Positions 1-64,000 of a stretch of 64,000 nucleotides of DNA are shown here, one piece after another. Source of the DNA: Pseudomonadota bacterium (GTDB lineage: Bacteria > Pseudomonadota > Gammaproteobacteria > Burkholderiales > Burkholderiaceae_C); assembly GCA_021848345.1 (NCBI GenBank), contig JAJZUV010000012.1, positions 1 through 64,000 on the forward strand, given 5' to 3'. The notes beneath the pieces were generated by a model. The model saw only the letters and a list, made by a program, of their open reading frames with translations, did not search any database and was not told the DNA's origin. Numbering within the stretch: the first letter of the stretch is position 1; every line of letters begins with the position of its first letter. A program made the position numbers and the translations under genes.

Positions 1-758
1 AAGGTGAATACCGCCAGGAACAGCAGGACCACGACCCCGATGCGCTTGCGCTCGATCTGCGCCGGCTCGGCCATCCACTGCATGAAGGCCACAAGATCGG
101 CAATCTGTGAATCATACCTCGTTTCCGGCAAGACCCCCGGATGAATCTGCCGGTAGCCCACGAACACTTCGCGCCTGACGGCCGGGTCGGCCGGATCGGG
201 CTCCAGGCGCATGCGCGCCGCGCGCTCGCCCTGCAGGCGCCACAACGGGTTGGGCATGGCCACGCCGGGCACCAGGAGATTGTTCCAACCCGTGGGACGC
301 GAGGCGTCTCGGTAGAAGCTGAGCAGGTAGGTGTAGAGGAAGTCGGCCCCGGAGCCCTGCTCCGAGCCCAGCGCGCGCTCGATCACCGACAGGTCCGGCG
401 GCACCGCGCCGAACCATTCCTGCGCCTGTTCGGGAGTCAGCGCGACCGTCATGGTGTCGCCCAGGCGATCGCCGGTGAACATCAGGTTGGCCTGGATCTG
501 CGCGGCGCTCAGTCCGATGGAGCGCAGTTTCTCGTAGCGCATGAATTGCGCGGAATGGCAGTTCAGGCAGTAGTTGACGAACAGGCGCGCGCCGGTCTGC
601 AACGCGCGCATGTCGCCGACCCGATAGGGCGCGTGCATCAGGCGCGGCGCTTCGGCGCGCGCGACGCCGGGAAGGCCCAGCACACAGCACAGGCCCAGCA
701 GCACGGCACGCAGCGGCGCGACGGCGCGCAGCGCGCGAACAAGCAGGTCGGGAAGCAT
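1..758 (-). CDS. petC: cytochrome c1 subunit of the bc1 complex (3' end cut by window edge)
   Basis: Haem-carrying subunit of ubiquinol:cytochrome c oxidoreductase, which passes electrons from the Rieske protein to soluble cytochrome c on the periplasmic side. About 252 residues are visible. There is an N-terminal signal sequence ending near ARA (residue 35), one haem c motif CLNCH at residues 64-68, and a Met in GVAMPNPLW (about residue 184) that suits the distal haem ligand. The reading frame reaches base 1 within the C-terminal hydrophobic anchor (GVVVLLFLAVF), so only the last few residues are missing. The ATG at 758 follows petB by 23 bp in the usual petA-petB-petC order. Identification is secure from motif, size and neighbours. 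Confidence 0.93.
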   Translation of the reverse strand, partial: MLPDLLVRALRAVAPLRAVLLGLCCVLGLPGVARAEAPRLMHAPYRVGDMRALQTGARLFVNYCLNCHSAQFMRYEKLRSIGLSAAQIQANLMFTGDRLGDTMTVALTPEQAQEWFGAVPPDLSVIERALGSEQGSGADFLYTYLLSFYRDASRPTGWNNLLVPGVAMPNPLWRLQGERAARMRLEPDPADPAVRREVFVGYRQIHPGVLPETRYDSQIADLVAFMQWMAEPAQIERKRIGVVVLLFLAVFT

Positions 759-781
759 GGGGCGGCCTTGGGTGACGGGGT

Positions 782-2203
782 TCAGTGCGGACGGTAGACC
801 AGGCGCTCGGGCACCGCACGGCAGCGCCCCAGGCGGCTCCACCAGGGCATGAGCCACAGGAAGCCGAAGTACATGAAGGTGCAGGACACCGAGATCCAGT
901 AGCCCATGGGCGACGGCGGGGAAATGCCGAACCAGCCCAGCACCACGAAGGCACAGACGAAGCCCAGCAGCAGCGCCAGGTGCCAGCGCGGCCGGTAGCG
1001 CATGGACCTGACCGCCGAGCGGTCCAGCCAGGGCAGCGCGAACAGCGACAGCACGGCGCCGCCCATCACCACCACGCCCCAGAACTTGGCGTCCAGCGTG
1101 GCCAGGGCCCACATCAGCCACGCGGCGCCGGCCGCGAGCAGCGCCGCTCGCAGCGGCCGTCGGCGCGCGCGCCAGGCGGCGCGCAGCGCTGCGGCGCCGA
1201 GCACCCCCATCCACAGGTGCACCGAAGTGCTGGTGGTGGCGCGCAACATGGAATAGAAGGGCGTGAAGTACCACACCGGTGCGATGTGCGGCGGGGTCTT
1301 CAGCGGGTCGGCGGGGATGAAATTGTTGTGCTCGAGGAAATAGCCGCCGAAGGTGGGTGCGAAGAACAGCACCGCGCAGAACACCATCAGGAACACCGAG
1401 ACGCCGAACAGGTCGTGCACCGTGTAGTAGGGGTGGAAGGTGATGCCGTCGCGCGGATTGCCCCGCTCGTCCTTGTTGGCCTTGATCTCGATGCCGTCGG
1501 GGTTGTTGGAGCCGACCTGGTGCAGCGCGATGATGTGCGCGCCAACGATGGCCACCAGCAGCAGCGGGATGGCGATGATGTGGAAGGCGTAGAAGCGATT
1601 GAGCGTGGCGTCGCCCACCACGTAGTCGCCGCGGATCCACAGCGCCAGGTCGGGGCCGATCACGGGAATGGCCGAGAACAGGTTGACGATGACCTGCGCG
1701 CCCCAGAAGGACATCTGCCCCCAGGGCAGCAGGTAGCCGAAGAAGGCCTCGGCCATCAAGGCCAGGAAGATCATGCAGCCGACGATCCACACCAGTTCGC
1801 GCGGCCTGCGGTAGGAACCGTACAGGAAGCCGCGGAAGATGTGCATGTAGATGACGATGAAAAAGGCCGAGGCGCCGGTGGAGTGGATGTAGCGGATCAG
1901 CCAGCCCCAGTCGACGTCGCGCATGATCAGCTCCACCGAGCCGAAGGCCAGCGCCGAGTCGGGCTTGTAGTGCATGGCCAGGAAAATGCCACTGACGATC
2001 TGGATGGCCAGCACGAAGATCGCGAGCGAGCCGAAGTAGTACCAGAAGTTCAGGTTCTTGGGCGCGTAGTACTCGGTCAGGTGCGCCGACCACAGCGAGG
2101 AGAACGGGAAGCGGTCGTCGATCCACTGGCGCAGGCCGACGCGCGGCGCGGAATCGGGGGACCCGGGAACCTCGGCGACCTCGGGGGAACTGCTCTGGGA
2201 CAT
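782..2203 (-). CDS. petB: cytochrome b subunit of the bc1 complex
   Basis: Membrane subunit carrying haems bL and bH and both quinone sites. The 473-residue protein has the expected hydrophobic helices and conserved segments, such as GQMSFWGAQVIVNLFSAIP around the Qo site and WLIRYIHSTGASAFF with a haem-ligand His. The Qo motif that is PEWY in mitochondria and alphaproteobacteria reads PVWY here (in APVWYFTPFYSM). The C-terminal part with three further helices is fused in the same chain. ATG at 2203; petA ends 12 bp upstream at 2216, so petA, petB and petC form one operon. Confidence 0.96.
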   Translation of the reverse strand: MSQSSSPEVAEVPGSPDSAPRVGLRQWIDDRFPFSSLWSAHLTEYYAPKNLNFWYYFGSLAIFVLAIQIVSGIFLAMHYKPDSALAFGSVELIMRDVDWGWLIRYIHSTGASAFFIVIYMHIFRGFLYGSYRRPRELVWIVGCMIFLALMAEAFFGYLLPWGQMSFWGAQVIVNLFSAIPVIGPDLALWIRGDYVVGDATLNRFYAFHIIAIPLLLVAIVGAHIIALHQVGSNNPDGIEIKANKDERGNPRDGITFHPYYTVHDLFGVSVFLMVFCAVLFFAPTFGGYFLEHNNFIPADPLKTPPHIAPVWYFTPFYSMLRATTSTSVHLWMGVLGAAALRAAWRARRRPLRAALLAAGAAWLMWALATLDAKFWGVVVMGGAVLSLFALPWLDRSAVRSMRYRPRWHLALLLGFVCAFVVLGWFGISPPSPMGYWISVSCTFMYFGFLWLMPWWSRLGRCRAVPERLVYRPH

Positions 2204-2215
2204 GGCCTCGTCTCC

Positions 2216-2794
2216 TCAAGCCTGGGCTTCGCCGAGCAGGATCTTGTGCTCGCCGATGAAACGGTAGGGAGGCACCGGCAGGTTGGCCGGCGCCGGCATG
2301 TTCTTGAACACCCGCGCGGCGAGGTCGAACTCGGAGCCGTGGCAGGGGCACAGAAAGCCGCCCCCCCAGTCCGCCGGCAGCGAAGGCTGGGGCCCGGGGC
2401 GGAAGCGGTCCACCGGTGAGCAGCCCAGGTGGGTGCAGATGCCCACCACGACGAGGTATTCGGGACGGATGGAGCGCCAGCGGTTCTGCGCCCAGGTCGG
2501 CGTGGGCACGTCCTGGTTTTTCGACAGCGGGTCGGCCACCAGCGCGTCGGTGTGCTCCAGGCTGGCCAGCATGGCCGGCGTGCGGCGCAGGAACCAGATG
2601 GGCTGGCCGCGCCACAGCACGGTCATCTTCTCGGCCGGGCGCAGCGCGGAGATGTCGACCTCGATGGGCCCGCCCTCGGCGCGCGCCTTGGCCGACGGGC
2701 CGAGGGATTCGGCGAAGGGCAGCGCGGCACCCGCGCCACCCACGCATCCGGCCGCTCCCGCGGCAATCAACCAGATCCGGCGTTGCGAGTCCAT
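2216..2794 (-). CDS. petA: Rieske iron-sulfur subunit of the bc1 complex
   Basis: 192-residue [2Fe-2S] protein that takes the first electron from ubiquinol. The cluster-binding boxes CTHLGC and CPCHGS are both present, in the correct order near the C terminus. The N terminus (MDSQRRIWLIAAGAAG) has twin arginines before an uninterrupted hydrophobic helix, as expected for a Tat-exported, membrane-anchored Rieske protein. The tatABC genes lie 4 kb away. The ATG at 2794 is preferred over in-frame upstream starts because it gives the normal family length and has a GAGGGA ribosome-binding sequence just upstream. First gene of petABC. Confidence 0.95.
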   Translation of the reverse strand: MDSQRRIWLIAAGAAGCVGGAGAALPFAESLGPSAKARAEGGPIEVDISALRPAEKMTVLWRGQPIWFLRRTPAMLASLEHTDALVADPLSKNQDVPTPTWAQNRWRSIRPEYLVVVGICTHLGCSPVDRFRPGPQPSLPADWGGGFLCPCHGSEFDLAARVFKNMPAPANLPVPPYRFIGEHKILLGEAQA

Positions 2795-3153
2795 GGGCTC
2801 CCTCGGGCGATGTCGGTGGCCGCCTGCGGCCGTTCGGGAGGGTCTGGTGCGAGCACCGCGTCCACCCGTGCGAGGACCGCATTGTGGGATCCGCATGCCC
2901 CCGGGGGCATTAGGAAAACTATGTATAAGCCGGCTCTTATTTAGCGCCTGGGCCCGGGATTCTTGCGCGCGCGCAAAGTGGCGTCGCGCAAGGGCTTTTC
3001 GCGCTTTGCCACGCTGCGGCGCAACACGGCGCCGGGACGCGAAGCAGGGCTCGCCCGGGCTTCGCAAGATCCGGGAGTTGAATCAAAATACACTTCGGCT
3101 TCCCCGCTTTCATGCGTAATTCACGCAGTTCTCACGACACGGAGATGGTTCCG
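2795..3153. other. divergent petA/mscL intergenic region
   Basis: 359 bp with no credible gene. The part nearest petA holds a 16-bp perfect palindrome and an AT-rich stretch with a possible petA -10 element (listed separately). The middle (about 2960-3030) is rich in GCGC and has several short dyads. The part nearest mscL contains AATACACTTCGG, a possible weak -10 region. Short ORFs here read like shadows and have no family features. Confidence 0.5.
2895..2927 (-). promoter_or_regulatory. putative petA -10 element followed by a 16-bp perfect palindrome
   Basis: On the minus strand TATACA (2927-2922) resembles a -10 hexamer. The perfect palindrome ATGCCCCCGGGGGCAT occupies 2895-2910, directly where transcription would start. 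That placement would suit a repressor or an RNA-level hairpin in the petA leader. No convincing -35 hexamer is seen, so the promoter call is weak. The palindrome itself is exact. Confidence 0.35.
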
Positions 3154-3582
3154 ATGAGCCTTCTGAAGGATTTCAAGGATTTCGCGGTCAAAGGCAATGT
3201 GATCGACCTGGCCGTCGCGGTGATCATCGGCGGTGCCTTCGGCAAGATCGTCTCGGCGCTCGTGGCCGACCTCATCATGCCGGTGGTCGGCCTGGTGGTG
3301 GGCAAGATCGACTTCAGCAACCTGTTCGTCGTGCTGGGCGACATGCCGGCGGGCACGCCGCGCACCCTGGAGGCACTGAAAAAGGCCAACATCCCCGTGC
3401 TGGCCTATGGGGACTTTCTCACCATCACGCTGAATTTCCTGATCCTGGCCTTCGTGATCTTCCTGATGGTCCGCGTGATCGCCAAGCTCAAGCGCGCGCA
3501 ACCCGAGGAAGCCCCGCCGCCGCCGCCCACGCCGGAGGAAGTCCTGCTGCTGCGCGAGATCCGCGACAGCCTCAAGCGCTGA
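3154..3582 (+). CDS. mscL: large-conductance mechanosensitive channel
   Basis: 142-residue inner-membrane channel that opens under membrane tension to release solutes on hypo-osmotic shock. The N terminus [21 protein letters not shown] is the family hallmark (amphipathic helix plus first membrane helix). A second membrane helix lies at about residues 86-108 ([19 protein letters not shown]), followed by a charged tail with a polyproline stretch and the cytoplasmic helix [15 protein letters not shown]. The ATG at 3154 is chosen over an in-frame ATG at 3112 because the protein then starts exactly like other MscL proteins and GGAG lies nine bases upstream. Convergent with pdxA; the last 11 bp overlap. 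Confidence 0.95.
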
Positions 3583-4609
3583 GCGCCGGCGCGGCCAGGC
3601 GCCGCGCCATGGCGATGGCCGAGCACAGGCTGGCCTCGTCGGCCACGCCGCGCGCGGCGATGTCGAAGGCGGTTCCGTGGTCGGGACTGGTGCGCACGAA
3701 GGGCAGGCCCAGGGTGATGTTCACCCCCTGCTCCAGGCCCAGGTATTTCACGGGGATCAGCGCGTGGTCGTGCAGCATGGCCACGACCACGTCGAAGGCC
3801 CCGGGATGCGCGGGAGTGTTGCGCGCGCGCATGAACACGGTATCCGGTGCGTAGGGACCGCTGGCGTCGATGCCCTCGGCGCGCGCGCGCGCGATGGCCG
3901 GAGCCAGGATGCGCAGTTCCTCGTCGCCGAACAGGCCGCCCTCGCCGGCGTGCGGGTTGAGCCCCGCCACCGCGATACGCGGCGCGCTCGTGCCCCAGGC
4001 GCGCGCCGCCGCGTGGGTGATGCGCAAGGTCTGCAGCACCGCCTCCTCGGTGATGGCTTCCAGCGCTCGGCGCACGCTCAGGTGGATGGTGACCAGCACC
4101 GTGCGCAGCTCGTCGTTGGCGAGCATCATGCGCACCGGCGCGCCGCCGCACAGGTGCTGCAGCAGCTCGGTATGCCCGGGGAAGGGCACGCCGGCGGCGT
4201 GCAGCGCCTCCTTGTGGATGGGCGCGGTCACCAGGCCCGCCACCTCGCCGCGCAGCGCGGCCTGCGTCGCGGCGACGATGCTGGCGTGCGCCGCCGCGCC
4301 GGCGCGCGCGTCGACCTGCCCGAGAGCCACCTCGCGCAGCTCGGCCGCCTCGACGCCGGCGGCCTGCACCACGGGAATCACTCCCGGCGGCAGCGCCGCC
4401 GCATCCGCGGGGCCGTCGATGCGCGCCACCACGGTGCGCGCGCAGCCGTCGCGCTCGGCCAGGCGCGCCGCGGCTCGCGCCAGCACCTCGGCGCAACCGT
4501 AGACCACGCAATCGCGCGCGGCCTCGCGCGCATGGGCCTTGACGATGATTTCCGGGCCGATTCCCGCGGCATCGCCCATGGAGATGGCCAGCGGCTTGGG
4601 ATGGGTCAT
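3572..4609 (-). CDS. pdxA: 4-hydroxythreonine-4-phosphate dehydrogenase
   Basis: Oxidises 4-phosphohydroxy-L-threonine in the DXP-dependent pathway to pyridoxal 5'-phosphate. The 345-residue length is normal for PdxA. It begins with the diagnostic [16 protein letters not shown] segment. It also contains the metal and substrate segment [12 protein letters not shown] and [16 protein letters not shown], as well as [14 protein letters not shown] with its His ligand. The start is ATG 4609, 8 bp after the Nif3-family gene, so the two are probably co-transcribed. The ksgA/surA neighbours seen in enterobacteria are not present here. Confidence 0.95.
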
Positions 4610-4616
4610 GAGGGCC

Positions 4617-5363
4617 TCAGGCGGGGTTGTCCACGTCGATGAAATGGTGTTCGATGCCGAACTGCTCGGCCAGGTGCGCGCCCAGCGCCTGCACGCCGTA
4701 GCGTTCGGTGGCGTGGTGCCCGCAGGCGAGGTAGGCCACGCCCATCTCCCGCGCGAAATGCGCGGTGGGCTCGGAGATCTCGCCGCTCACGTAGGTGTCG
4801 GCCCCGGCCTGCTGGGCCTGTTCGATCCAGCCTTGCGCACCCCCGGTGCACCAGGCCAGGCGGCCTACCGGTGCTTGCGCATCGCCGACCAGCAGCACGC
4901 TGCGCCCGAGCACCCTTTCCAGCGCGCTGGCCAGTTCGGCGCGCGTGGCCTGGGGCGCGCGCCCCAGCACCCCCAGGCCCTGCTTGCCGAAGCGGCTCTC
5001 GGCCTGCCAACCCAGGCGGGCGGCCAGTTGGGCGTTGTTGCCCAGCAGCGGATGCGCGTCCAGCGGCAGGTGGAAGGCGAACAGGTTCATGTCGGCCTGC
5101 AAAAGGGCCTTCAGGCGCTTGTGGCGCTGGCCGATCACGCGCGCATCCTCGCCGCGCCAGAACCAGCCGTGGTGCACCAGCAGTGCGCAGGCATCGAGCT
5201 CGGCGGCGCGATGCACGAGTTCCAGGCTGGCGGTGACACCGCTGACCACGCGCCGGATGCGTGCGCGCCCCTGGACCTGCAGGCCGTTCGGGGCATAATC
5301 GTCGAAGCTGTCGACGCTCAGCAATTCGTGCAGGTGCTCCGCAAGGCGTTCGCGTGTGAGCAT
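4617..5363 (-). CDS. Nif3/DUF34-family metal-binding protein
   Basis: 248-residue member of the Nif3 (DUF34, YbgI) family, a conserved dinuclear-metal protein often annotated as GTP cyclohydrolase I type 2; its cellular role is not settled. Metal-ligand motifs are all visible: LVHHGWFW near the N terminus, HLPLDAHPLLGNNAQLA in the middle, and ACGHHATERYG near the C terminus. The start ATG at 5363 (MLTRERLAEHLHELL) gives a normal family N terminus, so the longer in-frame extension to 5432 was rejected. It lies upstream of pdxA on the same strand and is divergent from the HtrA-like gene, with a 67-bp shared upstream region. Confidence 0.9.
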   Translation of the reverse strand: MLTRERLAEHLHELLSVDSFDDYAPNGLQVQGRARIRRVVSGVTASLELVHRAAELDACALLVHHGWFWRGEDARVIGQRHKRLKALLQADMNLFAFHLPLDAHPLLGNNAQLAARLGWQAESRFGKQGLGVLGRAPQATRAELASALERVLGRSVLLVGDAQAPVGRLAWCTGGAQGWIEQAQQAGADTYVSGEISEPTAHFAREMGVAYLACGHHATERYGVQALGAHLAEQFGIEHHFIDVDNPA

Positions 5364-5430
5364 GTCGGGTTCAGGACCGTGAGAAGGCCGATGGGGCATG
5401 AGGGCACGGCAGCGCGACGAAACACGGGCC

Positions 5431-6687
5431 ATGCGACGACTCTGGGGGATTTTCGCTCAAGCGACCACGATTGCCGTGGGCGTGCTGCTGGCCGCTCGCC
5501 TGCTGGCTCCGCAATGGTTCGCCGGCCCCGCGCCCGCGCCGCGGCCCACAGCCAGCGCGCCGCGGGCCGCGGCTGCGCTCACCCAGGCGCCGCGCAGCTA
5601 TGCCCAGGCCGCGGCGAGCGCCATGCCCGCGGTGGTCTCGGTCACCTCCGAGCGCATGCCGCGCGGGCGCGCCGCGCTGCCCGGCGAACAGGGCTCGGGC
5701 CGCCCGGGAACCCTGCGACCCAGCCTCGGACTGGGCTCGGGAGTGCTGGTGGCTCCGGCCGGCTATGTGCTGACCAACGATCACGTGATCGAAGGGGCCG
5801 AACAGATCGAGGTGCGACTGGCCGACGGGCGGCAGGCCCGCGCGAAAGTCGTGGGGCGCGATCCCGACACCGATCTGGCCGTGTTGCACATCGACCTGCC
5901 GCGGCTTCCCACCCTGGAGTTCGCCGACGAGCGCAAGGCGCGCGTGGGCGACGTGGTGCTGGCGGTCGGTTACCCCTTCGGCGTCGGGCAGACGGTGACC
6001 CAGGGCATCATCAGCGCGCTGGGTCGCAGCCGCCTGGGCATCAACACCTTCGAGAATTTCATTCAGACCGACGCGGCGATCAACCCGGGCAACTCCGGCG
6101 GCGCGCTGGTCGACTCCCAGGGCCGACTTCTGGGCATCAACACGGCCATCTACTCCAGCTCGGGCGGCTCGCTGGGCATCGGATTCGCGGTCCCCGCCTC
6201 CACGGCGCGCGAGGTGCTGCGCCAGCTCATCGCCCATGGACGCGTGCGACGCGGCTGGATCGGCGTGGAGGTCCGCGACCTGGACGCCCCCCAGGCGCGA
6301 CGCCTGGGCCTGCGCGGCGCGCGCAATGCACATGATGGCTACGGGGTCATGGTCGCCGACGTGCTGGCGGGCGGGCCCGCGCAGCAAGCCGGGCTGCGCA
6401 CGGGCGACGTGCTGCTGCGGCTGGACGGCCGCGCGGTGGACAATGCCGATCAGTTGCTCGATCGCGTGGCCGCGCTGACCCCGGGAAAGCCGGCGGGCCT
6501 GCAGGTGCTGCGCGCGGGCAAGCGCCGCAGCCTGCGGGTGAACGTGGGCCTGCGACCGCTGCCGCCCCCGGCGGACGACGACGACAGCGACGAAGAGGAT
6601 GCGCCGGCGAGCGAACCTGGCCCCGCGGCGCTGGCCCCCTGGGGCCAGCCGTCGCGGCCCGCGCCGGCGAAGCCGCCGCTCAGCTGA
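5431..6687 (+). CDS. DegS/DegQ-like membrane-anchored trypsin-type serine protease
   Basis: 418-residue HtrA-family periplasmic protease. An N-terminal hydrophobic segment (LWGIFAQATTIAVGVLLAARLLA) should anchor it in the inner membrane. The catalytic triad is complete: His in LTNDHVIEG, Asp in DPDTDLAVLHID, Ser in NPGNSGGALVD. Only one PDZ domain follows (about residues 275-370; GWIGVEVRDL to GLRTGDVLLRLDG), which is closer to DegS than to the two-PDZ DegP/DegQ. The C terminus is a low-complexity acidic and Pro-rich tail (ADDDDSDEEDAPASEPG) of unknown use. It lies next to tatC. A regulatory protease role in an envelope stress pathway is an inference. Confidence 0.88.
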   Translation: MRRLWGIFAQATTIAVGVLLAARLLAPQWFAGPAPAPRPTASAPRAAAALTQAPRSYAQAAASAMPAVVSVTSERMPRGRAALPGEQGSGRPGTLRPSLGLGSGVLVAPAGYVLTNDHVIEGAEQIEVRLADGRQARAKVVGRDPDTDLAVLHIDLPRLPTLEFADERKARVGDVVLAVGYPFGVGQTVTQGIISALGRSRLGINTFENFIQTDAAINPGNSGGALVDSQGRLLGINTAIYSSSGGSLGIGFAVPASTAREVLRQLIAHGRVRRGWIGVEVRDLDAPQARRLGLRGARNAHDGYGVMVADVLAGGPAQQAGLRTGDVLLRLDGRAVDNADQLLDRVAALTPGKPAGLQVLRAGKRRSLRVNVGLRPLPPPADDDDSDEEDAPASEPGPAALAPWGQPSRPAPAKPPLS

Positions 6688-6758
6688 GCCTGCCGTGCCG
6701 ACCGGCGCGCCGAAGCCCCGGGACCGCTCGGCCGCGCGCCGGCGGCCGCGAACGGGGC

Positions 6759-7610
6759 TCAGGTGCCCGATTCGTCCTTCGATTCGCCCTCGGCCTTGCC
6801 CTTCGGCTCGCCGTCGGACTCGTCCTTCTTCTCCTCGTCGGGAGGCGCCGAGTAGGTTCCGAGTATGCGCGCGCCGATGATCCCCACCTCGTACAGCAGG
6901 ATCATGGACACCGCCAGGGAACTCTGCGAGAACACGTCCGGCGGGGTGATGATCGCGGCGATGACAAAGGCGGCGACGATGAAATAGGCGCGCCAGGCCT
7001 TGAGCTGCGCGATGGTCAGCACCTGGAATCGCACCAGCAGCATGAGCACCACCGGGACCTCGAAGGCGCTTCCGAAGGCCAGGAACAGCGTGAGCACGAA
7101 GTTCAGGTAGGACTCGATGTCCGGCGCCGCGGTGATCACCTTCGGCGCCACCGCCTGGATGAAGGTGAACAGGCGACCGAGCACGATGAAATAGGCGAAG
7201 GACACGCCCAGGTAGAACAGGATCGTGCTGAGAATCACCAGCGGCAGCACCAGGCGCCGTTCATGCGCGTACAGGCCCGGCGCGACGAAGGCCCAGAGCT
7301 GGTAGAGCACCACGGGCAGCGCCACCATCAGCGCCGCCAGCATGGTGAGCTTCAGCGGCACCAGGAACGGGGTGATGACCCCGATGGCGATCATGCTGGA
7401 GCCATGGGGCAGGTGCGAGATCAGGGGGCGCGCGAACAGATCGAACAGACCCGAGGGGCCGGGATAGACCACCAGCACCGCGAATGCCACGCCCACGCCG
7501 ATCAGCGCGCGGATCAGGCGGTCGCGCAATTCGATCAGGTGGGAAATGAAGGGCTGCTCGCCCTGCGGATCATCGGGCTGGGACGACGGGGCTTCGCTCA
7601 CCGTGCTCAC
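6759..7610 (-). CDS. tatC: Sec-independent translocase core subunit TatC
   Basis: 283-residue polytopic membrane protein that binds twin-arginine signal peptides together with TatB. It has six predicted membrane helices and the conserved N-terminal segment FISHLIELRDRLIRALIG plus the F..P loop sequence WAFVAPGLYAHERR. The reading frame begins at GTG 7610; a second GTG nine bases later is also possible. The C-terminal tail (EEKKDESDGEPKGKAEGESKDE) is charged and cytoplasmic. Last gene of tatA-tatB-tatC, which follows the his genes on the same strand. Likely clients in this window are the Rieske protein and the BepA-like peptidase, both with twin-arginine N termini. Confidence 0.95.
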   Translation of the reverse strand: MSTVSEAPSSQPDDPQGEQPFISHLIELRDRLIRALIGVGVAFAVLVVYPGPSGLFDLFARPLISHLPHGSSMIAIGVITPFLVPLKLTMLAALMVALPVVLYQLWAFVAPGLYAHERRLVLPLVILSTILFYLGVSFAYFIVLGRLFTFIQAVAPKVITAAPDIESYLNFVLTLFLAFGSAFEVPVVLMLLVRFQVLTIAQLKAWRAYFIVAAFVIAAIITPPDVFSQSSLAVSMILLYEVGIIGARILGTYSAPPDEEKKDESDGEPKGKAEGESKDESGT

Positions 7611-7691
7611 TCGAGGCTCAAGGGGGACTCAAAGGGGGGAGCGGTACCGCGCGAGGCGGAACCGGCGGGAGATGGCGCGGGCACGCGCGAC

Positions 7692-8195
7692 TCAGGCACG
7701 CGTGCGCACCCGGTAGCGCGCCATGCGCGCCGCGCCCGACAGCGCGTGTCCGCGCAGGCGGGAGTGGCGGCGATACCAAAGCGGCACCGAACCGCCGCCA
7801 GAGCGCTTCAGGCGCTTGGCGCGCCCGGGCTCGGCCAGGTAGGGCACGGCCGGCGAGTCGCCCGCGTCCTGCGCGGCGTCGGCCGGGGAACTGCCCGGCA
7901 GGCCCGCGGTGGCTTCCTTCCAGGCGCTGTCGAACTCGTCGCGCACGTCGCCGAGGTTCTTCGAGACCGACTCGTGGATGTCGCGCACCGAAGTCTCGAC
8001 CGCCGACTTCATGCTGCGCAGCTCCTCGAGCTCGATCTGCCGGTTGACCTCGGACTTGACGTCGGCCATGTAGCGCTGCGCGCGCCCCATGAGATTGCCC
8101 ACCGTGCGTGCCACGCGCGGCAGCTTCTCGGGGCCGAGCACGATCAGCGCGACCACGCCGATCACACCCAGTTCGGAGATTCCGATGTCGAACAT
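7692..8195 (-). CDS. tatB: Tat translocase subunit TatB
   Basis: 167-residue protein with the TatB N terminus MFDIGISELGVIGVVALIVLG, a hinge PEKLPRVARTVG, and a long amphipathic helix with many charged residues (to about residue 100). It forms the signal-peptide receptor with TatC. The C-terminal 35 residues are unusually Arg-rich (LWYRRHSRLRGHAL and following). An 81-bp gap separates it from tatC and 62 bp from tatA. Confidence 0.93.
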   Translation of the reverse strand: MFDIGISELGVIGVVALIVLGPEKLPRVARTVGNLMGRAQRYMADVKSEVNRQIELEELRSMKSAVETSVRDIHESVSKNLGDVRDEFDSAWKEATAGLPGSSPADAAQDAGDSPAVPYLAEPGRAKRLKRSGGGSVPLWYRRHSRLRGHALSGAARMARYRVRTRA

Positions 8196-8257
8196 GGCTC
8201 AGTCAGGACACCGCCGCCGGTCGCGCGGACCGGCGAGCGTCGCATCCCTTCGCGGGC

Positions 8258-8503
8258 TCAGGACTTTTCCTTCGCCTCGACGTCGATCGCGTCCTTGCGC
8301 GCGGCGGCCTCGGGGGCCTGCGCGGCGATCTGCTTGTCGACCGGCGCGGTGCTCGCGGGGCCTTCGCCTTCGCGCATGCCTTCCTTGAAGCCCTTGACGG
8401 CGGAACCGAGGTCGGTGCCAATGTTCTTCAGCTTCTTCGTACCGAAGACCATCATCACGATGACCAGGACGATCAGCCAATGCCAGATGCTCAGTGAACC
8501 CAT
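8258..8503 (-). CDS. tatA: Tat translocase pore subunit TatA
   Basis: 81-residue TatA/E protein. The N-terminal membrane helix ([18 protein letters not shown]), the [24 protein letters not shown] hinge and amphipathic helix, and a short acidic tail ending DVEAKEKS are all typical. TatA oligomers form the passage for folded substrates. It is first of the tat genes and lies 152 bp downstream of hisE on the same strand, so it may be read from the his operon or from its own promoter in that gap. Confidence 0.93.
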
Positions 8504-8655
8504 GATGAACCTCCTGCCCGCCTTCCATGCGAAAGCGCGCTTGCACGGGCGGGAACCGCCCAGGATGTGAACAGACCGCCCATTTTAGCGGGTGGCGGGC
8601 GTTACCGCCTCAACATGCGGCATGGCGTTGGTAACAAGCTTGAACCAGCGCAGCT

Positions 8656-9015
8656 TCAGGGCGTGCCGGAAGGCTTCGCGGCAGCGGAGCGGGAGGCGAA
8701 TTCCTGCAGTCCCGACACACCCTCGCGCCGGGCCAGTTCGGCCAGCACCTCGCGCGGCGCGATGCCGTGTGCGCCCAGCGCCACCAGCACGTGGAACCAC
8801 AGGTCGGCCGCTTCGTAGACGATCTGCGCGCGCTCGCCGCCCTTGGCCGCGAGCACGAACTCGGTGGCTTCCTCGCCGACCTTCTTGAGCATCGCGTCCT
8901 CGCCCTTGGCGAACAGGCGCGCGACGTAGGACTTCTCGGGATCGGCCTGGCGGCGCGCCAGGATCAGTTCGCCGAGGCGATCCAGCAGGTCGCCGGCGTC
9001 GACGGCTTGGTTCAT
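8656..9015 (-). CDS. hisE: phosphoribosyl-ATP pyrophosphatase
   Basis: 119-residue MazG-like all-alpha pyrophosphatase that hydrolyses phosphoribosyl-ATP to phosphoribosyl-AMP, the second step of histidine synthesis. The metal-binding helix motif [14 protein letters not shown] and the later [13 protein letters not shown] are present. It is separate from HisI, unlike the fused enzyme of enterobacteria. The ATG at 9015 overlaps the hisI stop in an ATGA junction, indicating translational coupling. The much longer in-frame reading to 9309 is only a shadow of hisI. Confidence 0.94.
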
Positions 9016-9410
9016 CGGTAGATGTCCTCCGGATCCTTCAGCACCGGCGCCACGCTGGCCCAGGAGTCGTCCTGAAGCTCGCGGAAAAAGCAGGAGTGGC
9101 GTCCGGTATGGCAGGCGATGGGGGGCTCGTGGCCGAGCTGGCGCACGGTGAGCAGCAGCACGTCGCCGTCGCAGTCCAGGCGGATGGACTCGACCTTCTG
9201 CACATGGCCGGACTCCTCGCCCTTGTGCCACAGGCGCTTGCGCGAGCGCGACCAGAACACGGCCTCGCCCAGCTCGCGCGTGCGCTCCAGCGCATCGCGG
9301 TTCATCCACGCCACCATCAGCACGTCGCCGCTGCCGGCTTCCTGCACCACGGCGGTCACCAGGCCCTGCGCATCCCAGCGCACGGCGTCCAGCCAGTCCT
9401 TGTCGCTCAT
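9012..9410 (-). CDS. hisI: phosphoribosyl-AMP cyclohydrolase
   Basis: 132-residue zinc enzyme that opens the purine ring of phosphoribosyl-AMP (third step of histidine synthesis). Signature stretches are [33 protein letters not shown] with Mg/Zn ligands, and the zinc Cys pair region [11 protein letters not shown]. It is coupled to hisE by a 4-bp overlap. The gap of about 240 bp to hisF holds a dispersed repeat and interrupts an otherwise tightly packed his operon. Confidence 0.95.
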
Positions 9411-9483
9411 GCCCGAAGTGTAGTCAACCCCGCCGCCCGCCGCCCCAACGCCAGGACCGCGCCCGCCGCAGGACCGCAGTTCG

Positions 9484-9647
9484 CTTCAGGCCGCCTCCGG
9501 CGGCTCCGCAGCCCGCCTGGAGGCCTCCCTTGCCCGCGAGTCCTCCGATGCCGAGAACCCTCCTGCCGCAGGGCCGCCCCAAGGCAGGGGGTGCCCCCCT
9601 TGGGGGGGCGGAGCGGGGGTCGCCCCCCGCGACGGAGGGGGCCGTCA
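9484..9647 (+). repeat. dispersed 3'-end repeat, copy A (full length, after hisF)
   Basis: GC-rich repeat between hisF and hisI. It shares about 160 bp with copy B (29562-29720, opposite strand), including ATGCCGAGAACCCTCC and CGCAGGGCCGCCCCAAGG. It also shares the GGGGG-rich hairpin part with copies C and D. It ends with GACGGAGGGGG only a few bases from the hisF stop codon (9653-9655). Read in the direction of hisF transcription it directly follows the stop and can fold into several strong hairpins. No coding capacity or transposase is present. Confidence 0.85.
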
Positions 9648-9652
9648 ATCCC

Positions 9653-10423
<771 letters not shown>

Positions 10424-10434
10424 GGCGGGCGGGC

Positions 10435-11190
10435 TCAGGCCTTCTCGGAGGCGGCGTCGGCCTCGCCCACGCGCTGCAGCGCGGCGCGAAAGTCCAGCGC
10501 GCCGGTGTAGATCGCGCGCCCGCAGATCACCCCTTCGACGCCGCTGGGCTCGGCCTGCAGCAGGCGGTCGATGTCGGCCATCGAGGCCAGGCCGCCGGAG
10601 GCGATGACCGGAATGCTCAGCGCCTCGGCCAGGCGCACGGTGGCCTCGATGTTCAGCCCGGTGAGCATGCCGTCGCGACCGATGTCGGTGTAGATCACCG
10701 CCTCGACGCCGTATTCCTCGAACTTGCGGGCCAGGTCGATGACCTCGTGGCCGGTGAGCTTGCTCCAGCCGTCGGTGGCCACCTTGCCGTCGCGCGCGTC
10801 CAGGCCGACGATGATGTGGCCGCCGAAGGCGCTGCAGGCTTCCTTCAGGAAACCCGGATTCTTCACCGCGGCGGTGCCGATGATCACGTAACTCAGCCCG
10901 TCGTCGAGGTAGCGCTCGATGGTCTCGAGGTCGCGGATCCCCCCGCCGAGCTGCACCGGGATCTCGTCGCCGACGGCGCGCAGGATGGCGCGGATGGCCG
11001 GCTCGTTCTCCGGACGCCCGGCGAAGGCGCCGTTGAGGTCGACCAGGTGCAGTCTGCGAGCACCCTGCTCCACCCAATGCATGGCCATCGCCGCCGGGTC
11101 GTTGGAGAACACGGTCGCGGCCTGCATCTCGCCTTGTTCGAGGCGGACGCACTGGCCGTTCTTCAGATCGATCGCGGGGATCAGCAACAT
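10435..11190 (-). CDS. hisA: ProFAR isomerase
   Basis: 251-residue (beta/alpha)8-barrel isomerase that converts ProFAR to PRFAR. The catalytic Asp8 is in [14 protein letters not shown] and the acid Asp in [12 protein letters not shown]. Phosphate-binding glycines are in [11 protein letters not shown] and [11 protein letters not shown]. The ATG at 11190 is chosen because the frame extends upstream to 11259 without family similarity. It is located between hisH and hisF as in most proteobacterial his operons. Confidence 0.96.
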
Positions 11191-11255
11191 GGGCTGGGAA
11201 GCGAAGGGGGGCGAAAGGGGAACGAAGGCCTGCGCCGCGACCGCGGCGCAGGCCC

Positions 11256-11915
11256 TCAAGGTTTCCAGGACAGGAAATTGCGGTACAGCCGGAGTCCGGC
11301 GGCGGCGCTTTTTTCCGGGTGGAACTGGGTCGCGAAAATGGTACCCCGTGCGATGGCACTTGCAAATCGCAGGCCGTATTCGGTCTGACCCGCGATGTTG
11401 CGCGGGTCAGACGGCTCCGCGTAGAAACTGTGCACGAAATAAAACGCGGACAAATCCGCGATGCCATCCCACAGCGGGTGCACGCTGCCGTCGTGCGCGA
11501 CTTGCGCCACCTGGTTCCAGCCCATGTGCGGCACCTTGTAGCGGCTGCCGTCGGGCTGCAGCGCGTGTTCCAGCTCGAAGCGGCGCACGCTGCCGCCGAA
11601 CAGTCCCAGCCCGTCGGTGGGCCCTTCCTCGCTGCGCTCGAGCAGCATCTGCATGCCCACGCACACCCCGAACAGCGGTTTGCCCGCCTGCACGGCGTCC
11701 AGCACCGCCTGTTGCAGCCCGGACTCGCGCAACTCGCGCATGCAGTCGGGCATCGCGCCCTGCCCCGGCAGCACGATGCGCTCGGCCTGCTCGATCTGGC
11801 GCGCCTCGGAGCTGACCACGACCTGCCACGGCAGGCCCTTGGCCACATGTTGCACGGCCTGCGACACGGAGCGCAGGTTGCCCATGCCGTAATCGACGAT
11901 GGCGACGGTTTTCAT
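11256..11915 (-). CDS. hisH: imidazole glycerol phosphate synthase glutaminase subunit
   Basis: 219-residue class I glutamine amidotransferase that releases ammonia and channels it into HisF. The nucleophile Cys is in [13 protein letters not shown] and the His/Glu of the triad in [13 protein letters not shown]. The N terminus [16 protein letters not shown] is diagnostic. It is encoded upstream of hisA and overlaps only the optional hisA extension, not the true hisA start. Confidence 0.96.
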
Positions 11916-11964
11916 TGGCGAGGATGCCGGCGACGCGCCGCGGCGGCGGCGGCGCGCGGGGATT

Positions 11965-12552
11965 TCACAGCGAGCCTTTGGTGGACGGGATCTGCTGGGC
12001 CAGACGCGGGTCGGCCTCGGCGGCCTGGCGCAAGGCGCGCCCGAAGGCCTTGAACACGGTCTCGCACTGGTGGTGCGCGTTGTCGCCGCGCAGGTTGTCC
12101 ACGTGCACGGTGATGAAGGCGTGGTTGACCAGGCCCTGGAAGAACTCGTGCGCCAGTTCGACGTCGAAGGCGCCGATGCTCGAGCGCGTGAACGGCACCT
12201 GCCAGATCAGCCCGGGACGCCCGGAGAAGTCGATCACCACCCGCGACAGGGCCTCGTCCAGCGGCACGTAGGCATGGCCGAAACGGCGGATGCCCTTCTT
12301 GTCGCCCACCGCCTTGGCCAGCGCCTGGCCGACGGTGATGCCCACGTCCTCCACCGTGTGGTGGCCGTCGATGTGCAGGTCGCCGGCGGCGTGCACCTTC
12401 AGGTCGATCGCGCCGTGACGGGCGATCTGGTCGAGCATGTGGTCGAAGAAGCCGATGCCGGTGTGCAGGTCGGAGCGGCCGGTGCCGTCGAGGTCGAGCT
12501 CGACCTCGATACGGGTCTCGGCGGTCTGACGCAGGATCTGTGCGGTGCGCAT
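11965..12552 (-). CDS. hisB: imidazoleglycerol-phosphate dehydratase
   Basis: 195-residue monofunctional dehydratase that turns imidazole glycerol phosphate into imidazole acetol phosphate. The two Mn-binding repeats are visible: HHTVEDVGI and [10 protein letters not shown], along with [14 protein letters not shown]. The histidinol phosphatase domain fused to HisB in enterobacteria is absent, so that activity must be encoded elsewhere. ATG at 12552, 10 bp from hisC. Confidence 0.96.
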
Positions 12553-12562
12553 GATGCCCCGA

Positions 12563-13654
12563 TTATTCACCAAGCCCGGACGGGGCGGCCTGCACGATGC
12601 CCCGCAGCGCGTGGACCAGGGCCTCGCACTGCGCTTCGGTGCCGATGCTGATGCGCAGGAACTGGGCGATGCGCTCGGGGCGCCGGAAGTGCCGCACCAG
12701 GATGCGCTGTTCGCGCAACTGGGCGGCCAGCTCGGCCGCGTCGTGCCGCGCATGGCGCGCGAACACGAAGTTCGCCGAGGACGGCAGCACCTCGAAACCC
12801 AGCTCGCGCAACTGCCCCGTCAATTGCTCGCGGCTGGCCACGATGCGCGAACGCGTATGCGCGAACCAGGTGTCGTCGTGCATGGCCGCGGTGGCCCCGG
12901 CCAGCGCCAGGCGGTCCATCGGGTAGGAATTGAAACTGTCCTTCACGCGCACCAGGCCTTCGATCAGCTCGGCCTGCCCGAGCGCGTAGCCCACGCGCAG
13001 CCCGGCCAGCGCGCGCGCCTTGGACAGCGTGCGCACCACCAGCAGCTGCGGGTAGCGCTCGATCAGCTCGGCCGCGCTCTGGGCGCCGAAATCCACGTAG
13101 GCCTCGTCGACCAGCACCGCCGAATCGGGGTTGCCCCGCAGCAGGCGCTCGATGTCCTCCAGCGGCAGCGCGATCCCTGTCGGCGCGTTCGGATTGGCCA
13201 GCACGATGCCCCCGTTGGGCCCCGCGTCCAGGTAGTCCTGCACACGCAGGCACAGCTGCGCGTCCAGCGGCACGGCGCGCGCCTGGATGCCGTACAGCCG
13301 GGCGTACACCGGGTAGAAGCTGTAGCTGATGTCGGGCATCAGCAGCGGCGCCTCGTGGCGGAACAGGGCCATGAAGGCATGCGCCAGCACTTCGTCGGAG
13401 CCGTTGCCCACGAACACCTGCTCGGGCTGCAGGCCGTGGTGCGTGGCGATGGCCTCGCGCAATTGCGTGGCCTCGGGGTCGGGGTACAGGCGCAGGTCCT
13501 CGCCGGCTGCGTCGCGAATCGCCTGCAGCACCCGCAAGGAGGGCGCGTAGGGGCACTCGTTGGTATTGAGCTTGATCAGCCCGGCGATGCGCGGCTGCTC
13601 GCCGGGCACGTAGGGCGTGAGGCCGTGCACGGCCTGGCTCCAGAATCGGCTCAT
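12563..13654 (-). CDS. hisC: histidinol-phosphate aminotransferase
   Basis: 363-residue PLP enzyme (aminotransferase class I/II) acting on imidazole acetol phosphate. The Schiff-base lysine lies in [16 protein letters not shown]. Other conserved parts are [28 protein letters not shown] and VDEAYVDF. It is between hisD and hisB in the operon. Confidence 0.95.
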
Positions 13655-13696
13655 GGAAGGTTCGCGAAAGGACGATCGGTGGACGGACGCCTCGGG

Positions 13697-15052
13697 TCAG
13701 CCCGCTTCGTGTTCGAGGTCGATCAGGCGCATCTCGGCCGCGTTGGCATGGGCCTGCAGGCGCTCGCCGTGGCCCAGCACCGAGGCGATGCGCCCCAGGC
13801 GCGCCGCGCCGCGCCGGCTGACCTGGATCAGGCTGGTGCGCTTGACGAAGTCGTACACCCCCAGCGCCGAGGAGAAGCGCGCGGTGCCGGAGGTCGGCAG
13901 CACGTGGTTGGGCCCCGCGCAGTAGTCGCCCAGGGATTCCGAGGTGTAGGCGCCGAGGAACACCGCGCCGGCATGGCGCAGGCGATCGGCCAGCACGCGC
14001 GGCTCGCGCGTGGCCAGCTCCAGGTGCTCCGGCGCGATGCGGTCGGCCAGCTCGCAGGCCTGCTCCAGGTCGCGCACGCGGATGAACGCACCGCGCCCTC
14101 GCAACGAGGCCTCGATGATGGCGCGACGCGACATGCCGGGAAGCAGGCGCCGCATGGCCTGGTGCACCTGCTCCATGTAGTCCGGGTCGGGGCACAGCAG
14201 GATGCTCTGCGCCAACTCGTCGTGCTCGGCCTGGCTGAACAGGTCCATGGCCACCCAGTCGGCCGGCGTGCTGCCGTCGGCGATGACCAGGATCTCCGAG
14301 GGCCCGGCGATCATGTCGATGCCGCACACCCCGAACACCCGGCGCTTGGCCGCGGCCACGTAGGCGTTGCCCGGCCCGGTGATCTTGTCCACCTTGGGCA
14401 CGCTGGCGGTGCCGTAGGCCAGCGCGCCCACGGCCTGCGCGCCGCCGATGGCGAAGGCCCGGCTCACGCCGGCCACCGCGGCGGCGGCCAGCACCAGGGG
14501 GTTGCGCTCGCCGTCGGGCGTGGGCACGACCATGACGATCTCCGGCACGCCGGCCACGTGGGCCGGGATGGCGTTCATCAGCACCGACGACGGATACGCC
14601 GCCTTGCCCCCGGGCACGTAGATGCCCACGCGGTCCAGCGGGGTGATCTTCTGGCCCAGCAGCGTGCCGTCGGCGTCGTGGTACTCCCAGCTGCCGCCCA
14701 TGTGCTCGCGCTGGCGCTCGTGGTAGGAGCGCACCCGCTCGGCGGCGGCCTGCAGCGCCTCGCGCTGCTCGGCGGGAATGGCTCGCAGGGCCTCGTGCAA
14801 CTCGCGCTGGCCGATCTCCAGCGCGGCCATCGAGGCGGCCTCGACGCGGTCGAAGCGCTGCGTGTACTCCAGCACCGCGGCGTCGCCGCGACGACGCACG
14901 TCGTCGAGCATGTCGGCCACGCGCGCGTCGATCGCCGCGTTCTCCTCGGAGATGCGGTCGAACAGTTCGGCGTAGCGGGCCTCGAAATCGGGCACCGTGG
15001 CGTCCAGCCGACGCAACTGCGACAGCGCGTCGGGGGCTTGGGTGTCGGACAT
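13697..15052 (-). CDS. hisD: histidinol dehydrogenase
   Basis: 451-residue zinc enzyme catalysing the last two oxidations from histidinol to histidine with NAD. Characteristic segments are [18 protein letters not shown], the [12 protein letters not shown] loop, AEHDELAQS with catalytic His/Glu, and [17 protein letters not shown]. Slightly longer than the E. coli enzyme because of the N-terminal helix. It is co-directional with hisG (21-bp gap) and hisC. Confidence 0.96.
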
Positions 15053-15073
15053 GATGCGCTCTCCGGACGGGGT

Positions 15074-15742
15074 TCAGGCCTGGGCGGCGGCCGATGCCTG
15101 CGTGGCGTCGCGCAGCGCGGCCACCAGCGGCTTGAGGGCCGCGGCCTGGGTCTTGAAGGCTGCCTGGTTGATGATCAGGCGTGCCGAAATGTCCATGATG
15201 TGCTCGACCTCGACCAGCCCGTTGGCCTTGAGCGTGCCGCCCGAGGACACCAGGTCGACGATGGCATCGGCCATGCCGGTCAGCGGCGCCAGTTCCATCG
15301 AGCCGTACAGCTTGACCAGATCCACGTGCACCCCCTTGGCCGCGAAGTGCTCGCGCGCCAGGTGCACGTACTTGGTCGCCACGCGGATGCGCGCGCCCTG
15401 GCGCACCGCGGCCGCGTAGTCCCAGCCCCGTGGCGTGGCCACGCTGAGGCGGCAGCGCGCGATGCCCAGGTCCACCGGGCGGTACAGGCCGTCGCCTCCG
15501 TCGGCGGCGTCGGCCTCGAGCAGCACGTCCAGGCCGGCCACGCCGAGGTCGGCGCCGCCGTAGCGCACGTAGGTGGGCACGTCGCTGGCGCGCACCAGCA
15601 CCACGCGAAGATCGTCGCGATTGGTGCCCAGGATGAGCTTGCGGGTGCTTTGCGGGTCCTCGGAGACCGTGATCCCGGCGCGCTGCAGCAGCGGCAGGGT
15701 GTCGTCGAAGATGCGTCCCTTGGACAGCGCGAGGGTGAGCAT
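15074..15742 (-). CDS. hisG: ATP phosphoribosyltransferase, short form
   Basis: First and feedback-regulated enzyme of histidine synthesis (ATP + PRPP to phosphoribosyl-ATP). At 222 residues it is the short form that lacks the C-terminal regulatory domain of the roughly 300-residue long form. Short HisG enzymes normally need the HisZ regulatory subunit, and no hisZ is in this window. The N terminus [19 protein letters not shown] and the PRPP-binding segment [16 protein letters not shown] identify it. First his gene, 43 bp after murA. Confidence 0.94.
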
Positions 15743-15785
15743 GGCGGAAGCGGAGTGGATGCGGGAGAGTCGGCCCGGGGGCGCT

Positions 15786-17054
15786 TCAGCGCAGGCGCTC
15801 GATGCGCGCGCCGAGGGCGGCCAGCTTGTGTTCGATGGCCTCGTAGCCGCGGTCGAGATGGTAGATGCGCTCGATGCAGGTGCTGCCCTCGGCCACCAGC
15901 GCGGCGATCACCAGCCCGGCGGATGCGCGCAGGTCGGTGGCCATCACGGTGGCGCCCGACAGGCGCTCGACGCCCTGCACCACGCAGGTGTTGCCTTCCA
16001 CCGCGATGCGCGCGCCCAGACGCACCAGCTCCTGCACGTGCATGAAGCGGTTCTCGAAAATCGTCTCGGTCACCGTGGCGGTGCCCTCGGCCACGCAGTT
16101 CAGGGCCATGAACTGGGCCTGCATGTCGGTGGCGAAACCAGGGTACTCGCTGGTGCGCACCGACACCGCGGCCGGGCGGCCCGCGGGTAGCGCGTCGGCG
16201 CGCAGGCGCACCCAGTCGGCGCCGCATTCGACGCTCGCGCCCGAGGCGCGCAGCTTGTCGAGCAGCGCGTCCAGGTGTTGCGGAACGCAGTCGCGCACCG
16301 TCACGTCGCCGCGCGTGGCGGCCGCCGCGCACAGGAAGGTGCCGACCTCGATGCGGTCGGCCACGATGCGGTGATGCGCCCCACCCAGCTCCGGCACGCC
16401 GCGGATGCGCAGCCGCGAGCTGCCCGCGCCCTCGATGTCGGCGCCCATGGCCTGCAGCATGACCGCCAGGTCGACCACCTCGGGTTCCTGTGCGGCGTTC
16501 TCGATCACCGTCTCGCCGTCGGCCAGGCAGGCGGCCATCATCAGGTTCTCGGTGCCGGTGACCGTGACCATGTCGGTGGTGATGCGCGCGCCGCGCAGGC
16601 GCCCGCCCGGCACGCTGGCGACGATGTAGCCGTGTTCCACCTCGACCTGCGCACCCAGCTGCTGCAGGCCGCGGATATGCTGATCCACCGGGCGCGCGCC
16701 GATCGCGCAACCGCCCGGCAGGCTGACCCTGGCGTGCCCGAAACGGGCCAGCAGCGGGCCCAGCACCAGCACCGAGGCGCGCATGGTCTTGACCCGCTCG
16801 TAGGAGGCCTCGCAGGCGACGATGCGGTCGGCCTGCAGGTTCAGGCTGGCGCCGTCGCGCTCGACCCGCGCGCCCATCGAGCGCAACAGCTCGCCCAGGG
16901 TGTGCACGTCCATCAGCGCCGGCGCGTGATCCAGGCGCACCGGCCCGGCGGTAAGCAGGCTGGCCGCCATCAGGGGCAGCGCGGCGTTTTTCGCGCCGCT
17001 GGCGCCGACCTCCCCATGCAGGGGCTGGCCGCCGTCAATGCGCAGTTTGTCCAT
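15786..17054 (-). CDS. murA: UDP-N-acetylglucosamine 1-carboxyvinyltransferase
   Basis: 422-residue enzyme for the first committed step of peptidoglycan synthesis, transferring enolpyruvate from PEP to UDP-GlcNAc. Lys22 and Asn23 lie in [12 protein letters not shown]. The catalytic loop reads [16 protein letters not shown] with the active-site Cys that fosfomycin alkylates, so the enzyme is expected to be fosfomycin-sensitive. ATG 17054 gives the standard N terminus [10 protein letters not shown]; the longer frame to 17381 is not used. Located between ibaG and hisG, an arrangement common in betaproteobacteria. Confidence 0.96.
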
Positions 17055-17217
17055 CGTGGCGCTCGATCGTGGAGGGGATGCCCCGGCGGCGCTTCGCGCC
17101 GCGCCGCGCGCGAAGCCTTGGCGGGCTGGGCAGCGAAGCCCTGGTGGGCCCGGCAAAGACGGGAATTCTAGCGGCGCGGCCGCCGATCGGCTGTCGGCGG
17201 GGCGGCGGACGCCGCGC

Positions 17218-17460
17218 TCAGTCCGGCAGGGGTTCGCCGGGCGCCAACGTGCGCATGGACAGGGCATGCACGCGCTCGCGCATGCCGTCGCCCAGCGTGG
17301 CGTACACCAGGCGGTGGCGCGCCAGGCGGCCCAGCCCGCTGAAGCTGGGGCTGACGATGGTGGCGTAAAAATGCTGCCCATCGCCTTGCACCTCCAGATG
17401 GGTGCATTCCAGGCCGGCGGCGATCAGCTCGCGCAGTTCTTCGGGAGTGGGCAGGGACAT
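17218..17460 (-). CDS. ibaG: BolA/IbaG-family protein
   Basis: 80-residue BolA-like protein of the IbaG (YrbA) branch, which pairs with monothiol glutaredoxins in iron-sulfur handling. The fold signature [24 protein letters not shown] and the conserved C-terminal [13 protein letters not shown] are present. ATG 17460 ([11 protein letters not shown]) is preferred to a GTG two codons upstream. As in E. coli it sits between the mla genes and murA. Confidence 0.9.
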
Positions 17461-17482
17461 CGCCACGGCAGTTCCTCGGTTT

Positions 17483-18238
17483 TCAGTTGCGCAGCTTGTA
17501 GCCGCGTCGGACCCAGCCCCAGGCCAGGCCCGCGCACACCAGGTTGCCCAGCAGCGCGGCCGCCAGGCAGCCCCACGGCGACACGTCGGAGACGCCGAAA
17601 AAGCCGTAGCGCATGCCGTCGACCAGGTAGAAGAAGGGGTTCAGGCGCGACACCGCCACCCAGAACGGGGGCAGGGTCGTGACGGAGTAGAACACGCCGG
17701 ACAGGAAGGTCGCGGGCACGATGATGAAGTTCTGGAACGCCGCCATCTGGTCGAACTTCTCGGCCCAGATGCCCGCCACCATGCCCAGCGAGCCCAGCAT
17801 GGAGGCTCCCAGCACCATGAACAGCAGCGCCCACAGGGGATCGTGCCACTGCAGGGGCACGAACCAGGCCGTGGCCAGCAGCAGTCCGCAGCCGACGAAC
17901 AGACCGCGCACCACGGAGGCCCCGACATAGCCCAGGAACAGCTGCCAGGGCTCGAGCGGGGACAGCAGCACGAACACCAGGTTGCCGGTGATCTTGGACT
18001 GGATCAGCGACGAGGAACTGTTGGCGAAGGCGTTCTGCAGCACGCTCATCATCGCCAGCCCCGGGATCAGGAAGCTGGTGTAGGGCACGCTGCCGTAGAC
18101 CAGCAGGTGCCCGGCGATGGCGTGGGAGAAGATCACCAGGTAGAGCAGGCTGGAGATGACGGGCGCGGCCACCGTCTGCAGCCACACCTTCCAGAAGCGC
18201 AGCACTTCCTTGCCGAACAGGGTGCGCAGCGCGTTCAT
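17483..18238 (-). CDS. ABC-2 type exporter permease (YadH-like)
   Basis: 251-residue integral membrane protein of the ABC-2 family with six hydrophobic segments and the family motif around VSRLNPFFYLVDGMRYGFFGVSDV near the C terminus. It overlaps the ATPase gene by 4 bp (ATGA), so the two form one transporter. The substrate is unknown; E. coli YadGH is the closest familiar pair. Lying inside the mla-ibaG-murA block suggests an envelope function, which is an inference from context only. Confidence 0.88.
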   Translation of the reverse strand: MNALRTLFGKEVLRFWKVWLQTVAAPVISSLLYLVIFSHAIAGHLLVYGSVPYTSFLIPGLAMMSVLQNAFANSSSSLIQSKITGNLVFVLLSPLEPWQLFLGYVGASVVRGLFVGCGLLLATAWFVPLQWHDPLWALLFMVLGASMLGSLGMVAGIWAEKFDQMAAFQNFIIVPATFLSGVFYSVTTLPPFWVAVSRLNPFFYLVDGMRYGFFGVSDVSPWGCLAAALLGNLVCAGLAWGWVRRGYKLRN

Positions 18239-19161
18239 GGCTGCGTCCCCGGCGAAGCCATGATCTGCAGGAACGCGTCCTCCAGGTCCGCGCGGCGCAC
18301 CTCGAGTTCCTCGATCTGGCAGCCTGCCGCGCGCAACTCGCCGAGGATGCGCTCCACCTCGGCGGCGTCGCGCACGGTCCACGCCATGCGCGCTCCCACC
18401 GCGCGCGCGCAGCGCGCCAGCTCGGGCGGCAGCGGCTGGCCGCCGGCGCGCAGCAGCAGTTGCGTGGAGGCGAAGCGCGCGAGCAGCGCGTGCGTGGCGT
18501 CCAGCGCCACCAGGCGGCCGAGCTTGAGCATGCCGATGCGGCTGCACAGCGACTCGGCTTCCTCCAGGTAGTGGGTGGTCAGCAGCACCGTGTGGCCCTG
18601 CCGGTTGAGATCGGTGATGAACTGCCACAGGCTCTGGCGCAGTTCCACGTCGACACCGGCGGTCGGCTCGTCGAGCACGATCACCGGCGGCTTGTGCACC
18701 AGCGCCTGCGCCACCATGACGCGGCGCTTCATGCCGCCCGACAGCGCGCGCATGTTCTGCTCGGCCTGCTGTGCCAGCCCCAGACGCTGCAGCAGTTCGT
18801 CGATCCACGCGTCGTTGCGCCGCAGTCCGAAGTAGCCCGACTGCAGGCGCAGCGCCTCGCGCACCGTGAAAAAAGGGTCGAAGACCAGTTCCTGCGGCAC
18901 CACGCCGAGCAGGCGGCGGGTCAGGTAGGGCTCGCGCGCAACCTCGTGTCCCAGCACCTGCACGCTGCCGGCGCTGGGACGCGCCAGGCCCGAGAGCATG
19001 CTGATCAGCGTGGTCTTGCCGGCCCCGTTGGCGCCGAGCAGCGCGAAGAACTCGCCCTGCGCGATGTCCAGGCTCACTCCGTCGACCACGTTGCGCGCGC
19101 CGTAACGCTTGACCACCCCCTGCAGGCGCACCGCGGGGACGGCTCCATCCACGGACTTCAT
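18235..19161 (-). CDS. ABC exporter ATPase (YadG-like)
   Basis: 308-residue nucleotide-binding subunit. Walker A is LLGANGAGKTT, the ABC signature is ALSGGMKRRVMVAQAL, Walker B is VIVLDEPTAGVD, and the switch His is in LLTTHYLEEAE. The C-terminal 80 residues resemble the DUF4162 extension of ABC-2 ATPases. ATG 19161 overlaps the mlaB stop (ATGA) and its own stop overlaps the permease start, so three genes are translationally coupled. Confidence 0.9.
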   Translation of the reverse strand: MKSVDGAVPAVRLQGVVKRYGARNVVDGVSLDIAQGEFFALLGANGAGKTTLISMLSGLARPSAGSVQVLGHEVAREPYLTRRLLGVVPQELVFDPFFTVREALRLQSGYFGLRRNDAWIDELLQRLGLAQQAEQNMRALSGGMKRRVMVAQALVHKPPVIVLDEPTAGVDVELRQSLWQFITDLNRQGHTVLLTTHYLEEAESLCSRIGMLKLGRLVALDATHALLARFASTQLLLRAGGQPLPPELARCARAVGARMAWTVRDAAEVERILGELRAAGCQIEELEVRRADLEDAFLQIMASPGTQP

Positions 19162-19550
19162 CGCTGCGACCGGTCCTCGATCGGGCCGGCGGGCGCGGCG
19201 TCGGCGCCGTCGAGCACGAAGCCGACGCCGTAGGCCCGGGCGAGCGTGCGCAGGCGCTCGGGCACGCGCGACACCTCGATCCCGCCGCTTCCGGCACGAC
19301 GATGCAGTTCCATCAGCAGCGCCAGACAGGAGGAATCGAATCGCCGCAGGCCGCCCGCGTCGATACGCCACGGCGCGGCCTGCGAGGCCAGTGCCTGCAG
19401 CGCCTCACGCAGCAGCGTCGGCGTCTGCTGCACCGTCACTTCCTCGGCCAGCGCGAAATGGGCGCCGGTCGTGGAAAGCGCCTGCCCGCCGGCCCCGGAT
19501 CCCGGGGAGGCGCCGGGCGCCTGCTGCGAGCGGGCGTGCGGATCGCTCAT
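19158..19550 (-). CDS. mlaB: STAS-domain protein MlaB
   Basis: 130-residue protein with a STAS domain at about residues 35-120; the phosphorylatable-serine region reads RRFDSSCLALLMELHRRAG. MlaB binds MlaF and stabilises the MlaFEDB lipid transporter. The first 30 residues are low complexity. Start ATG 19550 overlaps the mlaC stop by ATGA. Confidence 0.82.
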   Translation of the reverse strand: MSDPHARSQQAPGASPGSGAGGQALSTTGAHFALAEEVTVQQTPTLLREALQALASQAAPWRIDAGGLRRFDSSCLALLMELHRRAGSGGIEVSRVPERLRTLARAYGVGFVLDGADAAPAGPIEDRSQR

Positions 19551-20179
19551 TGCTGCTGACCGCCCTTGGCGAGTTCCTCGTTGCGCTGCTTGAGCACACC
19601 GATCAGGCCGTCGATCCCCTTGCTGTTGATCTCCTGCGCGAACACGCCGCGGTAGTTGTCGACCAGCCACACGCCCATCACGTTCACGTCGGAGATCTTC
19701 CAGTCCTCGCCCTGCTTGAGCAAGCGGTAATCGAGCTGCACCTGCTCGCCGTTGTCCAGCACGCGGGTACGCACGACCACGCTGGTGGCGTGGGGCGCGG
19801 CGCGCAACGGCAGGTACTGCACCGTCTGGTCCTTGATGCGCCCGATGGCCCCCGAATAGGTGTGGATCAGCAGTTCCTTGAACTGCTCCTGCAGCGCGTC
19901 GCGCTGCTGGGGCGTGGCGCGGCGCCAGGCCGGGCCCACGGCCGAGGCGGTCATGCGCTTGAAATCCAGGTACGGCAATACCTTGGTCTGCACGAGTTGC
20001 TCGATCTTGGCATGGTCGCCGGCCTTGAGATTCGGATCCGAACGCACGGAGTTCATCACCGATTCGGTCAGGCTGCGCACCACCTGCACGGGCGGCGCGA
20101 CCTCGTCGGCATGCGCGACCCCGCCCACCATGAAGGCCAGCACGGCCGGCAGGAACAACCCTCGAAACTTGGCAAACAT
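19547..20179 (-). CDS. mlaC: periplasmic phospholipid-binding protein MlaC
   Basis: 210-residue soluble carrier that ferries phospholipids between MlaA in the outer membrane and MlaFEDB in the inner membrane. It has a signal peptide ending GVAHA, then the Tox-REase-like MlaC domain with LPYLDFKRMTASAVGPAWRRATPQQR and DWKISDVNVMGVWLVDNYRG. ATG 20179 gives a proper signal peptide; a frame extension upstream would add a charged leader. Confidence 0.93.
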   Translation of the reverse strand: MFAKFRGLFLPAVLAFMVGGVAHADEVAPPVQVVRSLTESVMNSVRSDPNLKAGDHAKIEQLVQTKVLPYLDFKRMTASAVGPAWRRATPQQRDALQEQFKELLIHTYSGAIGRIKDQTVQYLPLRAAPHATSVVVRTRVLDNGEQVQLDYRLLKQGEDWKISDVNVMGVWLVDNYRGVFAQEINSKGIDGLIGVLKQRNEELAKGGQQQ

Positions 20180-20238
20180 GATCTGCTCCCTTGGAATCTG
20201 CGGCGCCGGGCGCCGCGGTGTCATGGGGTTTCCGGACC

Positions 20239-21057
20239 TCAATTCCCCGTCGCCTGGCCGACCTCGGGCGGCGTATCGACGTCGCCGCCGGCCCCGCCCT
20301 CGCCGCTGTCGTCGCTCGGCCCGGTGTCCAGCACGCCGGTGTCGCGCGTGGCTCGCACGCGCGACTGGCGCTGCTGCAGGTACGCGTCGCGGGTGAAGAT
20401 GTAGGGGTCGAGGGCGATCTGGTCCAGCAGCGCGGTGGTGCTGAGCAGGTTCGCCCGGGTATTGATGAAATCCAGCGCCACCTCGGCGTTGCGCACGCCG
20501 GAGTTGCTGGTCGTGGCGTTCATCGGCGAGTAAATGATTCCCACCACGGTGCCGCCGGTATCACGGATATCCGAGGGGCCGAGCAGGGGCATCACGAAAT
20601 ACGGCCCGGACCCGACGCCCCAGCGCGCCAACGTGAGGCCGAAGTCGTTCGGATGACGATACAACCCCATCGGCGTGGCCACGTCCAGCACCCCGAACAG
20701 GCCGAAGATCGTGTTCACGCCCACGCGCATGACGCCGTCGAGGCCCAGCACCACGTGGCCCTGCAGGAAATCGTTCCCGGTCGACCAGACGTCGCCGAGA
20801 TTGCCGAAGAAATTGGTCACGCCGCGGCGCACCAGCCTGGGGGTGACATTGCGGTAGCCGGTGGCGACGGGCTTGAACACCACCTTGTCGGCCGTGCGGT
20901 TGAAACCGAACATCGCCCGGTTGTAGGGCTCCAGCGGGTCCGCCGGATTGTGCGTGGCGCAGCCTCCGAGCAACAGCAAGGCGGCCAGGGGCGCGGCCAG
21001 CCAGGCCGCCGGCGCACTGCGCCTGCGGATGCTCCGGGCGTCGGAACAAGGGGTCAA
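20239..21057 (-). CDS. mlaA: outer-membrane lipoprotein MlaA (VacJ)
   Basis: 272-residue lipoprotein with lipobox LLLLGGC and the VacJ core DPLEPYNRAMFGFNRTADK...NFFGNLGDVWSTGNDFLQG. It extracts phospholipids from the outer leaflet of the outer membrane. The start is TTG at 21057, supported by AGGAG seven bases upstream (21065-21069) and a correct lipoprotein signal; no in-frame ATG exists before the core. The C terminus is a Gly/Asp-rich tail. In E. coli mlaA is unlinked from the other mla genes, whereas here it sits between mlaD and mlaC. Confidence 0.93.
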   Translation of the reverse strand: MTPCSDARSIRRRSAPAAWLAAPLAALLLLGGCATHNPADPLEPYNRAMFGFNRTADKVVFKPVATGYRNVTPRLVRRGVTNFFGNLGDVWSTGNDFLQGHVVLGLDGVMRVGVNTIFGLFGVLDVATPMGLYRHPNDFGLTLARWGVGSGPYFVMPLLGPSDIRDTGGTVVGIIYSPMNATTSNSGVRNAEVALDFINTRANLLSTTALLDQIALDPYIFTRDAYLQQRQSRVRATRDTGVLDTGPSDDSGEGGAGGDVDTPPEVGQATGN

Positions 21058-21094
21058 CGAATACTCCTGCTGAAGGTGCGGGGCAGGCGCGGCT

Positions 21095-21559
21095 TCACTT
21101 GCCGCCGCCCGCGGCCTTGTCGTAAAGGAATTGCCCGATGAGATTTTCCAGCACCAGGGCGGATTGGGTGTTTTGAATCACGTCGCCATTGCGAAGATTC
21201 TTTTCCGACGACCCCGGCTGCAAGCCGACGTACTGGTCGCCCAGCAAGCCCGAGGTGAGGATCTTCGCCGAGGTGTCGGCGGGAAAATCGTAATGCTTAT
21301 CCAGCGCCAGCGTGACATCGGCCTGGAAGGTCTGGTTGTCGAAGCCGATCGAGGCCACGCGGCCCACGACGACGCCCGCGCTCTTCACCGGCGCGTCCGC
21401 CTTCAGGCCTCCGATGTTGTCGAAGCGAGCGACCACGTCGTAGGTGGGCGCGAAATTCAGGCTCAGCAGGTTCCCGGCCTTCAGGGCCAGGAACAGCAGC
21501 GCCGCGGCGCCGATGAGCACGAACAGACCGACCCATACGTCGGTGGAGCGTTTTTCCAT
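21095..21559 (-). CDS. mlaD: MCE-domain lipid transport subunit MlaD
   Basis: 154-residue protein with one N-terminal membrane helix (VGLFVLIGAAALLFLALKAGN) and a single MCE domain (YDVVARFDNIGGLKADAPVKSAGVVVGRV...GDQYVGLQPG). Hexamers of MlaD form the periplasmic ring on MlaFE. Size and domain match E. coli MlaD, though with a shorter C terminus. Confidence 0.93.
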   Translation of the reverse strand: MEKRSTDVWVGLFVLIGAAALLFLALKAGNLLSLNFAPTYDVVARFDNIGGLKADAPVKSAGVVVGRVASIGFDNQTFQADVTLALDKHYDFPADTSAKILTSGLLGDQYVGLQPGSSEKNLRNGDVIQNTQSALVLENLIGQFLYDKAAGGGK

Positions 21560-21585
21560 GATTCGATTCCTTCAGCGCGACGTGT

Positions 21586-22374
21586 TCAGGTGCTGAACAT
21601 CAGCGCGGTCAGCATGAAATCCAGGCCCAGCACCGCGAGGGAAGCCACCACCACGGTGCGCGTGGTCGCCCGCGAGACGCCCTCCGGCGTGGGCTGCGCC
21701 CGCCAGCCCTGGTACAGCGCGACGAAGGTGACGGCGACGCCGAATACCAGGCTCTTGATCACGCCGTTACCCACGTCCTTGAACACGTCGACCCCAGCCT
21801 GCATCTGGCCCCAGAACTGCCCCGGATCGACGCCGATCAGCAGCACGCCGACCACATAGCCCCCCAGGATGCCCACCGCGCTGAACACCGAGGCCAGCAG
21901 GGGCATCACGATGATTCCTGCCGCGTAACGCGGCGCCAGCACCCGCGCCATCGGGTCGACGGCCATCATTTCCATCGCCGCGATCTGTTCGCCGGCCCGC
22001 ATCAGGCCGATTTCCGCGGTCAGCGAGGTGCCGGCGCGACCGGCGAACAGCAGCGCCGTGACCACCGGCCCGAGTTCGCGCACCAGCGACAGCGCGACGA
22101 CGATGCCCAGCGAACTCGACGCACCGTAGCGCGACAGCGTGTAGTAGCCCTGCAGTCCGAGCACGAATCCGACGAACAGCCCCGACACCGCGATGATCAG
22201 CAGCGAATCGTTGCCCAGGAAATAGACCTGCTGCGTGACCAGACGAAAACGCCGCAGCGCCGCCGGCAGCAGCATGGCCAGGCGCAGGAACAGCCGCAGT
22301 CCCCAGCCGAGATCGGACAGGAGGTGGCGCGTGCGCGCGCCGATGCGCGCCAGGCGATCCAGCAGGAATTTCAT
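21586..22374 (-). CDS. mlaE: lipid transport permease MlaE
   Basis: 262-residue permease of the MlaE/YrbE family with five to six hydrophobic segments. The family motif VRELGPVVTALLFAGRAGTSLTAEIGLMRAGEQI and the later DPMARVLAPRYAAGIIVMPLL are intact. ATG 22374 overlaps the mlaF stop by 4 bp. Confidence 0.95.
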   Translation of the reverse strand: MKFLLDRLARIGARTRHLLSDLGWGLRLFLRLAMLLPAALRRFRLVTQQVYFLGNDSLLIIAVSGLFVGFVLGLQGYYTLSRYGASSSLGIVVALSLVRELGPVVTALLFAGRAGTSLTAEIGLMRAGEQIAAMEMMAVDPMARVLAPRYAAGIIVMPLLASVFSAVGILGGYVVGVLLIGVDPGQFWGQMQAGVDVFKDVGNGVIKSLVFGVAVTFVALYQGWRAQPTPEGVSRATTRTVVVASLAVLGLDFMLTALMFST

Positions 22375-23198
22375 CGAGCGCCTCCCGCGGCCGCGCCGAG
22401 GAAGTCCTCGCGCAGGTCCGGCGCCGGGTAGTGGAAGCGCACGGGCCCGTCGGGCTCGCCCCGCACGAACTGGTGCACCAGCGGATCGTCGCTGGCTCGC
22501 AGTTCCTGCGGCGTGCCTTGCGCCAGCAGGCGGCCGTTGCCGAGGATGAACACACGGTCGGCGATGGCGAAGGTCTCGTCCACGTCGTGGGACACGATGA
22601 TGCTGGTCAGGCCCAGCGCATCGTTGAGGGTGCGGATCAGGCGGGCGGAAATTCCCAGGGAGATCGGATCCAGCCCGGCGAAGGGCTCGTCGTACATGAC
22701 CAGCGCCGGGTCCAGCGCCAGCGCGCGCGCCATCGCCACGCGACGGGCCATGCCTCCGGACAGCTGCGACGGAAACAGGTCGCGCGCTCCGCGCAGACCG
22801 ACCGCATGCAGTTTCATCAGCACCAGGTCGCGGATCATGGATTCCGGCAGGCGCGTGTGCTCGCGCAGCGCGAAGGCCACGTTCTCGAACACCGTCTGGT
22901 CGGTGAACAGCGCGCCCATCTGGAACAGCATGCCCATGCGCCGTCGGGCCGCGTAAAGGCGTGCGTGACGCATCGATGCCACCGCCTCGCCGTCGAAGCG
23001 GACTTCTCCCGCGCTGGGGCGCAGCTGGCCGCCGATCAGGCGCAGCATGGTCGTCTTGCCCCCGCCGGAGGCACCCATCACGGCCACGACCTCGCCGCGC
23101 ATCACGCGCAGGTCGATGCCCCCCAGCACGGGGCGCTCGTCGTAGGCAAAATCGACTCGGTCGAATTCGACCAGCGGAGGTTTGTCGGGTCCTGGCAT
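22371..23198 (-). CDS. mlaF: lipid transport ATPase MlaF
   Basis: 275-residue ABC ATPase of the Mla system. Walker A is MGASGGGKTTML, signature LSGGMARRVAMARAL, Walker B LVMYDEPFAGLDP, switch His in IIVSHDVDETF. First gene of the long mla-ABC-ibaG-murA-his-tat run. The upstream region (23199-23374) is mostly featureless, with a possible promoter not resolved. Confidence 0.95.
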   Translation of the reverse strand: MPGPDKPPLVEFDRVDFAYDERPVLGGIDLRVMRGEVVAVMGASGGGKTTMLRLIGGQLRPSAGEVRFDGEAVASMRHARLYAARRRMGMLFQMGALFTDQTVFENVAFALREHTRLPESMIRDLVLMKLHAVGLRGARDLFPSQLSGGMARRVAMARALALDPALVMYDEPFAGLDPISLGISARLIRTLNDALGLTSIIVSHDVDETFAIADRVFILGNGRLLAQGTPQELRASDDPLVHQFVRGEPDGPVRFHYPAPDLREDFLGAAAGGAR

Positions 23199-23374
23199 GC
23201 AAGATGGCCGGCGCCGGCCCGGCTCGTCGGCCGGAACCGGCAGCCGGCGAAGAGGCTGCGCCTGGGCGCGACGGACCGATCGGTACGGCGCACGCGGCAG
23301 GAATGTTCCATTCTAGGGGCGCCGCGCGCGGCTTGCCGGGTCTGACCCGCGCCCGGGCGCGGGCCGACCGCGGG

Positions 23375-24109
23375 TCAGGGTTCGCCCTGGAGCTCGGCGA
23401 TCAGCCCTTGCTCGGCGACCGACTCCGCTTCGCCGTGCCCGGCGAACGATCGCAGGGATTCCGCGGCGATCAGTTCGATGCCGCCGTAGCGCAGGCGCAA
23501 CTGCCCGAGCGAGGACAGGCGCTGCAGGGCCTGGTTGACCCGTTGGCGGGACAGGCGGCAGATCTCCGCCAGTTCCTCCTGGGTGACGCGCAGCAGATGG
23601 CCGACCGCCGGGTGCAACACCGGATCGAACAACATCAGCAACGCCTGGGCCACGCGCTCATCCGCGCTTCCGGGACGCCCGGCGCGCAACTGCTGGCGGC
23701 ACAGACGCATGCGTCGCTCCAGGCGCGCCAGCAGCGTGTGGTTGAAGCCCAGGCTGCGTTCGCGAAGCCAGAAATAGGTATCCGCGGGAAGGAAACCCAC
23801 ATGGGTCTTGCGCAGCGCGACCAGATCCTCGGCCCAGTTTTCCGTGCCGCCGAGGGTGTCCTCCCCGACCCAGCCCCCGGGGGCCACGGCATTGGCGCCC
23901 GGCGGGCGGTCGGTATCGCCGCGCAGCAGCAGCAGGCCGCTGAACACGCCCACCCACTGGCGCGTGGGCTCCGCGCGCTGGCGCACCAGGGTGCCGGCTT
24001 CGTAAGTCTGGACCTGCAGATCGCGTTGCAGGCGCTGCAGGGAGGTGTCGTCCAGCCCCGACATCCAAGGGCAACACCTAGGCAAATTCAGAACGTCTTT
24101 GGCTTTCAT
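23375..24109 (-). CDS. Crp/Fnr-family transcriptional regulator
   Basis: 244-residue regulator with an N-terminal cyclic-nucleotide-binding fold (about 15-120) and a C-terminal winged helix (about 150-215; VTQEELAEICRLSRQRVNQALQRLSSLGQLRLRYGGIELI is split over the recognition helix). It lacks the N-terminal Cys cluster of FNR, so it is not an oxygen sensor of that type. The residues for cAMP contact are not clearly conserved. A dyad (23342-23378) overlaps its stop codon and may act in termination. The upstream region holds a nested dyad that could be an autoregulatory site. Confidence 0.82.
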   Translation of the reverse strand: MKAKDVLNLPRCCPWMSGLDDTSLQRLQRDLQVQTYEAGTLVRQRAEPTRQWVGVFSGLLLLRGDTDRPPGANAVAPGGWVGEDTLGGTENWAEDLVALRKTHVGFLPADTYFWLRERSLGFNHTLLARLERRMRLCRQQLRAGRPGSADERVAQALLMLFDPVLHPAVGHLLRVTQEELAEICRLSRQRVNQALQRLSSLGQLRLRYGGIELIAAESLRSFAGHGEAESVAEQGLIAELQGEP

Positions 24110-24320
24110 GGGGCTTCTTGCGCAATTCTTCGAGGAATATGCGACAAGAAGGGGTCCAAGCAGTGTTACGAGTTGTAATGAATCTTATCAAAACTTTCCA
24201 AAAGACCTGGGATCCCGACAATCCGGACGATCGTTGAGCGGATCAATCAGGGCTTGGCGGGGTCGACGCACCTTGTCGGTGCGCTCGCGGCGCCATGCGA
24301 CATCCGTGGCGCGCATCCCA
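24110..24320. other. AT-richer region upstream of the Crp/Fnr-like gene
   Basis: No gene. About 24117-24217 is clearly more AT-rich than the rest of the window and likely contains the regulator's promoter; TTGGAA with TTACAA 17 bp downstream on the minus strand is one candidate pair. A nested dyad lies at 24117-24155: outer arms TTCTTGCGCA / TGCGACAAGAA around ATTCTTCGAGGAAT, read on the plus strand. The part from 24230 on is GC-rich and has no clear signal before the hns terminator. Confidence 0.4.
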
Positions 24321-24362
24321 CAAAACGCAAACGGCGCCACCCCTCAGCGGGGTCGGCGCCGT
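24321..24362 (-). terminator. intrinsic terminator of the hns-like gene
   Basis: On the minus strand the stem ACGGCGCCGACCCC / GGGGTGGCGCCGT closes on a GCTGA loop and is followed by TTGCGTTTTG. It lies about 45 bp after the hns stop. Confidence 0.8.
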
Positions 24363-24407
24363 GTCGCGAGACCGGCCCCGGGCAGTTCCCGGGGTGGTCG
24401 GCAGGGG

Positions 24408-24710
24408 TCAGACGATCAGGAAATCTTCCTTGCGCTTGCCGGTGTTGACCTCGGCCTGCAGCCACTTGGGCATCTTGCCGCGTCCGGTCCAGGTTTCGCC
24501 GGTGCGCGGATGACGGTATTTCGCGGCCACGGTCATCCCCTTGCTGCGCGAACCGCGGCCGCTGGAGCCCAGGTCGCCCACGCTGATGCCGTACTCCTGC
24601 ATTTTGGCGCGAATATCGGCCACGACGTTGGCGATTTCCGACTTGCGCTGAGACTCGGCCTGCTGCTTCAGGACTTCGATTTGCGACAACAATTCTTTAT
24701 ACGAGGACAT
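24408..24710 (-). CDS. H-NS-family nucleoid protein
   Basis: 100-residue H-NS histone-like protein. It has an N-terminal coiled-coil oligomerisation region (about 3-45; SYKELLSQIEVLKQQAESQRKS) and a C-terminal DNA-binding domain with KYRHPRTGETWTGRGKMPKWL, the AT-hook-like loop of betaproteobacterial H-NS proteins (Bv3F/BpH3 type). ATG 24710 has GGAGG upstream; the longer frame to 24809 was rejected. A monocistronic unit between two strong terminators. Small H-NS proteins of this kind often silence AT-rich acquired DNA. Confidence 0.92.
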   Translation of the reverse strand: MSSYKELLSQIEVLKQQAESQRKSEIANVVADIRAKMQEYGISVGDLGSSGRGSRSKGMTVAAKYRHPRTGETWTGRGKMPKWLQAEVNTGKRKEDFLIV

Positions 24711-24807
24711 TGGAACCTCCAGAGAATGCATGCAGCGACGCCATCGGGCACTCCGCATGCGGGCACACGAAACAGGAATAATGCGCATGGTAACCCAAAG
24801 ACTCCGC

Positions 24808-24838
24808 AAAAAAAAAGGCCGCCTCGGCGGCGGCCTTT
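24808..24838 (-). terminator. intrinsic terminator downstream of pntB
   Basis: Minus-strand stem GGCCGCC-GCCGA-GGCGGCC followed by nine T residues; a textbook intrinsic terminator about 55 bp after the pntB stop. It separates pnt transcription from hns. Confidence 0.92.
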
Positions 24839-24893
24839 CTCGGGAATCCGGGACACTCCGCTATGCCGGAGCGCGCATTCCCAGGCTGTCCCG

Positions 24894-26333
24894 TTATTCG
24901 ATGGCCTTCGCGATGTCCTCGATCACCTTCTTCGCATCCCCGAACACCATCATGGTTTTTTCCAGATAGAACAGATCATTATCCAGGCCCGCATAGCCGG
25001 TGGCCATGGATCGCTTGTTGACGATCACGGTCTTGGCCTTGTAGGCGTCCAGGATGGGCATGCCGGCGATCGGGGATTTGGGATCGGTACGGGCGGCCGG
25101 ATTCACCACGTCGTTCGCTCCCAGCACCACGGCCACGTCGGCCTGCGCGAATTCCGGGTTGATGTCGTCCATCTCGAACACCTGGTCGTAGGGCACCTCG
25201 GCCTCGGCCAGCAGCACGTTCATATGCCCCGGCATGCGCCCGGCCACCGGGTGGATCGCGTATTTCACGCTCACGCCGTGCTCACCCAGCTTTTGCGCCA
25301 GTTCCTTCAGCGCGTGTTGCGCGCGCGCCACCGCCAGCCCGTAGCCGGGCACGATGATCACGGTCTCCGCGTTGGTCAGCAGGAAGGCCGCGTCGTCCGG
25401 GCTGCCCGAACGCACGCTGCGCTGCTGCGCCGCGCCGCCCGCCGCCGCCGAGGCCTCGCCCCCGAAGCCGCCCAGGATCACGTTGAAGAACGAGCGGTTC
25501 ATCGCCTTGCACATGATGTAGGACAGGATCGCCCCGCTCGATCCCACCAGGCTGCCGGCGATGATCAGCATGCTGTTGTCCAGCGAGAAACCGATGCCCG
25601 CGGCCGCCCAGCCCGAGTAGCTGTTGAGCATGGACACCACCACCGGCATGTCGGCGCCGCCGATGGGGATGATGATCAGCACCCCCAGCACGAAGGCCAG
25701 CGCCAGCATCAGCAGGAACGGCGTCCACTGCGCGCTGAACCAGAAGGCCAGGCCCAGGCCCAGCGTGGCCAGCGCCAGCACCAGGTTCAGCACATGCTGG
25801 CCGGCGAAGCGCACCGGCGCGCCCTGGAAAAGCCGGAACTTGTATTTGCCCGACAATTTGCCGAAGGCGATCACCGAGCCGCTGAAGGTGATGGCACCGA
25901 CGATGGCGCCGATGAACAGTTCCACCCGGTTGCCGTGGGGCAGCGCCATGCCGGCGGCCGGCACGATGCCGAAGGCATGCGGCTCGGCCACCTCGGCGAT
26001 GGCGATGCACACGGCCGACAGGCCGATCATGCTGTGCATGAAGGCCACCAGCTCGGGCATCTTGGTCATCTGCACCCGCTGCGCCATGACCGAGCCGATG
26101 GCGGCGCCCACGACCAGCGCGACCAGCACGTACGCCAGGCCGGCGGCGCCGGCGTCGCCGCCGATTTTCACAATCAGCGCCACCGTGGTCAGCACGGCCA
26201 GCGCCATGCCGAGCATGCCGAACAGATTGCCGCGCCGGCTGCTTTTCGGATGCGAAAGGCCCTTGAGCGCCTGGATGAAGAACACCGAGGCCACGAGATA
26301 CAACAGGGTGACCAGATTCATGCTGAGGGTCAT
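24894..26333 (-). CDS. pntB: proton-translocating NAD(P) transhydrogenase subunit beta
   Basis: 479-residue membrane protein. The N-terminal half has about nine membrane helices (to about residue 265); the C-terminal domain (about 300-479) binds NADP(H), with VPGYGLAVARAQHALKEL and VVLGANDVVNPAARTDP. With PntAa and PntAb it couples hydride transfer from NADH to NADP+ to proton entry, supplying NADPH. ATG 26333. Third gene of pntAa-pntAb-pntB. Confidence 0.96.
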   Translation of the reverse strand: MTLSMNLVTLLYLVASVFFIQALKGLSHPKSSRRGNLFGMLGMALAVLTTVALIVKIGGDAGAAGLAYVLVALVVGAAIGSVMAQRVQMTKMPELVAFMHSMIGLSAVCIAIAEVAEPHAFGIVPAAGMALPHGNRVELFIGAIVGAITFSGSVIAFGKLSGKYKFRLFQGAPVRFAGQHVLNLVLALATLGLGLAFWFSAQWTPFLLMLALAFVLGVLIIIPIGGADMPVVVSMLNSYSGWAAAGIGFSLDNSMLIIAGSLVGSSGAILSYIMCKAMNRSFFNVILGGFGGEASAAAGGAAQQRSVRSGSPDDAAFLLTNAETVIIVPGYGLAVARAQHALKELAQKLGEHGVSVKYAIHPVAGRMPGHMNVLLAEAEVPYDQVFEMDDINPEFAQADVAVVLGANDVVNPAARTDPKSPIAGMPILDAYKAKTVIVNKRSMATGYAGLDNDLFYLEKTMMVFGDAKKVIEDIAKAIE

Positions 26334-26365
26334 GACAAATCCTTGGGGCTATGCGGGACGATGCG

Positions 26366-26680
26366 TCAGGCGCCCGAGGCGGGCGTCGCGCGTTCCTTTT
26401 TCTTGAACATCGCCAGCATGCGCCGGGTTACCAGAAAGCCCCCGAACACGTTCACCGCGGCCATCGCCACCGCCAGCATGCCCATGACCCGCCCGACCGG
26501 CGTGACGGTGAGCGCGGCCGCGAGCATCGCGCCGACGATGATGATGGCCGAAATGGCATTCGTCACCGACATCAGCGGAGTGTGCAGCGCCGGCGTGACG
26601 TTCCACACCACGTGATAACCCACATAAATCGACAGGACAAAGATGATCAGATTGATCACCAAAGGGGAAATTTCGTGCAT
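26366..26680 (-). CDS. pntAb: transhydrogenase membrane subunit alpha-2
   Basis: 104-residue membrane subunit corresponding to the C-terminal helices of E. coli PntA. Three hydrophobic stretches: [39 protein letters not shown] and [23 protein letters not shown] 26680 is used; the very long in-frame reading upstream is a shadow of pntAa. The split alpha subunit resembles the Rhodospirillum three-subunit enzyme. Confidence 0.93.
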
Positions 26681-26703
26681 GTTGCTTCTCCGGAGAAAGC
26701 CGC

Positions 26704-27825
26704 TCAGCTGTTTTTGCGCCGGACCTCGCCGGCATGCGTGACCAGGCAGGCGTTGACGATGTCGTCTTCCAGGTTGATCGTCAGGCCCTTTTCCTTGTCC
26801 AGCACAAGCTTCAGGAAATCGAGCACGTTGCGGGCGTACAGCCCGGAGGCGTCGGCGGCCATCATCGACGGCAGGTTGGTGTGGCCCACCAGGGTCACGC
26901 CGTGCTTGACCACCACGCGGTCGGCCTCGGTCAGCGGGCAGTTGCCCCCCTGCGCGGCGGCCATGTCCACCAGCACGGAGCCGGCGCGCATCGAGCGCAC
27001 CATGTCCTCGGTGACCAGCGTGGGCGCGCGACGCCCGGGAATCAGCGCGGTGCTGACGACGATGTCGGCCTGGCGCACCCGCGCCGCCACCTGCTCGGCC
27101 TGGCGCTGCAGCCACGACTGCGGCATCGGGCGCGCGTAGCCGCCCACGCCCTGGGCGATCTCGCGCTCCTCGTCGGTCTCGAAGGGCACGTCGATGAACT
27201 TCGCCCCCAGCGATTCCACCTGCTCGCGCGCCGCCGGGCGCACGTCGGAGGCCTCGACCACCGCGCCCAGGCGCTTGGCCGTGGCGATGGCCTGCAGCCC
27301 GGCCACGCCGGCACCCAGGACCACCACGCGCGCGGCCTTGACCGTTCCGGCCGCGGTCATCAGCATGGGCATGAACCGGGGGTACAGGTCGGCGGCGACG
27401 ATCACCGCCTTGTAGCCGGCGATGTTCGCCTGGCTGGACAGCACGTCCAGGCTCTGCGCCCGCGTCGTGCGCGGGGCGGCCTCCAGCGCGAAGGCGCTCA
27501 GCCCCGCCGCGGCCATGGCCCTCAGGCCTTCGTCGTGAAAAGGCTCGAGCATGCCGACCACGGCCGCACCGGCGCGCATGCGCGCGAGCTCGTCCGCCTC
27601 GGGCCGGCGCACCTTCAGCACCACCTCGGCGCCCAGCGCCTCGGCCGCGTCGACCAGCCGGGCGCCGGCGGCCTCGTAGTCCGCGTCGAGCACCCCGGCG
27701 CGCAGGCCGGCGCCGGCCTGCACCAGCACCTCGTGCTGCTGCGCGACCAGTTTCTTGACGGTTTCCGCGGTGGCAGCCACGCGAGCCTCGCCCGCCACGC
27801 TTTCCGTCGAAACGCCTATGCGCAT
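26704..27825 (-). CDS. pntAa: transhydrogenase NAD-binding subunit alpha-1
   Basis: 373-residue soluble dI component that binds NAD(H). The Rossmann motif is [22 protein letters not shown]; the conserved [15 protein letters not shown] and the N terminus [17 protein letters not shown] match alanine dehydrogenase/PntAA. ATG 27825. A CATAAT hexamer (27858-27853, minus) may be its -10. First gene of the operon, divergent from the nudJ-like gene. Confidence 0.95.
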
Positions 27826-27924
27826 GGAGATCCCCTCGTGAATCGAAACCGCTGATTATGGTCGAAACCCGGAGCGTCCATGAAAATGCGCTTTCCGAGA
27901 CCGGGAAAATCGAGCCGCGGAGCC

Positions 27925-27953
27925 TTGACCGCGCGGCACCCGCCGCACAATAC
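27925..27953 (+). promoter_or_regulatory. sigma70-type promoter for nudJ-mnmA
   Basis: TTGACC at 27925-27930 and CAATAC at 27948-27953 are separated by exactly 17 bp. Transcription would start about 18 bp before the nudJ-like ATG. Confidence 0.55.
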
Positions 27954-27977
27954 GCGCGATCCCGCCACCTTGCCACC

Positions 27978-28469
27978 ATGTCCGATTCGAATCTCCCCCA
28001 CGTCACCGTCGCCGCCATCGTCGAACGCGAGGGGCGCTACCTGCTGGTCGAGGAACACACGGCGCAGGGCCTGCGCCTGAACAACCCGGCCGGCCACCTC
28101 GAACCCGGCGAGGACTTGCTGCGCGCCGTGGTGCGCGAAACCCTGGAGGAAACCGCGCATGCCTTTCACCCCACCGCGCTGCTGGGCGTGTACCAGAGCC
28201 ACGGCATGCGCGGCGACGCCTCCGTGCACTACGTGCGCTTCGCCTTCACCGGAGAGCTGGGCGCGCGCGATGCCTCGCGCGCGCTGGACCGGGGCATCGT
28301 GCGCACGCTGTGGATGAGCCTGGACGAGCTGCGCGCCAGCCGCGAGCGCCACCGCAGCCCCTCGGTGCTGCAGTGCGCGCTGGACCACGCGGCGGGCCGG
28401 CGCTGGCCGCTGGAGCTGCTGCACGCGGACGCGCATCTCGATGCGGCAGCGCAGCAAGGCAGCCCCTAG
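27978..28469 (+). CDS. NUDIX hydrolase, NudJ-like
   Basis: 163-residue NUDIX-fold hydrolase. The Nudix box reads [20 protein letters not shown] with the key RE and EE residues present; the following Gly of the consensus is Ala. E. coli nudJ (ymfB), which acts on nucleoside and thiamine pyrophosphates, also lies directly upstream of mnmA, so this is probably its counterpart. Start ATG 27978 is preferred over GTG 27858 since the extra 40 residues lack family character. Gap to mnmA 9 bp. Confidence 0.85.
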
Positions 28470-28478
28470 AATTCCCCC

Positions 28479-29561
28479 ATGACTTCCCATCGTCCCCGCG
28501 TCGTCGTCGGCCTGTCCGGCGGCGTCGATTCCTCCGTTTCCGCCTGGCTGCTCAAGCAGCAAGGCTACGAAGTCGTGGGCCTGTTCATGAAGAACTGGGA
28601 GGACGACGACGACGGCGAATACTGCTCCACGCGCCAGGACTGGCTGGATGCGGTCAGCGTGGCCGACCTCATCGGCATCGACATCGAGGCGGTGAATTTC
28701 TCCGCCGAATACAAGGACCGGGTGTTCGCGGAATTCCTGCGCGAATACCAGGCGGGGCGCACGCCCAATCCCGACGTGCTGTGCAATGCCGAGATCAAGT
28801 TCAAGGCCTTCCTGGACCACGCGGTGGGCCTGGGTGCCGAGCACATCGCCACGGGGCACTACGCCCGCGTGCGCGAGGTGGCCGACGGCGTGCAACTGCT
28901 GCGCGGGCTCGACGCCTCGAAGGACCAGAGCTATTTCCTGCACCGCCTGAACCAGGACCAGTTGCGCCGCACCCTGTTCCCGGTCGGCGAACTGCCCAAG
29001 ACCGAGGTGCGGCGCATCGCCGAATCCATCGGACTGCCCAACGCACGCAAGAAGGACTCCACCGGCATCTGCTTCATCGGCGAGCGTCCGTTCCGCGAGT
29101 TTCTCAATCGCTACCTTCCGACGCGGCCAGGACCGATGCGCACGCCCGAGGGCGAGCCGGTCGGCGAGCACATGGGCCTGGCCTTCTACACCCTGGGGCA
29201 ACGCAAGGGCATCGGCCTGGGCGGCAGCCGCGAGGGCACCGGCGAGCCCTGGTTCGTCGCGCGCAAGGACATCGCCACCAACACCCTGTACGTGGCGCAG
29301 GGCCACGACCACCCCTGGCTGCTGAGCTCGAGCCTGGTCGCGCAGGACGCCTCCTGGATATCCGGGCGGGCTCCCGACGCCGGCGCCCGCCTGAGCGCCA
29401 AGACCCGCTACCGCCAGACCGACGCCCCCTGCACCGTGCGCCAGGCCGACCTGCACACGCTGGCGCTGGACTTCGACGCTCCCCAATGGGCCGTCACCCC
29501 CGGCCAATCCGCCGTGCTCTACGACGCCGAAGTCTGCCTAGGCGGCGCGGTGATTGGTTGA
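28479..29561 (+). CDS. mnmA: tRNA-specific 2-thiouridylase
   Basis: 360-residue PP-loop ATPase that thiolates U34 of Lys, Glu and Gln tRNAs, taking sulfur from the Tus relay. The PP-loop is [17 protein letters not shown]. The two catalytic cysteines lie in [13 protein letters not shown] and [24 protein letters not shown]-type sequence ([11 protein letters not shown]) is present. The stop codon is followed at once by repeat copy B. Confidence 0.96.
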
Positions 29562-29720
29562 CCCCCTCCGTCGCCGGGCGCGGGCCCGGCTCCATCCCCC
29601 CGAGGGGGACACCCCCTTCCTTGGGGCGGCCCTGCGGAAGGAGGGTTCTCGGCATGGGGAGGGCTCGCGTGGAAGTGAGACATCCAGGCGGGCTGCAGAG
29701 CCGCCTGCGGCGGCCTGAAA
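29562..29720 (-). repeat. dispersed 3'-end repeat, copy B (full length, after mnmA)
   Basis: Reverse complement of the same repeat as copy A; about 160 bp align, with cores CGCAGGGCCGCCCCAAGG and ATGCCGAGAACCCTCC identical. In mnmA's direction it starts at the first base after the TGA, with CCCCCTCCGTCGCCGGGC. It contains hairpins such as GGGCGCGGGCCC and CCCCCCGAGGGGG. Confidence 0.87.
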
Positions 29721-29760
29721 CCAACCACACTCAGGTTTTGGGCCGCCGAAGGCGGCTCTG
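29696..29760. repeat. long inverted repeat between repeat copies B and C
   Basis: Arms CAGAGCCGCCTGCGGCGGCC (29696-29715) and GGCCGCCGAAGGCGGCTCTG (29741-29760) pair over 19 of 20 positions. The 25-nt loop has a further AAACC/GGTTT pairing. It lies between the convergent genes mnmA and csoR-like and could stop transcription from both sides. Confidence 0.8.
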
Positions 29761-29807
29761 TACCGCCACCTGAAAGCGCCGGCTATTGCGACAGCCCCCG
29801 CTGTCGA

Positions 29808-29898
29808 GAGCACACCCACCGCAGGGCCGCCCCAAGGTGGGGTGCGTCCCCCTCGGGGGGACGGAGCCGGGCTCGCGCCCGGCGACGGAGGGGGCCCC
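29808..29898 (+). repeat. dispersed 3'-end repeat, copy C (short, after the csoR-like gene)
   Basis: Contains CCGCAGGGCCGCCCCAAGG, the hairpins CCCCAAGGTGGGG, GTCCCCCTCGGGGGGAC and CCGGGCTCGCGCCCGG, and the GACGGAGGGGG end. It abuts the stop codon of the csoR-like gene (29899-29901). Only the hairpin half of copies A and B is clearly conserved. Confidence 0.85.
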
Positions 29899-30189
29899 TC
29901 AACTCATCCGGGCCAGCAGGGTTTCCATTTCTTCCATCATCGAGTCCAGGCTCGACTTCTCGGCGTTGCTGCCTTCCAGGCGCGCGTCGAGTTCCTGCTC
30001 GATGAAGCACACGGTCATGCGCACGAAGGTGCTGTCGAGGGCCTTGCGCACCGCGGAGAGCTGCTGAGCCACCTTCAGGCAGGGCTCGCCCTCGTCGATC
30101 ATGCGCTGCACGCCGCGCAACTGGCCTTCGGCGCGCTTGAGCCGGTTCAGGATGTCGGTGCGCGACGCGGCGTTGGTCAATACGGACAT
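29899..30189 (-). CDS. CsoR/RcnR/CstR-family (DUF156) repressor with unusual sensor residues
   Basis: 96-residue all-helical repressor of the metal- and persulfide-sensing CsoR superfamily (SRTDILNRLKRAEGQLRGVQRM, QLSAVRKALDS). Cys37 matches the invariant sensor Cys. By alignment the His of CsoR (H61 in M. tuberculosis) is Phe62 and the second Cys (C65) is Glu66; instead a Cys sits at position 61. So it fits neither the Cys-His-Cys copper sensors nor CstR, and a Cys37/Cys61 thiol-redox sensor is possible. ATG 30189 with GGAG upstream. A 20-bp inverted repeat in its upstream region may be its operator. It lies 111 bp from the DUF2892 gene at the end of an efflux gene cluster. Confidence 0.85.
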   Translation of the reverse strand: MSVLTNAASRTDILNRLKRAEGQLRGVQRMIDEGEPCLKVAQQLSAVRKALDSTFVRMTVCFIEQELDARLEGSNAEKSSLDSMMEEMETLLARMS

Positions 30190-30249
30190 CGAGGAGTCTC
30201 CGCAATGGGGGGATTTCGCGCCCGGTACGTCGCCGGCGCTGCGCCGATG

Positions 30250-30269
30250 ATACCCACTGCGGCGGGTAT
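30250..30269. promoter_or_regulatory. putative CsoR-family operator
   Basis: ATACCC-N8-GGGTAT inverted repeat, 20 bp, 60 bp upstream of the csoR-like start. ATAC/GTAT ends with adjacent C and G runs are typical of operators for this repressor family. The assignment to this protein is inferred from position. Confidence 0.5.
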
Positions 30270-30300
30270 GTGCCTTCGCGGCCATGGCCCGCCCGCCGGC

Positions 30301-30522
30301 TCAGCGCGCGCAGGGCGCGCCGTCGGACACCCCCAGGCTCCGCAGGATCAGCGCCATGGGGCAGAAGTTCGTGAACCCGAACTGCAACAGGTTGGCGCCC
30401 ACGAACGCGGTGAACCACAGGAACCAGCTCGACACGTACAAGGGGCTGGCGGGAGCGCCGAGGGCGAGCGAGATCAGGATGAAACTGCCGGCGAGGATGC
30501 GGATGTAGCGTTCGGTGGTCAT
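30301..30522 (-). CDS. DUF2892 (YgaP-type membrane domain) protein
   Basis: 73-residue inner-membrane protein with two hydrophobic helices (YIRILAGSFILISLALG and SSWFLWFTAFVGANLLQFGF) and the family end FTNFCPMALILRSLGV. In YgaP this domain is fused to a rhodanese. In many bacteria stand-alone copies sit beside CstR-type regulators and sulfurtransferases. It is 16 bp after the RND pump gene and upstream of the csoR-like gene on the same strand. Confidence 0.85.
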   Translation of the reverse strand: MTTERYIRILAGSFILISLALGAPASPLYVSSWFLWFTAFVGANLLQFGFTNFCPMALILRSLGVSDGAPCAR

Positions 30523-30538
30523 GCAAGGCTCCTGGGAA

Positions 30539-33500
30539 TCAGGTGTTGCGCGCGGCGCGCGGGAGGACGAATCGGACTTGCCAGATGTAGTACATCAGCG
30601 GGATCACGATCAGGGTCAGCAGCGTGGACAGCAGCGTGCCGAAGATCAGCGACACGGCCAGCCCGCCGAACACCGGGTCGGTGATCATGATGGCCGAGCC
30701 GAAGATGATGGCCAGCGCCGTCAGCAGGATCGGGCGCAGGCGCACCGCGCCGGCCTGGGCCACCGATTCCTCCAGGCTGTAGCCGCGCGCGCGGTAATCG
30801 AGGATGAAGTCGATCAGCAGCAGGGAATTGCGCACCACGATTCCGGCCAGCGCGATGACCCCGATCATCGAGGTCGCGGTGAAGGCCTGGTGGGTCAGCC
30901 AGTGCCCGGGGAAGACCCCGATCAGGGTCAGGGGGATGGCGCCCATGACGATCACCGGCAGCATGAAGGACTTGTAGTAGGCCACCAGCAGCAGGTAGAT
31001 GAACACCAGGGCCACGATGAAGGCCGAGCCGAGGTCGCGGAACACGTCCAGGGTCAGGCGCATCTCCCCGCCCCACAGCAACTGGTAGCCCTTCAGGTCG
31101 GATGGCGGCGTATCGGTGAACCCGAGGTTGCCGGTGCGCAGCACGGTGCCGTCGGCCAGCCGCTGTCCGTCGAGTCGGCTGTTCAGGCTCAGGGTCGCGT
31201 ACACGGGGCTGGAGCGCGCCATCTCGCCGCCCACGTACACGACCGGGTGCTGGTCGCGGGTGTAGATGGGCTTGGCCAGATCGGCGGGTTCCACGCGGGC
31301 GATCGCGCCCAGGGGAACGATGTGTCCGCCGGCGCCCCGAATGGGCATGTCCAGCAGTTGGCGCGCCGACTGGCGTTCGGCGCGGGACACGCGCACGACG
31401 ATGTTCACCGGCTCGTCGGCCCCGGCCATGTGCACGGCGCCCACCCCCATGCCGGAGACGTAGTCGTGCAGCAGCGCGATCACCTGGCCCGGCACGATGC
31501 CCGACTGCGCGGCCTTGCTGCGGTCGATGACGATCCGGTATTCGGCGCTGGTCGCGGTCACCGAGTCGTCCTGGTTCATCATGCCGTAGGTGCGGTCGAA
31601 ATCGCGCAGCACCTCCCCGGCCACGACCCGCAGGTGCGCGTACGACGGCCCGTACAGTTCGGCCATGACCTGCGAGCGCACCGGGGGCCCGGGCGGCGTC
31701 TCGTACAGCTTGATCACGGTGGAGGCGAAGCGCGCGCGCAGCGGTGCCAGTTGCTGGTGCAATTGCTGCACGATGGCGTGCGAGGACATCGCGCGCCGTC
31801 CCTTGGGCAGCAGGTTGACGCGGATCTGCGCGAAGTTGTCGCCGCGCTTGAGGTCGTCCCCGCGCACCAGCGCGGCGAAGTCGATCGGAGCGGCCATGCC
31901 CACGAAGGTCTGGTAGTCGACCACGTCGGGGTTGCGAGCCAGCACGTCGCCGACCGCGCGCGCGACCTGGTCCGTGCGCTCCAGCGAGGAGCCGGCCGGC
32001 GTATCGACTTCCACCAGGAAGCTGTTGGTGTCGTCGTTGGGCAGCATCTTGAGCTCGACGCCCAGCGGCGACAACGGACCGTTCATGCCCGAGGGGCGGA
32101 TGAACTGCCACGCCGGCATGAGCATCGCCGCCAGCAGCAGCACGAGCACGGCCAGCAGCATAAGGTTGCGTCGCAAGCGGCTGCGCAGCAGCGGCTCGAA
32201 CAGGTGCAGATAGCTGCGATGCAGGCGATCCGGCTGGCGCGCTCCGGCCTCGCCCGCCTCCTCCTCCAGGGGCTCACGGTGCTGCAACTGCTCGCGCGCC
32301 GCCTTCTTCGACAGCCAGGCGCGAGCCGCCCAGGGCACAACCGTGTAGGCCAGCAGCAGCGAGGCGATCATCGCCACCGGAACGTTGACCGGGATCGGGC
32401 GCATGAACGGCCCCATCATGCCGGTGACGAAGGCCATCGGCACGAAGGCCAGGATCACGGCCAGCGTGGCCATGTTGGTCGGGTTGCCGATCTCGTTGGT
32501 GGCATGCACGACGGTGCGCACGAAATCCGTGACCGGCCCGTGGTGCAGGTGGCGATGGATGTTCTCGATGACCACGATCGCCCCGTCCACCAGCAGGCCC
32601 AGCGAAAGGATCAACGCGAACAGGGTGATGCGGTTGATGGTCTCGCCGACGATCAGGTCCACGGTCAGCACCGCGAACAGGGTCAGCGGCACCGTCAGCG
32701 TGACGATGGCTGCCTCGCGCCAGCCGAGAAACAGCCACAGCAGCAGCGACACGCTGACGATGGCCACGCCGAGGTGCTCCACCAGGGTGTTGACCGCCTC
32801 GTCGGCCTTGGCGCCGTCGTTGCGCGTGATGGTCACGTGCACGCCCTCGGGCAGCGCCCACGATTCGATGGCGTGCAGCTTGCTCAACACCGAATCGACC
32901 ACCACCACCGCGTTGGTGCCCGCCTTTTTCGCGATGACCAGGGTCACCGCGTTCATTTCCTGCCCCTGCGGCTTGCCCGCCGCCGCCAGGCCCCAGGCGA
33001 AGTGCGACAGGGAGTCGACCTCCTCGGGACCGTCCTCGACCCGCGCGACGTCCTTCAGGTACACGGGCTTGCCGTCGGGGGCGCCGATCAGGATGTCACC
33101 GACCTCGCGCGCGCCGCCGAGAAAACTGTCGATGCGCACCGGCACCACGTGGTCGGCGTCGACCACGTTGCCCAGCGGCGCGGCCGCATTGGTGCCGCGC
33201 AGGATCTGGTCCACCTGCTGCAGCGAGATGCCGGCGGCCGCCAGGCGTTGCGGCGAGATCCACACGTTGACCGCGCGCGGCGCGCCGCCGACGACCTGGC
33301 TGAAGGACACGCCGGGGGTCGCGCGCAGATGGGCCAGGATTTTCGTGCCCACCTCGCGCAAGCGGCTCTGTCCCAGGCTGCGCGAACTCAGGGTCACGGT
33401 CAGGATGGGAACGTCGTCGACGTCGATCGGCTTGACCACCGGCTGCATCGCCCCGGGCGGAATGCGATCGAGGTTCTGCATCAGCTGGTTGTACATCTTG

Positions 33501-33844
33501 ACCAGACTTTTCTGCTGGTCCTCGCCGACCTTGAACTGCACCGTGACCACGCCGAAATCGTTGGTCGCGTAGCCGTAGGTGTGGTCCACGCCCGACATCG
33601 AGGCCATGATCGCCTCCAGGGGCTTGACCACCAGGTCCTGGATCTCGCGCGGCCCGGCACCGGGCTTGGCCACGATGATGTTGGCCGCCGGAACGACGAT
33701 CTGCGGGTTGTACTCGCGCGGCGTGACCAGCAACGCCAGCACCCCGGCGAGGGTCAGCGCCAGCATCACCAGCGCCGTGATCTTGGAATTGATGAAGGCG
33801 CGCGCCAGCCGGCCCGCGCTGTTCATGGGGACATGTTCAGCCAC
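30539..33844 (-). CDS. RND-superfamily efflux pump permease
   Basis: 1101-residue inner-membrane proton-driven pump with the RND layout of two six-helix halves and two large periplasmic loops. In helix 4 the sequence is SLGLLVDGAIVVIENIHRH, with one Asp (about residue 419) where AcrB has DD. This VDGA...EN pattern resembles heavy-metal (CzcA-type) pumps, but overall identity to a metal or drug subfamily cannot be settled by eye. The GTG start at 33844 has GGAGG five bases upstream; an ATG six codons later is an alternative. It overlaps the membrane-fusion protein gene by 8 bp. Confidence 0.88.
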   Translation of the reverse strand: MAEHVPMNSAGRLARAFINSKITALVMLALTLAGVLALLVTPREYNPQIVVPAANIIVAKPGAGPREIQDLVVKPLEAIMASMSGVDHTYGYATNDFGVVTVQFKVGEDQQKSLVKMYNQLMQNLDRIPPGAMQPVVKPIDVDDVPILTVTLSSRSLGQSRLREVGTKILAHLRATPGVSFSQVVGGAPRAVNVWISPQRLAAAGISLQQVDQILRGTNAAAPLGNVVDADHVVPVRIDSFLGGAREVGDILIGAPDGKPVYLKDVARVEDGPEEVDSLSHFAWGLAAAGKPQGQEMNAVTLVIAKKAGTNAVVVVDSVLSKLHAIESWALPEGVHVTITRNDGAKADEAVNTLVEHLGVAIVSVSLLLWLFLGWREAAIVTLTVPLTLFAVLTVDLIVGETINRITLFALILSLGLLVDGAIVVIENIHRHLHHGPVTDFVRTVVHATNEIGNPTNMATLAVILAFVPMAFVTGMMGPFMRPIPVNVPVAMIASLLLAYTVVPWAARAWLSKKAAREQLQHREPLEEEAGEAGARQPDRLHRSYLHLFEPLLRSRLRRNLMLLAVLVLLLAAMLMPAWQFIRPSGMNGPLSPLGVELKMLPNDDTNSFLVEVDTPAGSSLERTDQVARAVGDVLARNPDVVDYQTFVGMAAPIDFAALVRGDDLKRGDNFAQIRVNLLPKGRRAMSSHAIVQQLHQQLAPLRARFASTVIKLYETPPGPPVRSQVMAELYGPSYAHLRVVAGEVLRDFDRTYGMMNQDDSVTATSAEYRIVIDRSKAAQSGIVPGQVIALLHDYVSGMGVGAVHMAGADEPVNIVVRVSRAERQSARQLLDMPIRGAGGHIVPLGAIARVEPADLAKPIYTRDQHPVVYVGGEMARSSPVYATLSLNSRLDGQRLADGTVLRTGNLGFTDTPPSDLKGYQLLWGGEMRLTLDVFRDLGSAFIVALVFIYLLLVAYYKSFMLPVIVMGAIPLTLIGVFPGHWLTHQAFTATSMIGVIALAGIVVRNSLLLIDFILDYRARGYSLEESVAQAGAVRLRPILLTALAIIFGSAIMITDPVFGGLAVSLIFGTLLSTLLTLIVIPLMYYIWQVRFVLPRAARNT

Positions 33845-34922
33845 GAGGACCTCCGCCGACCTTCACGCCGTTGGCCATGCGCTCGAGATCGCTGGTGACC
33901 ACGGTCTCGCCGGGGCGCAGCCCCGCCTGCACGTCGACCTGCCCGCCCGCGCTGTCGCCGGTGCGCACCAGCCGGAAATGCGCGCTGCCCTCGGCGTCGA
34001 CGACGAACACGCCCTGCATGCCGGCACGCTCGACCAGCGCCGCGGCCGGCACCCGCAACTGCGGTGCGCTACCCAGCGCGAAGCCCACGCGCACGAAACT
34101 GCCGCTGGCCAGGCCGGCATCGGCCGGCAGGTCGATGTTGACCGCATGGGTGTGACTCAGCGGATCGGCCACGGGCACCAGTTCGGCCACCCGCCCCGTC
34201 ACTTCGCGGGTGCCGGCGAGCACCGGCACCTGTTCGCCGACCCGCAGGCGATCGAACACCTCGGACGGCGCCTGCACGCGAACCTGCAGATGCCCCTCGC
34301 CCGCGACCACCAGCAGCGGACGCCCCGGCGTCGCCAGGTCTCCGGCGTTGGCCATCTTCTGCACCACCACGCCGTCGATGGGGGATGTCACGCGCGCGTA
34401 GCGCAACTGCGAGGCCGCGGTGTCGAATCCGGCCCTCGCGGCCGCCACCTGCTGCTGCGCCACCTTGTAGCGGAGCTGCACGCCATCCCACTGCTGGCGG
34501 GTCACCGCCTCCGCGCGATAGAGCTTGCCGAAGCGCTGGTAGTCGGTCTGCGCGTCGGCCAGGTTGGCCTGGGCCTGCGCCAGCCCGGCGCGCGCCTGCG
34601 CCACCTGTCCCTCGATGTCGGTGGGATCGATCTGCAGCAAGGGCTGCCCGGCCTTCACGCGCTGGCCCTCGTGCACGTCGATCGAGCGGATGTATCCCAT
34701 CAGGCGCGAGGCCACCTGCACCTGGCGGCTCGACGCGACCACCCCGCTGATCAGGGTTCGGGTGGCGGCGTCCCGCGCGGCCAGGGTCACGGTCTGCGCG
34801 TCGACCGTGCGCGCCGCCGCGGCGCTGGGGGCGGCCTCGTGGCGGGAGCAGCCGGCGGCCAGCACGACGGCGAGCGCGATCGCCAGCGGCCTGATCGCGG
34901 CAGGCAAGGAAGGATGGGTCAT
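33837..34922 (-). CDS. RND periplasmic adaptor (membrane-fusion protein), lipoprotein
   Basis: 361-residue HlyD/AcrA-type adaptor with a lipobox (ALAVVLAAGC), a coiled-coil hairpin (about 95-180; AQARAGLAQAQANLADAQTDYQRFGKLY), the lipoyl half-motifs (VHEGQRVKAGQPLLQID and SPIDGVVVQKMANAGD) and a beta-barrel/membrane-proximal part. It links the RND pump to the TolC-type channel. No His/Met-rich metal-binding tail is seen. Confidence 0.9.
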   Translation of the reverse strand: MTHPSLPAAIRPLAIALAVVLAAGCSRHEAAPSAAAARTVDAQTVTLAARDAATRTLISGVVASSRQVQVASRLMGYIRSIDVHEGQRVKAGQPLLQIDPTDIEGQVAQARAGLAQAQANLADAQTDYQRFGKLYRAEAVTRQQWDGVQLRYKVAQQQVAAARAGFDTAASQLRYARVTSPIDGVVVQKMANAGDLATPGRPLLVVAGEGHLQVRVQAPSEVFDRLRVGEQVPVLAGTREVTGRVAELVPVADPLSHTHAVNIDLPADAGLASGSFVRVGFALGSAPQLRVPAAALVERAGMQGVFVVDAEGSAHFRLVRTGDSAGGQVDVQAGLRPGETVVTSDLERMANGVKVGGGPRG

Positions 34923-34956
34923 GACAGTCTCGACTTGAAAACGGAAGCGATGGGAT

Positions 34957-36357
34957 TCAGCGGGTCGACAGGGAGTCCGGATCGAGGCGACCCAGGGCCA
35001 GGAGCAGGGCCGCGCGCTGGGTCGTCTCCTGGCTGCGCGCCAGGACCAGGTCGGCGCGCGCCTTGTCGAGCATGGCCTGCGCGCCCTGCAACTCGAGCAG
35101 CGTGCCCACGCCGTTGGCGTAGCGCTGCTCGACGATGCGCTCGGCCTCCTCGGCCTGGCTCACCGCCAGCTCGCGCCCGGAGATCTGGCTGGAAGCCAGG
35201 CTCGCCTTGCGGGCCGCGTCCTGCACCTGCATGCCCAGTTGCTCCCGCGCCGAGCGCAGCTTGAGCTGCAGGGCTTCGCGCGCGGCCGCGGCCTGGTCGA
35301 CGGCCTGGCGCGTCACGCCGCCGTCGAACAGGTTCCAGCTCAATTGCACCCCCACGGTGTAGCTGTGCGCGGAAAAGCCGGGGTTCGGGTCGTGGGTCTC
35401 GAAACGCGCCATGGCCCCGACCTGCGGATACAGGTCGGCGCGCGCGACGTCGACGCCGGCGCCGGCCGCCGCGACCTGTTCGCCCAGCGCGGCCAGGCGC
35501 GGGTTGTCCGCCTGCGCGGTGGCGATCCACGACGCGGCCGAGCCCTCGGGCATGGGCACGTGCACGGGCGCCGCGAGCTCGACGGGCTGGTCCAGCGGCA
35601 GGCCCAGCACGACGTGCAGGCCGTCCATGGCCTGCGCCTCCAGGTCGGCCGCCTGCTGCTGCTGGATGCGCACGTTCTCCAGGTTCACCCTGGCCGCGAG
35701 CAAGTCGCTCTTGAGCACGACGCCCTGGCGATACAGGTTGTCGACCATGCTCAGCTGGCTCTGCGCGGCCCGCAGGGCCTTGGCCGCCACCTGCTCGTAG
35801 GCGCGCGCCGTCCACACCCCGTCGTAGGCCTGCAACACCTGGTCGATGATCTGCTGCCGCGCTGCGCGATCCCCGGCCTGCGCGGCCAGCAGCATGGCGT
35901 GGGCCTGCCGCAGGTAGCCCTGCAGCTTGCCGCCCGTGTACAGCGGCAACTGCGCCTCCAGGCGCGAACTGAAGTCGTTCACCGGCGCCGGATAGTTCAG
36001 GTTGGTCGGCGCCACCCCGAGCACCCCGGGGAGCGCCGGGTTGAACTGACCCGCGCCGAAATCGTTGAAGGTGGCGCCGCGCTGGGCCAGCTTGAGCCCG
36101 AAGGCGTTCAGCGCGTCGTTGGTGCGCGTGGCCCCGAGCGAGGCGCTCACGCGCGGCAGGCGCGCGCCGCGGGCCTGCGCCACCCCGGCGCGGGCCTGCG
36201 CGACCTGGGCCTGCACGGCCCCCAGGTCCGGGTTCTGGTGCAGCGCGAGTTCGACGGCCTGCCCGAAGTCCAGCGTGCGCGCCTGGCTCCATGCCGGCCG
36301 GGCACCGGCCAGCGCCAGCGCGGCGAGCGCCACGTATGCAACCCCGCGAACCCTCAT
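34957..36357 (-). CDS. TolC-family outer-membrane efflux channel
   Basis: 466-residue protein with a signal peptide ending PAWSQA and two repeats of the outer-membrane efflux protein family (LDFGQAVELALHQNPDLGAVQAQ; LSWNLFDGGVTRQAVDQAAAAREAL; QRYANGVGTLLELQGAQAML). First gene of the tolC-like, adaptor, pump, DUF2892, csoR-like series. The ATG 36357 is preferred to a GTG at 36417 because it gives a standard signal peptide, although AGGAG lies unusually close to it. Confidence 0.9.
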   Translation of the reverse strand: MRVRGVAYVALAALALAGARPAWSQARTLDFGQAVELALHQNPDLGAVQAQVAQARAGVAQARGARLPRVSASLGATRTNDALNAFGLKLAQRGATFNDFGAGQFNPALPGVLGVAPTNLNYPAPVNDFSSRLEAQLPLYTGGKLQGYLRQAHAMLLAAQAGDRAARQQIIDQVLQAYDGVWTARAYEQVAAKALRAAQSQLSMVDNLYRQGVVLKSDLLAARVNLENVRIQQQQAADLEAQAMDGLHVVLGLPLDQPVELAAPVHVPMPEGSAASWIATAQADNPRLAALGEQVAAAGAGVDVARADLYPQVGAMARFETHDPNPGFSAHSYTVGVQLSWNLFDGGVTRQAVDQAAAAREALQLKLRSAREQLGMQVQDAARKASLASSQISGRELAVSQAEEAERIVEQRYANGVGTLLELQGAQAMLDKARADLVLARSQETTQRAALLLALGRLDPDSLSTR

Positions 36358-36427
36358 CTCCTGCCCCCGTATGCCTGCGACGTGCTCCGGGATGCATCGC
36401 GCGAGACCGTCCCGCACGCCCTTCCGG

Positions 36428-36450
36428 ATACACCTACCAGTATGAGTATA
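36428..36450 (-). promoter_or_regulatory. putative promoter and operator of the efflux operon
   Basis: TATACT (36450-36445, minus) is a good -10 hexamer; no clear -35. Immediately downstream, at the expected start of transcription, lies ATACTGGTAGGTGTAT (36443-36428), an ATAC-N8-GTAT inverted repeat. It resembles TACTGGGG-type sites of RcnR/CsoR regulators and shares its ends with the repeat at 30250-30269. Confidence 0.45.
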
Positions 36451-36492
36451 TAAGGGAAATCCCGCGCTTGCAGCGGACCCGGCCGCCGCGCC

Positions 36493-37068
36493 TCATCCGC
36501 CACCCGCCTTCAGACGGGCGCGCGCCTGGCCCAGGGAGCGGTCGACGAATGCCCCGTAGAAGTCCGGCACACCGGCACCCACCAGGCGCTCGCCGATCTC
36601 GCGCCCGTCGGGGCCGAGGAACAGCACCGTCGGCGCCAGGTGCACGCCATAGCGGGCGGCCAGGGCCGCGCCGTCGGTCGGTCGGTCGTCGAAGCCCTGC
36701 AAGGCGTAGCCGGACACCATCTCGAGCTGCTCCACGGGAACGCCGTCGCGCAGCAGCCAGCGGTAGGTGCTGCGGCGCAACTGCTCGCAATAGCCGCAAC
36801 CCGGAAGACTGAACATCAGCACCAGCGGTTGCCCGCGGGCCGCGGCGGCGCGTGCCTCGGCGCCCAGGCGGCGAGCGGCCGGCAACGGGGTATCCGGCGA
36901 GGCGCCGACCGCGGACTCGGCGCGCGCGTCGGTCCCTGCCGCGGCGCGCGCGACGGCAGGCGCGGCCAGCGCACCCGCGAACAGCAGGCCGGCGAGCAGT
37001 CCGCGCGCCAAATCGCGGCGCGCCGCGGCGGCGCGAGACGGTGCAACGATGGGCGCGAAGGCGGACAT
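36493..37068 (-). CDS. secreted thioredoxin-fold protein (CxxC)
   Basis: 191-residue exported protein. The N terminus has twin arginines and a hydrophobic signal (ARRDLARGLLAGLLFAGALAAPAVARA). The thioredoxin-like domain has LMFSLPGCGYCEQLRRSTYR with a CGYC redox pair and a cis-Pro in VHLAPTVLFLGPDG. SoxW- or DsbD-like thiol-disulfide roles are possible. It ends 75 bp before the efflux promoter region and is on the same strand as the efflux operon. Confidence 0.8.
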   Translation of the reverse strand: MSAFAPIVAPSRAAAARRDLARGLLAGLLFAGALAAPAVARAAAGTDARAESAVGASPDTPLPAARRLGAEARAAAARGQPLVLMFSLPGCGYCEQLRRSTYRWLLRDGVPVEQLEMVSGYALQGFDDRPTDGAALAARYGVHLAPTVLFLGPDGREIGERLVGAGVPDFYGAFVDRSLGQARARLKAGGG

Positions 37069-37123
37069 GGTCGTGGCGGATCACCGCGCTCTGCGGGATC
37101 CGGGACGCTGGGATAATGCGAGG

Positions 37124-37747
37124 ATGCTAAATCCTGGATACTCGCAAGGGCCTTGCGGTCGATCAATCCCGCGGGCGGTCGCGGCCGCCTGCCGGCCCCG
37201 ATCGGTGCGGCGCGCGGCGCGCATCGCCCTCGGCGTGGCGCTGATCGGCTCGCTTTGGGCCTGCTCACCGGCGCTGGACTGGCGCGAGGCGGGCCCGCAC
37301 GGGGTGGACATCCTGCTGCAATACCCCTGCAAGCCCCAGAGCGTGACCCAGCCCGTGGTGCTGGCCGGCAAGCGCCTGGACATGAGCATGACCGGCTGCG
37401 AGGCCTCCCACATGACCTTCGCCCTCGCCCACGCCGACCTCGGCGACGCCTCGCTCGTGGCGCCGGCGCTGGCCGAGTTGCGCCGCGACGCGGTCGCGAA
37501 CGTGCGCGGCCAGGTGCTGCAGGCGCGCCCCGCGCAGGTACGCCACGCGACGCCCGGCCAGGCCGACGCCGTCGAACTGGACCTGGCCGGGCAGGCGCCC
37601 GGCGGGGCAGCGCTGCGCGAACACGTGGTGTTGTTCTCCCAGGGCACGCAGGTGTTCCAGGCCACGGTGCTGGCCAGCCAGGCCGATTACCGCGAGGACG
37701 CGGCGCACACTTTCGCCAGTTCGGTGCAACTGGGCGCCGCCAACTGA
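37124..37747 (+). CDS. hypothetical lipoprotein
   Basis: 207-residue protein not recognised as a known family. A hydrophobic segment with a lipobox-like ALIGSLWAC at about residues 35-47 suggests a lipoprotein, after an unusually long Arg-rich N terminus. ATG 37124 is preceded by GCGAGG; a downstream start is possible. The rest is a soluble periplasmic-type domain with the Cys-containing segments LLQYPCKPQSV and MTGCEASHMTFA. It is divergent from the thioredoxin-like gene and upstream of the PTS genes. Confidence 0.65.
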   Translation: MLNPGYSQGPCGRSIPRAVAAACRPRSVRRAARIALGVALIGSLWACSPALDWREAGPHGVDILLQYPCKPQSVTQPVVLAGKRLDMSMTGCEASHMTFALAHADLGDASLVAPALAELRRDAVANVRGQVLQARPAQVRHATPGQADAVELDLAGQAPGGAALREHVVLFSQGTQVFQATVLASQADYREDAAHTFASSVQLGAAN

Positions 37748-37778
37748 GCGCGGCCCGGGCCGACCCGCCCGGATCGCG

Positions 37779-37805
37779 GCCTCGGGGACTTCCCGAGGCA
37801 GTTTT
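37779..37805 (+). terminator. probable intrinsic terminator after the lipoprotein gene
   Basis: Stem GCCTCGGG-GACTT-CCCGAGGC followed by AGTTTT, 32 bp after the stop. The T run is short. Directly after it comes a small dyad GCTGC-AAT-GCAGC (37806-37818) in the leader of the PTS operon. Confidence 0.55.
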
Positions 37806-37855
37806 GCTGCAATGCAGCTACCATCGAGGGTCCGACCGGTTCCAACCCCTATGTC

Positions 37856-38341
37856 GTGCCCGGGATCCTGATCATCGCCCACGCTCCGCTGGCCACCGCC
37901 CTGTGCGCCTGCGCGGAGCACGTGTACGGCTCGACGCCCGCGGGCCTGGAGGCGCTGGACGTGCAGCCCGATGCCGACACCCGGGCCCTGCTGGGACAGG
38001 CCGAGCGGGCCATCGCGCGCCTGTCCGCCGACGGCGGCGAGGTGCTGGTGCTTGCCGACACGGCGGGAGCCACGCCGTGCAACACGGCGCGGCGCCTGGT
38101 GTTCGACGTCGCCGGCGCGGCGCGCCTGCGCCTGGTGGGCGGCGTGAATCTGCCGATGCTGCTGCGCTGCCTGTGCTACCGCGGCGAAGGGCTGGACCGG
38201 CTGGTCGAGCGCGCCGTGGAAGGCGGCCGCCGCGCGATCGCCGAAATCGAAGCCGACGCGGCGCCCCGCGCGCCCTCGGAGCCCCGCGAACCCTGTGCCG
38301 CGGCCGCGGCGCTGTCCCCATGCCCCGACTCGACATCCTGA
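37856..38341 (+). CDS. PTS EIIA component, mannose family
   Basis: 161-residue mannose-type EIIA domain (PF03610-like), with the phosphorylated His9 in ILIIAHAPLATALC and VLADTAGATPCNTARRL. The start is GTG 37856; the nearby ATG at 37851 is in another frame and stops at once. No EIIB or EIIC gene is here, so it is likely regulatory, as in other betaproteobacteria. It overlaps ptsH by 22 bp. The last 30 residues are a low-complexity tail. Confidence 0.88.
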   Translation: MPGILIIAHAPLATALCACAEHVYGSTPAGLEALDVQPDADTRALLGQAERAIARLSADGGEVLVLADTAGATPCNTARRLVFDVAGAARLRLVGGVNLPMLLRCLCYRGEGLDRLVERAVEGGRRAIAEIEADAAPRAPSEPREPCAAAAALSPCPDSTS

Positions 38342-38589
38342 TCGACAACAAGCTCGGGCTTCATGCCCGGGCATCGGCCAAGCTGACCAAGCTGGCCTCC
38401 GAATTCGACAGCGACGTCTGGCTCAGCAAGGGCTCGCGCAGAGTCAACGCCAAGAGCATCATGGGGGTCATGATGCTGGCGGCCGGCCAGGGCACGCGCC
38501 TGGTGCTGGAGGCCGACGGGGCCGACGCCGAGCGCGCGCTGGAGGCGATCGACGCACTGGTGCGCGACAAGTTCGGCGAAGGCGAGTAG
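38320..38589 (+). CDS. ptsH: PTS phosphocarrier protein HPr
   Basis: 89-residue HPr. His15, phosphorylated by enzyme I, is in KLGLHARASAK. Ser46, the target of HPr kinase/phosphorylase, is in NAKSIMGVMML. ATG 38320 lies inside the end of the EIIA gene, so the two are translationally coupled. Confidence 0.95.
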   Translation: MPRLDILIDNKLGLHARASAKLTKLASEFDSDVWLSKGSRRVNAKSIMGVMMLAAGQGTRLVLEADGADAERALEAIDALVRDKFGEGE

Positions 38590-38737
38590 CGGCACGCCGC
38601 TGCCGCGGAGGCCGCGAAGGTCACGCGCCGGGGCCCGGCTTGCGCAATACTTCGACATACGTACGAACACGCCGGCAAAGCGCGAGTCGCATCATGCGAA
38701 GCGGGTCGGAGCATTCGTACCCCTCCGGCCCGACTCC

Positions 38738-39493
38738 ATGTCCGAATTCACCAATTCCGCCACCGCCTCGCCGCCCGCACCCGCGCTGCGCCCGCGCGTG
38801 CTGCTGATCGAGGACGATGCCCGCCTGGGGCGCATGGTCGAGGATTACCTGTCGGAGGCCGGCTGGACGGTGCGCCACGCGCCCACGCTGGCGCTGGCCC
38901 AGCAGGAACTGGACGCCGCGCGCCACGGCCCGGGCTTCGACGCCGTGGTGCTCGACCTGATGCTGCCCGACGGCGACGGACTCGATCTGTGCCGGCGCCT
39001 GCGCGGCGGCGGCGACGACCTGCCCGTGCTGGTGCTGAGCGCGCGCGGCGACCCGCTGGATCGCGTGATCGGCCTGGAACTGGGGGCCGACGACTACCTG
39101 GCCAAACCCTTCGAACCGCGGGAACTTCTGGCCAGGCTGCGCGCGATCGTGCGCAGGCGCCAGGGACAGCCGGGCAGCACGCAACTGCTGCGCTTCGGGC
39201 GTCTGGAGATCGACCCGCAATCCCGCCAGGCCCGCATCGACGGCGAAGTGCGCCAGCTCACCGGCTACCAGTTCGATCTCCTGCTGGCCCTGGCCCGGCA
39301 TCCGGGACGGGTGCTGTCGCGCGACTTCCTGCTGGACGCCGTCAAGAGCACCGGCGCGCAGGAGGTGTACGACCGCTCGATCGACGTGCACGTCAGTCGG
39401 ATCCGCGCGGTGCTCGAGGACGACCCGCGCCATCCGCGGCGCATCCTCACCCTGCGCGGCGCGGGCTACGTGTTCGCGCGCGGGCAGGAATGA
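38738..39493 (+). CDS. OmpR-family response regulator
   Basis: 251-residue regulator. The receiver domain (19-135) has the acidic pocket EDD 25-27, phosphoacceptor Asp73 in VVLDLMLPDGDG, and Lys123 in YLAKPFEP. The C-terminal winged helix (about 150-250) has TGYQFDLLLALARHPGRVLSRDFLL and VYDRSIDVHVSRIRAVLEDDP. It resembles CpxR/RstA. It is followed 52 bp later by its kinase. The 148 bp upstream of it hold no obvious terminator. Confidence 0.93.
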   Translation: MSEFTNSATASPPAPALRPRVLLIEDDARLGRMVEDYLSEAGWTVRHAPTLALAQQELDAARHGPGFDAVVLDLMLPDGDGLDLCRRLRGGGDDLPVLVLSARGDPLDRVIGLELGADDYLAKPFEPRELLARLRAIVRRRQGQPGSTQLLRFGRLEIDPQSRQARIDGEVRQLTGYQFDLLLALARHPGRVLSRDFLLDAVKSTGAQEVYDRSIDVHVSRIRAVLEDDPRHPRRILTLRGAGYVFARGQE

Positions 39494-39545
39494 ACGCCGC
39501 CATGGACGACGCTGGGCCCATGAGCGCAGCGAGGAGGATCCTTCC

Positions 39546-40733
39546 ATGAGCGCGCCGACCTTGCCGCCCCACGCCGAGGCAGCCCGCCCGCAGGCGGCGT
39601 CGCCGGCGCAACGCGCGCGCCCGCTGGCGGACGCCGACGGCGATCGCCCCTCGCGGCTGGGCGCGCGCATCGCACTGGCGCTGGTCGGGGCGCTGCTGGC
39701 GCAATCCCTGGTGTCGGCGCTGGTCCTGCACATGGTGTTCTTCTCCGACCCGCAGCAGGCCGAGTTGCGCAAGCAGTTGCTGCAGGCCTTTTTCCACCTG
39801 TACGGGCTCAAACCCTCGCCTTGGCGCCACCTGCTGCTGTCGCCGCTGAGCACCACGCTGCTCAGCGCGGCGGTGGTGGGCGCGGTGACCCTGCCGCTGA
39901 TGCACCGCCTGACGCGGCGCCTGCAGCGCCTGCAGCGTGGCGTGCAGGCCCTGGGCAACCTCGACCTGGGCGCGCGCGTGGCGGTCGAGGGCGGCGACGA
40001 GGTGGCCGCGCTGGCCGTGGCCTTCAACCAGGCGGCCGAACGCATCGAAGCGCTGGTGCGCAGCCACAAGTCCCTGCTCGCCTACACGTCGCACGAATTG
40101 CGCACCCCGCTGGCGCGCCTGCGCATGACCCTGGAGTCCCTCGAGCGCGAGGCGCCCGGCGCGGCGGCGGCCGCGCAACGTGCCGGCGCGCTCGCCGAGG
40201 CTCGCCGGGATCTCGCCGAGCTCGATCGCCTGATCGGCTCCATCCTGATGTTCAGCCGGCTCGATGCCGACGCCACCCACGCGCTGCAGATCGAGGAGGT
40301 CGACGTGCTGGCGGTGGCCGCCGAGGAGGCCTCGCGCGAGGACATCGAGGCGCATGGCGACTGGGTGCGCATGCGCGCCGACGAGCGCCTGGTCCGCCAC
40401 GCCATCCGCAACCTGCTGAGCAATGCGCGCAAGCACGCCGGCGTCGACGGCGCGCAGCTGGAAGTGCAGCGCAGCCGGCGCGGCGTGCGCATTTTCGTGC
40501 GCGACCAGGGCCCGGGAGTTCCGCTGGCGCAGGCGGAGCGCATTTTCGAGCCCTTCATCCGGCTCGGCGGCACCACCGAGGGCAGCGGCCTGGGCCTGGC
40601 GCTGGTACGCCGCATCGCGCGCCTGCACGGCGGCGATGCCCACTACGAGGCCAACCCCGGCGGCGGCGCCTGCTTCGTGCTCGACCTGGCCGAACTGCGC
40701 GAAAGCCCTCCGGCGACGTTCGCTCCGGATTAG
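39546..40733 (+). CDS. sensor histidine kinase
   Basis: 395-residue inner-membrane kinase. Two membrane helices (about 40-64 and 100-125) flank a short periplasmic loop of about 38 residues, too small for a large ligand domain. HAMP, then the H box with His about 183 in YTSHELRTPLARLRM, N box RNLLSNARKHA, and G boxes DQGPGVP and GSGLGLALVRRIA. AGGAGG lies upstream of ATG 39546. It pairs with the preceding response regulator; both sit between ptsH and ptsI. Confidence 0.93.
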   Translation: MSAPTLPPHAEAARPQAASPAQRARPLADADGDRPSRLGARIALALVGALLAQSLVSALVLHMVFFSDPQQAELRKQLLQAFFHLYGLKPSPWRHLLLSPLSTTLLSAAVVGAVTLPLMHRLTRRLQRLQRGVQALGNLDLGARVAVEGGDEVAALAVAFNQAAERIEALVRSHKSLLAYTSHELRTPLARLRMTLESLEREAPGAAAAAQRAGALAEARRDLAELDRLIGSILMFSRLDADATHALQIEEVDVLAVAAEEASREDIEAHGDWVRMRADERLVRHAIRNLLSNARKHAGVDGAQLEVQRSRRGVRIFVRDQGPGVPLAQAERIFEPFIRLGGTTEGSGLGLALVRRIARLHGGDAHYEANPGGGACFVLDLAELRESPPATFAPD

Positions 40734-40796
40734 CGCGTCCGTCGGCGCCGCGCGCAGCGTGGCCCAACCGGCGCGAGCCCACGTACCATTGCGCGC

Positions 40797-42554
40797 ATGG
40801 CTCTGCAGATGTTCGGTATCCCCGTGTCGCGCGGCGTCGCCGTCGGGCGCGCCGTGCTCATTTCCTCGGCCCGACTGGACGTGGCGCACTACTTCGTCGA
40901 CCCCGGCCAGGAAGAGGCCGAGGTCGACCGCCTGCGCGCCGCGCGCATTGCCGTGCGCGCCGAGCTCCAGACCCTGCAGGCCGAGCTTCCGGCAGACGCG
41001 CCGCCCGAGCTGGCCGCGTTCATGGACGTGCACATGATGCTGCTGGACGATCCGCAGATCGGCCGCGAGACGGCCGGCTGGATCCGGCGCCGGCGCTACA
41101 ACGCCGAATGGGCGCTGACGGCGCAGCTCGACGTCATCGCGCGCAGCTTCGACGACATGGACGACAGCTACCTGCGCGAGCGCAAGGCCGACGTCGAGCA
41201 GGTGGTCGAGCGCCTGTTGCGCGCGCTGCAGGGCACGCAGGGACTGACCGGCGGCGTGCACGGCGGCGACGACCTGGTGCTGGTGGCCCACGACATCGCG
41301 CCGGCCGACATGATGCAGTTCAAGCAGGGCGTGTTCCGCGGCTTCGTCACCGACATCGGGGGCAAGACCTCGCACACCGCCATCGTCGCGCGCAGCCTGG
41401 ACATCCCGGCGGTGGTGGGCGCGCGCGAGGCCAGCCGCCTGATCCGCCAGGACGACTGGGTGATCATCGACGGCGACAACGGCCTGCTCATCGTCGATCC
41501 TTCCCCGGCGATCGTCGACGACTACCGGGTGCGCAAGCAGGAGTCGGAGCTGTCGCGCCAGCGCCTGCTGCGTCTGCGCAACACCCCCGCTCGCACCCTG
41601 GACGGGCAGACCATCGAGTTGCTGGCCAACATCGAGCTGCCCGACGACTGCGACACCGCGCTGGTGGCGGGTGCCGCCGGAATCGGACTGTTCCGCACCG
41701 AATTCCTGTTCATGAACCGGGGACGCAACCTGCCCGGCGAGGACGAGCAGTTCGAGGCCTACCGCCGGGTGGTGCAGACCATGGGCGGCAAGCCGGTGAC
41801 CATTCGCACCATCGACATCGGGGCCGACAAGCCCCTGGATGCCGATCAGGATTACCGGGACGGGGAGTTCACCCATCTGAACCCCGCGCTGGGCCTGCGG
41901 GCGATCCGCTACAGCCTGTCCGACCCGGCCATGTTCCGGGTGCAGCTACGCGCCCTGTTGCGCGCCGCCGCGCTGGGACCGCTGCGCATCCTGGTTCCCA
42001 TGCTGGCGCACGCCCGCGAATTGCGCCAGACCTTCGAGCAGCTCGAACTGGCGCGCGCCGAGCTTCGTGCCGCCGGCACCGAACCGGGGCCGGTCGAGGT
42101 GGGCGTGATGATCGAGGTCCCCGGCGCGGTGCTCATGCTGCCGCTGTTCCTGCGACACTTCGACTTCATCTCGGTGGGCACCAACGACCTCGTGCAATAC
42201 ACCCTGGCCATCGACCGCGCGGACGAGAGCGTGGCCGATCTCTACGACCCGCTGCATCCGGCGGTGCTGCAGCTGCTGGCGCAGACCATCGCGCTGTCCC
42301 ACGCCGCGCACAGCTGGAAGGGCCGGCCGGTGCACGTCAGCGTGTGCGGAGAGATGGCCGGCGACCCCCAGCTGACGCGGCTGCTGCTCGGCATGGGCCT
42401 GCGCAGCTTCTCCATGCATCCGGCCCAGATCCTGCGGGTCAAGCAGGAAATCCTGCGCGCCGACTGTTCGCGCCTGGCGCCGCTGGCGCAGGCCGTGCTG
42501 GGTGAATTCGAGCCCGAGGGCCAGGCGCGCGCGCTGGCCACGCTGACAGGCTGA
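40797..42554 (+). CDS. ptsI: PTS enzyme I (PEP-protein phosphotransferase)
   Basis: 585-residue enzyme that autophosphorylates from PEP and passes phosphate to HPr. The active His is in DIGGKTSHTAIVARSL. The PEP-binding domain has GIGLFRTEFLFM, GADKPLDADQDYRDGEFTHLNPALGLRAIRY and VSVCGEMAGDP with the active Cys. N terminus MALQMFGIPVSRGVAVGRA is standard. Separated from ptsH by the two-component pair. Confidence 0.96.
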   Translation: MALQMFGIPVSRGVAVGRAVLISSARLDVAHYFVDPGQEEAEVDRLRAARIAVRAELQTLQAELPADAPPELAAFMDVHMMLLDDPQIGRETAGWIRRRRYNAEWALTAQLDVIARSFDDMDDSYLRERKADVEQVVERLLRALQGTQGLTGGVHGGDDLVLVAHDIAPADMMQFKQGVFRGFVTDIGGKTSHTAIVARSLDIPAVVGAREASRLIRQDDWVIIDGDNGLLIVDPSPAIVDDYRVRKQESELSRQRLLRLRNTPARTLDGQTIELLANIELPDDCDTALVAGAAGIGLFRTEFLFMNRGRNLPGEDEQFEAYRRVVQTMGGKPVTIRTIDIGADKPLDADQDYRDGEFTHLNPALGLRAIRYSLSDPAMFRVQLRALLRAAALGPLRILVPMLAHARELRQTFEQLELARAELRAAGTEPGPVEVGVMIEVPGAVLMLPLFLRHFDFISVGTNDLVQYTLAIDRADESVADLYDPLHPAVLQLLAQTIALSHAAHSWKGRPVHVSVCGEMAGDPQLTRLLLGMGLRSFSMHPAQILRVKQEILRADCSRLAPLAQAVLGEFEPEGQARALATLTG

Positions 42555-42572
42555 AGGGCAGCGCCGAGCCGC

Positions 42573-44162
42573 ATGTCGTCCCACCTTCGTCCCCGCCCCC
42601 CTGCCGCCCCGGCATGCGCGGAGCACGCGCCCTCGCGGCGCGCCGTGCTGCGCTGTCTGGCTTGCGCGGGACTGGGCCTGGCGCCGGCGCTGGCGCGCGC
42701 CGAGCTCGCCGGCGAGCCCATCAGCCAGTTGCCCGCGCTGGGCGATGCCGGCCAGGGTCTGCTCAGCCCCGCCGTCGAACAGCGCCTGGGCGAGCGCATC
42801 ATGGCCGAGCTGCGTCGCGACCCCAGCTACCTGCGCGACGTGCTGCTGCGCGACTATCTGCAAGGCATCGTGCAGAGCCTGCGCAAGGCCGCGCTGGCCA
42901 GCGCCGAACCCGAGGCGCCGCGCGACTTCGAGGTGTTCCTGCTGCGCGACCCCACCTTCAACGCCTTCGCGCTGCCCGGCGGACACATCGGCGTGCATAC
43001 GGGGCTGGTGGTCGACGCGCAGGCGCGCGCCCAGGTGGCCGCGGTGTTCGCGCACGAGATGTCGCACATCACCCAGCGCCACGTCGAGCAGCGCCTGGCG
43101 CGCGCCGGAGCCGAGGGTGCACTGTCCATCGGCTCGCTGGTGCTGGGGGTGCTGGCGGCCATCGGCGGTTCCGGCCAGGCCGCCGAAGGACTGATCATGG
43201 GCGGCCAGGCCGCGGCGCTGGACCGCGAGCTGCGTTTCTCGCGCAACGACGAGCGCGACGCCGACCGCGTGGGCACCAGCGTGCTGCGCGCCAGCGGCTA
43301 TCCGCCGCAGGCCATGGCCAGCATGCTCGAACGCCTGCAGAGCCTGTCGCGCCTGGACGACTCGGACGTGTTCGCCTTCCTGCAGGACCACCCGCTGACC
43401 AGCGAACGCATCGCCGACGCCGAGGCGCGCGGCGGCAACGAGCCGCTGCCCCCCGACACCACGCTGAGCTTCTGGTTGATGAACGCGCGGGCACGCGCGC
43501 TGGAACCCACCCGCGCCGAGGACCTGCGCCGGCTCGCGCGCGACATGCAGCAGCCGCAGCCCGGGCGCCCCGAACGATGGCCGGCGCAGCAGGCGGCCTG
43601 GGCCTACTGCGGCGCGATGGCCTGGCTGGGCGCAGGCGAGCTCGACCAGGCCGACGCCGCGCTGAGCCGCGCGCAAGGACTGGCGACCGGATTCGACGCC
43701 GCCCAACGCATGCCGCTGGACCTGCTGCATGGGGACATCCTGCTGGCCCGCCACCGCGACGCCGATGCGCTGGCACTCGCTCAGGGCCTGCGCAAGATCG
43801 CGCCGGACTCGCGCGCGGTGCTGCACCTGCAGGCGCGGGCGCTGCTGGCCAATCCGGCCGCGCGCATCCAGGCGCGCGATTTCCTGCGGGAGCAGACGGT
43901 ACTTCACCCGCGCGACGAACAGATGTGGACCTGGCTGGCGCAGGCCTACGCCGCCTGCGGGGACAACGCCGCCCAGCACCGGGCCACCGCCGAGGCCTAC
44001 GCATTGAACGGCAACCTGGAAGGCGCGCTGCTGCAACTGCACATCGCCCAGCGCACGCCGGGAGCCGACTATTTCGAGGCCTCGATCATCGACGCCCGGC
44101 TGCGCGCGCTGCAGCAACGCCTCGCACAGGACAAGGCGCTGGACAAGATGTTGCCCAAATGA
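42573..44162 (+). CDS. M48-family metallopeptidase with TPR region (BepA-like)
   Basis: 529-residue periplasmic zinc peptidase. The N terminus has a twin-arginine-type signal (SRRAVLRCLACAGLGLAPALARA). The zinc motif HEMSH is at about 160-164 (VFAHEMSHITQRHVEQ); the third ligand Glu is in SRNDERDADRVG (about 227). The C-terminal half (about 320-510) is Ala/Leu-rich, TPR-like, as in BepA/YfgC, which helps outer-membrane protein assembly. Its stop overlaps the next start (ATGA). Confidence 0.92.
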   Translation: MSSHLRPRPPAAPACAEHAPSRRAVLRCLACAGLGLAPALARAELAGEPISQLPALGDAGQGLLSPAVEQRLGERIMAELRRDPSYLRDVLLRDYLQGIVQSLRKAALASAEPEAPRDFEVFLLRDPTFNAFALPGGHIGVHTGLVVDAQARAQVAAVFAHEMSHITQRHVEQRLARAGAEGALSIGSLVLGVLAAIGGSGQAAEGLIMGGQAAALDRELRFSRNDERDADRVGTSVLRASGYPPQAMASMLERLQSLSRLDDSDVFAFLQDHPLTSERIADAEARGGNEPLPPDTTLSFWLMNARARALEPTRAEDLRRLARDMQQPQPGRPERWPAQQAAWAYCGAMAWLGAGELDQADAALSRAQGLATGFDAAQRMPLDLLHGDILLARHRDADALALAQGLRKIAPDSRAVLHLQARALLANPAARIQARDFLREQTVLHPRDEQMWTWLAQAYAACGDNAAQHRATAEAYALNGNLEGALLQLHIAQRTPGADYFEASIIDARLRALQQRLAQDKALDKMLPK

Positions 44163-46003
44163 CCGCTCCGCGCACCTCCCCGTCGCACACGAACCCGCCG
44201 CCCCCCAATTGGGCGGCGGCGCTGCTGCTGGCGGCGCTGGGCCTGGGATTGCTGTGGCCCTGGGACCCGGGGCCCAGCGCCAAGATGGGTTCGATGTTCG
44301 TCGCCGCCTGGGCCTGGGCCCTGCTGGCCGTGGGCGCGGCCTGGCTGCGCCTGCGCGCGCGGGTCGGCTGGTCGACGCTGATGTTCGCCGCGCTGGCCGC
44401 GGTGATCGCGCTGCAGGCCCTGTCCGGGCAGTTGGCCTACCCCGGCCAGGGCTGGCTCGCGGTGGCGCTGCTGCTGGGTGCCGGGCTGGTCGCGGCGCTC
44501 GCCTGCGGCCTGGCGGCGCAACCGCGCTGGCTCGAGGTGGCAGCCTGGGCCTTGTTGCTGCAGGCCCTGCTGCAGGTCGTGATGGGCATGGCCCAGTTCG
44601 CCATGTGGCAGGCGCCCGCCGGCAGCCGCTGGCTGGCCGGGCACGCGTCCTGGGTGTTCGATATCGTCAGCTACCCCGGCAGCGGACGCGTGTACGGCAA
44701 CCTTCGCCAGCCCAACCACTACGCCACCGCGGTGGCGCTGGGCTATGTCGGGCTGGCGGTGCTGGCGCCGCGCGGGCGCGCCCTGCTGGCCTGGCTGGCC
44801 AGCGCGGCACTCGCCTGGGCCCTGGTGGTCAGCGGCTCGCGCACCGGCACCGTGCACGTCGTGATGCTGGCGCTGCTCGTGCTGCTGGCCTGGCGCCGCC
44901 CCTGGCGCGACCCGCGCATGGGCGCGCTGCTGGCCGCGCCGCTGCTGTACCTGGCGTGGTGGGCGGCGCTGCACCTGGCCGACCATCTGGGCTGGATCAG
45001 TTACCTCAGCGCGCTGTCGCGCCAGATCGACCAGCCGGTGAACGCGCGCTCGATCATCTGGCGCGATGCCTGGGAGGTGTTCCGCATGCATCCGCTGCGC
45101 GGCTGGGGCTGGGGGCAGATCGGCTGGGGCCTGGAGCAGGCCTCGCTGGCCGGACGCCTGCATCCGCTTCCGCTGGAGAACATCGACAACGCGCACGACC
45201 TGTTGCTGCAACTGCTGGCCGAGACGGGGGTCGTCGGCACCCTGCCCGTGCTCGCGCTGGGCCTGGGCTGGCTGTGGCGCATCTCCGGCGCCTGGCGCCG
45301 CGGCGCGCGGGGCGCCGACGCTCGCGCCGCGGTGCTCGCGCCGCTGCTCGGCTGCGCCTTCCTGGGGCTGCACAGCCTGGTCGAGTATCCGCTGTGGTAC
45401 GCCTACTTCCTGCTGGACCTCGCCTTCCTGCTCGGCTGGGCCGAGGGCGCGGCGCGGGCGCCGCAAGCCGAGGACACCGCGCCCCGCGTCCCGCCGGCGC
45501 GCATGCCTGCACTGTTGCTGGCCCTGCTCGCGCTGGCGCTGACGGCCAAGGCGCAGATCGATTACGTGCGCACCTCGCTGATCTACGACGCCAGCGAGGC
45601 CGACAGCCCGTCGCTGCGCCGGCTGGCGATGCGCGAGGACTGGTTCTTCCTGCCCCTGGCGCAGTTCCCCGAGGCTGCCTCGGTCCTGCCGGCCCCCGGC
45701 GACGACCAGGCGGCCCTGCAGCGCGAGCTGGCGCTGCTCGAGCGATCCTCCCACGTATGGGGCGACCCCGGGCTGCTGTCGCGGCGCATGATCGTGCTGC
45801 TGCGCCTGGGACGCGAGCGCGAGGCCCTGGATCTGGCCCGCTACACCGCGCACGCCTTCTGGCTGTACGCACCGCAGACCGCGCGCAGCTTCGGGCCGCT
45901 GGCCGACGCGGCCGGGCTTGCGGGCAACCCCGGGGTGGCGCGAATCGTCTCCGTGCTGCAACATGCCCCGGTGTTGCGGCGCATCGAGGTTCCGCGGCGC
46001 TAG
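44159..46003 (+). CDS. O-antigen ligase/PglL-type membrane protein (Wzy_C)
   Basis: 614-residue polytopic membrane protein with 12 or so helices and a C-terminal soluble part. The central loop has GSGRVYGNLRQPNHYATAVALGY and later HPLRGWGWGQIGWGL...IDNAHDLLLQLLAETG, as in the Wzy_C/PglL family that joins oligosaccharides to pilin or lipid A. The precise acceptor cannot be told. It is coupled to the M48 gene by a 4-bp overlap. In some Burkholderiales pglL genes lie near terC and a pilin gene; no pilin is seen here. Confidence 0.82.
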   Translation: MTAPRTSPSHTNPPPPNWAAALLLAALGLGLLWPWDPGPSAKMGSMFVAAWAWALLAVGAAWLRLRARVGWSTLMFAALAAVIALQALSGQLAYPGQGWLAVALLLGAGLVAALACGLAAQPRWLEVAAWALLLQALLQVVMGMAQFAMWQAPAGSRWLAGHASWVFDIVSYPGSGRVYGNLRQPNHYATAVALGYVGLAVLAPRGRALLAWLASAALAWALVVSGSRTGTVHVVMLALLVLLAWRRPWRDPRMGALLAAPLLYLAWWAALHLADHLGWISYLSALSRQIDQPVNARSIIWRDAWEVFRMHPLRGWGWGQIGWGLEQASLAGRLHPLPLENIDNAHDLLLQLLAETGVVGTLPVLALGLGWLWRISGAWRRGARGADARAAVLAPLLGCAFLGLHSLVEYPLWYAYFLLDLAFLLGWAEGAARAPQAEDTAPRVPPARMPALLLALLALALTAKAQIDYVRTSLIYDASEADSPSLRRLAMREDWFFLPLAQFPEAASVLPAPGDDQAALQRELALLERSSHVWGDPGLLSRRMIVLLRLGREREALDLARYTAHAFWLYAPQTARSFGPLADAAGLAGNPGVARIVSVLQHAPVLRRIEVPRR

Positions 46004-46131
46004 CGCCGCGCCCTGCGCGGGCTCAAGGCAGCGGCGCGTGTCATCGCGCCGACGCCGCGAACGCCTACACTGGCCGTGCCCGTCGGCGATCCGGCGCGGC
46101 GCAACCGACATTTCTCCCCCTCTTGCCAGCC

Positions 46132-47562
46132 ATGTCCCGAGCCACCAAGATCGTCGCCACCATCGGTCCCGCCAGTTCCTCCCCGGAAATCCTGGAGCGC
46201 ATGCTGCGCGCCGGGGTCGACGTCGTGCGCCTGAACTTCTCGCACGGCAAGGCGCAGGACCACATCGACCGCGCGGCGCTGGTGCGCGAGACCGCGGCGC
46301 GCTGCGGCCGCGAGGTGGCGATCATGGCCGACCTGCAGGGCCCGAAGATCCGGGTCGGGCGCTTCGAGAACGGCAAGGTGCAGTTGCAGCCCGGGCAGCG
46401 CTTCACGCTGGACGCCTCGTGCGAACTGGGCAACGACGAATGCGTGGGCCTGGACTACAAGGACCTGCCGCGTGACGTGCGCCCGGGCGACCGGCTGCTG
46501 CTCAACGACGGCCTGATCGTGCTGGCGGTGGACGCGGTGCAGGGCACGCGCATCGTCACCAGCGTGGTGGTGGGCGGCGAGCTGTCGAACAACAAGGGCA
46601 TCAACAAGCAGGGCGGCGGCCTGACCGCGCCGGCGCTGACGGCCAAGGACATGGACGACATCCGCACCGCCATGTCCTTCCAGGCCGACTACGTGGCGGT
46701 GTCCTTCCCGAAAAGCGCCACCGACATGGAGATGGCGCGCCAGCTGGCCAACGTGGCGGGCGAGCCCTTCGGCCACCGTCCGGGCATGATCGCCAAGATC
46801 GAGCGCGCCGAGGCCATTCCCCATCTGGACGAGATCCTGCTGGCCTCCGACGGCATCATGGTGGCGCGCGGCGACCTCGCGGTGGAAGTGGGCAATGCCG
46901 CGGTACCGGCGCTCCAAAAGCGCATGATCCGGCGCGCGCGCGAACTCGACCGCCTGGTCATCACCGCCACCCAGATGATGGAGTCGATGATCTCCAACGC
47001 CGTGCCCACGCGCGCCGAGGTCTCCGACGTGGCCAACGCGGTGCTCGACGGCAGCGACGCGGTGATGCTGTCCGCCGAATCGGCCGCCGGGCGCTACCCG
47101 GTGGAGACGGTCGAGGCCATGGCCAGCATCTGCGTGGAGGCCGAGAGCTTCGAGGAATTCAAGCTGGAGGCCGACTTCATCGGCCAGACCTTCACCCGCA
47201 TCGACCAGTCGATCGCGATGGCCGCGCTGTTCACCGCGCACCATCTGGGCTGCCGCGCCATCGCCGCGCTGACCGAATCGGGCTCCACAGCGCTGTGGAT
47301 GAGCCGGCACCGCGTGCGCATGCCCATCATCGCGCTGTCACCGCGCCAGGCCTCGGTGCGGCGCATGGCGTTGTTCCGCAACGTGCGCGCGCTGCACATG
47401 GTGTTCTCCAGCGATCGCGACGAGGCGCTGCACCAGGCGGAGCAGCGCCTGTGCGAGATCGGAGCGCTCGGCCACGGCGACAGCTACGCCATCACCTGCG
47501 GCGAGCCGATCGGCGCGCCGGGCGGCACGAACATGCTCAAGGTGATGCGCGTGGGCGGCTGA
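46132..47562 (+). CDS. pyk: pyruvate kinase
   Basis: 476-residue glycolytic enzyme. Conserved parts are RATKIVATIGPASSSPE, RLNFSHG, MADLQGPKIRVG, the Lys in GMIAKIERAEA, GIMVARGDLAVE and SAESAAGRYPVE, with the C-terminal allosteric domain from about residue 345. ATG 46132 is the first credible start. The 128-bp upstream gap likely holds its promoter. Confidence 0.96.
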   Translation: MSRATKIVATIGPASSSPEILERMLRAGVDVVRLNFSHGKAQDHIDRAALVRETAARCGREVAIMADLQGPKIRVGRFENGKVQLQPGQRFTLDASCELGNDECVGLDYKDLPRDVRPGDRLLLNDGLIVLAVDAVQGTRIVTSVVVGGELSNNKGINKQGGGLTAPALTAKDMDDIRTAMSFQADYVAVSFPKSATDMEMARQLANVAGEPFGHRPGMIAKIERAEAIPHLDEILLASDGIMVARGDLAVEVGNAAVPALQKRMIRRARELDRLVITATQMMESMISNAVPTRAEVSDVANAVLDGSDAVMLSAESAAGRYPVETVEAMASICVEAESFEEFKLEADFIGQTFTRIDQSIAMAALFTAHHLGCRAIAALTESGSTALWMSRHRVRMPIIALSPRQASVRRMALFRNVRALHMVFSSDRDEALHQAEQRLCEIGALGHGDSYAITCGEPIGAPGGTNMLKVMRVGG

Positions 47563-47609
47563 GGGAGCCCACCTCTCGACGCGCGCGGCGCGCCGGTGCC
47601 GCGAGCGCC

Positions 47610-48317
47610 TCAGGCGCCCAGCAGTTGCAGCCGGGTGCCGCCGGTCATCTCGATCACGTCGCCGGCGCTCAGCACCACCGGCACCACGCCCAGCGCGGTG
47701 CCGTTGACCCGCACGCGCTCCTCGCCCTCGACCTGCGACAGTTCGTAGCCGCGCGGGTTGCGCTGGATGGCCACCACCATCACGCCGCGCTGGCCGAAGG
47801 TGGTGCGCGACTTGTCCAGCGCCAACTCGGCGCCGGCGGAGGTGCCGTTGACCACCCGCAGTTTCAGCGGAGAGCCGCCGAGTTCCTGGTACTGGGTGGC
47901 GCGCGAGGTGGAATCCGCCGCCTGCGTGCCCGCCGCGGTGGCCGCGCCCGAGCGCGCGCCGGTGGTGGTGAACCCCGACGGCGTGTAGCCCGAGGGCGCG
48001 AAACGCGAGCCGGCGAAGGCCGAGGCGCGCGCGTCGGACAACAGGCGCAGCGTGTACTTGCCGATGTCCAGGCTGTCGCCCTCGCGGAACGGGGCGCGCT
48101 TGACCGGCTTGCCGTTGATGTACGAACCGTTGGTGCTTCCAAGGTCCTGCACGACATAGCCGTCGCCCTCGCGCAGCAGCACCGCGTGCTCGCCGCTGAC
48201 CGCAAGGTTGTCGATCACCACGTCGTTGTGCGGGCGCCGCCCCAGCGTGATGCGGTCCTTGTTCAGGGCCACTTCCTTGAGCACCTTGTCATCGAGAAAA
48301 ATGACCAGCTTGGCCAT
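47610..48317 (-). CDS. FHA-domain protein
   Basis: 235-residue cytoplasmic protein. The N-terminal FHA domain (about 20-95) has ITLGRRPHNDVVI, SGEHAVLL and DLGSTNGSYING, which bind phosphothreonine. The linker (about 100-145) is Ala/Thr/Ser/Gly-rich. The C-terminal part (about 150-235; LKLRVVNGTSAGAELALDKSRTTFG) looks like a second, degenerate FHA-like fold. It lies next to a PP2C phosphatase; no Ser/Thr kinase gene is in the window. Confidence 0.88.
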   Translation of the reverse strand: MAKLVIFLDDKVLKEVALNKDRITLGRRPHNDVVIDNLAVSGEHAVLLREGDGYVVQDLGSTNGSYINGKPVKRAPFREGDSLDIGKYTLRLLSDARASAFAGSRFAPSGYTPSGFTTTGARSGAATAAGTQAADSTSRATQYQELGGSPLKLRVVNGTSAGAELALDKSRTTFGQRGVMVVAIQRNPRGYELSQVEGEERVRVNGTALGVVPVVLSAGDVIEMTGGTRLQLLGA

Positions 48318-48373
48318 GGCGGACTACCTCGTGGATGGGAGGACCGGGGAACCCGGCGACGGCAGGATCGGCA

Positions 48374-49174
48374 TCAGTCCGCGCCGCTAGGCGGCTCGCC
48401 CAGGCGCAGCCCGATCAGGATGACGGAGATATTATCGCGTCCCCCGGCTGCATTGGCGTGCTCGACCAGCAGCCTGGCCGCTTCGTCGGGAACGTCGCCG
48501 TGCTCGCGCAGGATCTGCTCGATGCTCGCGTCGTCGATCATGTCGTTCAACCCGTCGGAGCACAGCAGCACCAGGTCTGCGTCGCGCAGGCCGTGCACGC
48601 CGATCTCCGGCTCCAGGTACGGGTCCACGCCGAGCGCGCGGGTGATCAGGTTGCGCATGGAATCGCCCGCCGGATCGTCCTCCCTCAGCAGGCCCAGATC
48701 GATGCGTTCCTGCAACAGGGAGTGGTCCCTGGTCATGCGCCGCAGACGACCGTCGCGCAACAGGTAGGCGCGCGAATCTCCGGCGTGCGCGATCACCGCC
48801 ACCTGGCCGGTGAAGGCGGCGGCCACCAGGGTCGTGCCCATTCCGGTGTAGCGCGGGTCCTTGCGGGCGGCGCGGTAGATCTGGTCGTTGACCCGCCGAA
48901 TCGAGTCGTGCATCGCCTGCATCAGGTCGGCCGGACTGACGCTGGGATATTCGATTTTCAGACGCGCCAGGTCGGAGGCGATCTGCGCGGCCGCCGCACC
49001 GCTGGCCACCTCGCCGGCGGCGTAGCCTCCCATGCCGTCGGCGAGCACGGCCACGCCGGCCGGCGCATCGCAGGCCAGCGCGTCCTCGTTGTGCTCCCGG
49101 GCGCGTCCGCGATCGGTGCAACTGGCCATATCCAGCAGCAGCACCGGACCCCGGGCCTGGCTCGACATGCCCAT
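48374..49174 (-). CDS. PP2C-family protein serine/threonine phosphatase
   Basis: 266-residue PPM/PP2C phosphatase. Metal-binding motifs are REHNEDALACD, VLADGMGGYAAGE, VIAHAGDSRAYLLRDG, LCSDGLNDMI and GRDNISVILI, all intact. The ATG 49174 or one two codons later is the start; it is 1 bp from the terC stop. It would remove phosphates read by the neighbouring FHA protein, which is an inference. Confidence 0.92.
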   Translation of the reverse strand: MGMSSQARGPVLLLDMASCTDRGRAREHNEDALACDAPAGVAVLADGMGGYAAGEVASGAAAAQIASDLARLKIEYPSVSPADLMQAMHDSIRRVNDQIYRAARKDPRYTGMGTTLVAAAFTGQVAVIAHAGDSRAYLLRDGRLRRMTRDHSLLQERIDLGLLREDDPAGDSMRNLITRALGVDPYLEPEIGVHGLRDADLVLLCSDGLNDMIDDASIEQILREHGDVPDEAARLLVEHANAAGGRDNISVILIGLRLGEPPSGAD

Positions 49175-49175
49175 C

Positions 49176-49895
49176 TCAGAATCCGCGCATGCCGGACGGC
49201 ATGCGGCGCCTGCGCATCCAGCTCCCGCCCAGCCACACCAGCAGCAGGCCCGCGGCGCTGGCCAGCAGGTGCGCCGATGCACCCCAGGATTGCGCCGCCA
49301 GCCAGCCATGCACCAGCGGGTCGGTGGCGCAGAGCCCGCCGGCGATCCAGCCCAGCATCATCGCGCCGAGCACGATCACGACCGGAAAGCGGGTGATCAT
49401 GCGAATCACCAGCGCGCTGCCCCAGACGATGATCGGCACGCTCAGCGCCAGGCCGAACACCACCAGGGCCCACTCATGCCCGGTGGCCGCGTTGCGTGCG
49501 GCGGCCGCGATGGCCACCACGTTGTCCAGGCTCATGATCAGGTCGGCGACGATGACGATGCGCACCGCGCTCCACAGCGCGTCCGCCTCCTTCACCTGGG
49601 CCTCGTGCGCGTCGGGCAGCATCAGGCGCATGCCGATCCACGCCAGCAGCAGTCCGCCGGCCAGTTTGAGCCCCGGCAGGTCCAGCAGGCGCACCGCGAA
49701 CAACGTGAGCACGACGCGCATGAGCACCGCGCCGACGGTTCCCAGCATGATCGCGCGCCGGCGCTGGTGGGCGGCCAGGCGGCGGCTGGCCATGGCGATG
49801 ACCACGGCGTTGTCGCCGCCCAGCAGCAGGTCGATCAGGATGATCTGCGCACTGGCGGTCCAGAACGCCGCCGAAGCAAGGGATTCCAGGGGCAA
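49176..49895 (-). CDS. TerC/YjbE-family integral membrane protein
   Basis: 239-residue TerC-family protein with seven or so helices and the paired acidic motifs LLLGGDNAVVIAMA and IMSLDNVVAIAAAA. Related proteins export Mn2+ or help metalation of secreted enzymes. The reading frame starts at TTG 49895, with GGAG eight bases upstream. No yybP-ykoY Mn riboswitch is seen upstream. The C terminus is Arg/Gly-rich (WMRRRRMPSGMRGF). Confidence 0.88.
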   Translation of the reverse strand: MPLESLASAAFWTASAQIILIDLLLGGDNAVVIAMASRRLAAHQRRRAIMLGTVGAVLMRVVLTLFAVRLLDLPGLKLAGGLLLAWIGMRLMLPDAHEAQVKEADALWSAVRIVIVADLIMSLDNVVAIAAAARNAATGHEWALVVFGLALSVPIIVWGSALVIRMITRFPVVIVLGAMMLGWIAGGLCATDPLVHGWLAAQSWGASAHLLASAAGLLLVWLGGSWMRRRRMPSGMRGF

Positions 49896-49982
49896 GATAT
49901 GAACTCCGGCGTCGCCGCGCGGCTCCGGAACGGCCGCGGCGAACGCCTACGAAGCATAGCCGCAGCCAGCGCGGCGACCGCG

Positions 49983-50016
49983 CAAAAACAAGGCGCCGGG
50001 CTTTCGCCCGGCGCCT
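49983..50016 (-). terminator. intrinsic terminator between sucD and terC
   Basis: Minus-strand stem AGGCGCCGGGC-GAAA-GCCCGGCGCCT followed by TGTTTTTGC. It lies 115 bp after the sucD stop, beyond repeat copy D, and should end sucCD transcription. Confidence 0.85.
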
Positions 50017-50052
50017 CGCGATGCCGGAATACCACGCCATGCATGGGCCACG

Positions 50053-50131
50053 CAGCCGGCGCAGGGCCGCCCCAAGGCGGCTGCGACCCCCTCGGGGGGC
50101 AGCGAGCGTCAGCGAGCGTGGGGGTGGTCCA
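50053..50131 (+). repeat. dispersed 3'-end repeat, copy D (after sucD)
   Basis: GGCGCAGGGCCGCCCCAAGG, then CCCCCTCGGGGGG and GCAGCGAGCGTCAGCGAGCGTGGGGG. It ends at the stop codon of sucD (50132-50134). The first 20 bases match copies A-C exactly or nearly so; the distal part is a diverged variant. Confidence 0.82.
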
Positions 50132-51028
50132 TCAGCTTAGGGCCTTGCGCATCAGGCGGCCCATTTCCGAGGGGTTGCGCGTGACGGTGAAACCGCAGGC
50201 CTCCATCACCTCCAGCTTGGCATCCGCCGTGTCGGCGCCGCCCGAGATCAGCGCGCCGGCATGGCCCATGCGCTTGCCGGGAGGCGCGGTGACGCCGGCG
50301 ATGAAGCCGACGATGGGCTTTTTCATGTTGTCCTTGGCCCAGCGCGCCGCCTCGGCTTCATCGGGCCCGCCGATCTCGCCGATCATGATCACGCCGTCGG
50401 TGTCGGGATCCTCGTTGAACAGCTTGAGCACCTCGATGTGCTTGAGGCCGTTGATCGGGTCGCCGCCGATGCCCACGGCGCTGCTCTGGCCCAGGCCGAG
50501 CTCGGTGATCTGCCCCACCGCCTCGTAGGTCAGCGTGCCCGAGCGCGAGACCACGCCGATGCGGCCCTTGCGGTGGATGTGCCCGGGCATGATGCCGATC
50601 TTGATCTCGTCGGGGGTGATCAGCCCGGGGCAGTTCGGCCCCAGCAGCAGGGTCTTCTTGCCGCCCGCGGCTTCCTTGGCCCGCATGCGCGCGCGCACTT
50701 CCATCATGTCGCGCACGGGGATGCCCTCGGTGATGCAGATGGCCAGGTCGAGGTCGGCCTCGACGGCCTCCCAGATGGCCGCCGCGGCGCCCGCCGGCGG
50801 CACGTAGATCACCGACACGGTGGCTCCGGTGGCCGCCTTCGCATCGGCCACCGTGGCGTGGATGGGGATGCCCTCGAAGTCCTCGCCGGCCTTCTTCGGG
50901 TTCACGCCGGCGACGAAACAGGCCTTGCCGTTGGCGTAGTCCCGGCACATGCGGGTGTGGAACTGACCGGTCTTGCCGGTGATGCCTTGGGTGATGACCT
51001 TGGTGTTCTTGTCAATCAGGATGGACAT
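50132..51028 (-). CDS. sucD: succinate-CoA ligase alpha subunit
   Basis: 298-residue TCA-cycle enzyme subunit that binds CoA and carries the phosphohistidine. N terminus [24 protein letters not shown], CoA-binding VYVPP-like segment [16 protein letters not shown], and the active His in [12 protein letters not shown] are present. 21 bp after sucC. Its stop is followed by repeat copy D. Confidence 0.96.
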
Positions 51029-51049
51029 GGGATGTTCCTCGGCAAGGGT

Positions 51050-52210
51050 TCAGGCGGCGGCGGAGACGACCTTCTGCGCGGCCTCGGCCAGGGTCTCGGC
51101 GCTGAGGATGGGCAGGCCCGATTCGGCCAGCATCTTCTTGCCCAGGTCCTCGTTGGTGCCCTTCATGCGCACCACCAGGGGCACCTTCAGCGCCACCGCG
51201 CGGCTTGCCGCGATCACGCCCTCGGCGATCACGTCGCAACGCATGATCCCGCCGAAGATGTTGACCAGGATCGCCTTCACTTGCGGGTTGTTCAGCATGA
51301 TCTTGAACGCCGCGGTGACCTTCTCCGCCGTGGCGCCGCCACCCACGTCCAGGAAGTTCGCCGGCTCGCCGCCGAACAGCTTGATGGTGTCCATCGTGGC
51401 CATGGCCAGGCCGGCGCCGTTGACCAGGCAGGCGATGTTGCCGTCGAGCTGGATGTAGGACAGGCCGTACTTGGAGGCCTCGATCTCGGCCGGATCCTCC
51501 TCGTCGAGGTCGCGCATGGCCGTCAGTTCGTCGTGGCGGAACAGCGCGTTGTCGTCAAAGTTGAACTTGGCGTCCAGCGCGATCACCGAGCCGTCGCCCT
51601 GCACCACCAGCGGGTTGATCTCGGCCAGCGACGCGTCCTTGTCCCAGAACGCGCGGTACAGGTTCTGCAGCGCCTGCGCGCCCTGCTTGCGGCTGCCCTC
51701 GGGCAGGCCGATCTTCTCGCACAGCGCCAGCGCGTCGGCCTCCTGCAGGCCCTGGGTGGGCTCGACCCACACCTTGTGGATCTTCTCCGGGGTCTTGGCG
51801 GCGACTTCCTCGACGTCCATGCCGCCTTCGCTGGAAGCCATCACCGCCACCTTCTGCGCGGCGCGATCGATCACCAGGCCCGCGTAGTACTCCTTGCGGA
51901 TGTCGGCCCCGTCCTCGATGAGCAGGCGGCGCACGGTCTGGCCCTCGGGCCCGGTCTGGTGGGTGATGAGCTGCATGCCCAGCATCTGCCCGGAGATCTG
52001 GCGCACCTCGTCGATCGAGCGCGCCAGCTTCACCCCGCCGCCCTTGCCTCGACCGCCGGCGTGGATCTGCGCCTTGACGACCCATACGGGACCGCCCAGC
52101 TGCTCGGCGGCGTGCACCGCCTCGTCGACCGTGAAGGCCGGGATGCCGCGCGGCACCGGCACACCGAACTCACGCAGGATCTGCTTGCCCTGGTATTCGT
52201 GGATTTTCAT
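51050..52210 (-). CDS. sucC: succinate-CoA ligase beta subunit
   Basis: 386-residue ATP-grasp subunit. N terminus [37 protein letters not shown], and the C-terminal [17 protein letters not shown] loop are diagnostic. The start ATG 52210 is preferred over longer in-frame readings. It is preceded by a leader of at least 200 bases containing a large hairpin. Confidence 0.96.
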
Positions 52211-52300
52211 TCGCTGTTCTCCAATGGGAAAAACGCAGGCTCGGACCGTGGCTCGCGGTCCGCCCCCGTACGGCCCTGGCGGCGCCGCTGCGGTGGTGCC

Positions 52301-52363
52301 GTTGCGCAGCCCCCCGCCGCGCGGCCCGCACGGGGCGCGCGCGGCAGGCGCGGGCTGCGCAAC
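52301..52363 (-). promoter_or_regulatory. large hairpin in the sucC leader
   Basis: Arms GTTGCGCAGCCC (52301-52312) and GGGCTGCGCAAC (52352-52363) are perfectly complementary over 12 bp, with further internal GC pairing. The inner end is 90 bp upstream of the sucC ATG. There is no U run, so it is not a simple terminator; a cis-regulatory or stabilising RNA element is possible. The whole recX-sucC gap (52211-52448) has no gene. TAGACT at about 52410 (minus) is a weak -10 candidate. Confidence 0.45.
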
Positions 52364-52448
52364 AGCACATGGCCGAAACAGGAAATTGATGCAGCGCAAA
52401 AGGCAAGTCTAGCAGCCCCCGAGGGCCGCGCGAGCGGGCGCGGGGCCG

Positions 52449-52978
52449 TCAATCGCCCGCCTCGTCGCCGGGTTCCGAATCCGGGACCAGGGTGCCGCGC
52501 TGACGCAACGCCGCGCGGATCGCGTCGGCGCCGAAGCCGCGCGCTTGCAGGAAACGCATCTGGCGCGCACGCTGCGCGGCGTCCGCCGGCGGTCGGGGGT
52601 GATGGCGCAGCAGCAGGCGCAAGGCCCGGTCGGATTCCGGCTCCAGCTCAGCCAGCGCCTCACCGGCGGCGCGCGCGATCAGGGTCTCGTCCAGCCCGTG
52701 GCGGCGCAGTTCGCCCAGCACGCGCGCCCGGCCGTGGCGACGCGCCACGCGCCGCGCCAGGACCTGGGCGAAACGCGCTTCGTCGAGCAGGCCCTGGGCC
52801 TGCAGTTCGTCGAGCACCTGGCGCAGCAACTGCGGATCGGGCGCGTCCCAGCTACCACGGGGGCGCGCCAGCTTGCGCTCGAGCTCGCCCCGCGCATGCT
52901 CGCGCAGTGCCAGCATGCGCAGCGCGCTGGCACGCAGTGCGTCCCGCGTGGGCGCACGACGGCCACCGTCCGGGTCCA

Positions 52979-52979
<1 letters not shown>
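52449..52979 (-). CDS. recX: RecA modulator RecX
   Basis: 176-residue small helical protein of three RecX repeats ([65 protein letters not shown]). It binds RecA filaments and limits their extension. The ATG at 52979 overlaps the recA stop (TGATG), so it is translated from the recA message and should share SOS control. Confidence 0.93.
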
Positions 52980-54046
<1,067 letters not shown>

Positions 54047-54080
54047 CGTCGTCCCTGCCCGCGTCCTGTTGGTGCGGCGC

Positions 54081-54113
54081 ACTGTAGCACAGGACTGTAT
54101 GAAAATACAGTCC
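54081..54113 (-). promoter_or_regulatory. recA promoter with LexA (SOS) box
   Basis: GGACTGTATGAAAATACAGTCC (54092-54113) contains the proteobacterial LexA consensus CTGT-N8-ACAG with extended 8-bp arms. TACAGT (54086-54081, minus) is a likely -10, so LexA would occlude the promoter. Confidence 0.9.
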
Positions 54114-54172
54114 GAAGAAATACCGGGCGCCTTTGCAGCCCGCGCGCGGACACTGTAGCCCAGGCGCGGCGC

Positions 54173-55195
54173 TCAGGCGATGTCCGGGCCGGCGCCGTGG
54201 GCAGCGCGGCGCAGGCGGTCGCGCACCGCGTCCCAGGCCGGCTGCGCCGGCAGGCGCTGCACCCAGATCTCGCGCAGGCCCAGCGCGTCCAGCGCGCGCA
54301 GCGCCGCGTACAGCGCCTGCGCATAGCCGCGCGGACTCTCCGGCAGGCCCAGCCAGTGGGCACGCCCCCCCGGCGACGCGCCGGCCGGTGCGCCGCGCGG
54401 CGCCAGCACGCCCACCTCGGTCGCCCGCGCCGGCCACTCGGCGTCGATCTCCGCCGCCTCGCGCAGGCGCAGCGCAGTCCGCGGCGCGTAGTGCGCGGCC
54501 AGGGCGCCGGGGACCCGGGGGGCTTCGGCGCCCTGCGAGGGCGCCTGCAGGGCCTGCGGCTCGATGCCCAGCACCCGCGCCAGGTCGTCGGCCGACAGCC
54601 CGCCGGGACGCAGGATGCGCGGCACCTCCACGCTGCAATCCACGATGGTGCTTTCGATGCCGATGCTGCACTCGCCGCCGTCGAGCACCATGGCCACCGC
54701 GTCGCCCAGTTCGGCGCGCACATGCTCGGCGCGGGTCGGGCTGATGCGCCCGAAGCGATTGGCCGACGGCGCCGCCAGGCCTCCCTGGCCGGCGTGCAGC
54801 TGCTCCAGCACCGCCTGCGCCACCGCATGGTCCGGGCAGCGCAGCGCGATGGTCTCCTGTCCGGCCGCGCACACCGCGGCGACGCCGGCGCGGCGCGGCA
54901 ACACCAGGGTCAGCGGCCCGGGCCAGAAGGCCTCGATCAGCGCGCGCGCCGCCGGCGGCAGCGTCGCCGCCCAGCGCAGGGGATCGGCGCGGCGATGCAG
55001 GTGCACGATCACCGGGTGGTCGGCCGGACGCCCCTTCGCGGCGTAGATGGCGCGCACCGCCGCGTCGTTGCCGGCATCCGCCGCCAGGCCGTACACCGTC
55101 TCGGTGGGCAGCCCGACCAGGCGGCCGGCCTCGAGCAGGCGTACCGCCTCGCGGATGGCGGCCGGATCCGGGGCGCTTGCGTGGGCAGGGGGCAT
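54173..55195 (-). CDS. threonylcarbamoyl-AMP synthase, Sua5 type
   Basis: 340-residue enzyme making threonylcarbamoyl-AMP for t6A37 in tRNA. The YrdC domain (about 12-205) has LPTETVYGLAADAGN, KGRPADHPVIVH and APSANRFGRISPT. The C-terminal Sua5 domain (about 230-335; RGYAQALYAALRALDALG) is present, so it is the long Sua5 form rather than the short TsaC. Follows purK on the same strand by 19 bp. Confidence 0.92.
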   Translation of the reverse strand: MPPAHASAPDPAAIREAVRLLEAGRLVGLPTETVYGLAADAGNDAAVRAIYAAKGRPADHPVIVHLHRRADPLRWAATLPPAARALIEAFWPGPLTLVLPRRAGVAAVCAAGQETIALRCPDHAVAQAVLEQLHAGQGGLAAPSANRFGRISPTRAEHVRAELGDAVAMVLDGGECSIGIESTIVDCSVEVPRILRPGGLSADDLARVLGIEPQALQAPSQGAEAPRVPGALAAHYAPRTALRLREAAEIDAEWPARATEVGVLAPRGAPAGASPGGRAHWLGLPESPRGYAQALYAALRALDALGLREIWVQRLPAQPAWDAVRDRLRRAAHGAGPDIA

Positions 55196-55214
55196 GGGGC
55201 GACCGGGCCTGGAC

Positions 55215-56390
55215 TCAGAACGGGGCGAGCCCGAGCAGCGCGCAGGCGGCGCGCGCGGCCGCCTCGACCTCGCCGAGCGTGGGGCCGGTGAAGCTCAGGT
55301 GCCCCATCTTGCGCCCGGCGCGAGGCTCGTGCTTGCCGTACAGGTGCAGATGCGCGCCGGGCAAGCCCAGCACGCCCGCCCAGTCGGGCTCGCGCTGGCG
55401 TCCCTGCGCGTCGAACCACAGATCGCCCAGCAGGTTGAGCATCAGCGCCGCGCTGTGGCGCCGCGGCTGCGGCAGCGGCGCGCCGACCAGGCAGCGCCAT
55501 TGCAGCTCGAATTGCGAGGCGTCGCAGGAGTCGATGGTGTGATGCCCGGAATTGTGGGGGCGCGGCGCCATCTCGTTGGCCACCAGGCGGCCGTCGCGGG
55601 TGACGAAGAATTCCACGCACAGCACGCCGACGTAGCCCAGGCCCTCGGCCACGCCGCGCGCCGCCCGCACCGCATGCTCGGCCACCGACTCGTCGATCAC
55701 GCCGGGCGCCGCGGTGCTGCTGAACAGGATGCCGTCCCGGTGCACGTTGCGCTGCGGCTCGAAGTGCACCATCTGCCCGTCGGCGCCGCGCGCCAGCACC
55801 ACCGACAGTTCGTGGTCCAGGTCCAGCTTGCGCTCCAGCACGCAGGGCACGCCGCCCAGCGAGCGCCATGCGGCCTCCAGCCGGGCGCCGTCGCGCACGC
55901 CGACCTGGCCCTTGCCGTCGTAGCCCATGCGCGCGGTCTTCAGGATGCCGGGGAACAGATCGCGCGCGGCGGCCGCGGCGCAGGCCGCGGCATCGTCCAC
56001 CAGCGCATGCGGCGCGCAGGGCACGCCCAGGCGCTCGAACAGGGCCTTTTCCTGCGCCCGGTCCTGGCACACGGCCACCGCCGGCGCGTGCGGCGCCAGG
56101 CGCACGTGGCGTTCCAGCCACTGCAGCGCGTCGGCCGGCACGTTCTCGAACTCGATGGTCACGGCACGCGCCGTGCGCGCGACCTGGTGCAGGCCGTCCG
56201 CGTCGTCGTAGGCGCTGGCGACATGGCGCGTGGTCAGCTGCGCCGCCGGCGCCCCGGCCTGCGGCTCGAGCACCACCACCTCGTAGCCGGCCGCCTGCGC
56301 CGATTGCGCGAACATGCGCCCGAGCTGGCCGCCGCCGAGCACGCCGAGCACCGCGCCCGGCGCGATGAACTCCCGCGCGGCCTGGCTCAC
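55215..56390 (-). CDS. purK: 5-(carboxyamino)imidazole ribonucleotide synthase
   Basis: 391-residue ATP-grasp enzyme converting AIR to N5-[47 protein letters not shown] and [13 protein letters not shown]-like segments ([16 protein letters not shown]) are present. The start is GTG 56390, which overlaps the purE stop (GTGA); no ATG gives a complete N terminus. Confidence 0.95.
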
Positions 56391-56869
56391 AGGCCCACCC
56401 GCATGGCGCTGGCCTGCGCCGTCTGCTCGGCGCGGAAGGCCTCCAGGCGCTGCAGCAGCTGGGTGTCCCCGGCGGCCAGCATGGCGGCGGCGAACAGGGC
56501 CGCGTTGGCCGCGCCGGCCTCGCCGATGGCGAACGTGGCCACCGGGATGCCCTTGGGCATCTGCACGATCGACAACAACGAATCCTGGCCCTGCAGATGC
56601 CGGCTGGGCACCGGCACCCCGAGCACCGGAACGGTGGTCTTGGCCGCCAGCATGCCCGGCAGATGCGCGGCGCCGCCGGCGCCGGCGATGATCGCCGACA
56701 CGCCGCGCGCGCGCGCGCTGGCCGCGTACTCGAACATCGCATCGGGCATGCGGTGCGCCGACACCACGCGCGCCTCGAAGGGGATCTGCAGGCGCTGCAG
56801 CATCTGCGCCGCATGCTGCATCACGTCCCAGTCGGAACTCGACCCCATCACCACGCCGACCAAGGCCAT
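56387..56869 (-). CDS. purE: N5-CAIR mutase
   Basis: 160-residue class I PurE that moves the carboxylate of N5-CAIR to C4. [26 protein letters not shown] with the active His, and [14 protein letters not shown] are diagnostic. Coupled to purK. A TAAAAT hexamer is in its upstream region, close to a 14-bp palindrome shared with cnoX. Confidence 0.96.
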
Positions 56870-56902
56870 CTCGGGCTCCCCAACGTGAAAAGCCCGTCAT
56901 TT

Positions 56903-56916
56903 TACCGGCGCCGGTA
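56903..56916. promoter_or_regulatory. 14-bp perfect palindrome between purE and cnoX
   Basis: TACCGGCGCCGGTA, exact dyad in the 159-bp divergent region. It lies next to TTTTA/TAAAA that may form the purE -10. Does not resemble the enterobacterial PurR site. Function unknown. Confidence 0.4.
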
Positions 56917-57028
56917 TGCTTCACGCATTCGGGCGACCCGGAACGATGCTTCGACGGCTTCCGCGGAGCCCCGGCCTGGAAAATGCCGCCGCTCGCCCCC
57001 ATATCCGGGTTTTGGAGAACCTATCGCC

Positions 57029-57913
57029 ATGATCGACGCCAACCTAGCCAATTTCGAGACCGAGGTGGTCGAGGCCTCGCGCAGCCTGCCGGTGCTGGTC
57101 GACCTGTGGGCCCCATGGTGCGGCCCCTGCCGTACGCTGGGGCCGATCCTGGAAAAGCTGGAGACCGCCTACGAGGGCCGCTTCAAGCTGGTGAAGATCA
57201 ACACCGAGGACGAGCAGGACCTGGCCGCCGCCTTCGGCGTGCGCAGCATCCCGATGGTGGTGCTGCTCAAGGACGGGCAGCCGGTGGACGGATTCGTCGG
57301 CGCCCTGCCCGAGGGCCAGATCCGCCAGTTCCTCGACCGCCACGTGCCGCCGGCCGTCGAGGAGCCCGAGGAGCCGGCCGAAGAGCCGGCCGCGCCGCTG
57401 GACCCGGGCGCGGCGCTGGAGCAGATGCAGCAGGCGCTGGCCACCAACCCGGCCGACGACGCGCTGCGCGGGCAGTACGTGAAACTGCTGCTGCAGGGCG
57501 GGCGCCTGGACGACGCGCGCCGCGCCTTCGAACCCCTGGCGGGCAAGCTGGCCATCGACTCCCTGGCCAGCGCGCTGAAGGAATGGATGGACGCCATCGA
57601 CGCTGCCGCGCAGGCGCCGACGGACGACGCGCTGCGTGCGCGCATCGCCGCCGACCGGCGCGACTTCGCCGCGCGCTTCGCGCTGGCGCAGCGCGCGATG
57701 GCGCAGCGCCAGTGGACGGCCGCGATGGACGAACTGCTGGAGATCCTCATGCGCGACAAGGCCTGGGGCGACCAGGCCGCGCGCAAGGCCTACGTGGCGG
57801 TGCTCGAACTGATGGCCCCGCCGCCGCAGAAGACCGCCGACGGCCAGCCGCCGGTGGTGGATCCGACGGTGGAGACCTACCGCCGGCGCCTGAGCATGAC
57901 CGTGCTCAGCTGA
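57029..57913 (+). CDS. cnoX: thioredoxin-TPR chaperone CnoX (YbbN)
   Basis: 294-residue cytoplasmic protein. The N-terminal thioredoxin domain (1-110) has WAPWCGPCRTLGP with Cys31/Cys34 and cis-Pro in RSIPMVVLL. An acidic Glu/Pro linker (about 112-128) leads to a C-terminal TPR-like domain (about 130-290). CnoX holds oxidised proteins for GroEL. With CGPC it should keep redox activity, unlike E. coli CnoX, which lacks it. It is convergent with purC; a 10-bp-stem hairpin (57923-57945) lies between. Confidence 0.9.
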   Translation: MIDANLANFETEVVEASRSLPVLVDLWAPWCGPCRTLGPILEKLETAYEGRFKLVKINTEDEQDLAAAFGVRSIPMVVLLKDGQPVDGFVGALPEGQIRQFLDRHVPPAVEEPEEPAEEPAAPLDPGAALEQMQQALATNPADDALRGQYVKLLLQGGRLDDARRAFEPLAGKLAIDSLASALKEWMDAIDAAAQAPTDDALRARIAADRRDFAARFALAQRAMAQRQWTAAMDELLEILMRDKAWGDQAARKAYVAVLELMAPPPQKTADGQPPVVDPTVETYRRRLSMTVLS

Positions 57914-57922
57914 GACGGTCCC

Positions 57923-57945
57923 GGGCAGGCCGCGCCGGCCTGCCC
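57923..57945. terminator. GC hairpin between convergent cnoX and purC
   Basis: GGGCAGGCCG-CGC-CGGCCTGCCC, perfect 10-bp stem 10 bp after the cnoX stop and about 20 bp after the purC stop. No U run on either strand, so termination is only probable. Confidence 0.4.
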
Positions 57946-57965
57946 CGCCAGCCCTCGGCCGGCCC

Positions 57966-58856
57966 TTATTTCGCCGCCAGGCGCTGCAGCGCCTCGCGGT
58001 AGCGCGCCGCGGTGGCCTCGACCACCTCCGGCGGCAGCGTGGGCGCCGGCGCGCGCTTGTTCCAGCCCGGCACCTTTTCCAGCCAGTCGCGCAGGTACTG
58101 CTTGTCGAAGCTCGGGGGGGAAATGCCCTCGCGCCACTGGTCGGCGGGCCAGAAGCGCGACGAATCGGGGGTCAGCGCCTCGTCCATCCACACCAGGCGG
58201 TCCTGCGCGTCCAGGCCGAACTCGAACTTGGTGTCGGCCAGGATGATGCCGCGCGACTGCGCATGCTCGGCCGCGCGGGCGTAGATCTCCAGGCTCACGT
58301 CGCGGATCTGCGCCGCCACTTCGACGCCGACCATGCGCACCATCTGGCCGAAATCGATGTTCTCGTCGTGCTGGCCCAGCTCGGCCTTGATGGCCGGGGT
58401 GAAGATCGGATGCGGCAGGCGCGCCGCCTGCTGCATGCCCTTGGGCAGCTCGATGTCGCAGACCTTGCCGCTGTCCAGGTAGTCCTTCCAGCCCGAGCCG
58501 GCCAGGTAGCCGCGCACCACCGCCTCGATGGGCAGCGGGCGCAGGCGCCGCACCACCAGCGCGCGCCCGCGCACCTGCTCGCGCTCGGCCGGGGTCACCA
58601 CCGATTCCGGGTCGATGCTGGTGAGGTGGTTGGGGATCACGTCCTCCAGCAGGCCGAACCAGAAGCAGGAGATCTCGGTCAGGGTGCGCCCCTTGCCCGG
58701 GATGCCCTGGTCCATGATCACGTCGAAGGCCGAGATGCGGTCGGTGGCGACCATCAGCAGCAGGTCGTCGCCGACGGCGTAGTTGTCGCGCACCTTGCCG
58801 CGTCCGACCAGCGGCAGGGATTGGATGGTGGTGTTCAACAGCGGAATGTCAGTCAT
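57966..58856 (-). CDS. purC: SAICAR synthetase
   Basis: 296-residue enzyme joining CAIR and aspartate in purine synthesis. [28 protein letters not shown] (split), [14 protein letters not shown] and [12 protein letters not shown] are characteristic; it is of the longer, yeast-like PurC type. ATG 58856 is chosen over an upstream frame extension. A TACAAT hexamer at about 58920 (minus) could be its -10. Confidence 0.95.
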
Positions 58857-58940
58857 GCGCGTGCATCGTGCGTGGCCTCGCACGCGGACCATCCGCGCCA
58901 GGGGCTCCAGCACGACATTGTAGGCAGGGGAGCCCCCGAA

Positions 58941-60104
58941 TCACTTCGTTTCACGCGAACGACGCTCGCGCACGGCGTCGGCGAGTTCGTCCATCAGGAG
59001 CAGCGAATCCTCCCATCCCAGGCAGGCGTCGGTGATGCTCTGGCCGTAGCGCAGCGCGGCAGGATCGTGCTGGCCGGGGTTGAACTTCTGCGCCCCGTCG
59101 AGCAAGTGGCTTTCCGCCATCACGCCGAAGATGCAGCGCTCGCCGGCGCGCAGTTGCGCGCCGATGTCGCGCGCCACATCCAGCTGGCGCTCGTGCTTTT
59201 TCTCGCTGTTGGCGTGCGAGCAATCGATCATCAGCCGGCATTCCAGCGCCGCCGCGTGCAACTGCTCGCAGGCCGCGCGCACGCTGTGCGCGTCGTAGTT
59301 GGGCTTCTTGCCGCCACGCAGGATCACGTGGGTGTCCTGGTTGCCGCGGGTCTGCACGATCGAGACCTGGCCGCTCTTGTGCACCGACAGGAAGGAATGC
59401 GGCCGGCGCGAAGCCAGGATGGCGTCGATGGCGATGCGCAGGTTGCCGTCGGTGCCGTTCTTGAACCCGATCGGCGCCGACAGCCCCGACGCCAGCTCGC
59501 GGTGCACCTGGCTCTCCGTGGTGCGCGCGCCGATCGCCCCCCAGGAGATGAGGTCGCCGATGTACTGCGGCGAAATCACGTCCAGGAACTCGCTGCCCGC
59601 GGGCACGCCCAGGCGATTGATGTCGATCAGCAGCTCGCGCGCGATGCGCAGCCCGTCGTCGATGCGGTAACTCTGGTCCAGGTAGGGGTCGTTGATCAGC
59701 CCCTTCCAGCCCACCGTGGTGCGCGGCTTCTCGAAGTACACCCGCATCACCACCTCGAGTTCGCCGGCATGGCGCCGGCGCTGCTCGGCCAGGCGCTGCG
59801 CGTATTCGAGCGCCGCGCGCGGATCGTGGATGGAGCAGGGGCCGATGACCAGCAACATCCGGTCGTCCTGCCCCTGCACGATGCGGTGCACCGCGCGCCG
59901 CGTGTCGCCGATCAGGGTCTCGACCGCGGAGCCGGCGATGGGCAGGCGGCGGATCAGCTGCTCGGGGGTGGGCAGCGGGCGCACGTCCTCGACGCGTTCG
60001 TCGTCGGTGGCCGAGGTGCGTTCCTTGGCAGGCGGCACGGAGGCCGTGCCCGCCGCCGGCGGCTCGGGAATGAAATCGGGACTGGAAGGATCGAGCACGG
60101 ACAT
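58941..60104 (-). CDS. aroG: 3-deoxy-7-phosphoheptulonate (DAHP) synthase, class I
   Basis: 387-residue enzyme of the AroF/G/H type that condenses PEP and erythrose-4-phosphate, the entry step to aromatic amino acids. LLVIGPCSIHDPRAALEYA, RVYFEKPRTTVGWKGLIND, GARTTESQVHRELASGLS, GFKNGTDGNL and DCSHANSEKKHERQ are present. The N terminus has about 45 extra low-complexity residues. ATG 60104 has GGAG eight bases upstream. It is preceded by a leader peptide and terminator that together look like an attenuator, so transcription is probably controlled by charged aromatic tRNAs. Confidence 0.96.
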   Translation of the reverse strand: MSVLDPSSPDFIPEPPAAGTASVPPAKERTSATDDERVEDVRPLPTPEQLIRRLPIAGSAVETLIGDTRRAVHRIVQGQDDRMLLVIGPCSIHDPRAALEYAQRLAEQRRRHAGELEVVMRVYFEKPRTTVGWKGLINDPYLDQSYRIDDGLRIARELLIDINRLGVPAGSEFLDVISPQYIGDLISWGAIGARTTESQVHRELASGLSAPIGFKNGTDGNLRIAIDAILASRRPHSFLSVHKSGQVSIVQTRGNQDTHVILRGGKKPNYDAHSVRAACEQLHAAALECRLMIDCSHANSEKKHERQLDVARDIGAQLRAGERCIFGVMAESHLLDGAQKFNPGQHDPAALRYGQSITDACLGWEDSLLLMDELADAVRERRSRETK

Positions 60105-60144
60105 CTCCTGGGGCTCCTGCTGAGGTGGTCCGGCACGCCCGGCG

Positions 60145-60173
60145 AAAAAAAACCGCCGGGCTTGGCCGGCGGT
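60145..60173 (-). terminator. attenuator terminator in the aroG leader
   Basis: Minus-strand stem AACCGCCGG-CCAAGC-CCGGCGGTT followed by T8, 41 bp upstream of aroG and 20 bp after the leader-peptide stop. Its 5' arm (CCGCCGGC, 60172-60165) is perfectly complementary to GCCGGCGG (60226-60219) inside the leader coding region, which allows a competing antiterminator. Confidence 0.9.
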
Positions 60174-60193
60174 TTCTTGAGGAATTCTGGGGT

Positions 60194-60277
60194 TCAGCTC
60201 AGACTCTGCCCTCTCCCTCCGCCGGCGCGGTGCGAGAATCCAAAAAAGCCGTAAAACCAGAAGCGGGCGGAATGCAT
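60194..60277 (-). CDS. aromatic-rich leader peptide of the aroG attenuator
   Basis: 27-codon ORF, ATG 60277 to TGA 60194. Residues 6-14 read FWFYGFFGF: five Phe, one Trp and one Tyr in nine codons. This is far beyond chance and is the hallmark of a ribosome-stalling leader peptide. Segment TCCGCC (60271-60266, codons 3-4) can pair with GGCGGA in codons 20-21. When a ribosome stalls at the aromatic codons that pairing would be blocked, and GCCGGCGG would be free to pair with the terminator's 5' arm. An in-frame upstream extension to 60382 is ignored because the -10 element lies at 60306-60301. The ribosome-binding site is weak. Confidence 0.85.
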   Translation of the reverse strand: MHSARFWFYGFFGFSHRAGGGRGQSLS

Positions 60278-60300
60278 GGCGGAAAAGGGTTTGCGTGCTG

Positions 60301-60306
60301 AGTATA
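60301..60306 (-). promoter_or_regulatory. aroG leader -10 element
   Basis: TATACT on the minus strand, about 24 bp upstream of the leader-peptide ATG. This spacing leaves a short 5' UTR as in classical attenuators. No convincing -35 hexamer is found in the GC-rich upstream bases. Confidence 0.5.
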
Positions 60307-60341
60307 ACCACGCCCCGACGCCAGCGCCAGGGCCAGGGACT

Positions 60342-60887
60342 TCAGCCCCGGCGCGGCCACATGCGGCGCAGCGTGTCGTCACGCTCGATCACCGCGTGGA
60401 ACAACGCTCCGGCCACGTGCAGGCCGATGGCGCCCAGCAGCACGTAGGCCACCACCTGGTGCACGTCACCCATCTCGTGCGCCCAGCCGGCGCCCGTGGG
60501 CGCCAGCGCCGGCAGTCCCACCAGGCCCGCCAGGTGCACCGTCCAGCCGCGCGAGGAGGCGTTGATCCAGCCCAGCACCGGCAGCACCAGGAAGCCCGCG
60601 TACAGCACCACGTGCACCAGCTTGGCCAGATGCTGCTGCCAGGTCGGCCCGGGAAGCAGCGCCGGTGCGCCGGTGGCGCCGCGCCACAGCAGGCGCAGCA
60701 CCATCAGCGCCAGGATGCTGGTGCCCACGCCGATGTGCCAGGCGATCAGCCCTACGGGCTGGGTGTCCCGGCGCACGTCCGGCATCAGCCAGGCGAGCCC
60801 GAACTCGGCCGCGATCAACAGGAAGATCGACCAGTGCAGCGCACGGGCGACCGGGTTATAGACGGAAGGTTGGGCGGCTTGGTTCAT
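60342..60887 (-). CDS. cytochrome b561 family protein
   Basis: 181-residue four-helix membrane cytochrome of the bacterial b561 (CybB) family. Putative haem-ligand His residues are in ARALHWSIFLLIA, IAWHIGVGTSILALM, LAKLVHVVLYAGFL and GDVHQVVAYVLLGAIGLHVAGAL. CybB proteins pass electrons between quinols and oxygen or other carriers. ATG 60887; 36 bp upstream of the aroG leader -10. Confidence 0.9.
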   Translation of the reverse strand: MNQAAQPSVYNPVARALHWSIFLLIAAEFGLAWLMPDVRRDTQPVGLIAWHIGVGTSILALMVLRLLWRGATGAPALLPGPTWQQHLAKLVHVVLYAGFLVLPVLGWINASSRGWTVHLAGLVGLPALAPTGAGWAHEMGDVHQVVAYVLLGAIGLHVAGALFHAVIERDDTLRRMWPRRG

Positions 60888-60938
60888 GAACCGCAGTGTG
60901 CCACCGAAGCCTTAGCGCAGACTTAGCCTGTCGCAACC

Positions 60939-62402
60939 TCAGGCCGTGCCGCCCACCGTGACGCGGTCGATGCGCAGCGTCGGCTGCCCCACCCCGACCG
61001 GCACGCTCTGGCCTTCCTTGCCGCAGGTGCCCACGCCGGGGTCGAGTTGCATGTCGTTGCCGATCATGCTCACGCGGGTGAGCACGTCGGGGCCGTTGCC
61101 GATCAGCGTGGCGCCCTTGACGGGGTACTGCAGCTTGCCGTTCTCCACCCACCAGGCCTCGCTGGCCGAGAACACGAACTTGCCGCTGGTGATGTCCACC
61201 TGGCCGCCGCCGAAATTCACCGCGTACAGGCCGCGGTCCAGGCTGGCGACGATTTCCTGCGGATCCCTGTCGCCGCCCAGCATGTAGGTATTGGTCATGC
61301 GGGGCATGGGGACATGCGCGTAGCTCTCGCGCCGCGCGTTACCCGTGGGTTTGCGCTTCATCAGGCGCGCATTCAGCGAATCCTGCATGTAGTCGACCAG
61401 CACGCCGTCATCGATCAGTACCGTGCGCTCGGTGGGGTGGCCCTCGTCGTCGATGTTCAGCGAGCCCCGGCGTCCGGGCAGCGTGCCGTCGTCCAGCACG
61501 GTCACGCCGCGCGCCGCCACCTGCTGGCCGATGCGCCCGGCGAAGGCGCTGGAGCCCTTGCGGTTGAAGTCGCCCTCCAGGCCGTGGCCGATGGCCTCGT
61601 GCAACAGGATGCCGGGCCAGCCGGAGCCCAGCACCACGCTCATCTCGCCGGCAGGCGCAGGCCGAGACTCCAGGTTCAGCACCGCCTGGCGCACCGCTTC
61701 GTTCACGTGGTAGCGCAGCGTGTCCTCGTCGAAGCGGTCCAGCGCCCAGCGACCGCCGCCGCCCGAGGAACCGGTCTCGCGGCGCCCGCCCTGCTCGGCG
61801 ATCACGCTGACGTTCAGGCGCACCAGCGGACGCACGTCGGCGGCCAGCAGGCCGTTGGCGCGCATCACCAGCACCACGTCGTATTCGCCGGCCAGGCTGG
61901 CCATCACCTGCGCCACGCGCGAATCGGCGGCGCGCGCCATCGCGTCGGCGCGCGCCAGCAGCGCTACCTTGGCCGACGAATCCAGCGCCTGCAGGGGGTC
62001 GAAGGCCTCGTACAACTGGTGGCCGCCGCCATGGCGCAGCGCCTCGCCCAGGCGCACGCGCCCGCGACCCTGGCGCGCGATCGCGCGTACCGTGCCCGCC
62101 GCCTGCATCAGGCGCGCCTCGGAGATGTCGTCCGAGTAGGCGAAGGCGGTCTTGTCGCCCTCGATGGCGCGGATGCCGAAACCCTGCTCGATGCCGAAAC
62201 TGCCGCTCTTGACCAGGCCTTCCTCCAGGCTCCAACCCTCCGAGCGCGTGTACTGCAGGTAGATGTCGGCGTCGTCCAGCCGGTGCTCGAAGGCACTGGC
62301 CAGCGCGCGCTGCAGCGTGGACTCGTCGATGCCGTAGGGCTCGAGCAACAGGCGCCGCGCCTCTTGCAGGCGCAGCAGGGCGGGTTCGGTGGCGGTATTC
62401 AT
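60939..62402 (-). CDS. tldD: metalloprotease TldD
   Basis: 487-residue TldD-type protease subunit with the zinc motif HEAIGHGLEGD. C-terminal GVGTCGKEGQSVPVGVGQPTLRI is conserved. TldD works with TldE/PmbA, which is not in this window, to cut unfolded peptides and some antitoxins or peptide antibiotics. ATG 62402 is preferred over the longer in-frame reading. Upstream (62403-62623) there is no gene. Confidence 0.95.
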   Translation of the reverse strand: MNTATEPALLRLQEARRLLLEPYGIDESTLQRALASAFEHRLDDADIYLQYTRSEGWSLEEGLVKSGSFGIEQGFGIRAIEGDKTAFAYSDDISEARLMQAAGTVRAIARQGRGRVRLGEALRHGGGHQLYEAFDPLQALDSSAKVALLARADAMARAADSRVAQVMASLAGEYDVVLVMRANGLLAADVRPLVRLNVSVIAEQGGRRETGSSGGGGRWALDRFDEDTLRYHVNEAVRQAVLNLESRPAPAGEMSVVLGSGWPGILLHEAIGHGLEGDFNRKGSSAFAGRIGQQVAARGVTVLDDGTLPGRRGSLNIDDEGHPTERTVLIDDGVLVDYMQDSLNARLMKRKPTGNARRESYAHVPMPRMTNTYMLGGDRDPQEIVASLDRGLYAVNFGGGQVDITSGKFVFSASEAWWVENGKLQYPVKGATLIGNGPDVLTRVSMIGNDMQLDPGVGTCGKEGQSVPVGVGQPTLRIDRVTVGGTA

Positions 62403-62623
62403 GGCTCCATTGTAGGAGCCGAGGGCGCCGACCGCAGCCACGGGCGGCGGCTGCGCGCAAGCCTCGCCCGCAGGCGCATGTCGGCGACGCTCATGCCGCG
62501 GTCGTCGGCCTTGCAGAGGACATGAAGCGCACACCCCGAACCCGGGAATGGCCGCCGATGCGCGCGGCCATCGCATCGAAGGCTTAGCCTGCAGGCTTCC
62601 GGGACCATCCGCACCTGCAAGCC

Positions 62624-63202
62624 ATGCGACGACATCACATCTGCCTCGGAGACGCGACCACCGGGGGAGGTGTCGTGGCCAGCGCCTCCTCGACTTTCAC
62701 CATCCTGGGACGGCCCGCGGCGCTCGAGGGCGACACCATCGAATGCCGGGCCTGCAAGTCCGCCGGGGTGATCGCCTGCGCGGGGCCGCGCCACCTCGAC
62801 ACCTTCAACGGCCGCGCCCTGGCGCTCGAAGGCGACCTGTGCATGTGCCGATGCCAGGAGCATCCCCAGCTGGTGGCCGGCCAGCAAAGCAGTTTCCACA
62901 CCCTGGACGGGATCGGTACCGACCTGTCGCCCGCACCAGCGCATGAGGCGCGGCACGATGGCGCGGACGCCCTCGCCACCTCCGATCGGGTGCACACGAT
63001 AAGCCCTTGCCGTGGATCGGGTTCCGGCTCGACGAGGCTTCGAGTTGCGAAGGGGTTTCATGTCGGATCCTGTTTGACGATGGCTCGCAGGCCTGGGCCA
63101 CCTGCATGGCTGGCAACCGGCTGCGTCTGCACGGAGTCGGGGCGAACAGCGCGCTGCGAATCGAGTATTGCCTCGATCAGGCCGACAGCGTTGCGTCCCT
63201 GA
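62624..63202 (+). CDS. PAAR-domain protein, apparently frameshifted near its C terminus
   Basis: PAAR-type spike-tip protein of type VI secretion systems. Residues 1 to about 95 hold the Cys-rich domain: GDATTGGGVVASASSTFTILG, DTIECRACKSAGV, DLCMCRCQEHPQLVAGQ. After about residue 125 (position 62999) the frame has no family character, while the -1 frame continues with a second domain (next entry). Adding one A at 63001 would fuse both into a 203-residue protein. GC content and third-position GC are lower than in the housekeeping genes, suggesting acquired DNA. Confidence 0.75.
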   Translation: MRRHHICLGDATTGGGVVASASSTFTILGRPAALEGDTIECRACKSAGVIACAGPRHLDTFNGRALALEGDLCMCRCQEHPQLVAGQQSSFHTLDGIGTDLSPAPAHEARHDGADALATSDRVHTISPCRGSGSGSTRLRVAKGFHVGSCLTMARRPGPPAWLATGCVCTESGRTARCESSIASIRPTALRP

Positions 63203-63234
63203 CCGCCCTGCTGCTTGAAAGGATCGCCACATGA
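63007..63234 (+). CDS. small beta-rich domain, probably the C-terminal half of the PAAR protein
   Basis: 75 codons from TTG 63007. WIGFRLDEASSCEGVSCRILFDDGSQAWATCMAGNRLRLHGVG (split) resembles the carboxypeptidase-regulatory-like or Rhs/VgrG-linked beta-sandwich repeats that often follow PAAR domains on one polypeptide. If the frameshift is real it may be translated on its own or lost. Its stop overlaps the start of the next gene by ATGA, so the two are coupled. Confidence 0.55.
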   Translation: MPWIGFRLDEASSCEGVSCRILFDDGSQAWATCMAGNRLRLHGVGANSALRIEYCLDQADSVASLTALLLERIAT

Positions 63235-64000
63235 AAGCCCCGACCCCGGCTGTCGGCGCGCCGGAACATCAGCTGCCCGCACTGCAAGGCCCCTTCGCCG
63301 TGGGCCAGGAACACGAGCTGCCCAGTCCTCTGCAACTGGCTCGCGACGAATTCGAGGCCGCCGCCAGTCGCTTCGCGACAGACGCTATCCGCGACGCCGG
63401 GCTGCGCCAACTCTACAAGAGCAATATCCAGCGCATTTCGCGCGAGGTCCAGGCCGAGGTCGACGCCGGGAGGGTCAGCGTCCTGGAGGGCGCGAGATTC
63501 TGCCAGCGCATGCGCAACCAGATCATGGAAGAGACGCGCGTGGCTTCCTCGGCGCAGGGGCGGGCGTATGCGGAGTCGATGAAAAAAGATGGGCCGTCGC
63601 TGAGGGCGCTGCTGGACAAATATGCCGTCGAGCACTTCCAGCGCCCGTTCGAAGGACTGTCCGAGGTGGAGAAGAGCAAGGTCTTCTACAGCGTCATCGA
63701 GTCGGCGTCACGCGACCGCTCCAAAGTGAGCGCCGCCACGAGACGCCTGGGGATCCTTGGAAAGGTCGGTTTGGTCGTTACCGCCATCCTGGCAGTACAC
63801 GCGGTGGCCGTGGCGGACGACAAGCCCACGGAGGCGATCCGACAAGGAGTCCTGATCGGCGGCGGAATGGTAGGCGGTAGCGTCGCCGGAGCGGTTCTCG
63901 CGGCTCCGCTTTGCGGTCCGGGCGCGGTCGTGTGCGCAGTCGCCATCGTGCTGTTGGGTAGTGTGGCCGGCAGCCTTGTCGCCGAATCCTGGGTGGGGAC
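63231..64000 (+). CDS. putative type VI effector with glycine-zipper membrane segments (cut by window edge)
   Basis: At least 256 residues, running off the window. Not recognised as a named family. Residues 1-160 look helical and charged (LARDEFEAAASRFATDAIRDAGLR; YAVEHFQRPFEGLSEVEKSKVFY, both split). Residues 170-255 contain a hydrophobic helix (GILGKVGLVVTAILAVHAVAVA) and two glycine-zipper stretches (QGVLIGGGMVGGSVAGAVLA; VVCAVAIVLLGSVAGSL), as in membrane-acting toxins. Coupled to the PAAR cluster. An immunity gene would be expected just beyond the edge. Confidence 0.55.
   Translation, partial: MKAPTPAVGAPEHQLPALQGPFAVGQEHELPSPLQLARDEFEAAASRFATDAIRDAGLRQLYKSNIQRISREVQAEVDAGRVSVLEGARFCQRMRNQIMEETRVASSAQGRAYAESMKKDGPSLRALLDKYAVEHFQRPFEGLSEVEKSKVFYSVIESASRDRSKVSAATRRLGILGKVGLVVTAILAVHAVAVADDKPTEAIRQGVLIGGGMVGGSVAGAVLAAPLCGPGAVVCAVAIVLLGSVAGSLVAESWVG

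What the first reader, a model, noticed from the sequence alone, without database searches (positions are those of the whole stretch)
60145..60306. Complete aromatic-amino-acid attenuator in front of aroG (DAHP synthase)
The sequence shows a 27-codon leader peptide with FWFYGFFGF at codons 6-14, an intrinsic terminator (stem plus T8) before aroG, and perfectly matched alternative pairings. Segment 1 (TCCGCC, 60271-60266) can pair with segment 2 (GGCGGA, inside GCCGGCGGA at 60226-60218). Segment 2 (GCCGGCGG) can instead pair with the terminator's 5' arm (CCGCCGGC, 60172-60165). Stalling on Phe/Trp/Tyr codons would favour the antiterminator. Classical attenuators are known for trp and phe genes; one that reads Phe, Tyr and Trp together for a DAHP synthase is, as far as I can recall, unusual. 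It would let one enzyme sense all three end products.
Basis: partly seen in the sequence, partly recalled or inferred. Interest (0 to 1): 0.88.

Follow-up and report, generated by a model that had tools for sequence, protein, structure and literature searches.

The report
Aromatic amino acid attenuator before aroG
A tiny reading frame packed with phenylalanine, tyrosine and tryptophan codons sits just before the gene for the first enzyme of aromatic amino acid synthesis and, judging from its conserved anatomy, probably lets the cell make that enzyme only when those amino acids run short.

Summary
On the minus strand a 27-codon ORF with FWFYGFFGF precedes an intrinsic terminator and aroG, and the terminator's 5' arm is exactly complementary to a segment inside the ORF. 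It is not chance: 90 of 103 AroG-bearing loci (fetched by protein similarity) have an aromatic-rich leader ORF upstream, and leaders occur in at least 14 families of the order.

Best reading: a classical ribosome-mediated transcription attenuator of DAHP synthase. In the window the codons at which a stalled ribosome would free the antiterminator (6-14) are exactly the aromatic run.

Corrections: (1) segment 2's main upstream partner is a compact hairpin just after the aromatic codons, not TCCGCC at codons 3-4. (2) Phe and Tyr are near-universal (153 and 148 of 153 leaders); Trp is in 106, all three in 102. (3) Attenuators of DAHP synthases have precedents (C. glutamicum aroR, Acholeplasma uORFC-13-1).

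New: leaders lack a Shine-Dalgarno motif (0 of 90), and in 76 of 153 an extended -10 ends 6-9 nt before the ATG, suggesting leaderless leader mRNAs (not in the window, which seems to have a short UTR). No Rfam, Pfam or NCBIfam match and no paper found describing it. No expression data.

The parts
60301..60306 (-). candidate -10 hexamer TATACT, ends 23 nt before the leader ATG; would give a 5' UTR of about 15-19 nt (inferred)
   Evidence: TATACT also in the same-genus locus L088; not mapped; the consensus scan found no promoter
60325..60330 (-). weak candidate -35 (CTGGCG), 18 nt spacer
   Evidence: 3 of 6 matches
60194..60277 (-). leader ORF MHSARFWFYGFFGFSHRAGGGRGQSLS, no Shine-Dalgarno-like motif upstream
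60236..60262 (-). control codons 6-14: F W F Y G F F G F (5 Phe, 1 Trp, 1 Tyr, 2 Gly)
   Evidence: aromatic run conserved in relatives
60227..60238 (-). 5' arm of the local 1:2 hairpin, TTCTCGCACCGC
   Evidence: (z -2.0 in the window)
60211..60222 (-). 3' arm of the local 1:2 hairpin, GCGGAGGGAGAG; the GAGAG is kept beyond the stop codon in L021, L047 and L050
60219..60226 (-). segment 2, GCCGGCGG (5' side of the antiterminator)
60165..60172 (-). segment 3, CCGCCGGC; pairs with segment 2 (8 bp) or, in the terminator, with segment 4
60145..60175 (-). intrinsic terminator: 10-bp stem, 6-nt loop, T8
60114..60118 (-). Shine-Dalgarno AGGAG of aroG
   Evidence: an SD-like motif before an in-frame aroG ATG in 79 of 90 loci
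58941..60104 (-). aroG, 3-deoxy-7-phosphoheptulonate (DAHP) synthase, 387 aa
   Evidence: TIGR00034 E 1.8e-156

Best explanation
It is a ribosome-mediated transcription attenuator of aroG. Transcription starts about 15-19 nt before the leader ATG (inferred) and a ribosome follows RNA polymerase through the leader ORF (inferred). If charged tRNA for Phe, Tyr or Trp is short, the ribosome stalls within codons 6-14; its front edge then lies short of segment 2, so segment 2 pairs with segment 3 as that emerges, the terminator cannot form in time, and aroG is transcribed. If the charged tRNAs are plentiful, the ribosome runs on over segment 2 to the stop codon seven codons further, segment 2 is covered or re-paired in the local 1:2 hairpin, segments 3 and 4 form the terminator, and transcription ends at about 60145. 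Shown by sequence and comparison: leader, terminator, exclusive pairings, their conservation, stall geometry. Inferred: transcription start, translation, stalling, read-through, and which amino acid matters most. Codon counts suggest Phe first, then Tyr, with Trp an added input in this lineage.
For: Leader: 90 of 103 loci with an AroG motif (110 fetched; the best 80 of 589 and 30 of 197 hit genomes) have an aromatic-rich short ORF upstream. Terminator: 90 of 90 of these match CCGCC...GGCGGT plus T run downstream; a stricter finder with an uninterrupted stem finds 73 of 90. The pair next to the invariant core is GC in 66, AU in 19, UA in 2 of 88. 2:3 helix: 5 or more contiguous pairs in 88 of 90, and just beyond the core 79 of 90 pair against 64 in shuffles, maximum 70. 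Stall geometry: in the window P(2:3) is 0.06-0.07 with the A site at codons 3-5, 0.92-0.95 at codons 6-14, and 0 at codon 15, where segment 2 counts as covered; over relatives the last stall codon that leaves GGCGG free is within 1 codon of the last aromatic codon in 81 of 90, exact in 46. The leader stop lies 0-9 codons beyond GGCGG in 90 of 90. Leaders use TTT for 62% of Phe against 15% in aroG, TAT for 46% of Tyr against 18%. The genome's second AroG copy has no such leader.
Against: No expression, start-site or ribosome data. With segment 4 present, equilibrium folding favours the terminator even with a stalled ribosome (mean P(3:4) 0.78-0.86; P(2:3) above 0.5 in 14 of 90, 16 of 89, 17 of 88 and 9 of 64 at the last four positions; window 0-0.19), so the antiterminator must win kinetically. 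The sharp switch at codon 6 is a feature of the window: averaged over relatives P(2:3) is already 0.57-0.73 well before the aromatic run and 0.41 with no ribosome, so 1:2 is not a firm off-switch. The GGCGG and CCGCC cores were search anchors, so their invariance is partly by construction. The 1:2 helix is weakly supported by covariation: 86.8% of cells paired, but only 6 of the 27 doubly changed cells are in it, the other 21 being one terminator pair, and two of five measures do not exceed shuffles; its hairpin z-score is below -1 in 52 of 90. In the cross-species pairing test only the Burkholderia-type group pairs 2:3 clearly best with its own partner. Related sequences inflate all such counts. 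The promoter is weak by consensus.
Confidence: 0.88

Rival explanations
1. Same attenuator, but in effect a Phe (or Phe/Tyr) sensor; the Trp codon is incidental and Trp starvation changes little.
For: Phe in 153 of 153 leaders, mean 4.5 codons in the core; Tyr in 148, mean 1.8; Trp in 106, mean 0.7; 46 leaders have only Phe and Tyr, 1 only Phe. In C. glutamicum aroR the leader reads Phe-Tyr-Phe yet Tyr availability is said not to matter (PMC11802643 section 7, passage).
Against: Trp is kept in the three same-genus loci (L087, L088, L089) and in near relatives L007, L090, L091, and the commonest endings of the run, FYFWF and AYFWF, put Trp right before the local hairpin. A single codon for a rare amino acid can suffice elsewhere (recalled).
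Confidence: 0.35
2. A nascent-chain arrest peptide (TnaC-like) that senses free aromatic amino acids in the ribosome rather than uncharged tRNA.
For: An aromatic run is kept across at least 14 families.
Against: Order and spacing of F, Y and W vary (FWFYGFFGF, FYFAYFWF, FWFGFYF, HWFFFGFF, SFYAFFGFF) while composition is kept; GAGAG after the run is kept even beyond the stop codon in L021, L047 and L050, so part of the conservation is of RNA. Arrest peptides need fixed residues at fixed positions (recalled).
Confidence: 0.04
3. The hairpin is just the terminator of the upstream cytochrome b561-like gene, and the ORF is a by-product.
For: The b561-like ORF ends at 60342, 167 nt before the stem.
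Against: Leader ORF, terminator and their complementarity recur in 90 of 103 AroG loci, and -10-like elements lie between the upstream gene and the leader in the window and in many relatives.
Confidence: 0.02
4. Besides acting in cis, the terminated leader RNA or its peptide acts in trans, as rnTrpL and peTrpL do in Sinorhizobium meliloti.
For: Apparent leaderless starts in half the leaders and the S. meliloti precedent (PMC7298713, passages).
Against: No direct evidence and not tested; peptide ends vary widely between families.
Confidence: 0.1

Closest known systems
Corynebacterium glutamicum aroR, leader of aroF (DAHP synthase); Neshat et al. 2014, not read, known here from passages of PMC11802643 and PMC4046766
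   Same: Leader-peptide attenuation of a DAHP synthase with aromatic control codons (Phe-Tyr-Phe).
   Different: Actinobacterium; the reported motif is only Phe-Tyr-Phe, without Trp; said to answer Phe, not Tyr. No sequence comparison was run.
Escherichia coli pheL-pheA attenuator (named in PMC11802643; details recalled)
   Same: A Phe-rich control run, alternative pairings, terminator before the gene.
   Different: One amino acid and a terminal-branch enzyme; leader with a Shine-Dalgarno (recalled). No gathering-level Rfam match of our element.
Sinorhizobium meliloti trpL-trpE(G) (PMC7298713, passages)
   Same: A proteobacterial attenuator whose transcript starts at the leader ATG (leaderless).
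   Different: Reads Trp; 14-aa leader; the window itself does not look leaderless.
uORFC-13-1 before aroF in Acholeplasma (PMC8632094, passage)
   Same: Predicted Phe-codon uORF and terminator before a DAHP synthase.
   Different: At least one Phe codon only; another phylum and another structure.
Rfam RF02917 Burkholderiales-2
   Same: Weak match over the terminator region (25.7 bits).
   Different: Far below its gathering score of 67.9.

Membership tests
Ribosome-mediated (leader peptide) transcription attenuators | Short leader ORF with a run of codons for the pathway's end products | tested here: met
   FWFYGFFGF; leader in 90 of 103 AroG loci; F in 153, Y in 148, W in 106 of 153 leaders
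Ribosome-mediated (leader peptide) transcription attenuators | Intrinsic terminator between leader and structural gene | tested here: met
   Window: 10-bp stem, T8. Relatives: 90 of 90 leader loci match the loose pattern, 73 of 90 a strict finder; 99.6% of stem cells paired in 88
Ribosome-mediated (leader peptide) transcription attenuators | Mutually exclusive antiterminator (2:3) | tested here: met
   5 or more contiguous pairs in 88 of 90, on a GGCGG-type anchor; one position beyond the core varies together
Ribosome-mediated (leader peptide) transcription attenuators | 1:2 protector or pause hairpin | tested here: inconclusive
   Present in the window (-15.0 kcal/mol, z -2.0); 86.8% of cells paired but only 6 doubly changed cells; z below -1 in 52 of 90, Burkholderia-type group mean -0.39
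Ribosome-mediated (leader peptide) transcription attenuators | Stall positions leave segment 2 free; completed translation covers it | tested here: met
   Within 1 codon in 81 of 90, with an assumed ribosome edge 13 nt past the A site (recalled)
Ribosome-mediated (leader peptide) transcription attenuators | Read-through rises when the cognate charged tRNA is short | not testable with these tools
   needs an experiment
Rfam RF02917 Burkholderiales-2 | Score at or above the gathering cut-off | tested here: not met
   25.7 against 67.9 bits; no gathering hit in the window or in 20 relatives
Leaderless leader ORF (as in S. meliloti trpL and actinobacterial attenuators) | Transcription starts at the leader ATG | tested here: inconclusive
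   Extended -10 ends 6-9 nt before the ATG in 76 of 153 leaders against 0.4 in shuffles; in the window 23 nt; no start site measured

The most novel reading that the evidence does not exclude
An undescribed, order-wide sensor that pools the charging state of three tRNAs to set the entry step of the aromatic pathway, and whose leader ORF is started without a Shine-Dalgarno, in about half the leaders straight from the 5' end of the transcript, so that ribosome and polymerase are synchronised from the first codon. The Trp input would be a lineage-specific gain or loss on a Phe/Tyr core.
Probability: 0.45. Interest if true: 0.62.

Novelty: new variant of a known kind. Interest (0 to 1): 0.5.

Why it matters
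DAHP synthase is the committed entry to Phe, Tyr and Trp. In E. coli its isozymes are repressed by TyrR and TrpR (PMC11802643, passage); here one RNA would integrate the end products. The element is conserved enough to serve as a natural series: lineages with and without Trp codons, and with and without leaderless starts, let one ask how a leader peptide weighs several amino acids and whether Shine-Dalgarno-free starts help couple ribosome and polymerase. It also gives a rule for annotating a class of short ORFs, and a regulatory part for aromatic-compound work in laboratory beta-proteobacteria.

Tried and rejected
RF02917 membership: rejected on score. Arrest peptide: disfavoured by the free order of residues. 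The first leader scan did not turn minus-strand loci round and so missed many; one search replaced it.

Limits of the surveys. The order-wide model search gave 114 of 399 genomes with strict filters. Of its 14 rows with E above 1e-4 I fetched 12: 11 have no AroG motif and 1 (L186) has a leader, so the tally holds false hits; strict filters also lose true ones. Of all 90 loci taken from that search (L118-L207), 14 lack the motif, 3 have the motif but no leader by script (L140, L151, L202) and 73 have one; L129 and L196, without the motif, look like real leaders by eye. Class-wide, of 9 hits in 274 genomes 3 are of the window's family, 2 (one other family) are real aroG leaders and 4 have no AroG motif. 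Of 28 AroG loci from outside the order (L215-L242), 26 have the motif and 1 (L233) a leader with a T run; aromatic ORFs in L219 and L221 have no T run and were discounted. Other attenuators in the same genome: no aromatic leader on the coding strand of the pheA stretch and no convincing Trp leader in the trpE stretch, quick scans only. Leader peptides match nothing in NCBIfam or Pfam (six peptides).

Cross-species pairing told both ways: native mean -16.0 against -14.5 kcal/mol crossed for 2:3, -11.8 against -11.4 for 1:2, -17.0 against -15.8 for 3:4; but for 2:3 only the Burkholderia-type group, and for 1:2 only the Oxalobacteraceae-type and (barely) no other group, do clearly best with their own partner.

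Papers: 10 searches of the held library listed none that describes a beta-proteobacterial aroG attenuator. I saw passages only of PMC11802643, PMC2965389, PMC4046766, PMC1262725, PMC8632094, PMC7298713, PMC11857589, PMC1183508, PMC5688073, PMC2659441, PMC8694188 and PMC8079986. Vitreschak 2004 and Neshat 2014 were not read, nor any supplement; the premature-terminator survey PMC2965389 and the 82 short 5' UTRs of Burkholderia cenocepacia (PMC5688073) have tables that might include this element.

Rows dropped or changed: 7 of 110 fetched AroG loci lacked the motif, though L044, L081, L082 and L113 show leaders; the L020 leader was replaced by the correct ORF; six of the 73 model-found leaders (L118, L120, L145, L162, L170, L200) were dropped as duplicates or mis-picked ORFs before the counts, leaving 157 leaders, 153 distinct. 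The 67 kept were fetched because they matched the model, so they inform composition, not frequency. Segment 2 anchors of L061, L066, L098 and L099 were set by hand; in 86 other rows they were found by GGCGG-like patterns.

Full report
What is there. After a TATACT element (60306-60301, ending 23 nt before the ATG) comes a 27-codon ORF, then a 10-bp hairpin with T8, then a Shine-Dalgarno and aroG. The gene is DAHP synthase by TIGR00034, E 1.8e-156. Upstream lie a cytochrome b561-like ORF (below the model's cut-off) and tldD; downstream purC. The aromatic ORF is the only one of its kind in the window, and 60 resampled windows gave none. A simple consensus scan found neither promoter nor terminator here.

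Conservation. I fetched 80 named loci by AroG similarity (the best 80 of 589) and 30 from the 197 hit genomes of 200 in the same family. Of the 110, 103 carried my AroG motif, and 90 of those have a short ORF upstream with at least 4 aromatic residues in 10. The 13 without are 3 Polynucleobacter, 2 Methylotenera, 2 Cupriavidus, 2 loci titled as gamma-proteobacterial groups, 3 titled as other phyla, and one truncated contig. Among the 30 from the window's family all 28 with the motif have a leader; these 30 are the best-scoring, not a random sample. A covariance model from 88 sequences, the window included, gave 114 of 399 genomes of the order at E up to 0.001, some of them false at the weak end. 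In the stretches I inspected (family labels), aroG leaders occur in at least 14 families: f1, f3, f4, f8, f10, f11, f12, f13, f20, f23, f30, f32, f40, f44. In 274 class genomes only one family outside the order (f63, two genomes) had real leaders, and of 26 motif-bearing AroG loci from outside the order 1 had a leader with a T run. So this is largely a feature of the order, not of DAHP synthase in general.

RNA anatomy. All 90 leader loci match CCGCC...GGCGGT plus T run downstream; a strict finder that needs an uninterrupted stem accepts 73 of 90. The pair next to the core switches GC (66), AU (19), UA (2) of 88. Segment 2, GGCGG inside the leader ORF, can pair with segment 3 over 5 or more contiguous pairs in 88 of 90; the core is partly an anchor of the search, but the position just beyond it pairs in 79 of 90 against a mean of 64 and a maximum of 70 in 300 shuffles. 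Crossing segments between species, native pairs are on average stronger, most clearly in the Burkholderia-type group: -18.4 kcal/mol with its own segment 2, against -12.0 and -12.1 when its segment 3 meets segment 2 of the two largest other groups; the other groups do not pair 2:3 clearly best with their own partner.

A second, compact hairpin joins UUCUC, at the last aromatic and serine codons, with GAGAG after GGCGG. It pairs in 86.8% of cells, but only 6 of the 27 doubly changed cells of the tested structure lie in it (21 are the terminator pair above; shuffles give 6.4 in all), and two of five measures are no better than shuffles. Its z-score is below -1 in 52 of 90 and -2.0 in the window. 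GAGAG is kept even where the ORF has already stopped (L021, L047, L050), so it is conserved as RNA. Folding the leader without segment 3, GGCGG pairs more with this near stretch than with the codons before the aromatic run in 75 of 90; in the window 3.5 against 0.0 of 5 bases.

Geometry of stalling. With a ribosome edge 13 nt beyond the A site (assumed, recalled), I folded the RNA left free when segment 3 has just been made. In the window P(2:3) is 0.06-0.07 at codons 3-5, jumps to 0.92-0.95 at codons 6-14, and is 0 at codon 15, where segment 2 becomes covered. That interval is exactly the aromatic run. Over relatives the last permissive codon falls within one codon of the last aromatic codon in 81 of 90, exactly in 46. 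The upstream edge is less sharp in relatives: mean P(2:3) is 0.57-0.73 some ten codons before the end of the run and 0.8-0.98 within it. The stop codon lies 0-9 codons beyond segment 2 in all 90, so a ribosome that does not stall must pass over it. A weakness: once segment 4 is included, equilibrium favours the terminator, so the antiterminator must win by forming first.

What it reads. In 153 distinct leaders Phe occurs in all, Tyr in 148, Trp in 106, all three in 102; means 4.5, 1.8 and 0.7 codons in a 12-residue core. Order varies while composition is kept, which favours tRNA charging over a peptide-specific arrest. Leaders prefer TTT (62% against 15% in the sampled part of aroG) and TAT (46% against 18%). 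That one enzyme senses all three products fits the window's lineage but not the whole family; Phe and Tyr are the core.

Translation start. No leader of 90 has AGGA, GGAG or GAGG in -20 to -4, while 79 of 90 loci have one before an in-frame aroG ATG; in the larger set 4 of 153 against 7.2 expected from shuffles. In 76 of 153 a TGNTANNNT element ends 6-9 nt before the ATG, against 0.4 in shuffles, so transcription should begin at or next to the start codon there. The window does not show this; its -10-like element suggests a short UTR without Shine-Dalgarno, and the Burkholderia-type and Oxalobacteraceae-type loci also lack the close element. Leaderless attenuator leaders are known in S. meliloti trpL (PMC7298713, passages) and in actinobacteria (PMC8079986 and PMC11857589, passages).

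Comparison with what is known. C. glutamicum aroR before aroF (PMC11802643 and PMC4046766, passages) and Acholeplasma uORFC-13-1 before aroF (PMC8632094, passage) are functional parallels; an attenuator sensing Tyr-tRNA has been proposed for aroF (PMC2659441, table passage). No Rfam family reaches its cut-off in the window or in 20 relatives, and six leader peptides match no NCBIfam or Pfam model. Ten paper searches listed no description of this element in beta-proteobacteria; Vitreschak 2004, the comparative study most likely to mention it, was not read, so novelty is provisional. I rate it a new variant of a known kind: known mechanism, new combination of target, control run of up to three amino acids, and Shine-Dalgarno-free start.

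Noticed in passing
G000:C28:61572-62648 (L243): The genome has a second AroG copy (59% identical) right after an ORF that I read by eye as aspS, without leader or T run; the two copies are probably regulated differently.
   Followed up: partly
window 62624-63199, +: A PAAR-motif protein (PF05488, E 2.8e-15), typical of type VI secretion tips (recalled), followed by an ORF at 63231-63998 that runs off the window and has no Pfam match.
   Followed up: partly
window about 24816-24840, -: The only other place in the window with a perfect 8-bp hairpin and T7 by the test; it lies between two genes (the second looks H-NS-like by eye) and shows no aromatic leader.
   Followed up: partly
L019, L026, L073: Two AroG loci titled Cupriavidus (L019, L026) lack the leader, a third (L073) has a Trp-less one (MSAKFYFYFFSDLT); possibly paralogues that gained or lost it.
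   Followed up: no
L102, L132, L137, L141, L154, L165: In several lineages the run is extreme, for example MKFTRFFFFFYFSYS or MTRRFFFFFYYF, with up to 9 aromatic residues in 10.
   Followed up: no
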